A DNA stretch of 36,787 nucleotides from positions 1 to 36,787 of the forward strand of contig JALSKU010000202.1 in the NCBI GenBank assembly GCA_026988685.1. The letters are read 5' to 3'. The notes below the pieces were generated by a model. That model was not told the DNA's origin, ran no database searches, and saw nothing but the letters and a program-made list of their open reading frames with translations. Source of the DNA: Campylobacterales bacterium. Lineage in GTDB: Bacteria; Campylobacterota; Campylobacteria; Campylobacterales; JALSKU01. Position numbers and translations under genes: made by a program. This document shows, piece by piece, positions 1 to 36,787 of the stretch. The stretch's first letter is position 1, and every line of letters starts with the position of its first letter.

Positions 1-2
1 AA

Positions 3-569
3 GTGGTGTGTGTGGGCAGAAATTATGTAGAGCATATAAAAGAGCTTGGTAATGAGATGCCTGAAGATATGGTGCTGTTTTGCAAGCCAAACTCGTCTAT
101 CTCAAGTGAGTTGAGGTATGTTGGCGAAGATGGGCATTATGAGGCTGAGATCTCTTTTTTGATCTTAGATGACGATATAAAAGGTGTTGGCTTTGGACTT
201 GATTTGACAAAGAGAGACATACAAAGCAAGCTAAAGAGCAAGGGTTTACCATGGGAGAGAGCAAAAGCGTTTGACGGGGCGGCTGTTTTTAGTGAGTTTG
301 TTCATATAGAAAAAAGCGATATCGACTCTCTCGAAGTAGAGCTTTTGATAAATGGAAAGTTGGTGCAAAAAGGTGGAGTAGAGCTTATGATATACAAGCC
401 GGAAGAGATTATAAAAGAGATAAAAAGCTTTATGAGTTTGGAAGATGGAGATATAGTGATGAGCGGAACACCAAAAGGGGTTGGGAAGTTTAAAAAAGGT
501 GACTTGTTTAGGGGGAAGATAATTTGTAAAAACAAGTTTTTAGCAGAAAAAGAGTGGATAGCTTTGTAA
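3..569 (+). CDS. Fumarylacetoacetate hydrolase family protein (5' end probably outside window)
   Basis: Translation VCVGRNYVEHIKELGNEMPEDMVLFCKP...GDIVMSGTPKGVG matches FAH-family motifs; ORF touches the window edge. Confidence 0.9.
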   Translation: MVCVGRNYVEHIKELGNEMPEDMVLFCKPNSSISSELRYVGEDGHYEAEISFLILDDDIKGVGFGLDLTKRDIQSKLKSKGLPWERAKAFDGAAVFSEFVHIEKSDIDSLEVELLINGKLVQKGGVELMIYKPEEIIKEIKSFMSLEDGDIVMSGTPKGVGKFKKGDLFRGKIICKNKFLAEKEWIAL

Positions 570-639
570 AAATAAAAGTTTTTATTGGCTAAACTTGTAG
601 AATTATTAATAAAAATATGTAATAAATAAGGAGTAGATA

Positions 640-2778
640 ATGTTTAAGAATATGTCAATATCAAAAAAAGTTCAGATACCTTTGATCCTGATTATTATTT
701 TGGGTTTTGCCGTAGTGGGGATAGAAGATTACTACTCTATAAAAAAGATAAAAGAAGATGCATATGTCTCTACGGCAAAGGAGTTTAAAATTGCTCTGGA
801 TGACCAAATTAGATCCAAAGAGAATGTGTGGATGACAAATGCCATGCTTTTGGCAAAAAACAAAGATATCATCAATGCAATACTGGCGGATGAAAAATCA
901 GTATTGCAATCAACTATAGCAGGACTTGGGAAGCTTTATAGAAAAAACACACCTTTTAAAAAGGTAGCCATTCATATCATAGACCCAAATCTAAAGTCAT
1001 ACTTTAAGTCTTGGAATCCCGGTAGTTTTGGCGATGATTTAAGCTACAGGAAGTCGTATCAAAAAGTAAAAGAGACTAAAAAACCTCTGACAACTTTTGA
1101 AGTGGACGAAAAAGGTTTGAGGTTAAAAAGTATATATCCTGTTATGAGTGGAAACTCCCTGATAGGTATACTTGAGTTTAGCGGGGGTATCAACAACTTT
1201 GGAGGAGCATTAAAGAAGAGCGGCATAGACTTTTTATATTTTGTGGATAAAAAATATGCCGGTATTTTCAAAAAAGCAAAAAAACTTAAAGACGGTTATC
1301 CGCTATCTAGCTCAAAACATATAGACAAAGAGTTTTTAAACTATGTTATGTCTTCTAAATTTAAATTGGAAAAAGCTCTCAAAGAGAGATATTATATAGA
1401 TGACAAATATTTTACAAAAGTGTTCGCGCTAAAAGATTTTGAAGGCCAGACTGTGGGAGAAGTGCTTATGGGATCAAAAAGCAGCGTGGTTCAAAAAGCT
1501 GCCGATGATGCCACAAAATCAACCATAACGCAAATAATAGTTATCGCCATTGTTGACCTGTTTTTACTTATCTTTATACTTCTTCTTATAAAGGGTGCTG
1601 TTATAAAACCTATAAAAGAGCTTGATAAGGTTGCTAAAGATCTCACCAAAGGTGAGGCAGATCTTTCAAAAAGGCTTGAGATAGATTCAAACGATGAGAT
1701 AGGAGTGGCTGTCAAAAACTTCAATATCTTCTTAGATAAAGTGGAGGCCTTGGCAAAGGATGCTGAGAAGAAAGCTCTCGAGGCCCAAAAAGCAAGCAAA
1801 GAGGCAAATGAGAACCTCAAGAAAAGTAACTTGTTTGTAAAATTATCGGAAGTTTTGATGGATGGAGTTATGCATGACTCAAAAGACCTTCAAGAAAATA
1901 TCCATGACAATGTGGATAATATCGAAGAGATCAATAAAACAAATGATCAGGCTAGTGAGATAGTTAAAGAGGTTCAAAAAAGTACCGATGAGATAGTAGC
2001 AAATATCAATGAGATAGCTGAAATGATGCACTCTTCCAGAGAGAGTTCCGAGCAGGTAAGTCAAAATGTCGAAGAGATAAACAGTGTCATAGCTCTCATC
2101 AAAGATATCTCTGATCAAACCAATCTACTAGCTTTAAATGCTGCCATAGAAGCCGCAAGAGCAGGGGAGCATGGAAGAGGCTTTGCCGTAGTTGCCGATG
2201 AGGTGAGAAAGCTAGCTGAGAGGACCCAAAAGGCTACAGGAGAGGTTGAGGCAAATATCAATATCCTAAAACAAAACTCCAACCAGATGGTAGAGAGTAA
2301 CGAAAAAACAGTAGAGATAACCGATGCTTCAACAAGAAGACTTGAAGAATTTACAAATGTTCTAAACAGACTGATAGATAATGCAAATGAGATCAAAAAG
2401 AGAAATAAAGATGTAACTGATGAACTCTTTATATCACTAGCAAAGATAGACTACACTATGTTTAAACTTAATGGCTATAAGTCTGTTTATAAGGCTGATG
2501 GAAGTTTAAATGTAGCTGATGCTCAAAATTGCCGATTTGGTAAGTGGTATAACTCAAAAGAGGGCAAAGATGCCTTTGGTGATACCTCTTTATATGGTAA
2601 CATAGTTACTCCTCATAGAGCTGTTCATGAGAAGGTCAGTGAAATTGTCTCTATAGTTAGATCAAACGAGCAGACCAAAAAGGCTGATGAGATCATAAAA
2701 CTTGCAAAAGAGACAGAGAAAAATTCTCAAGAGCTATTTAAGATACTAAATGAGATGATAATGGAGAGGCAATCATAG
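640..2778 (+). CDS. Methyl-accepting chemotaxis protein: periplasmic cache-like sensor, HAMP, MCP signalling domain, C-terminal CZB-like domain
   Basis: Two TM segments; signalling hairpin core [38 protein letters not shown]-terminal [13 protein letters not shown]...PHRAVHEKV resembles the CZB zinc-binding domain. Confidence 0.93.
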
Positions 2779-2787
2779 TATAAAATT

Positions 2788-2820
2788 GCCCGCTCTTCAG
2801 GTGATGAGGAGCGGGGCTTT
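2788..2820. terminator. Hairpin, possible bidirectional terminator between convergent genes
   Basis: GCCCGCTCTTC...GAGGAGCGGGGC inverted repeat followed by TTT, between the mcp stop and the minus-strand cytochrome c stop. Confidence 0.5.
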
Positions 2821-2824
2821 GAAA

Positions 2825-3118
2825 CTAGTGTAAAGAGCTGACATATGAAGCTATGGCTTCTATATCGCTGTTACTTAGGTTTTTAACCTGTTGCCTCATG
2901 ACATACTCATCACTTTCTAAATTGCCGTCTCTATAATACTTTAGCCTTTTTACTATCTTGTTCTTTGTCCATCCTTGGATAACATCCGATCTGCCAAGAG
3001 CATGTTTTTAGGCTTTTGCGCCATGACAAGCTACACACCTTTGAAAGAGTGTAGCACCATCTGCAGCCATCAAAGAGCTTGCCGCCACTACAACTAAAGA
3101 TAAAAATATCTTTTTCAT
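2825..3118 (-). pseudogene. c-type cytochrome (class I / c553-like) interrupted by an in-frame TAA
   Basis: Minus-strand translation MKKIFLSLVVVAASSLMAADGATLFQRCVACHGAKA*KHALGRSDVIQGWTKNKIVKRLKYYRDGNLESDEYVMRQQVKNLSNSDIEAIASYVSSLH*; signal peptide and CxxCH; stop at 3008-3010. Confidence 0.85.
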
Positions 3119-3240
3119 TTTCCATTCTTTCATTTGAAATTAAGTGAAATTATAATATTTTGTTATGAACTAAAAATGAAATGCATTTAGTACAATTCAT
3201 CTATATTTCATTTTCAAAGAGTACTATTGCATAAAAAATT

Positions 3241-3684
3241 ATGACTAGGAGTATAAATTTGAGTAAGACAAAGATCATCTTAACGATAGTAGCACTGCTT
3301 TTGGTGATACAGATAATACCATATGGTAAAAACCATACAAACCCCAAGGCCATAAGCCATCCTAACTGGGATAGTCAAAGAACAAAAAAGCTTTTTTACA
3401 GAGCCTGCGGCGATTGCCACAGTTTTCAAACCAAATGGCCGTCATATAGCAATATAGCACCAATATCTTGGCTGGTATATAGTGATGTTGTAGAGGGTAG
3501 AGATCACTTTAATGTTTCCAATATAGGAGGGCAAAATCGAAATAAACTAAAAGAAGCCGCTGAAAGCATCAAAGAGGGTGAGATGCCGATGTTTATATAT
3601 ACTATTATGCATAAAAACGCAAGATTGAGCGATAAAGAGAAGCAGGATCTTATACAAGGATTGCAAGCTACATTTGGACAGTAG
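3241..3684 (+). CDS. Heme-binding domain-containing protein (single CxxCH)
   Basis: N-terminal hydrophobic anchor and RACGDCHSFQTKWPSYSNIAPISWLVYSDVVEGR typical of the haem-binding (Haem_bd) family. Confidence 0.85.
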   Translation: MTRSINLSKTKIILTIVALLLVIQIIPYGKNHTNPKAISHPNWDSQRTKKLFYRACGDCHSFQTKWPSYSNIAPISWLVYSDVVEGRDHFNVSNIGGQNRNKLKEAAESIKEGEMPMFIYTIMHKNARLSDKEKQDLIQGLQATFGQ

Positions 3685-3698
3685 CATAAAAGGGGGTA

Positions 3699-4358
3699 AT
3701 GGTGAAGATACTGATAGTTGAGGATGAAAAGGACATACTCTCTTTTTTAAAGCGTGGTTTTGAGGAAGAGGGCTATGTCGTTGATACCGCCGATAATGGT
3801 CAAGACGGAGAATATAAAATAGCGCTAAATCATTATGATATCATAATTTTAGACTGGATGCTACCTGAAAAAAGTGGTATTGAGATCTTGAAATGTATAA
3901 TAAAGATGGAAATAAAAACACCTGTTGTTCTCTTGACAGCAAAAGATGAAGTAAAAGATAAAGTCGAAGCTCTTAAGATAGGCGCCGATGACTATGTAAC
4001 AAAACCTTTTAGTTTTGAAGAGTTGGAAGCTAGGGTGGAGTCGCTATATAGAAGAAGTATATCCAAAGGAAGCAATACTATAGAGTTTCAAGATATCATT
4101 ATAGACATACCTTCAAAGCAAGTTACAAAAGCAGGAAGTATAGTAGAACTTTTGGCAAAAGAGTATGAACTACTTCTATTTTTGATAAAAAATAAAAACT
4201 GCTTTGTATCGGTTAATAAGATCTACGATGCGATTTGGGGCGATGAAGAGTTTATTAACAGCAATGTTATACAAGTTATCATATATAGGCTTAGAAAAAA
4301 ACCAGGGAAAGATCTTGTAAAAAGTTCCAGAGGGTTAGGCTATAAAATTGAACTTTAA
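3699..4358 (+). CDS. OmpR-family response regulator
   Basis: Receiver domain ILIVEDEKDILSFL...IIILDWMLPEKSG...LTAKD...KPFSFEEL and C-terminal winged helix RLRKKPGKDLVKSSRGLGYKIEL. Confidence 0.95.
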   Translation: MVKILIVEDEKDILSFLKRGFEEEGYVVDTADNGQDGEYKIALNHYDIIILDWMLPEKSGIEILKCIIKMEIKTPVVLLTAKDEVKDKVEALKIGADDYVTKPFSFEELEARVESLYRRSISKGSNTIEFQDIIIDIPSKQVTKAGSIVELLAKEYELLLFLIKNKNCFVSVNKIYDAIWGDEEFINSNVIQVIIYRLRKKPGKDLVKSSRGLGYKIEL

Positions 4359-5676
4359 TAGTTTAAAAACGAAGAGTCTAGCGTGGTTTTTTATAAGCAT
4401 AGTGGCAGTTTTAGCTCTGTTTAATTTGCTTTTTTATATCTTTTTGGAAAAAAATAATGCCAAGATAACAGAGGCTGCACTTTTTGGTAAAGCCATGATA
4501 TTTAAAAAGGATATGAACAATTTTATAAAAAGTACGGTTATAGACAACAGACAATATCCTGAGTATGAAATAGCAATATTAAAACAAAAAAATGTTATAT
4601 CAAAGACAAAAAATTTTCCTAAAAAGTTACTGCAAAAGTATATAGATGCCAAAGAGCACTTTTTTATCTTTTCGTCTAAAAGCAAAAAAGGTGCACTATA
4701 TATACTTGATATCTCCAGCCCTTTTGACGGCCATATAGCTGTATATCAGCATGAGATAGATGAGAAAATAGAGTCTATTTTGGATATGATGTATCTGCTA
4801 AACCCTCTGCTTTTCTTGCTGCTTATGCTCATAGGAGCGAAGCTCATAGATAAAACAGCTAAACCCATAAAAGATATAACAGATAATGCGAAAAAAATAT
4901 CTATAGATAACTTTAATCACAATATCAATAAAAATTATAAAGAGAAAAGAGTTAAAGGAGCTTGTGGAAGCCTTTAACGAAATGATCGGCAGGATAGAAG
5001 ATGGCACAAAAAAATTAGAGAGGTTTAACAGTGATGTCTCTCACGAACTAAAGACTCCTATAACAGCCATAAAAGGAGAGATAGAGGTAACTCTAAAAAG
5101 AAAAAGGGAAGTTAAGGAGTACGAGGAGAGCCTAAGAAGCATAGATACTCAGATAGATAATATAAAAAATATAGTAGAAGATCTGCTTTTATTGAGTAAG
5201 TTTTCTAAAGATACGGTGCGTAAGACTTTTGAAAATTGTCAAGTTGATATGATCATTTTGGAAATAGTTGAAAACTTTAGAAAACTTGCGAAAGAAAAAG
5301 ATATAAAAATCATCATAAAGCAAATTGAGCCGGTAAATATGACAGCAAATGATCAAATGCTCAAAATATCCATATCCAACTTGATAGATAATGCCATCAA
5401 ATACTCAAAAGAGAGAAAAAAAGGGTGTATATATCACTATATAAGAAGGATAAAGTATATATAAAAGTTGAAGATGAGGGTATCGGAATAGAAAAAAAGA
5501 ATTTGCCATATTTGACAGATAGATTTTACAGAGTGGATGAGTCAAGAAGTAAAAAGATAAAAGGTTTTGGCTTGGGGCTTAGTATCGTAAAAAACTTCAT
5601 AGATCTTCATGGAGGAGAGATAAAGATCTCTTCAAAAAAAGGCAAAGGGACATCTATAACACTCTCTTTTGACTAA
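4348..5676 (+). pseudogene. Sensor histidine kinase split into three ORFs by two compensating frameshifts
   Basis: TM sensor ORF 4348..4977; HisKA SDVSHELKTPITAIKGE and N-box NLIDNAIKYS in 4964..5464; HATPase GFGLGLSIVKNFIDLHGGEI in 5425..5676. Shifts map to A4 at 4945-4948 and A7 at 5416-5422. Confidence 0.88.
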
Positions 5677-5774
5677 TTAGCGCCGGCTACTGCAGCATTT
5701 ACAAAAAGTTTTATAATACATCAATTGTTTTCTAAGCAGCTTCAAAATTTATGAAAGTCTAAGAAAAGCTCTGT

Positions 5775-5798
5775 TATAATTAACTAAATGGTTAGTTA
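5775..5798 (+). promoter_or_regulatory. -10 box followed by TetR-type operator
   Basis: TATAAT (5775-5780) followed by 7-bp inverted repeat TAACTAA-ATGG-TTAGTTA (5781-5798), 9 nt before the TetR ATG. Confidence 0.65.
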
Positions 5799-5807
5799 GG
5801 AGTAGCA

Positions 5808-6425
5808 ATGGGTGAGATTAGAGATGCCAATAGGAGCAAAAAGAGTATCATAGTAGCAGCTACTAAGCTTTTTGCTAAAGATGGTTTTGACGGTGTAAGC
5901 GTTGATGCCATAGCAAAAGAGGCTGGGGTAAATAAAGCGATGCTCTACTACTACTATAAAAACAAATCAAAACTTTATGAAGTGGTAGTAGATATGGTTT
6001 TGGAAGATATTTATAAAACCGTGCTAGAAAAAAACTCTCAACATAAAAAACCTATAGATAAACTATACTCTTTTATCGAAACCTTTGCCAAATATGCTAA
6101 AGCCAATCCGCACCTCTCCTTTTTTATGTTAAATGAGTTGGCAAGTGATGGTAAAAAGTTGCCAAGAGATATGTTTTTGGGACTTAGAAAGATATTTGGA
6201 CTGCTAGTGGATATACTAAAAGAGGGAGAAAAAAAAGGGTGTTTTAAAAAAACAAAGCCTATCATAGTCCATTTTATGATAGTGGGTGCTATCAATCTCT
6301 TTATATCCACCAAAAATTTAAGAAAAAGCGTAGAGGATGAACTGGGTGCAGAGGTTTGCAACGAATGTAAGATAGATGAAGTTGCAAGATACTTATATGA
6401 CTACATAACCAAGGGGATTTCATGA
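5808..6425 (+). CDS. TetR/AcrR family transcriptional regulator
   Basis: N-terminal HTH RSKKSIIVAATKLFAKDGFDGVSVDAIAKEAGVNKAMLYYYYKNKSKLYEVV. Confidence 0.95.
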   Translation: MGEIRDANRSKKSIIVAATKLFAKDGFDGVSVDAIAKEAGVNKAMLYYYYKNKSKLYEVVVDMVLEDIYKTVLEKNSQHKKPIDKLYSFIETFAKYAKANPHLSFFMLNELASDGKKLPRDMFLGLRKIFGLLVDILKEGEKKGCFKKTKPIIVHFMIVGAINLFISTKNLRKSVEDELGAEVCNECKIDEVARYLYDYITKGIS

Positions 6426-7699
6426 AATATATAGCTATAATCATTACCGTTTTATCTTTTCAGATAAATTCATTCGCACTTAGCATGACTGACCTGTTTG
6501 AAGCACTGAAAAAACAGCCTGTATCCAAAGTGGATGCACTACAAGTCAGGGAGGCCAATGTAGGTGTAAAAAGTGCAAAAGATGCACTCTATCCTAAGTT
6601 ATATCTAATAGGCTCATACAATCACTATAACAGACCATCAAGCCTAAGACCTGTGCTTCCTACGGAAACCCCTACACTTTTGGCTGAAGACAAACCACTT
6701 CCTTTTAGCAAGGATATCACAAAGGTTGGAGTTGATCTTAATTTTCCTATTTTTGTCAAATCTTTATACACTATTAGAGATAAGGCAAAGCTTATAAAGT
6801 TATCTTCAAAACAAAAAAGCAGACTAAACCTCATCCAAAGAGAGGCTAAGATCTTAGGTGCCAATGCATCTTTGAACTATCTTGAGTATCTAAAGATAGC
6901 ACTAAATGAGAAGAGAAAGTCACTTCTTAAAATGAGGAAAGATATAGTTTTAAAGGTGGCTAACGGTAGAGCGGCTCCTGTGGCGCTAAACAAGATAGAC
7001 CAGAGTCTAAACAGTATAGATATCGCAAAAAACAAGATAGATCTAAGTAAAAATGAGATATCTTCACTTATCGAGACGCTAACCGGCATAAGAGTAGATA
7101 AGAGTATAGAGTTTTATCAGGCAAAAGAGATAAAAAAAGAGAGCATCTTTGCGCTCTTGCCGCTTAAAAATCTGCTAAAAGCCAAAAAAGTGGGACTCAA
7201 AGCTGCAAAAGAGGCGCTTTATCCGGCGCTTTTTTTAAATGCCAACTACTTTAAAAGCTATGCTGATGGCTACAATAACGACAAATCCATAACCACAGGC
7301 TTTGGAACTATAGGAGTTAAACTAGTGATGCCTCTGTATGACAGAAGCAAATATACTCACATCCAAAAAGCAAGAGTAGCGTATGAAAAAGAGAGAGCCA
7401 TATTGGCGAAAACAAAAAATGAACTTCTTGTAAAAGCAAAAGAGTTAGAAAATGATATAAACCTCTTAAAAAGAAGCGAAGAGCTAACCAAAAAAAGCAT
7501 AAAAAATCAAAAAGAGCTTTTAAAAGTTGCAAAAGTAGCTTTTAAAAATGAGCGAATGAGCGAAGAGGAGTATCTAAGATATGAAGATAAACTAAGTTCC
7601 CTAAGAGCAACTTTAGCTCAAGTAAAAGCAAAAAAATGGCAGGACTTAGCCCAGCTTGCCGTAATATACGGAAATGATTTGGAAGGAGTGGTAAGATGA
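6422..7699 (+). CDS. TolC family outer-membrane efflux protein
   Basis: Signal peptide; repeated coiled-coil/beta architecture (ALYPKLYLIGSYN..., ALYPALFLNANY...); overlaps TetR stop by ATGA; operonic with MFP and RND. Confidence 0.9.
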   Translation: MKYIAIIITVLSFQINSFALSMTDLFEALKKQPVSKVDALQVREANVGVKSAKDALYPKLYLIGSYNHYNRPSSLRPVLPTETPTLLAEDKPLPFSKDITKVGVDLNFPIFVKSLYTIRDKAKLIKLSSKQKSRLNLIQREAKILGANASLNYLEYLKIALNEKRKSLLKMRKDIVLKVANGRAAPVALNKIDQSLNSIDIAKNKIDLSKNEISSLIETLTGIRVDKSIEFYQAKEIKKESIFALLPLKNLLKAKKVGLKAAKEALYPALFLNANYFKSYADGYNNDKSITTGFGTIGVKLVMPLYDRSKYTHIQKARVAYEKERAILAKTKNELLVKAKELENDINLLKRSEELTKKSIKNQKELLKVAKVAFKNERMSEEEYLRYEDKLSSLRATLAQVKAKKWQDLAQLAVIYGNDLEGVVR

Positions 7700-8787
7700 A
7701 GTTTTTAAAAGGTTTGATAGTTGTTTTGATAGCGGCAGTTTTGGTAGTCGGCGGGATCAGGTTGGTTAAAAAGAAAAAGGCTGAAGAAGCAAGGATAGAA
7801 GCAGCCAAAACTTATAAAGTAGTGGTTGACTCTATGAAGTTAAAGAGCAAAATATTTAGCCTTTCGTTGCCGTACTTAGCTACCGTAGCAAGTGACAATA
7901 GAGCAGTCATATCGACTAAAGTTGCCGGCAGGATTCTAAAGATAGTTAAAAGCGGGGAAAAAGTTAAAAAGGGAGATATTTTAGTAAAGATTGATGATAG
8001 TGAGCTAAAGAGTAAGCTAGAGGCTTTAAGGTTATCGATAAACTCTATCCGCATCAATCTATCAGCAAAAAAGATAGTTCTAAAAAATGCTCTTTTAACA
8101 CATAAAAGAACAAAAGAGCTTCTTGATGTAAAAGGAGCTTCGATCGAACAGTATCAAAACGAAGAGGACAAGATAACCTTGTTAAAAGCCTCTATTGCGT
8201 CACTTAAAAGCAACATAGCAATAAACAAAGCAAAGATAGATGAGATAAAAAATTTACTCAGTTATACTGTTATAAAGGCTCCGTTTGATGGTGTAGTAAG
8301 CAAAACCAATGCAACTATCTTAGATATGGCGATGCCAGGAAAACCCTTGGCATTTTTACAGGCTCTTAAAGGTAACTATCTTGTAGTAGCACTTCCAGAT
8401 AGCGTAAAGGCTAAAGAGATACTCTATGAGGGTAAGAGTTATCCTCTTATCTCTTTACACTCTACCGTTAATGGACTTGAAAAGTATAAAGTATTGGCAA
8501 AGGTTAAGGAGAGCATAGGAAGCAGGGTCAATGTGAAAGTTAAAACATTTGATGGGGATGGTGTTTGGCTTCCACTAAATGCTCTCCTTCAGATAAACAA
8601 TAAGAGCTATATATTTGTTATAGATAAAGATGTGGCAAAACCTGTCGGCGTAAAACTTTTGGCTGACGGAGAAGAGGGGTATGCTATAGATAAAAAATAT
8701 GAAGGGAAAAAAGTAGTTTTGGCAAAGCCGGATATATTTCTAAAACTTTTGGCAGGAACGAGGATAGAATTAAGAATTAAGAGTTAA
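7696..8787 (+). CDS. Efflux RND transporter periplasmic adaptor (membrane fusion) subunit
   Basis: Lipoyl-like AVISTKVAGRILKIVKSGEKVKKGDILVKIDDSEL, coiled coil, YTVIKAPFDGVVSK. Confidence 0.93.
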   Translation: MKFLKGLIVVLIAAVLVVGGIRLVKKKKAEEARIEAAKTYKVVVDSMKLKSKIFSLSLPYLATVASDNRAVISTKVAGRILKIVKSGEKVKKGDILVKIDDSELKSKLEALRLSINSIRINLSAKKIVLKNALLTHKRTKELLDVKGASIEQYQNEEDKITLLKASIASLKSNIAINKAKIDEIKNLLSYTVIKAPFDGVVSKTNATILDMAMPGKPLAFLQALKGNYLVVALPDSVKAKEILYEGKSYPLISLHSTVNGLEKYKVLAKVKESIGSRVNVKVKTFDGDGVWLPLNALLQINNKSYIFVIDKDVAKPVGVKLLADGEEGYAIDKKYEGKKVVLAKPDIFLKLLAGTRIELRIKS

Positions 8788-9077
8788 GAATTAAGGAATG
8801 GAGATTTAAATTTCTGCAAAACATATGCAGCGGAAGGGTTAAAATCTTTGATTTTGGGGTACCCACCGTGAATCCGTTTTGAAGAAGTTTAAATCGGAAT
8901 GGATTTTAAAGTGAAGAATTAAGAGTGGAGGATGGATTGGATAACAATATTATTTATGATAAAAGTTATAAGTTTGCATTGAGAGTTGTAAAGCTTTATC
9001 AATATTTAAAAAATGAACACAAATAGTCTAAAATTAAGAACTCAAAACTCTTAATTCTTAACTCTTAATTCTTAATT
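8768..9077. mobile_element. Putative MITE-like / four-helix-bundle element bounded by 28-bp perfect inverted repeats
   Basis: Left arm 8768-8795 AATTAAGAATTAAGAGTTAAGAATTAAG; right arm 9050-9077 is its exact reverse complement; about 254 bp interior with a truncated four-helix-bundle ORF; splits the mfp-RND operon. Confidence 0.7.
8937..9026 (+). pseudogene. N-terminal fragment of a four helix bundle (S23/IVS-type) protein
   Basis: LDNNIIYDKSYKFALRVVKLYQYLKNEHK* matches the typical start of TIGR02436-type proteins, then stops after ~30 codons. Confidence 0.65.
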
Positions 9078-9090
9078 TCAAAGGATAGTG

Positions 9091-12000
9091 ATGTTTGAAT
9101 TTTTCTATAAAAGACCATATTTGCTTTTTAGCACTATAGCTCTTTTCTTTGTGATGGGTGTTATCGGGCTTGTAAAGATGCCTAAAAATCTCTTTCCGGA
9201 TAGCGAATACCCTACTGTTGTAGTTATTACGAAGATCCCGGGAGCTACCGCAAAAGTGGCTGCTAGTACGGTATCTAAGCCTATAGAGGAGGAGATCTCA
9301 AGACTCTCTTTGATAAGAGATATAAGCTCTGTAAATGTTCCTAACTTTTCTATCATAAAGGCAGAATTTGGTTATAAAAAAGGGTTGGAAGCTGCTGCTG
9401 TTGATGTGAGCAATGCACTCTCTATCGCAAAGGCAAAACTACCGCCAAATGCCAATCCGGCAGTTTATACAGTGGGCTCTTTTACCTTACCTGTCGATGT
9501 AGTAGCGCTTAGCCCTAAAAATAAAAATATATCACTTAAAGAGATAAGAAAGATAGCTGATAGTTTTATAAAACCATATCTTTTAAGCGACCATGTTATA
9601 GGTAATGTAGAGGTTTTCGGTGGATATAAAAGTGCTATAAATATCAACATAGACCCTCTTAAAATGAAAAAATACCAGTTTAGCTTTGCTCAGGTTTTTA
9701 ATGTTTTAAGAGGAAGCGAGAGAGATATCCCTATGGGATTTATAAAAGGAAAAAATGGCTTCTTTACACTTACAATATATGGTGAAAAAGATAGAGTAAG
9801 TGAGTTAAAAAGAGTAGCAATAGCCCCAAATATAATGCTAAAAGATATAGCTACTGTTAACTGGAGTGAGCAAAAAAGAACATCAGGATATATCGGAAAC
9901 TCCAAAGAGGCTATAGCTTTGGCGATACAAAGGGCACCAGGGGGTAGCGTATTGGATGTTAGCAATGAAGCAAGGGCACAGATCAAAAAACTTCAAAAGA
10001 TGTATCCAAATATCGACTTTTCTATAAGTGATACCCAAAGAATACTCATAAAAACAGCTAACACAAATATGCTTGAAGCTTTAAGGGATGCTATCATCTA
10101 CACTCTTTTGGTTTTGATGTTTTTTCTTGGCAATTTTAGAGCGATTATCGCTGCAGGTCTTTCTATACCTATGGTATTTTTTGGAACGATGGCAGTTATA
10201 TACCTAAGTGGCGGGGAGTTAAATATAGTCATCTATACAGCTATCATACTTGCGCTTGGAATGCTTGTTGATGATGCGGTTGTTGTTCTTGAAAACATTG
10301 AGAGGCATCTAAGCGGAATGCATCAAGACTTGCAGGTTGCTATAAAGGAGGGAACAAGAGAGGTGCTTTTGCCTATATTTGCCGGAACTGTTGCTACTAT
10401 TGCTATCATGTTTCCCCTTATGTTTGTCGGAGGCTTTCCTCAAAAGATATTTAGGCCTCTTATATCTACTCTTATCATCGCTTTGCTCGTTTCGTACTTT
10501 TTATCCATTACTTTTATACCCAAGCTTTCAACATATTTGTATAAAAACGGAACCCAAAAAACAAAGGTAGAGAAGTGGTTTGAGTGGTTTTACCAAAATA
10601 CACTTGGAAGACTCATAGTGCCTTATGAGGGGATTTTGAAATTTTCCAATGGGAGATTTAAGCCTCTTAGGAGATTTCCTCTTGTTGCATTGGCGATTGT
10701 AATTTTTATCCTATCTTTAAAAAATATTATGCCGTTAATAGGAAAAGATACTATGCCTCCAATGGATACGGGTATCATGAAAGCTCAGATAGCCTTTAGC
10801 ACAAATGATACCGTAGAAGATGCCGAAAAAAGACTAAAACCATTTCTAAAATGGCTAAAAACTCAGAAGAATTTTGTAATGAGTTCCATAGCCTTTGGTA
10901 GTGAGAGTGGAGTATTGTCTCTTGGAAGTGGAAATCTTCCTACTGAAGCTACTATCACTATCAATGCGGTAAATCGTTTCCAAAGAAAAAAATCTATCTG
11001 GCAGATGGAAAACGAGATACGAGATAAATTACACGAATTAAAAGGGATAAAGCGAGCAGATGTATTTGACTTCGGTGCTACGGCGTTATCTTCCATCAAG
11101 GCCCCGCTTGACATAAGAGTAAAATCAGCCACTTTTGATACGCTGCCACAAAAAGCAAAAGAGATACAAAAGGCTATCTCTAAGATAAAGGGGCTAACAA
11201 GCACCTCTATAAGTTGGGATAAAGATTTTAGCGAGATAGAAGTTGTGGTAGATAAAAATAGAGCCTTAAGCTATGGGCTTACACCATTTAGCATAATGGC
11301 TCAAATCCCCATAAAAGGTCAGATCGCTTCACTCAATGCAAATCTAACCTCTATGGATACACAGTTTGTAAGGATCTACCTACACGGCAAGTTTAATGGC
11401 AATATAGAGTCCCTAAAACTTTTACCGCTTCACGCAAAAGGTGGAGATATACCTCTTAGTGCGGTTGCAAAGGTAAGATACAGACTAACTGAAGCTAAGA
11501 TAGAAAGAGATAAGATGCTATACAGCATAGATATAAATGGATATAGGGCAAAAAGAGCTATAACACATCTAACGGATGATGCCAATAAAGCACTAAGCAA
11601 GATAGATAAAACCGGTTATATCGTAACTCAAGAGGGAGATATATCATCGTTAAATGACAGTTTTTACAGGATGATAAAAGCTATAGGCATAGGTATTGTT
11701 GTACTCCTTTTGACTCTAATCTCTATATATCACTCAGTAAGGCTCTCTTTGATCATGATAGTTGTTTTGCCACTTTCGATGATAGGTGCAGCTTGGGCTA
11801 TGCTTATCTTTGACAAGCCAAGCTGTATGCCAAGCCTGGTGGGAATACTGCTGCTTTTTGGTATCATCATCAAAAATGCGGTCTTGCTTGTGGACTTTTT
11901 CCAAGAGTATAGAAAGGAGGGCAACTCTCCATTTGAGAGTGCCTTAAAAAGTGTCAGTGTCAGATTTAGACCTGTCATGATGACTGCTTTTGGAACGATA

Positions 12001-12189
12001 GCAGGTATGATACCTATAGCACTTGAGCAAGCTGTAGGACTAGAGAGGCTCTCACCTTTGGCAGATGTTGCGGTAGGCGGACTAATAGTCGGAACCTTTT
12101 TGACACTGATATATGTGCCAATGTTTGCATATATTTTTGACAAAGAGAAAAAAACAGATAAAATCAAAACAGGAGAAGAAAATGGATGA
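9091..12189 (+). CDS. Efflux RND transporter permease (AcrB/MdtB-like)
   Basis: ~1030 aa; LGMLVDDAVVVLENIERHL and GIIIKNAVLLVDFFQEYR motifs of RND pumps. Confidence 0.96.
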   Translation: MFEFFYKRPYLLFSTIALFFVMGVIGLVKMPKNLFPDSEYPTVVVITKIPGATAKVAASTVSKPIEEEISRLSLIRDISSVNVPNFSIIKAEFGYKKGLEAAAVDVSNALSIAKAKLPPNANPAVYTVGSFTLPVDVVALSPKNKNISLKEIRKIADSFIKPYLLSDHVIGNVEVFGGYKSAININIDPLKMKKYQFSFAQVFNVLRGSERDIPMGFIKGKNGFFTLTIYGEKDRVSELKRVAIAPNIMLKDIATVNWSEQKRTSGYIGNSKEAIALAIQRAPGGSVLDVSNEARAQIKKLQKMYPNIDFSISDTQRILIKTANTNMLEALRDAIIYTLLVLMFFLGNFRAIIAAGLSIPMVFFGTMAVIYLSGGELNIVIYTAIILALGMLVDDAVVVLENIERHLSGMHQDLQVAIKEGTREVLLPIFAGTVATIAIMFPLMFVGGFPQKIFRPLISTLIIALLVSYFLSITFIPKLSTYLYKNGTQKTKVEKWFEWFYQNTLGRLIVPYEGILKFSNGRFKPLRRFPLVALAIVIFILSLKNIMPLIGKDTMPPMDTGIMKAQIAFSTNDTVEDAEKRLKPFLKWLKTQKNFVMSSIAFGSESGVLSLGSGNLPTEATITINAVNRFQRKKSIWQMENEIRDKLHELKGIKRADVFDFGATALSSIKAPLDIRVKSATFDTLPQKAKEIQKAISKIKGLTSTSISWDKDFSEIEVVVDKNRALSYGLTPFSIMAQIPIKGQIASLNANLTSMDTQFVRIYLHGKFNGNIESLKLLPLHAKGGDIPLSAVAKVRYRLTEAKIERDKMLYSIDINGYRAKRAITHLTDDANKALSKIDKTGYIVTQEGDISSLNDSFYRMIKAIGIGIVVLLLTLISIYHSVRLSLIMIVVLPLSMIGAAWAMLIFDKPSCMPSLVGILLLFGIIIKNAVLLVDFFQEYRKEGNSPFESALKSVSVRFRPVMMTAFGTIAGMIPIALEQAVGLERLSPLADVAVGGLIVGTFLTLIYVPMFAYIFDKEKKTDKIKTGEENG

Positions 12190-12547
12190 TATGGTAAGAA
12201 ATACCAAAATGAAAGATGTTCCTTCAATGAGGGTGGATATAGAGAAGTTTATAGAGTTATACAATGATGACAAAGCTATACTTTTAGATATTAGATACCC
12301 TTTTGAAACAAAGGTTTGGAGAGTTAGTTTTGCTACTTTGATACCCTATGATGAGCTTCCCGATAGGTTGGATGAATTGCCTAAAGATAAGCTTATAGTC
12401 TGCACATGTCCTGAAGAGTATAGATCAAACATGGCAAAAGAGTATCTAAGATATAAAGGCTATGATGCCAAAAATCTAACAGGTGGATTGCTCGGCTTAA
12501 TGACAAGGCTAAAAGGCGGCAAAGCAAAGGATGTGCATTTGCAATAA
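12182..12547 (+). CDS. Rhodanese-like domain protein
   Basis: ATG at 12182 overlaps RND stop; AILLDIRYPFETKVWRV...LIVCTCPEEYRSNMAKEYLRYKGYDAKNLTGGLLGL. Confidence 0.9.
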   Translation: MDDMVRNTKMKDVPSMRVDIEKFIELYNDDKAILLDIRYPFETKVWRVSFATLIPYDELPDRLDELPKDKLIVCTCPEEYRSNMAKEYLRYKGYDAKNLTGGLLGLMTRLKGGKAKDVHLQ

Positions 12548-12551
12548 ATAA

Positions 12552-12568
12552 GGGGCTGGTTCAGCCCC
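12552..12568 (+). terminator. Stable hairpin between rhodanese and TauE genes (terminator or processing hairpin)
   Basis: GGGGCTG-GTT-CAGCCCC perfect 7-bp stem; no strong T-tract follows. Confidence 0.45.
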
Positions 12569-12587
12569 AATAAAGGCGGTTTAAGAT

Positions 12588-13328
12588 ATGAATGTGATGG
12601 ATTATATAGAATACTTTTTGATAACCCTTGGAGTATCCTCTTTTTTTGCAATGGGTGGAGTAGGTAGTGCCGTGGCATTGGTGCCTATCTTTGATATGTT
12701 GGGGCTTGGTTTTAATATAGCAAAAACCATTGCCCTTTTTATCAATACTTCCACAACAGTAACAGCAAGTATTATGAATCTAAAAAGAGGTGTGCTTGAT
12801 GCGAGGTTTGCTTTTTCTCTTGTTATTTCCTCTATGATTCTATCGCCACTTGGAGCTTACAGTTCCAAATTTATCAATGTCTCAAGTGTTAAATGGGGCT
12901 TTTTAACTTTCTTGGTTTTTAGTGCTACTATGATGATGTTTTCAAAAAAAGAGGCAAAATTTAAGTATGAAAAAAAGTGGATATTATATCTTATAGGTGC
13001 GATAGTTGGTTTTATATCCGGACTCCTTGGTATCGGCGGCGGAGCACTTGTCATGCCGCTTATGATACTTCTTGGATTTGATGCTAAGAAAATGGCTATA
13101 GCGGTCAGCTTTATGATCCCTTTTTCAACCTTTAGTGCTTTTTTATCATATATCTCATTTGTAAAAATAGACTGGATGCTACTTGTCATAACAGCTATAG
13201 CAGCTATCTTGGGCGGATATATAGGCAATGCAGTTATGCACTTTAAGCTAGAGGCAAAGCATATCAAGAAAATTATAGCAATCTTACTCTACATCTTAGC
13301 TATCAAAATGGGATACTCATTGATTTAA
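12588..13328 (+). CDS. TauE/SafE (TSUP) family sulfite exporter-like permease
   Basis: Multi-TM protein with FFAMGGVGSAVALVP and GLLGIGGGALVMPLM repeats. Confidence 0.92.
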   Translation: MNVMDYIEYFLITLGVSSFFAMGGVGSAVALVPIFDMLGLGFNIAKTIALFINTSTTVTASIMNLKRGVLDARFAFSLVISSMILSPLGAYSSKFINVSSVKWGFLTFLVFSATMMMFSKKEAKFKYEKKWILYLIGAIVGFISGLLGIGGGALVMPLMILLGFDAKKMAIAVSFMIPFSTFSAFLSYISFVKIDWMLLVITAIAAILGGYIGNAVMHFKLEAKHIKKIIAILLYILAIKMGYSLI

Positions 13329-13382
13329 TAGATGCTGTATGGTATAATGCATAAATACATCATGCTGTAAAGGAGTGGCTAT

Positions 13383-13631
13383 ATGCATAGATTAAATTTG
13401 ACTATTGACGAGTCTCTTTATGAAAGAGCAAGAGCTATTGGTTTTATTGAGAAAAAGTCTATTTCACAAATAGTAAGAGAGAGTCTGAAAGAGTATATTT
13501 CGAAAAAAAATATACTAAATAGACAAGTAGAATTGGTCTTGGATGCAAAGGATGAAAAAGAGATATTGTCAATAATATCAAATGATGATTTTATCTCGGA
13601 TAATGAGTTTAAAAGTAAATTCAAACTATGA
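13383..13631 (+). CDS. Putative antitoxin (ribbon-helix-helix type)
   Basis: MHRLNLTIDESLYERARAIGFIEKKSISQIVRESLKEYI; overlaps downstream RelE-like toxin. Confidence 0.75.
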   Translation: MHRLNLTIDESLYERARAIGFIEKKSISQIVRESLKEYISKKNILNRQVELVLDAKDEKEILSIISNDDFISDNEFKSKFKL

Positions 13632-13876
13632 AAATTTACTACTCCAAAACTTTTGAAAAAAAGTTTGCCAAGTATAGCAAAAATTTACAAATCAAAATTT
13701 ACAAATGTATAAAAGAGCTTCCCGAAGGCGATGTAAAAAGGTTAAAAGGTGATCATACTCCACCAATACATAGGGCAAGAATCTCAAAATATAGGATACT
13801 TTTTCACATGGATGATGAAGTGATTTGGATGTTGAAAGTTGATAGTAGAGGCGATATCTATAAGAAACCATCATGA
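13628..13876 (+). CDS. Type II toxin, RelE/ParE family
   Basis: MKIYYSKTFEKKFAKYSKNLQIKIYKCIKELPEGDVKRLKG...HRARISKYRILFHMDDEVIWMLKVDSRGDIYKK. Confidence 0.85.
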   Translation: MKIYYSKTFEKKFAKYSKNLQIKIYKCIKELPEGDVKRLKGDHTPPIHRARISKYRILFHMDDEVIWMLKVDSRGDIYKKPS

Positions 13877-14007
13877 TTTTCATTAAAATCACAAATAAAG
13901 ATGAAAATTATAAGGATTTCTTTTCTTGTCCTTTAGGGCAAAGCTTTAGTGAGAGGAATTTTTGTTGGAATTTACTTCCAGCAAAAAGGAGATTTTTAGG
14001 TGAATGA
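13873..14007 (+). CDS. Small ORF (44 aa) of unknown function
   Basis: MIFIKITNKDENYKDFFSCPLGQSFSERNFCWNLLPAKRRFLGE*; ATGA overlap with toxin stop. Confidence 0.25.
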   Translation: MIFIKITNKDENYKDFFSCPLGQSFSERNFCWNLLPAKRRFLGE

Positions 14008-14013
14008 GTTAAG

Positions 14014-14757
14014 ATGCTTACACTTTTTTTACTTTTTTTAGCAGGATTTGGCGCAGGGTTTGTTGACTCTATCGCTGGAGGTGGTGGGATAATTACACTG
14101 CCGGCTATTTTGGCAGCAGGGGTTCCACCACATTTTGCGCTAGCTACCAATAAACTTCAAAGTAGTTTTGGAAGTTTTACAGCCTCTGTAAATTATGCAA
14201 AAAAGGGACTTTATGAGCCAAAGAAAGTTTTAGAGGGGGTATTTTTTACATTTGTAGGCGCTGTACTCGGGGCCATAACAGTTCAATACTTCTCCGCCAA
14301 ATTTTTATCTGATTTTATTATTTTTATGCTTATTGTGCTTTTTTTCTTTACTCTGTTTAACAAGAACCTTGGACTAAAGGCAAAAGCAAGGAGGGTGAAA
14401 CCTTTTGCTTTTTATATACTCTTTGGTCTTTTGATAGGATTTTATGATGGTTTTTTTGGTCCTGGGACGGGCTCTTTTTGGACTATAGCACTTGTGCTTC
14501 TTTTAGGACTTGATTTAAAAGGAGCAACCGCACAAACAAAGATATTTAACTTCACAAGCAACATAGTCTCACTCGGAGTATTTGCATTTTCAGGTTTGGT
14601 TCTATGGAAAATTGGTATAATAATGGGCATAGGTCAGATAGCAGGAGCTTTTACTGGCTCAACACTTGTGGCAAAAAAAGAGGTAACATTTGTAAGATAC
14701 TTTTTTCTTGTAGTTGTTGCCGCTACTATTGTAAAACTTGCATATGATAGATGGTAG
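14014..14757 (+). CDS. TauE/SafE (TSUP) family permease
   Basis: GFGAGFVDSIAGGGGIITLPAILAAGVPPHFALATNKLQSSFG and GFYDGFFGPGTGSFW motifs. Confidence 0.95.
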   Translation: MLTLFLLFLAGFGAGFVDSIAGGGGIITLPAILAAGVPPHFALATNKLQSSFGSFTASVNYAKKGLYEPKKVLEGVFFTFVGAVLGAITVQYFSAKFLSDFIIFMLIVLFFFTLFNKNLGLKAKARRVKPFAFYILFGLLIGFYDGFFGPGTGSFWTIALVLLLGLDLKGATAQTKIFNFTSNIVSLGVFAFSGLVLWKIGIIMGIGQIAGAFTGSTLVAKKEVTFVRYFFLVVVAATIVKLAYDRW

Positions 14758-15785
14758 GAGAGAAGATGGAGTATAGATATATCGGCAAAAGTGGGCTTAG
14801 GGTATCACCTATCTGTCTTGGGACGATGACTTTTGGCTCAAGTGCAGATAAAAAAGAGTCTTTTAAGATAATGGACAAAGCTTATGAGAGAGGCGTGAAC
14901 TTTTTTGATACCGCTGAACTTTACCCGGTGCCACCAAAGGCCTCTTGGGCCGGAGAGACTGAAAAGATAGTAGGTGAGTGGCTAAAACAAAAGCCAAGAG
15001 ACTCTATGATCATTGCTTCTAAAGTAGCTGGAGCAGCCAATGGGTGGTTTGTGCCACCGATTAGACACGGATTAACTGCAATAGATAGATTTCATATAAA
15101 GAGAGCCGTTGAGGGAAGTCTAAAAAGGTTACAAACCGACTATATAGACCTTTATCAGGTGCATTGGCCGGATATGATTGTGCCGATAGAGGAGGCTTTA
15201 GAAGTTTTTGACGAGCTTATCAAAGAGGGCAAGATAAGATATATCGGTACTTCAAATGATACCGCTTACGGACTTACAAAAGCTAATGAAGTGGCAAAGT
15301 GTAAGGGTTATAAGAGATTTGAGTCTATACAAAACAATTTTTCTCTTTTAAACAGGCGTTTTTTAGATAGTATAAAAGAGGTTTGCCAAAGAGAGAGTAT
15401 CTCCTTGCTCCCATATTCACCGCTTGCCGGTGGAGTTTTAAGCGGTAAATACAACAGTGAGTATATAGATCCAAAAGCAAGGTTTGCATGGTATATGGCG
15501 CAGGACAATCCAAGGATCAAAGCTCAAGTTCAAAGGTTTGTCAACGATAAAACTCTGGCTTCAACCAAAGAGTATCTTAAGATCGCTAAAAAGTACAATA
15601 TATCTTTGGTAACACTCTCCATAGCGTGGAGCAAACAGTTTGACTTTGTGGCTTCAACCATCATAGGTGCCAGAAGAAGCAAGCAGTTGGATGAAACTCT
15701 TGCGGCCATGGATCTGACTCTGGATAAAGAGATACTAAAAGAGTGCGATACAGTGCATCAGGAGATTTTATACCCTATGGGCTAA
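14751..15785 (+). CDS. Aldo/keto reductase (Tas-like)
   Basis: MEYRYIGKSGLRVSPICLGTMTFG...GVNFFDTAELYPVPP...DYIDLYQVHWPD; start likely 14766. Confidence 0.95.
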   Translation: MVGEKMEYRYIGKSGLRVSPICLGTMTFGSSADKKESFKIMDKAYERGVNFFDTAELYPVPPKASWAGETEKIVGEWLKQKPRDSMIIASKVAGAANGWFVPPIRHGLTAIDRFHIKRAVEGSLKRLQTDYIDLYQVHWPDMIVPIEEALEVFDELIKEGKIRYIGTSNDTAYGLTKANEVAKCKGYKRFESIQNNFSLLNRRFLDSIKEVCQRESISLLPYSPLAGGVLSGKYNSEYIDPKARFAWYMAQDNPRIKAQVQRFVNDKTLASTKEYLKIAKKYNISLVTLSIAWSKQFDFVASTIIGARRSKQLDETLAAMDLTLDKEILKECDTVHQEILYPMG

Positions 15786-15964
15786 AATCCTCCCGGATGC
15801 ATAAAGGCACCAAACATTCCTCCAAAAACCAAGCCAAAAAGCATAAATACAAACCATACTACAAATAGTGCAGGTATGGAAGCCAATGCAATCTTTACTA
15901 TCAAAACCACCAAATCCCAAAAGGGTATATCTACGCCTGTTATCTTTACTTTTGCCTCTTCCAT
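15782..15964 (-). CDS. Small conserved-looking membrane protein, unknown function
   Basis: 60 aa, central TM segment, GG-rich C-terminus; overlaps purN 3' end on same strand. Confidence 0.6.
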   Translation of the reverse strand: MEEAKVKITGVDIPFWDLVVLIVKIALASIPALFVVWFVFMLFGLVFGGMFGAFMHPGGF

Positions 15965-16542
15965 TGCTTATCCTTTGTTATCTTAACTATAGCTTTTGGG
16001 AGCAGTTCAAACTCCAACTCTTTAATCTTTTTGGTAAAACTCTCCAAAGTATCATCTTCCTCTTTTTGAAAACATTTTTGCAATATGATCTTGCCACCGT
16101 CAAGCTCACTGCTTACAAAATGAACGCTTACTCCACCCACCTTCGTCTCTGAAAAAAAGCTCTCTTCTATAGCATTAGCTCCCTTGAAAAGCGGCAGAAG
16201 TGAAGGGTGAAGGTTGATGGCTCTTATGTTGTCGGTAAAAATCGGAGTGAGTATCCTCATGAAACCAGCAAGAATGGTGATATCCGCTTTATATGATTTT
16301 ATAAGACCAACAAGTTTTTTATCAAAATCTTCTCTGTTTTTAAAATTTTTATGCTCCAATATGATGGTATCTATGCCATATTTTTTAGCTCTTTTGATAC
16401 CTTTTGCCTCTTTCTTGTTGCAAATTGCAACCACTACCTCATATATTTTACCCTCTATCTCTTTTTTATGTAGCTGTTTGATGATGTTTTCAAGGTTGCT
16501 ACCCTCACCGCTAAAAAGGATAACCAGTCTGACTACAGGCAC
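15946..16542 (-). CDS. purN: Phosphoribosylglycinamide formyltransferase
   Basis: LVILFSGEGSNLENI...LAGFMRILTP...INLHPSLLPLFKGANAIE...GGVSVHFVSSELDGGKII. Confidence 0.95.
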   Translation of the reverse strand: MPVVRLVILFSGEGSNLENIIKQLHKKEIEGKIYEVVVAICNKKEAKGIKRAKKYGIDTIILEHKNFKNREDFDKKLVGLIKSYKADITILAGFMRILTPIFTDNIRAINLHPSLLPLFKGANAIEESFFSETKVGGVSVHFVSSELDGGKIILQKCFQKEEDDTLESFTKKIKELEFELLPKAIVKITKDKQWKRQK

Positions 16543-17930
16543 TTTATCTCCTCTATAAGATCATTTGGGCTTAAAGAGTAGTTTGCTTTTTTGTAGGCTT
16601 TTGCAGCAAAACTGTGTGCCAAAGAGGCGCTGATGGCAGCTTCCAAAGTCTGATATTCTTGAGAAAGAAGTGCACCTATAAGACCTGTCAAAACATCTCC
16701 GCTTCCACCCTTGCTAAGAGTTGGCGAGCCAAAGGTGTTGATATAAACTTTTCCGTTTCGGGATATCAAGGTATTGCTACCCTTTAGAAGCAAAACTACA
16801 TCTTTGTATCTTTTTGTAAACTCTCTTGCAAGCTCAAATCTTCTCCTTTGCACCTCCTTTACATCGATATCTTCTATCTTAAGTAGTTTTAATAGCGAAG
16901 CAAACTCTCTTGGATGAGGTGTTAAAACCAAGTTTTCTCTTTTTTGGAGTATCTCTTCTATCAGCTCATCTTTAAAAAGATCCGCATCAACCACCAGTGG
17001 GATATTTTTATCGTTGATGATCTTATTTATAACTTCTATGTTATATTTTTTACCAAGTCCCATGCCAAGGCAGATTGAGGTTGTATTATGTGGCACACTT
17101 TTTGCCAACATTATCTCTTCAGGAAGTTTTACAGGCTTCTTTGAAAAAATACTACAAAGTCCGCTACCAAAAGCAAATGCCGCTTTTGCAGCTATAATGC
17201 AGGCTCCCTTTTTCTCTCCAAGTATCATCAAAGTATGGCCAAAATCTCCCTTATTGGAGCACTTTTTAACTCTTAGAGGCAGCCTCATATCACTTTTTTC
17301 AAGAACAAAGGTATCCGTGTTACCTTCATAAACTTCCCTACTTACCCCCAAGTCAGCTACTTTTATCTTACCAACAAAATCTTTTGCATTGTCACTAAAA
17401 AGAGTAGTTTTATATGAGCCCATACTGACTGTAACATCAGCCTCAAAGGCTATGGGCGAGGGATTGCCTTTGGTGTCAAGTCCTGTTGGTATATCGCAGG
17501 CTATTTTAAAAGCTTCAAGAGCATTTAGCCTTTTGATAACTTTTACTATCTCTTCGCTTAAAGGTTTATTTAACCCGGAGCCAAAAATGGCATCTACTAC
17601 TATGTCACTTTTTGTTATCTCTGCAATCTCTTTGACACCGATAGCCTTTGCTCTATCTAGTTGGGTTTTGCACATATTTGACTTAGCACCAACGGGAAGA
17701 TAAAGACTTACATCATACTCTTTGTAAAGAATCCGTCCAAGTGTCACTCCGTCAGCTCCATTGTTGCCGGGACCGCTTACTATAAGCAAGGAACTGCCTC
17801 TTTTAAATCTTTTTCTTATCGCTTTAGCAAGCCCTAAAGCTGCATTTTCCATCAAAATATCTTCATTTAGCAAAAACTCATCATAGCATCTTTTATCAAG
17901 TGTATAAACTTCATCAAAAACTTTGTGCAT
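16533..17930 (-). CDS. nnr: Bifunctional NAD(P)H-hydrate epimerase / ADP-dependent hydratase
   Basis: N-terminal YjeF_N (VSGPGNNGADGVTLGR; CDIPTGLDTKGNPSP) and C-terminal carbohydrate kinase-like domain (LTPHPREFASLL; GSPTLSKGGSGDVLTGLIGALL). Confidence 0.95.
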   Translation of the reverse strand: MHKVFDEVYTLDKRCYDEFLLNEDILMENAALGLAKAIRKRFKRGSSLLIVSGPGNNGADGVTLGRILYKEYDVSLYLPVGAKSNMCKTQLDRAKAIGVKEIAEITKSDIVVDAIFGSGLNKPLSEEIVKVIKRLNALEAFKIACDIPTGLDTKGNPSPIAFEADVTVSMGSYKTTLFSDNAKDFVGKIKVADLGVSREVYEGNTDTFVLEKSDMRLPLRVKKCSNKGDFGHTLMILGEKKGACIIAAKAAFAFGSGLCSIFSKKPVKLPEEIMLAKSVPHNTTSICLGMGLGKKYNIEVINKIINDKNIPLVVDADLFKDELIEEILQKRENLVLTPHPREFASLLKLLKIEDIDVKEVQRRRFELAREFTKRYKDVVLLLKGSNTLISRNGKVYINTFGSPTLSKGGSGDVLTGLIGALLSQEYQTLEAAISASLAHSFAAKAYKKANYSLSPNDLIEEIKCL

Positions 17931-18010
17931 AGCTATCCTTTATACTAAACATGTCATAATTATAGCATATTGAGTAAGATATGGCAGAAAATTATTTTAT
18001 TTTAAGAAAA

Positions 18011-18050
18011 AGATTATATAATTATCAAAAGAAAAAAATTATCATTAAGG
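18011..18050 (+). promoter_or_regulatory. Promoter with possible Fur/PerR-like sites upstream of ferritin gene
   Basis: TATAAT plus two ATTATCA half-sites (18021-18027, 18038-18044) and AAGGAG RBS before the ferritin ATG. Confidence 0.35.
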
Positions 18051-18057
18051 AGTAAAT

Positions 18058-18576
18058 ATGGCAAAGAGAGGAAACTCTATCATAAAAGGTATAGAGATAG
18101 ATGAAGTGATTAAGCTTTTAAACAGAGCTTATGCAGATGAGTGGTTGGCGTATTATCAATACTACATAGAAGAGAAAGTTGTTACAGGTATAATGAGTAA
18201 GTCAGCTGTGACAGAGTTAGCAGAACACGCTGCAGATGAACTAAGACATGCGGATATGGTGGCAAATAGGATTATGCAACTTGGCGGAACTCCGCTTTTA
18301 AATCCAAAAGATTGGTTTACTCACACAAACTGTGGGTATGAAGAGCCTAAAAACTTTGATGTTTTGGCTATACTTGATGATGCCATAAAGGGCGAGCAGT
18401 GCGCTATCAGCACCTACTCAAACATAGCTGAGATAACAAGAGATAAAGATATAGTAACTTACGATATAGTAAGTCAGATTTTGGCTGACGAGGTTGAGCA
18501 TGAAGAGGATCTTCAAGCTCTTTATGATGATATAAATGATTTTGTAGATCAAGTAAAAAGCACAATAAAGGGATAA
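18058..18576 (+). CDS. Ferritin-like domain protein
   Basis: DEWLAYYQYYIEE...ELAEHAADELRHADMVANRIMQLGGTPL...EEDLQALYDDI di-iron helices. Confidence 0.9.
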   Translation: MAKRGNSIIKGIEIDEVIKLLNRAYADEWLAYYQYYIEEKVVTGIMSKSAVTELAEHAADELRHADMVANRIMQLGGTPLLNPKDWFTHTNCGYEEPKNFDVLAILDDAIKGEQCAISTYSNIAEITRDKDIVTYDIVSQILADEVEHEEDLQALYDDINDFVDQVKSTIKG

Positions 18577-18579
18577 AAG

Positions 18580-19239
18580 ATGAGACAGTATGAAACATAT
18601 AGATGCAATAAATGCGGTAACGAGGTAGAGGTTCAAAGTGTAGGCGGCGGTAAGCTTGTTTGTTGTGGTGAAGAGATGGAGTGTATTACAGAAAATCTAA
18701 CGGCAGTCAATCTTATGAAAGCATTTGCAGGAGAGTCTCAGGCAAGAAACAAGTATGAGTTTTTCGCTGATGTAGCCGAGGAAGAGGGACTTCATAGGAT
18801 AGCAAGGTTCTTTAGAGAAGCAGCAGAAAATGAAAAGTATCATGCAAGAGCAGAGTTTAAAGCTTATAACAAATTAGTGCACGGAGTGGAGCTTGACAAT
18901 ACAAAAGCCAACCTCCAATACGCAGCCGATGGTGAAAGATATGAGCACGAAACAATGTATCCAAACTTTGCAGCCATTGCAAAAGAGGAAAATCTTAAAG
19001 ATATAGCAAGATTGTTAAGTGCTATAGGTAAAGTTGAAGTAGAACACGAGGCTGAATATCTTGCTCTTAAGCAAGCCTTGATAGATGAGGGCTTTTTTGA
19101 CAGCGATCAGGATGAGTTTTATGTCTGCGAAGTCTGCGGATATGTTCACAAAGGCAAAAAACCTCCAAAAGCCTGTCCTCTATGCAAAGCTCCACAGGAG
19201 TATTTTAAGAAAAGATGCAAGGATGTAACTGTAGGGTAA
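18580..19239 (+). CDS. Desulforubrerythrin: desulforedoxin-like N-terminus, rubrerythrin, rubredoxin-like C-terminus
   Basis: [44 protein letters not shown]...[34 protein letters not shown]. Confidence 0.95.
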
Positions 19240-19240
19240 G

Positions 19241-20743
19241 CTATCTTTTTCTATAGCTTAGAGCCTCAAGTATATGCTTTTTATCTATATCCTTAGAGTT
19301 TTCAAGATCCGCTATGGTTCTTGAGACTTTAAGGATTTTATTGATGCCTCTTTGAGTAAGGGAAAATTTAGCTATCGCACTTTTTAAAATCTCAACAGCT
19401 TCAGGGCTTAAAACACAGAATCTCTCTATATCTTTCTCTTTCATCTTTCCATTTAACTCTTCTTGACCCCTTCTTTTTTGTGCCAAAAAGGCACTTTTTA
19501 CCAATTTAAACATATCTTTTGAGCTGATGCTTGGTTTATCATCTTCACCAACTTCACTCATTTGAACATAAAGATCTATCCTGTCTAAAAGTGGCTCGGA
19601 GAGCCTGTTTTTATATCTTTGTATCTCTAGTTCCGTGCATCTACACTCTTTGCTTTGGCTCAAAAGATTACCGCAAGGGCAGGGGTTTTGTGCTGCTACA
19701 AAGAGAAACTTTGTCTTATACTCCACTTTAGAGTTTACTCTGGATATCAAAACCCTGTGATCCTCTAAAGGCTCTCTTAAACTCTCCAATACACTCTTTT
19801 GAAAATGGGGAAACTCATCGAAGAATAAAACTCCATTGTTAGCCAAGGCAATTTCACCCATTTTTGCACCTTTACTGCCCCCTCCAAAGATACTTGGCCT
19901 ACTTGATGTATGATGAGGGGACCTAAAATTTCTGATAGGTTTAAAGGTTATCTCCTCTTCGTTTATAGAGCTTAGTCTCGCATTTTCAAGTATCTCTTCC
20001 AGGCTCATAGGCGGCAAGATATATCTTAATCTTTTGGCGCACATACTTTTGCCACACCCGGGACTTCCTTCAAAGAGGATATTGTGCATTCCGGCTGCTG
20101 CTATCAGTGAAGCTCTTTTGGCTATTTCCTGTCCTTTGACATCCAAAAAATCTATCTCAAACTGCTCTTTATAGTAGTATTTCTCTTTGTTGACCTCTAA
20201 AAAATCAAACTCCAACTCTTTGGGCTTGTCGAACTTTTTATCGCTGTTTTTGAAAAAATCGATAGTATCTTGTAGATGTTCACAAGTGGCTATCTCTATC
20301 TGTGGTATTTTGGAAACTTTCTCAAAGCTCTCCTTTGGGATAAGCACCTTTTTTATCTTTCTATCTTTTGCCAGCGAAAGAATGATAGGAAAAATCATAG
20401 CGGTATCTTTGACTTTTCCATTAAGCCCAAGCTCCCCAAAAACAAAGATATCTCCAAATTTATAAGGCTCATTTTGCAATGCAATGGAGAGTGCAAAACT
20501 AAGGTCGAAGTGACTTCCCTCTTTTTTGAGATCCGAAGGAGAAAGGTTTATGGTGATCTTTTGTGGAGGGAATTTGTAATTTAGTGCCAAGAGGGCTGAC
20601 TTGACCCTGTCCCTTGACTCTTGGATGGATGTATTGGCAAGTCCAACTATACTAAATCCTGGAAGTGCTCTAACAAAGCTACTTTCAACTTCAACGATCT
20701 TAGCCTCGCTGATATCTAAGGTAGCACACTTTATCAGTTTTAT
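19241..20743 (-). CDS. yifB: YifB-type Mg chelatase-like AAA ATPase, with non-canonical start (ATA or CTG)
   Basis: Reading frame continues upstream of the listed TTG start (20590) as IKLIKCATLDISEAKIVEVESSFVRALPGFSIVGLANTSIQESRDRVKSALLALNY, the conserved YifB N-terminus; in-frame TAA lies two codons before the ATA. Confidence 0.92.
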   Translation of the reverse strand: MKLIKCATLDISEAKIVEVESSFVRALPGFSIVGLANTSIQESRDRVKSALLALNYKFPPQKITINLSPSDLKKEGSHFDLSFALSIALQNEPYKFGDIFVFGELGLNGKVKDTAMIFPIILSLAKDRKIKKVLIPKESFEKVSKIPQIEIATCEHLQDTIDFFKNSDKKFDKPKELEFDFLEVNKEKYYYKEQFEIDFLDVKGQEIAKRASLIAAAGMHNILFEGSPGCGKSMCAKRLRYILPPMSLEEILENARLSSINEEEITFKPIRNFRSPHHTSSRPSIFGGGSKGAKMGEIALANNGVLFFDEFPHFQKSVLESLREPLEDHRVLISRVNSKVEYKTKFLFVAAQNPCPCGNLLSQSKECRCTELEIQRYKNRLSEPLLDRIDLYVQMSEVGEDDKPSISSKDMFKLVKSAFLAQKRRGQEELNGKMKEKDIERFCVLSPEAVEILKSAIAKFSLTQRGINKILKVSRTIADLENSKDIDKKHILEALSYRKR

Positions 20744-21255
20744 TTTTTAGCCCTTTGCTTTTTTTTCCACTCTTTTTCAAACTTTTTTCTTTTTAGATAT
20801 GAGAGTTTTTCTATGAAAAGATGTCCTTTTAGATGATCCATCTCGTGCTGAAAAGCTACGGCTAAAAGCCCATCGCACTCCTTGACTATTTTATTGCCAA
20901 ATCTATCAAAGTATTCTACTCTTATCCACTCTGCCCTCTCAACATCATCATAATAGTCAGGTACACTAAGGCACCCTTCTTGATAGACGATAGAGCCTTT
21001 TTTTTCTACAATTTTCGGATTGATAACTTCTATGAGGTCCTCTTTTTTTTGCTCATCATTTTCATCAGGTAGAAGTATAAGAAGAGTATTTAGCGGCACT
21101 GCAACCTGTATAGCAGCTAAGCCTATACCGTTTTTTGCAGTCATTGTTTCATACATATCATCCAAAAGAGAGTGTAACTCTTCATCAAACTTCTCTATAT
21201 CTTTTGAGGCAAGTTTAAGCCTTTTGTCAGGATATGTTATAACCTCTCTTATCAC
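20740..21255 (-). CDS. def: Peptide deformylase
   Basis: NGIGLAAIQ, YQEGCLSVPDYY and AVAFQHEMDHLKGHLF motifs; likely GTG start at 21255 overlapping the upstream TAG. Confidence 0.96.
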   Translation of the reverse strand: MIREVITYPDKRLKLASKDIEKFDEELHSLLDDMYETMTAKNGIGLAAIQVAVPLNTLLILLPDENDEQKKEDLIEVINPKIVEKKGSIVYQEGCLSVPDYYDDVERAEWIRVEYFDRFGNKIVKECDGLLAVAFQHEMDHLKGHLFIEKLSYLKRKKFEKEWKKKQRAKK

Positions 21256-22322
21256 TACTCTCCTCCCTCTTTGCAAACTTTGTATATATCTTTATTTTTA
21301 CCGGTTTCACTCATAGCTTCCAAGGCACAATTGATAGACTCTTCTATCTCTATATCTTTTTTGATAAGAGCTATACCTATGCCGATATCTATATCGACCT
21401 CCATATCGTTTAGTATGATATTCGCATTTGTTAGAAGCTCATGCATTCTTATAGAGGCTTTTTTTGTACTTTCCAGGTCAGTATGTCTTAAAAGCATGAT
21501 GAAACTATTTTCACCAAAGTAGGATATGATGTCATTTCTCCTGGAAGTCTTAAGAAGCATTTTTGCTATCACTCTAAGGAGAAATATTTTATCTTTTTGA
21601 TATGGCAATTTCAATAAAACACTCTCTTTAACCTGAAGAGTAACGATGCAGCTTTCGTGTTTAAACTTGATGATCTTTTCTCTCTCTTTTTTGGCTTGCT
21701 CTATAAAGTATCGTTTGTTATATACACCAAATCTTGTATCAAAAATCGTACTGTTTTCTATATTTTTGAAGATTTCTCCGGCTTTTTTATACTTCTCTTG
21801 CAAAAGTTCTATCTGCTTGTCTATACTGCTTAAAAACTGCGACAATTTGGTATTGAAACTGCTGGCACTATTTTTTATCACCAAAGGATTGTCGTTTTCT
21901 TTCAGTTCATTGTGCGTTTCTATGCTTAGTTGTTTTATGAGTCTTATATTTTTGTATATGCTGTTTACAACTTTTATAACACTATTTATACTTATAAATA
22001 TCTCTTTTACATCTTTTTCTATCTCTACCCTGTTTTCGCTGTAATTACTCTCTTCAAATTCCAAAAGCTCTTGTATCTTTTTTTGAAAATCGATACTCTT
22101 TTCATCTAAAAGTTTTTCAAAATATATCCTATAGTTATCCGGGGTAGGCGGTAAAGAGTCATTTATAAGCTTTTTTAAGACAAATATAGCAAATCTCTCT
22201 ATCTCATTAGCTGAAGAGTTTATGTCTATTTTTATGGAGACCTTTTCGTGTTGCCTTGACTCTACTTTTTTAGATCCACTCTTATTCGCGTTTTGGGTTA
22301 TCCTTTTTTCAAGTAGAGCCAC
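21255..22322 (-). CDS. GGDEF-like domain protein with degenerate active site
   Basis: DTRFGVYNKRYFIEQAKKE...SRRNDIISYFGENSFIMLLRHTDLE: GGDEF fold pattern but signature replaced by FGENS. Confidence 0.8.
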   Translation of the reverse strand: MALLEKRITQNANKSGSKKVESRQHEKVSIKIDINSSANEIERFAIFVLKKLINDSLPPTPDNYRIYFEKLLDEKSIDFQKKIQELLEFEESNYSENRVEIEKDVKEIFISINSVIKVVNSIYKNIRLIKQLSIETHNELKENDNPLVIKNSASSFNTKLSQFLSSIDKQIELLQEKYKKAGEIFKNIENSTIFDTRFGVYNKRYFIEQAKKEREKIIKFKHESCIVTLQVKESVLLKLPYQKDKIFLLRVIAKMLLKTSRRNDIISYFGENSFIMLLRHTDLESTKKASIRMHELLTNANIILNDMEVDIDIGIGIALIKKDIEIEESINCALEAMSETGKNKDIYKVCKEGGE

Positions 22323-22335
22323 TGCATTCTCCTTT

Positions 22336-22917
22336 TTACTTCTTCTCTAATACTTTATCTATAAGTCCGTACTCTTTTGCTTCGCTTGAACTCATAAAAA
22401 AGTCTCTTTCTGTATCTTTTTCTATCTTTTTTATGGTTTGCCCCGTGTTTTTGGCAAGTATCTCGTTTAGTATCTTTTTTAGCCTTAATATCTCTTTTGC
22501 CTGTATCTCGATATCTGTTGCCTGACCCTGAGCTCCACCTAAAGGCTGGTGTATCATGATCCTTGCATTTGGGAGAGCATATCTCTTGCCTTTAGCTCCG
22601 CAACTTAGTAAAAATGCACCCATAGAGGCAGCTTGACCTATACAGATAGTAGAGATATCAGGGCGGATATAGTTCATAGTATCATATATGCTAAAACCGC
22701 TTGTGATAACTCCTCCTGGAGAGTTTATATAAAGATATATATCTTTTTCCGGATCTTCAGCCTCTAAAAAGAGCAGTTGTGCCACCAAAGATGAAGCGAC
22801 TTGATCATTGATCTCGCCGCTTAACATAACGATCCTGTCTTTTAGAAGTCTTGAGTATATATCGTAACTTCTCTCTCCTCTACCGGTTTTTTCAACCACA
22901 TAAGGGATATAACTCAT
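22336..22917 (-). CDS. clpP: ATP-dependent Clp protease proteolytic subunit
   Basis: [34 protein letters not shown]...[14 protein letters not shown]...[10 protein letters not shown]. Confidence 0.98.
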
Positions 22918-22920
22918 ATA

Positions 22921-24225
22921 TTACTTATCCTCTTCAAGTTTTAGTAGTTTTACAAAAAGTTTATCTTCAACCATAGCCATCTTTATAGCCGGCAAGAGTC
23001 CCTGTTTTTGGTAGTATTCGAGGTATTTTTTAGGATCTTGTCCTTGTTGCATCGCCTCAAAATAGATAGCCTGAGTTACTTCGGTATCACTGACATCAAC
23101 ATCATTTGCCTTAGCAAGTTCATCGACTATAAATGTAAGTTTCACGCTATCTTTTGCTTCCGGCTCAAACTCTTTTCTAAGCTCTTCAACTTTGTCAGGG
23201 TTTTCCTGAAGCTCTTTTATCTCATCTTCTGTTTTGCTTTGCAAAGAGTTTCTGAAACTCATCTCTACCTCTTGATCCACTACACTTTTTGGGAGATCAA
23301 AGTTTATCTTCTCTATCAATAGTTCAGTTAGTTTCGGTTTTAGCTCGTCTATGTACTGTTTATTCAGTTTTTCTCTTCTTATCTGTTTTTTAACGCTTTT
23401 CTCAAGATCCTCTTGGGTTGGATGCTCAATATCAGGTAAAAATCTTTTTAGCAACTCTTCATCACTAATATCAGGAAGCCTTTTCTCTTGGATTTTATGC
23501 AAAGTTACTTTAAAAGTTGCATCTTTTCCCGCCAACTCTTTTGAGCCGTACTCTTTTGGAAAAGTGACACTTATCTCTTTTGTTTCGCCTTTTTTCATGC
23601 CTATTAGTGCATCTTCAAAGCCCGGGATAAAGCTACCGCTTCCTATCTCTAGTGAGTAGTTCTCAGCCTTTCCTCCTTCAAAAGCTTTGCCATCAACAAA
23701 ACCCTCAAAGTCTATAACAGCCACATCACCCTCTTTAAGCTCTCTATCCTCTTCTACATCTTTTAACTTCGCGGCACTTTTTAGAAGCTCGTTTATCCTT
23801 TCCTCTATCTCTTTTTTTGTTACTCTTGGAGTTTTTACTTCCGGCAAACACTCTTCTATATTGGATATATCAACTTTTGGTCTAAAGGATATCTCAAACT
23901 CGATCTCGATACTACCGTCATCATTTTTTTCATATTTGGTGACAATCGGCTCACCTAAAGGAATCTCTTCACTGGCATCCAACTCTTTTATAGCTGTTTT
24001 TACAATCTCTTGAAAGATTTGAGATATACTGTCTTGCTCTATGTTCTCTTTATATAGTTTTTTTACAACCGCTGCAGGAGCTTTACCTTTTCTAAAACCG
24101 TCTATCTTAACATCTTTGGCAATTTTTTTAGCGATTTTATTCTCTTGCTCCTCAACTTTCTCCTTCGATACTTTTGCCTCTACTTTTGCATTGGCACTAT
24201 CAACTTTTGTAGCCTTTATTTCCAT
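22921..24225 (-). CDS. tig: Trigger factor
   Basis: Ribosome-binding region DGFRKGKAPAAVVKKLY; FKBP domain EGDVAVIDFEGFVDGKAFEGGKAENYSLEIGSGSFIPGFE. Confidence 0.98.
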   Translation of the reverse strand: MEIKATKVDSANAKVEAKVSKEKVEEQENKIAKKIAKDVKIDGFRKGKAPAAVVKKLYKENIEQDSISQIFQEIVKTAIKELDASEEIPLGEPIVTKYEKNDDGSIEIEFEISFRPKVDISNIEECLPEVKTPRVTKKEIEERINELLKSAAKLKDVEEDRELKEGDVAVIDFEGFVDGKAFEGGKAENYSLEIGSGSFIPGFEDALIGMKKGETKEISVTFPKEYGSKELAGKDATFKVTLHKIQEKRLPDISDEELLKRFLPDIEHPTQEDLEKSVKKQIRREKLNKQYIDELKPKLTELLIEKINFDLPKSVVDQEVEMSFRNSLQSKTEDEIKELQENPDKVEELRKEFEPEAKDSVKLTFIVDELAKANDVDVSDTEVTQAIYFEAMQQGQDPKKYLEYYQKQGLLPAIKMAMVEDKLFVKLLKLEEDK

Positions 24226-24338
24226 CTGTTTCCTTTTTTAAAAATAATTTTATAGTAATATATCAAAATTTTGCTTTTTTATCATTTAAAAAGCAAAAAT
24301 GAGTTATGCTTTATCCATATTTTTTTAAAGGTTAGGCA

Positions 24339-24914
24339 TTGTCAAAACAAGAAAAATTTGAAAAAGCTGTCAAGGAGATACTTGAGCTTATAGGAGAAGA
24401 TTCCAGCAGGGAAGGGTTGAAAAAAACACCGACTAGAGTTTTTAAAGCTTTTGAGTTTTTAACAAGCGGGTACAAGCAGGATCCAAAAGAGGTCTTAAAT
24501 CAGGCGTTGTTTGAAAGTAGCAACAATGAGATGGTGATAGTCAGAGATATAGAGTTTTACTCTTTGTGCGAACATCATCTTCTGCCCATCATAGGCAGAG
24601 CTCATGTGGCTTATATACCGGATGGAAAGGTGGTAGGCCTTTCAAAGATACCAAGGCTTATAGAGGTATATGCTAGAAGGCTTCAGATACAAGAGCAGCT
24701 AACAGAGCAGATAGCTGAAGCCATTAGTGAAGTGATAGAGCCAAAAGGGGTCGGAGTAGTTCTTCAGGCAAGACACATGTGTATGGAGATGAGAGGCGTG
24801 CAAAAGGCATACAGCTCAACTACCACTTCGGCTCTAAGAGGCATATTTTTAAAAGAGAAGACTAGAAAAGAGTTCTTTGATATCATCAACGCACCCCAAA
24901 CAAACAGGTTTTAG
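24339..24914 (+). CDS. folE: GTP cyclohydrolase I
   Basis: [22 protein letters not shown]...[35 protein letters not shown]...[13 protein letters not shown]. Confidence 0.98.
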
Positions 24915-24923
24915 GAGTCAAAT

Positions 24924-26246
24924 TTGAGAAAAACCATCCTCTCTAAGATAAAAAAGAGCAATCTCTCGCCCCTTTTTGGAGTTGTCAGCAAGGTAAGCTC
25001 CACCATCATAGAGGTAAAAGGACTCAACCCAAGCATCGGGGATATCGTCAAACTTTATAGAATAGATGATGGAAGCAGTGAGCTTGGAATGGTAACAGAA
25101 GTCAGAGGGGAGAGGTTTTTTGTTTCTCCTTTCGGATTTATAGAGGGGTTTAAGATAGGAGACAAGGTTTTTTTAAATGAGAGCGGACTTAGTATCCCTG
25201 TCGGAGAAAATCTTCTCGGTAGGGTGGTGGATCCCTTTATGAGACCAAAAGATGGAAAAGGCAAGATAAAGTCTAAGAAGTTTATGTCTATTATGAAACC
25301 GCCTATCGAAGCTATGAAAAGAGGTATCATTGATGAAACTTTTCCTGTGGGGATAAAAAGTATAGATGGGCTTTTAACTTGCGGAAAAGGTCAAAAGATG
25401 GGTATCTTTGCAGGAAGTGGGGTAGGCAAGTCAACCCTAATGGGCATGATCGTAAAAGGAAGCCTTGCTCCTATTAAGGTAGTAGCCCTTATCGGAGAAA
25501 GAGGCAGAGAGGTGCCTGAATTTATACAAAAAAATCTCGATAACGACCTGAGTGATACGGTTATAGTCGTAGCTACAAGTGATGACTCCCCACTTATGAG
25601 AAAGTACGGTGCTTTTTCTGCCATGAGTGTGGCAGAGTATTTTAAGGAGCAGGGCAGGGATGTGCTTTTTATCATGGATTCTATCACGAGATTTGCAATG
25701 GCTCAAAGGGAGATAGGCTTGGCTCTTGGCGAACCGCCCACTTCAAAAGGGTATCCGCCTTCTGTTTTGTCACTTTTGCCTCAACTTATGGAGAGAGCAG
25801 GAAAAGAGGAGGGAAAAGGCTCGATCACCGCATTTTTTACCGTTTTAGTGGAGGGTGATGACCTAAGTGATCCTATAGCCGACCAAAGCAGAAGTATCCT
25901 TGACGGGCACATCGTCTTAAGCAGGGAGATGACGGACTTTGGCATCTATCCACCTATAGATATCCTAAAAAGTGCCTCAAGGGTTATGGGAGACATTATC
26001 ACCGATCAGCACAAATACGCAGCCTCGGTTTTTAAAAAGATGTACTCACTTCTAAAAGAGAATGAAGTTCTTATCCGTATAGGCGCATACCAAAAAGGAA
26101 CAGATAGAGAGCTTGATATGGCAATAGATAAAAAAAGAGCGATGGAAGAGTTCCTAAAACAGCCTCCATCTGAGCATATAGAGTTTCAAAAGAGTATAGA
26201 TACGCTCCTTGGTATATCAGAAAGAAGAGAAGGCGAGAGAATTTAA
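24924..26246 (+). CDS. fliI: Flagellar protein export ATPase
   Basis: GIFAGSGVGKSTLMGMI, GERGREVPEFI, LFIMDSITRFAMAQREIGLALGEPPTSKGYPPSVL. Confidence 0.97.
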   Translation: MRKTILSKIKKSNLSPLFGVVSKVSSTIIEVKGLNPSIGDIVKLYRIDDGSSELGMVTEVRGERFFVSPFGFIEGFKIGDKVFLNESGLSIPVGENLLGRVVDPFMRPKDGKGKIKSKKFMSIMKPPIEAMKRGIIDETFPVGIKSIDGLLTCGKGQKMGIFAGSGVGKSTLMGMIVKGSLAPIKVVALIGERGREVPEFIQKNLDNDLSDTVIVVATSDDSPLMRKYGAFSAMSVAEYFKEQGRDVLFIMDSITRFAMAQREIGLALGEPPTSKGYPPSVLSLLPQLMERAGKEEGKGSITAFFTVLVEGDDLSDPIADQSRSILDGHIVLSREMTDFGIYPPIDILKSASRVMGDIITDQHKYAASVFKKMYSLLKENEVLIRIGAYQKGTDRELDMAIDKKRAMEEFLKQPPSEHIEFQKSIDTLLGISERREGERI

Positions 26247-26294
26247 GTAATCTTTAATGAATCTTTTCATACTATACGCTAGAGATAATTAGGA

Positions 26295-26330
26295 TATAAT
26301 TTGTCTTAATTAGAAAATGATTATCAATAT
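26295..26330 (+). promoter_or_regulatory. Promoter with Fur-like sequence upstream of nifS
   Basis: TATAAT at 26295-26300; AAAATGATTATCAATAT at 26314-26330 resembles half of a Fur box. Confidence 0.4.
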
Positions 26331-26332
26331 AA

Positions 26333-27532
<1,200 letters not shown>

Positions 27533-27541
27533 GGATAAAAA

Positions 27542-28516
27542 ATGGCAAAAAATGACTTGATAAGCGGAAATATTTGGGAAGAGTACTCCAACACGGTTCA
27601 AGAGAGGATGAACAATCCTCAAAACATGGGAGAGATAACTGAAGAGCAGGCAAAAGAGCTTGGCGGAGAGCTTATAGTGGCTGACTTTGGAGCTGAGAGC
27701 TGTGGTGATGCAGTAAGGTTATACTGGGTGGTTGACCCCAAAACTGACAAGATATTAGAAGCGAAGTTTAAGAGCTTTGGGTGTGGCACGGCAATAGCCA
27801 GTAGTGACACAATGGTAGAACTTTGCAAAGGTAAAACAGTAGATGAAGCGGTAAAGATAACCAATATCGATGTGGAAAAAGCAATGAGAGATACCCCTGA
27901 GGTCCCAGCGGTTCCGCCACAAAAGATGCACTGCTCTGTTATGGCTTATGATGTTATAAAAAGAGCTGCCGCTCAGTATAAAGGGGTGGATGAGAGCAGT
28001 TTTGAAGATGAGATCATAGTTTGTGAGTGTGCAAGAGTCAGTCTCGGGACTATAAAAGAGGTTATAAAATTAAATGACTTAAAAACCGTCGAAGAGATAA
28101 CCGACTACACAAAAGCCGGAGCATTTTGTAAGAGCTGCATCAAGCCGGGAGGCCACGAAGAGAGGGAGTATTATCTTGTTGATATACTTGCTCAAACAAG
28201 AGCCGAGATGGAGGCCGAAAGGCTAAGTCAAAGCGAAGCTAGCGGTGAAGAGATACCTTTTAACCAAAAAACAGTTATACAAAAGTTAAAGTCTATAGAA
28301 GAGATCATTGATGAACATATAAGGCCTATGCTTGTGATGGACGGCGGAAACCTTGAGATACTTGATATCAAAGAAAATGAGGGTTTTACGGATGTTTATA
28401 TAAGATACCTAGGGGCTTGCAGTGGATGTGCAAGTAGTGCGACAGGGACTTTATACGCGATAGAAGCCATACTAAAAGAGAAGCTTGACGAGAGTATAAG
28501 GGTCTTGCCGGTTTAG
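27542..28516 (+). CDS. nifU: Fe-S cluster assembly scaffold NifU (IscU + BFD-like + Nfu domains)
   Basis: FKSFGCGTAIASSDTMVELCKGKT, CECARVSLGTIKEVI...CKSCIKPGG, MDGGNLEILDI...YLGACSGCASSATGTLYAIE. Confidence 0.96.
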   Translation: MAKNDLISGNIWEEYSNTVQERMNNPQNMGEITEEQAKELGGELIVADFGAESCGDAVRLYWVVDPKTDKILEAKFKSFGCGTAIASSDTMVELCKGKTVDEAVKITNIDVEKAMRDTPEVPAVPPQKMHCSVMAYDVIKRAAAQYKGVDESSFEDEIIVCECARVSLGTIKEVIKLNDLKTVEEITDYTKAGAFCKSCIKPGGHEEREYYLVDILAQTRAEMEAERLSQSEASGEEIPFNQKTVIQKLKSIEEIIDEHIRPMLVMDGGNLEILDIKENEGFTDVYIRYLGACSGCASSATGTLYAIEAILKEKLDESIRVLPV

Positions 28517-28517
28517 T

Positions 28518-29471
28518 ATGATAAAAAGGTGTTGCACTCTACTTTGTGTGGGGTTTTTGTCATATTTGAGCGCCGGGGACCTCTCATATATAGACAAAGC
28601 CCACCAAAGCTTGAGCGAATGGATATATAACACTTCCAATAAGATAGACCTCTTTTTCTTAAGATATAAGCAAAGTGATATAAAAAGCACTGATTCATAC
28701 ATAGATACATCGTTTGATACATACTATGAAGAGTATCAAAAAACTCTTTACAGATACAATATAAAAGTGAGACTTAGGCTGCCAAGAACCGGAAAGCGCC
28801 TACATCTTGTTTTTAAAGATTACAAGAACAGCATATCAAGCGACAGACAAAACAGTTCAAATATATCTGATAGTGTAGGAAACAATAGTTATTTGTTGGG
28901 AGTTGCTCTCGATAAATTTAAAAGTAGATATCTTCATCTAAGAGCTGGGAGTGGAGTAAGGTTTCATGGTATCTCTCCTGATGCTTATATATCACTACAA
29001 GTCAGCAAGCGCTTTTTCACCGGATCCAAGTGGCAGTTTGAGCTAAGCTCAACGGCAAGATATTTTGCAAAAAGAAAAAATGAAGACACTATCAGTTTTA
29101 TCTCTTCAAAAGTGTTAGATAGTTATCTAAAATTCACCATATTAAACAATTACCACTATCAACAAAAAACATCCGATAAACAGGAGGTGGTAAATGCTCT
29201 TATTCTAGACCAGTACCTAAACTCAAAAAAAGGTGTAAGCTACAGCGCCTCCATCTATAGCTCCGGCGATAGCAAGGAAGCCTTCAAACTCCATTACTAT
29301 CTTTTGCAACTACTATATAAAAGATACTTCTACAAAAATTATGCCTATTATGAGATAACTCCCGGTATCATCTTTAGAGACAGCAGAGCTTTTAAACCCG
29401 ATTTTAAAGTAATGTTCAAAGTAGGTCTCTTTTTTGGAAAGAAAGCAACTAAAGGCTATAGAAAGTTTTAG
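28518..29471 (+). CDS. Hypothetical secreted/outer-membrane protein
   Basis: N-terminal signal-like sequence MIKRCCTLLCVGFLSYLSAGDLSYIDKAHQSLSEWI; repeated aromatic beta-strand pattern; 2 bp after nifU. Confidence 0.7.
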   Translation: MIKRCCTLLCVGFLSYLSAGDLSYIDKAHQSLSEWIYNTSNKIDLFFLRYKQSDIKSTDSYIDTSFDTYYEEYQKTLYRYNIKVRLRLPRTGKRLHLVFKDYKNSISSDRQNSSNISDSVGNNSYLLGVALDKFKSRYLHLRAGSGVRFHGISPDAYISLQVSKRFFTGSKWQFELSSTARYFAKRKNEDTISFISSKVLDSYLKFTILNNYHYQQKTSDKQEVVNALILDQYLNSKKGVSYSASIYSSGDSKEAFKLHYYLLQLLYKRYFYKNYAYYEITPGIIFRDSRAFKPDFKVMFKVGLFFGKKATKGYRKF

Positions 29472-29498
29472 TTAAAATAAGATAATAACCTGCTACCC

Positions 29499-29759
29499 CT
29501 AGTAATGAAATCTACACTGTGCAATTACTATCAAATCTTCAACAACTTTATATACCAGTCTATGTTCTGATGTAATTCTTCTAGAATAATATCCGTTAAA
29601 GTTCTCTTTTAGTCTCTCAGGTTTGCCTATCCCGTTTTTATCATATGGATTTCGCTTGATATCTTTTATCAAAAGATTTATCCTTTTAAAGATATTCCTA
29701 TCATTCTTTTGCCAGTATTGGTAATCCTCCCACCCTTCATCTGCGAAGCCTACGATCAT
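29499..29759 (-). CDS. yoeB: Toxin, Txe/YoeB family
   Basis: GWEDYQYWQKNDRNIFKRINLLIKDIKRNPYDKNGIGKPERLKENFNGYYSRRITSEHRLVYKV...CRFHY. Confidence 0.95.
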   Translation of the reverse strand: MIVGFADEGWEDYQYWQKNDRNIFKRINLLIKDIKRNPYDKNGIGKPERLKENFNGYYSRRITSEHRLVYKVVEDLIVIAQCRFHY

Positions 29760-30007
29760 ATATCAAGATCTTTTTTGACAAACTTAGAGTTTTCGATCTG
29801 TTCAACAGCATTTAAAAGTCTATCTCTGTTATTTTTTGAAGACAATAAATAAATCGTCTCTTTCATTGAATTGTATTCATCTTGAGATATTAAAACTACT
29901 GATTGTTTATCCTTGGTTGTGATAATGAATTCATCAAAATTATCACATGCTTGATTGATAATCTCCCTCAAATTATTTCTAGCTTGAGAATAAAGTAGCG
30001 CTTGCAC
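29756..30007 (-). CDS. yefM: Antitoxin, Phd/YefM family
   Basis: YSQARNNLREIINQACDNFDEFIITTKDKQSVVLISQDEYNSMKETIYLLSSKNN; paired with YoeB. Confidence 0.93.
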   Translation of the reverse strand: MQALLYSQARNNLREIINQACDNFDEFIITTKDKQSVVLISQDEYNSMKETIYLLSSKNNRDRLLNAVEQIENSKFVKKDLDI

Positions 30008-30116
30008 AATAAATCCTTTTTGTCAAGATATTGTCATTATATCAGATTTATTACTAAAGAGTCAACCCTAAAAATACTGAATGGCTACTTGGCTACTAAG
30101 AGTAAAGCTTCGAGCC

Positions 30117-30250
30117 CTATCTTTTTAATTCATGCTCAAAAAAATCTCTAATCTTTTTTGTATCTATAACTTCAATTGGCTCTAAAAACTCAATATTTTC
30201 ATCCTCAATATACAATAAAGCCGCAGCAAATAGCTTAAAGTTGATCACTT
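30117..30250 (-). pseudogene. C-terminal remnant of AbiEii-type nucleotidyl transferase
   Basis: INFKLFAAALLYIEDENIEFLEPIEVIDTKKIRDFFEHELKR* resembles the C-terminus of ORF 35353..35988 (INFKLFVVALLYIDDIEDEKIEYLEPIEVIDIKKIRDFFEEKL). Confidence 0.85.
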
Positions 30251-30274
30251 GTAGTTAAAGGTAAAGCTCTAACC

Positions 30275-31234
30275 CTAATATACTACTGTACTACTGCGGT
30301 CTATCATAACCCCCTTTTTTCCTAAAACGACCAGTATAGTTTTTGCTATAGTTTTTGCTTCAAGCCACAATGACCAGTTTTTTATATAGTAAAGGTCATA
30401 CATTAGCTTCTGTTTAGTGTCTTCCATGTTCTGCCCATAAGGGTAGTTTACCTGCGCCCATCCTGTTATGCCCGGACGAACAAGGTGGCGTGTGTTGTAG
30501 TAGGGGATCTCTTTTTCATAATTTTGTACAAGTATGTTCCATTCTGCTCTAGGACATACTAAGTGCATATCACCTTTAAAAATATTTAAAATCTGTGGAA
30601 TCTCGTCTATCCTTGTTCTTCTCATGATCTTACCAAAAGGAAAAATACGGCTATCATTTTCTCTGGTATATGGGTCATGGTGTGAGTTAGTATGCATACT
30701 TCTAAATTTATAGCATACAAACTCTTTTCCTTGCAGACCAACTCTTCTTTGGGCAAAAAGTACAGGTCCCGGCGACTCTTTCTTGATCCTGTAACAGGCA
30801 TATATCATTACAGGAGAAGTTACAAGCCCAATGATGATGGATCCGATGTAGTCTATAACTCTCTTAAAAAAATAGCTATACAAACTATATGCTCGAATCT
30901 CTTCTAGAAAACCAAGCTCCTAGTGCGAGTCAGGTATGTAACATTTTCTTAGATACCTCTCCATTAATGTTTCTATAGATATTATATCAAGAGTGTATTT
31001 ATGCTCTTTAACATGAAGATTTGTAAGATATTTAATGATCTCATCTCCTACTTTTGCTTTTGTGTTTAAAACAAAAAGGGAAGAGGGGTGTTTTTTTACT
31101 GCTGCAGACAACTCTTTAAGAACTTCGCTTTCCTCTCTATCTCTATACTTTATCTGAATTATTGTAGGAGATATTTTTTTAAGCTGATTTAGCTCAAACT
31201 CTTTAAATTTATGTTTTCTACCGAGGATGATCAT
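30275..31234 (-). pseudogene. Polyprenyl glycosylphosphotransferase (sugar transferase) with internal TAG stop
   Basis: ORFs 30920..31234 and 30275..30883 share one frame: ...RYLRKCYIPDSH*ELGFLEEIRAYSLYSYFFKRVIDYIGSI...; catalytic part KESPGPVLFAQRRVGLQGKEFVCYKFRSM. Confidence 0.87.
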
Positions 31235-31485
31235 TGTTCACAGGCACCGGTTTTGATGTTTTCTCTGTTTTTTTCTAATGTTTTTTTACCAATTCCTTTG
31301 ACTTTTGTAAGCTCATCTGCTGTTATAAAACAATGTTTCTCTCTATAGCTTATGATGGCTTCAGCTTTTTTGACAACGATTCCTTTCAGGGTTGTTAGCT
31401 CTTTGGCAGGCGCATTGTTAATGTCCACTACGCCAAACACTAAGCTAAATCCAACTAACAATAGAGTAAAGATTTTCATTCGCAC
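31231..31485 (-). CDS. ComEA-like helix-hairpin-helix secreted protein
   Basis: Signal peptide + VDINNAPAKELTTLKGIVVKKAEAIISYREKHCFITADELTKVKGIGKKTLEKNRENI; ATGA overlap with sugar transferase. Confidence 0.85.
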   Translation of the reverse strand: MRMKIFTLLLVGFSLVFGVVDINNAPAKELTTLKGIVVKKAEAIISYREKHCFITADELTKVKGIGKKTLEKNRENIKTGACEQ

Positions 31486-31546
31486 CTCTATTTTTTAAAA
31501 CAAAGTGTAACAACTTCTGACTTAATGTTGGTTAAAAAGAAGTTCT

Positions 31547-31680
31547 ATATTTTTTTATTTTATCTTCAAAGAAACCTCTAATCTTTTTTGTATCGATAAC
31601 TTCAAGTGGTTCTAAATACTCAATATTTTTATCCTCATTATCATCAATACACAATAAAACTACAGCAAATAGTTAAATTC
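31547..31680 (-). pseudogene. Second C-terminal remnant of AbiEii-type nucleotidyl transferase
   Basis: LFAVVLLCIDDNEDKNIEYLEPLEVIDTKKIRGFFEDKIKKY in minus frame; frame broken upstream. Confidence 0.82.
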
Positions 31681-31795
31681 CAAATACAGTATCATTGAAA
31701 TCACAAGAAAGTAAAGCTTTGATTCTATCACTTTACCTTTTATTAAAGACAATCATAGTAAAATACATTAAACGATATATCTTTGGGATAGTAAA

Positions 31796-32995
31796 ATGAA
31801 AAATATTTTAGATTTAGCAGAACGGCTATATAGATTAAAGAGAAACCAAAAACTACCACTTTATAAAAGATTTCTTTTTAAAGATTTACTCAACTCAAAA
31901 GCAAAGATAACTGGGCTTTATGGAAGTAGAGGTGTTGGCAAAACTACACTTTTATTGCAGGTTTTAAAAGAGTTAGATTATGAAGAAAAGCTTTATATCT
32001 CTTGCGATCATCCTATCTTTTATGAAGTCTCTTTATTTGATTTTGTAGATAACTACTCTAAATATGGTGGCGAAGTAATTGTCATAGATGAGATACACAA
32101 AATCAAAGATTTTCAGCAGCAAATAAAGCTAATATATGACTTTTTAGATATAAAACTGTTTTTTAGTGGCAGCAGTGCAGTAGAGATTACAAATGCAGAT
32201 TTTAGTAGAAGATACTCTATGTATTATTTGCCTATTTTATCTTTAAGAGAGTATTTAGAGATGAGCCAAAATATTCAGCTAAATAGCTACTCTTTAGATA
32301 AAATCTTAAATTCACATACAAAAATAGCAGATGAAATCATTGATGAATTGCCAAACAAAAAGATCTTAAGGTTTTTTAAAGAGTTTATAGATGTAGGGGT
32401 CTATCCGTTTTATTTTGAAGATGAAACAAAATACACAGATAAGATTCAGCAAAATATCAATACTATTCTCTATACCGATTTGGTAAATGTGGTATCAATT
32501 AGTGGTGATAAAATAGAGTCATTAAAAAAGCTTTTATTAAATATATGCACCTCTAATCCTTTAGAACTAAGCATTGAAAAGTTAGCTAAACTAACAGGTA
32601 TCACAAAACCAACACTATATAAATATATAGAGTATTTAAGTAGAGCAGAGTTGTTACATCATATCATTTATGAAGCAAAACGATTTAAAAATATGCAAAA
32701 ACCTGATAAGTTATATCTGAATAATACAAACCTTTTTAATGCACTATGTTTAAATAAAAATATGGGCACAATAAGAGAGACTCTCTTTGTGAGTATGCTA
32801 TATAAACAGCATATCATAAACTATACCTCCAAAGGTGACTTTTTGGTAGATGAAAAATATATCTTCGAAATAGGCGGTAAAAATAAAAGCTTTAGACAGA
32901 TAAAAGATCTACCAAACTCTTTCGTTGTATCTGATGATATGGAGATAGGCTTTGGCAATAAAGTGCCTCTTTGGTTATTTGGATTTTTGTATTGA
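31796..32995 (+). CDS. AAA (AAA_14-like) ATP-binding protein, paralogue 1
   Basis: Walker A GLYGSRGVGKTTLLLQ, Walker B GGEVIVIDEIHK, FFSGSSAVEI, LSLREYLEM. Confidence 0.88.
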   Translation: MKNILDLAERLYRLKRNQKLPLYKRFLFKDLLNSKAKITGLYGSRGVGKTTLLLQVLKELDYEEKLYISCDHPIFYEVSLFDFVDNYSKYGGEVIVIDEIHKIKDFQQQIKLIYDFLDIKLFFSGSSAVEITNADFSRRYSMYYLPILSLREYLEMSQNIQLNSYSLDKILNSHTKIADEIIDELPNKKILRFFKEFIDVGVYPFYFEDETKYTDKIQQNINTILYTDLVNVVSISGDKIESLKKLLLNICTSNPLELSIEKLAKLTGITKPTLYKYIEYLSRAELLHHIIYEAKRFKNMQKPDKLYLNNTNLFNALCLNKNMGTIRETLFVSMLYKQHIINYTSKGDFLVDEKYIFEIGGKNKSFRQIKDLPNSFVVSDDMEIGFGNKVPLWLFGFLY

Positions 32996-33004
32996 GTTTT
33001 TAGT
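32837..33004 (+). repeat. 168-bp direct repeat, copy 1 (3' end of ATPase 1)
   Basis: GACTTTTTGGTAGATG...GGATTTTTGTATTGAGTTTTTAGT identical by eye to 34120-34287. Confidence 0.93.
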
Positions 33005-33032
33005 CAAGAGTAAATCTCTGACCCTAAGTTAA

Positions 33033-33061
33033 TTGACATACACATCAAATTTAGATATACT
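33033..33061 (+). promoter_or_regulatory. Sigma70-like promoter for ATPase 2
   Basis: TTGACA (33033-33038), 17-nt spacer, TATACT (33056-33061). Confidence 0.6.
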
Positions 33062-33096
33062 TTTCTTGATCCTAATATCAAATATAAGAGGATAAA

Positions 33097-34278
33097 ATGA
33101 TAGATAAAATAAGAGAGTTACAAAAACTTTTGCTCAATAAAGTAAAAACAAAATACAAAAGATACTTTTTTTATAAAATAAATTTTGATAGGCTAACAGG
33201 TATCATTGGTGCAAGAGGTGCCGGGAAAACAACTTTTTTATTGCAATACCTAAAAGAGCATCCTCTACCTATGTCTAAAAAGTTATATATAAGTGCGGAT
33301 TCCATCAAGATAGATTCACTGTTTGATATCGCTAAGAGCTTCGAGAGAGAGGGAGGAGAGCTACTTATTATAGATGAGATACACAAATTTACAGGCTTTG
33401 AAAATGAACTAAAGAAGATATATGATTTTTTAGAGTTAGAAGTTGTTTTTAGTGGTAGCAGCGCATTAAAAATAGATAATTCAAAAGCGGATTTAAGCCG
33501 AAGAGTTGTTGTTTACGAGATAGAAGGACTGAGTTTTAGAGAGTTTTTAGAGTTGAAAAATGATATCAAGATTGATACTTACTCATTGGAGGATATTTTA
33601 GTAAATCATATTGATATTGCCTATGACCTCTCAAAATATCATACACCAAAGATATTTCAAGAGTATCTGCAATATGGCTACTATCCATTCTATTTTGATA
33701 AATATTCAAATTACCAAATAAAACTAAATGAAACCATAAACACAGTTTTAGAAGTTGATATACCTTCGATTTTCAACATAGAATATCAAAATATTAAAAA
33801 CTTAAAAAAACTTCTTCTAATTCTTTGCCAAAGTGTCCCATATACTCCAAATATCAATGAACTGTTAAACAAACTTGATATGGGGCAAGATTATAGGACA
33901 TTGTATAGATATTTAGACTATCTTCATAAAGCAAAAATCATCACACTAATCCGCCCTAAAACAAAAGGAGACAATATTTTTGCAAAACCGGATAAGATAT
34001 ATTTTAACAATACAAATCTCCACTTTGCCTATTGTGATGCGCCAAATATAGGAACTATAAGGGAAGTTTTTTTTAAATCTATGATTTTTGAACATAAGAC
34101 TACAATACCAAAAAAAGGAGACTTTTTGGTAGATGAAAAATATATCTTCGAAATAGGCGGTAAAAATAAAAGCTTTAGACAGATAAAAGATCTACCAAAC
34201 TCTTTCGTTGTATCTGATGATATGGAGATAGGCTTTGGCAATAAAGTGCCTCTTTGGTTATTTGGATTTTTGTATTGA
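33097..34278 (+). CDS. AAA (AAA_14-like) ATP-binding protein, paralogue 2
   Basis: Walker A GIIGARGAGKTTFLLQ, Walker B GGELLIIDEIHKF, VFSGSSALKI, LSFREFLEL. Confidence 0.88.
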   Translation: MIDKIRELQKLLLNKVKTKYKRYFFYKINFDRLTGIIGARGAGKTTFLLQYLKEHPLPMSKKLYISADSIKIDSLFDIAKSFEREGGELLIIDEIHKFTGFENELKKIYDFLELEVVFSGSSALKIDNSKADLSRRVVVYEIEGLSFREFLELKNDIKIDTYSLEDILVNHIDIAYDLSKYHTPKIFQEYLQYGYYPFYFDKYSNYQIKLNETINTVLEVDIPSIFNIEYQNIKNLKKLLLILCQSVPYTPNINELLNKLDMGQDYRTLYRYLDYLHKAKIITLIRPKTKGDNIFAKPDKIYFNNTNLHFAYCDAPNIGTIREVFFKSMIFEHKTTIPKKGDFLVDEKYIFEIGGKNKSFRQIKDLPNSFVVSDDMEIGFGNKVPLWLFGFLY

Positions 34279-34287
34279 GTTTTTAGT
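34120..34287 (+). repeat. 168-bp direct repeat, copy 2 (3' end of ATPase 2)
   Basis: Same sequence as 32837-33004. Confidence 0.93.
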
Positions 34288-34358
34288 TAAAAGTAGATTT
34301 TCCAACCTGTCTTGCTCCACTTATCAGCAAGACAGGAAAATTTATGTACCAAGTTTTA
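34286..34358 (-). pseudogene. Remnant of a third ATPase around its Walker A motif
   Basis: Minus-strand VQRKTWYINFPVLLISGARQVGKSTFN*; FPVLLISGARQVGKST is the characteristic P-loop of AAA/DUF4143-type ATPases. Confidence 0.65.
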
Positions 34359-34637
34359 CGCTGAACTAACACGAACTCCTACTTTTTCAATATGCTCAAG
34401 TAGATTTTTGTTTTTTATTTTTTTGCGATTGACTACATCGAAAAAATAAGGTAAGTTCGTCTCTTCATTAAGTAGGTAGGAAAGCTTTTTCTCCCCTTCA
34501 TCAACTGCAATATCAATATCGCTTCCCTTTTTGTAATTCCCCTTTGCTCTTGATCCAAAGATGATAGCGTTATTGACATTGTTATCACGAAAAACTTTTT
34601 TTATAGTTTCTAATTCTTCTGGTTTTAATCCAAACAT
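34356..34637 (-). CDS. Minimal nucleotidyltransferase (MNT) antitoxin-type protein
   Basis: AIIFGSRAKGNYKKGSDIDIAV motif. Confidence 0.93.
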   Translation of the reverse strand: MFGLKPEELETIKKVFRDNNVNNAIIFGSRAKGNYKKGSDIDIAVDEGEKKLSYLLNEETNLPYFFDVVNRKKIKNKNLLEHIEKVGVRVSSA

Positions 34638-35029
34638 GATAAACCTTTAAACTTCTCATAAAGATTTTGCAACAGTTGAAAATATTGCTCTTTTATCATG
34701 CAATATATTGCATCTGATTGTTCTTGATCGTATATATGCACCGTTGCATTTCTATCCATAAGTGCATCAAGCCAAAGCGATCCTTCATCTATTAGCTCTA
34801 TCGAATACGCTATTTTAATTGTTTCTCGCGGAGACTTTACATCGTATCCCATATAAGACAAATAGTCTTTCATCAACTTCCATGAGAGTTCAAAAGTGAT
34901 CTCAAAAAATTGTATAACTCCAGCCTTTTCGGTGACAGAAGGCTCCTCAATCAACAAAGATTGCTCTAAAAGCAAAAAAGACTTTTCAAAATTTTCAAAT
35001 CGCTGTATATATCGAATATCTTCTTTCAC
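34625..35029 (-). CDS. HEPN / HI0074-family nucleotidyltransferase substrate-binding protein
   Basis: QRFENFEKSFLLLEQSL...FFEITFELSWKLMKDYLSYMGYDVKSPRETIKIAYSIELI...DRNATVHIYD (RxxxxH). Confidence 0.92.
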   Translation of the reverse strand: MKEDIRYIQRFENFEKSFLLLEQSLLIEEPSVTEKAGVIQFFEITFELSWKLMKDYLSYMGYDVKSPRETIKIAYSIELIDEGSLWLDALMDRNATVHIYDQEQSDAIYCMIKEQYFQLLQNLYEKFKGLSCLD

Positions 35030-35038
35030 AATACTAAA

Positions 35039-35287
35039 CTACTTTTTACAAGCCCCAGCATGAAGATTTTTCCTATTTTTCTCTAAAAACTTTTTGCCTA
35101 TCCCTTTTACTTTTACTATCTCATCAACATTTTTAAAACAGTGCGCCTTTCTATATGCTACAATCGCTTCAGCTTTTTTTGCTCCAATTCCTTTAAGTGA
35201 GCTAAGCTCTTTTGCACTTGCACTATTAATATCAACGGCACTAAACGCCAAACTAAATGCAACAAGCAACACCCCTAAAATCTTCAT
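35039..35287 (-). CDS. ComEA-like helix-hairpin-helix secreted protein
   Basis: MKILGVLLVAFSLAFSAVDINSASAKELSSLKGIGAKKAEAIVAYRKAHCFKNVDEIVKVKGIGKKFLEKNRKNL. Confidence 0.87.
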   Translation of the reverse strand: MKILGVLLVAFSLAFSAVDINSASAKELSSLKGIGAKKAEAIVAYRKAHCFKNVDEIVKVKGIGKKFLEKNRKNLHAGACKK

Positions 35288-35292
35288 CTTTA

Positions 35293-35352
35293 CACCTTTG
35301 AAATAAAATCTACTCAATTATAATTGCTTGTTTCTTAAGGGTGGCTAAATTT
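35293..35352 (-). repeat. 60-bp identical promoter-region repeat, copy 1
   Basis: CACCTTTGAAATAAAATCTACTCAATTATAATTGCTTGTTTCTTAAGGGTGGCTAAATTT identical to 36576-36635; contains TATAAT reading toward the HHH gene. Confidence 0.92.
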
Positions 35353-35988
35353 TTACTTTTTTAAATCATTTAATTTCTCTTCAAAAAAATCTCTTATTTT
35401 TTTTATATCAATTACTTCGATTGGTTCTAAATACTCAATTTTTTCATCCTCTATATCATCAATATACAACAATGCCACAACAAATAACTTAAAGTTGATC
35501 CCTTCAACAATATTCAAACTATAAGAAAACATCTCTTTTATACTCATCGATTTTTTAGCTAAAAAATACAAATCATAATAATCCCTAAATTTTGCTCTTA
35601 AAAAAAGTACATTTACTTTCATGGCAGCGAGAGAATCTAAAGATGCCAAGTTAAATTTTTCTATTTTTTTAGGCTTTAAAAAATCCCACTTTGCATTAAA
35701 AAAAGTAACTTTTACCCCATCAATCAACAAATCAATTTGCTCATCGGTCTGGTTTAAAATTTCTTTATTTTGAAAATCTTTCAAATACTCAAATATCTCT
35801 TTTTTATCAAAACTATCTTCATAAGTAAAAAAATCTAAATCTTCACTTTTGCGATGGCATAGATGAAGTGTCAAAGCACTACCACCTACTAAAACATACT
35901 TTTCTAAAAAAGCACAATCCTCAATCATTTTCAACAAAAGAGTTTTAGTTTTAGGAAGTAAGTAGTCTAAGTTTTTCAAATCTTGCAT
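35353..35988 (-). CDS. Nucleotidyl transferase AbiEii/AbiGii toxin family protein
   Basis: FLEKYVLVGGSALTLHLCHRKSEDLDFFTYEDSFDKKEIFEYL typical of AbiEii-type nucleotidyltransferases. Confidence 0.9.
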   Translation of the reverse strand: MQDLKNLDYLLPKTKTLLLKMIEDCAFLEKYVLVGGSALTLHLCHRKSEDLDFFTYEDSFDKKEIFEYLKDFQNKEILNQTDEQIDLLIDGVKVTFFNAKWDFLKPKKIEKFNLASLDSLAAMKVNVLFLRAKFRDYYDLYFLAKKSMSIKEMFSYSLNIVEGINFKLFVVALLYIDDIEDEKIEYLEPIEVIDIKKIRDFFEEKLNDLKK

Positions 35989-36304
35989 TTTTTATTCCCT
36001 TAAAATAATCACTCTCCACATCCATGCCAAAAAAGACTCTTGCAAGCATTACATTTAATTTTATAAACCTTTTATCGCTCTTTAGCCTCTCTTCCCAAAC
36101 CTCTTTGACAACCTGCTTACCAAACAATCTAAACCCAAGCACAATTTCATCAAAATCACCATATTTTAGCAGATACTCTATCGTTAAACGCTCACCAATT
36201 TCTTCAAAACTTATGTTTTTGCTATAGCTCCAAAAAATTCCTCTATCTCTTAGCTTATTAAAGAGTTGTGCTTTTTGCATATATTTATCTTGTGTATTAT
36301 TCAT
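35951..36304 (-). CDS. Probable cognate antitoxin / partner of AbiEii-like nucleotidyl transferase
   Basis: Overlaps the nucleotidyl transferase 5' end; FNKLRDRGIFWSYSKNISFEEIGERLTIEYLLKYGDFDEIVLGFRLFGKQVVKEVWEERL. Confidence 0.7.
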   Translation of the reverse strand: MNNTQDKYMQKAQLFNKLRDRGIFWSYSKNISFEEIGERLTIEYLLKYGDFDEIVLGFRLFGKQVVKEVWEERLKSDKRFIKLNVMLARVFFGMDVESDYFKGIKNARFEKLRLLTS

Positions 36305-36321
36305 AAATTCTTTCTTGCTTA

Positions 36322-36570
36322 CTACTTTTTACAATCCCCAGCTTTAAGATTAGCTTTGTTTTTTTCTAAAAATTTTTTGCCTATCCCTTTTACTTTTACT
36401 ATCCCATCAACACTTTTAAAACAGTGTGCTTTTCTATACGCTACAATCGCTTCAGCCTTTTTTACTCCAATGCCTTTAAGAGAACTAAGCTCTTTTGCAC
36501 TTGCACTATTAATATCAACAGCACTAAAAGCCAAACTAAACGCCATAAGCAATAACCCTAAAATCTTCAT
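36322..36570 (-). CDS. ComEA-like helix-hairpin-helix secreted protein (duplicate of 35039..35287)
   Basis: MKILGLLLMAFSLAFSAVDINSASAKELSSLKGIGVKKAEAIVAYRKAHCFKSVDGIVKVKGIGKKFLEKNKANL. Confidence 0.87.
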   Translation of the reverse strand: MKILGLLLMAFSLAFSAVDINSASAKELSSLKGIGVKKAEAIVAYRKAHCFKSVDGIVKVKGIGKKFLEKNKANLKAGDCKK

Positions 36571-36575
36571 TGTCA

Positions 36576-36635
36576 CACCTTTGAAATAAAATCTACTCAA
36601 TTATAATTGCTTGTTTCTTAAGGGTGGCTAAATTT
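36576..36635 (-). repeat. 60-bp identical promoter-region repeat, copy 2
   Basis: Identical to 35293-35352. Confidence 0.92.
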
Positions 36636-36705
36636 GTGTTTTTTTAGATTATTCAACCTTTAAAAAAGATGATTTTTGATAGATAAAAAGCAAAAAAAGT
36701 TGTTA

Positions 36706-36787
36706 TTAGATTCCTTTTTTACCAACTACAACCATGATAGTTTTGTATATAATTTTAAATTCGAGAATTAAACTCCAATGCTTTATG
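36706..36787 (-). CDS. C-terminus of a second sugar transferase (truncated by window edge)
   Basis: Minus-strand KHWSLILEFKIIYKTIMVVVGKKGI* aligns with NWSLWLEAKTIAKTILVVLGKKG of the 30275..31234 protein. Confidence 0.75.
   Translation of the reverse strand, partial: IKHWSLILEFKIIYKTIMVVVGKKGI

Follow-up and report, generated by a model that had tools for sequence, protein, structure and literature searches.

Our analysis shows that a 313-bp segment in an efflux operon is an insertion near the 3' end of the membrane-fusion protein gene, before the RND pump gene (Table 1; positions refer to the window, the whole stretch of 36,787 nt that was analysed). It probably belongs, in decayed form, to a class of cassettes in which a four-helix-bundle (4HB) gene of the S23 type (TIGR02436) is bracketed by inverted arrays of 7-base tandem units, a build shared by at least one intervening sequence (IVS) of 23S rRNA.

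Table 1 Features of the insertion and its surroundings, with a second heptad-armed element of the source genome.
Feature	Position	Strand	Details and basis
HlyD-type membrane-fusion protein gene	7696–8787	+	Ends now at TAA within the left heptads
Whole insertion	8767–9079	+	313 bp, ends ±1–2 bases; empty junctions in relatives, RNA fold
Left heptad array	8766–8795	+	AATTAAG/AGTTAAG units; perfect inverted repeat has its left arm at 8768–8795
Nested dispersed hairpin element	8803–8895	+	93 nt, conserved apical core 8815–8878; fold, covariance model
Internal heptad-like stretch	8913–8926	+	Orientation as in the left array
Truncated 4HB/S23 reading frame	8937–9026	+	29 codons plus TAG, TTG start; alignment of N-termini
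Right heptad array, inverted	9046–9077	-	Perfect inverted repeat has its right arm at 9050–9077
Fusion-protein gene, inferred old end (AAA GGA TAG)	9080–9088	+	Comparison with G025, G004 and others
AcrB-type RND pump gene	9091–12189	+	ATG start by homology; ORF tool gives GTG at 9088
Second heptad-armed element (source genome, G000)	C28:725-851, C51:7059-7168, C195:4154-4254, C46:17326-17457, C24:11873-11950		

The operon runs from an outer-membrane factor through a HlyD-type fusion protein to an AcrB-type RND pump. The segment is an insertion, since relatives of the same genus have uninterrupted junctions between the last two genes (mfp–RND): the junction is empty in seven of the eight other genomes of the genus, the eighth (G006) being without an RND match. 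In the relatives the fusion-protein gene extends a few codons further and is followed immediately by ATGTTTGA, examples of intact junctions being ...AAGATCAAGGAGTAGAAATGTTTGAATAT in G004 and ...AAAGAGATAAAAGGATAGCGTATGTTTGAA in G025, and the stop codon of the fusion protein directly abuts the pump start in several other genera too. Reconstructed by comparison with relatives, the old junction would have read ...GGA ACG AGG ATA / AAA GGA TAG TG ATG, with the insertion positioned two codons before the old fusion-protein stop (slash). These comparisons bear out an earlier, sequence-only reading of this DNA, which had placed an element within an efflux operon. The same reading had offered AGGATAG, found at 8761–8767 and again at 9082–9088, as a possible target duplication. 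Both copies are present, but the right one is the old gene end, and joining the two would leave the fusion-protein gene without an in-frame stop codon; a 7-bp target duplication was therefore rejected on the evidence of the relatives' junctions. By eye, heptad-like repeats without a 4HB gene were also seen at the mfp–RND junction of a genome from another family (G011, locus L242), where an independent insertion may have left them behind as a scar.

The 28-nt perfect inverted repeat described in the sequence-only reading is exact, with 254 nt between arms that both have a period of 7 by Tandem Repeats Finder (8766–8795 and 9049–9077). No other perfect inverted repeat in the window comes near it, the runner-up measuring 13 nt, and in 200 dinucleotide shuffles of the region the longest inverted repeat reached at most 14 nt. 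The internal heptad that had been noted near 8916 was likewise found. In the predicted RNA fold, the terminal inverted repeats pair, as those of an IVS do, into a single 30-bp heptad stem that closes the entire element (-85.1 kcal/mol, z -6.2). Inverted arrays of 7-bp period lie at both ends of the element, and its flank complementarity score is 28, compared with a 99th percentile of 12.5 for controls.

Within these arms, the short reading frame encodes the peptide LDNNIIYDKSYKFALRVVKLYQYLKNEHK*, taken from the outset for the start of a 4HB protein. Indeed, it agrees at 18 of 28 residues with the N-terminus of the intact 4HB protein of G007, a genome of the genus (E = 2e-10, single comparison). 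An NCBIfam HMM search with the 29-residue fragment, which is below HMM sensitivity, returned 0 matches; the intact relative matches TIGR02436 (5.6e-32) and PF05635 (2.5e-29). The window frame has 29 codons against about 120 in intact relatives, so that the arrays here do not enclose an intact 4HB gene, and searches of the source genome (G000) with PF05635 and TIGR02436 found none either. That genome is a 232-contig assembly; a source copy could in principle be missing from it, or the truncation could be an assembly fault. Since its ORF is truncated, the window copy is non-autonomous at best, and to that extent the earlier description of a non-autonomous derivative of a mobile element holds, its mobility being something we infer. 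Elsewhere in G000 a 330-bp query gave partial matches only, to the hairpin part or the heptads, and a single-sequence query of viral contigs yielded no confirmed 4HB relatives. Host families are scattered over the 4HB tree (34 changes, against a shuffled mean of 39.1 and a minimum of 15), a pattern that, in a short protein resolving few forks, would be consistent with horizontal movement.

The arms could also be explained without a cassette, as host satellites that arose by polymerase slippage and were copied between arms by hairpin template switching, with 4HB genes sitting where such arrays are tolerated; the arrays would then not delimit a mobile element. Bacteria commonly have heptamer satellites, which have been ascribed to slippage (PMC4679880, PMC6749651). 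The distribution of GAATTAA triplets within the genus bears on both explanations. The heptads are no single-copy feature, G000 having 63 matches spread over about 33 places; most of these places are without a 4HB fragment, which favours slippage. Outside G000, however, GAATTAA arrays occur within the genus only in G007, and this sole site lies directly upstream of the full-length TIGR02436 gene, in keeping with the earlier suggestion that heptads and 4HB gene belong together. Slippage alone would also not put inverted arrays on both flanks of a 4HB gene.

That association extends over 72 distinct 4HB loci, drawn from Campylobacterota genomes together with 12 plasmid genes from five other phyla (Spirochaetota, Bacteroidota, Cyanobacteriota, Bacillota and Chloroflexota). 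Mean flank complementarity at these loci was 17.9; same-distance windows from within each locus averaged 8.0, and swapped flanks 8.1. The 99th percentile of the windows was exceeded by 48 of the 72, and clear inverted arms were absent from the flanks tested at 24. Self-identity of the flanks at a lag of 7 was 0.705 and 0.712 against 0.436 in controls, with no peak at any other lag, an excess specific to 4HB flanks relative to windows of the same loci and one that speaks against slippage. Heptamers vary between cassettes of one genome (ATTTTGG and AATGAGG in G032), which argues against one host-wide satellite, although arms that agree within a cassette and not between cassettes are as expected of local homogenisation. 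Taken with the uninterrupted junction in relatives, these data make an origin by slippage unlikely in our view. Inverted 7-bp arrays are a general pattern at 4HB loci, including the plasmid genes of the five other phyla. Of the plasmid cassettes, 11 have an annotated neighbour on either side, and 10 of these 11 lie between co-oriented genes (three of these antisense), the neighbour pairs including hsdS–hsdR, cas2–cas1 and helicase–methylase.

Several further observations concern the placement and diversity of such arrays. Plasmids of Nostoc and Anabaena (L258, L259) have antisense 4HB cassettes between cas2 and cas1, and in Campylobacterota an emrA–emrB-like junction is used repeatedly (L213, L222, L230 and L235, by eye). 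G000 also contains a second small heptad-armed element, in which a short palindrome (ATTTATTGGC...GCCAATAAAT) stands between inverted heptads. Among the loci examined in this genome it has five distinct copies, one of them with a different heptamer in its right arm.

The insertion additionally contains a hairpin that the sequence-only reading had missed and that is a separate dispersed element, apparently undescribed. Its covariance-model match in the window scores 85.2 bits (E 9e-17), and it is one of 26 copies in G000. Across the order, a model of the 64-nt core found copies in 32 of 299 genomes, patchily distributed and absent from the eight other genomes of the genus. All named hits belong to Campylobacterota, to which the family, about 140–150 nt long, appears specific (loci L001-L026, L062-L105 and L147-L206). 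Copies share the apical core, and their arm sequences are unrelated between copies but 89% complementary within a copy; on the core strand, 91 G-U pairs compared with 48 A-C mismatches hint at selection on the RNA. Because RNAalifold on the broad alignment gave the apical stem only, the structure underlying the covariance model was specified manually. A 4-bp direct repeat just outside the hairpin termini (184 matches against 156.5 expected, a value reached in 0 of 5000 permutations) is a possible target duplication, though it was picked as the strongest signal among 64 combinations of offset and length. Searches returned no Rfam family for the hairpin and no copy of its core in viral contigs, and terminal repeats in G196 and G163 led to no autonomous partner at transposon distance, mostly forming pairs about 45–135 bp apart. 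Most copies in G000 (L003-L025) are preceded by a conserved module, CCCCCATGTCAACAAAGTTGACACAAATAAGTGATAAAATCATGG...ATGGGG, which is absent from the copies of other genomes. Some (L006, L010, L018-L026) mix inner-stem halves, for example CGGAAGGGT with AGCGTCC, a number of them no longer pairing, as if copies had recombined with one another at the central hairpin.

GARTTAA heptads lie near 19 of the 26 hairpin copies in G000 and near 0 of the 121 in other genomes, and for this reason we do not count the heptads as part of the hairpin family, which is not tied to 4HB genes and has its own ends in other lineages. It is thus very improbable that the insertion is essentially a MITE-like member of this family carrying heptads and 4HB fragment as passengers: the hairpin does occupy 93 of the 313 bp and does keep company with GARTTAA pairs in G000, but not elsewhere, and the outer inverted arms of the window enclose both hairpin and 4HB fragment.

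A heptad-armed 4HB cassette has a counterpart in rRNA. In G087, the one genome on whose IVS our 23S comparison rests, three identical 4HB genes lie one within each of three 23S rRNA genes, and the terminal arms of the IVS are inverted heptad arrays (CGGAATACAGATTACAGAATACAGATTACAGAG and TCCGTAATCCGTATTCTGTCATCTGTATTCCG); in G075, which belongs to the genus of G087, the helix is empty (GTAGGCTTGATTTATCAAGCGGTAGG). The IVS of Coxiella burnetii contains an S23p ORF, has a 28-bp terminal stem and is cleaved by RNase III in vitro (PMC4990558). The window element resembles these S23p-type IVSs in its terminal inverted repeats of ~28 bp, which pair into a single long stem, and that of G087 also in that the repeats are heptad arrays; what they enclose here is the first 29 codons of a putative 4HB/S23 gene, clearly similar to the intact relative. 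Unlike them, it lies between two protein genes, has a truncated ORF and includes an extra hairpin. Since a 23S rRNA location was tested and the insertion was found between the mfp and RND genes, the window element is an IVS-like cassette in an mRNA and not an IVS proper.

We propose that cassettes of this class, each with its own 7-base unit sequence, would mostly be situated inside transcription units, where the transcribed arrays would anneal to each other and close the cassette off with a long double-stranded stem. RNase III could cut this stem, leaving the flanking transcript as separate pieces, an outcome that should be tolerable between two cistrons or in an rRNA that remains assembled. 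By analogy with the IVSs, the efflux operon transcript may be processed in this way. Entry of the cassette upstream of the fusion-protein stop would have supplied a new stop inside the left array. The window cassette, from which some three quarters of the 4HB gene are missing and which also contains a copy of the dispersed hairpin, cannot supply its own protein. The cassettes are presumably mobile, and the 4HB protein might play a part in that mobility; no transposition event or target duplication was found for them.

Among known systems, genes annotated as TIGR02436 or PF05635 in operons and on plasmids share with the window element the protein family and the 7-bp inverted flanks, the difference being that only 29 codons are left here. 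Heptamer satellites and STRR-type repeats (PMC4692102, PMC4679880, PMC6749651) are similarly tandem 7-bp units in intergenic DNA, but the window units form an inverted pair bracketing a 4HB gene, whereas the repeats in these papers come without such a gene, and those of PMC4692102 are reported to have in general no link to mobile elements. In being short, with terminal inverted repeats and no complete ORF, the insertion is like MITE-like elements; unlike them, it shows neither a target-site duplication nor several genomic copies, the whole element being single-copy in G000. The intact G007 relative is weakly similar to Avd, an accessory protein of diversity-generating retroelements (NF033474, E 2.8e-4), but its 21.2 bits compare with an equivalog cut-off of 80, and the 29-residue fragment gave 0 hits.

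Taken singly, S23-type IVSs, TIGR02436 proteins and heptamer satellites have all been described before. The connection between heptads and 4HB genes may be new; we found no report linking heptamer arrays to 4HB genes in the open-access literature searched. It could be, and we would put the chance at a little below even, that heptad-bracketed 4HB cassettes form one unrecognised mobile, transcript-splitting class across bacterial phyla, with S23-type IVSs as its rRNA lineage and some heptamer satellites as its debris or non-autonomous derivatives. A single class of mobile element covering IVSs, 4HB genes and satellites is a plausible reading of what is an association. Two old puzzles appear to be linked, namely where S23-encoding 23S IVSs come from and how they move, and how bacterial heptamer satellites arose; because many 4HB genes are annotated without a function, the heptad link can be tested there at once.
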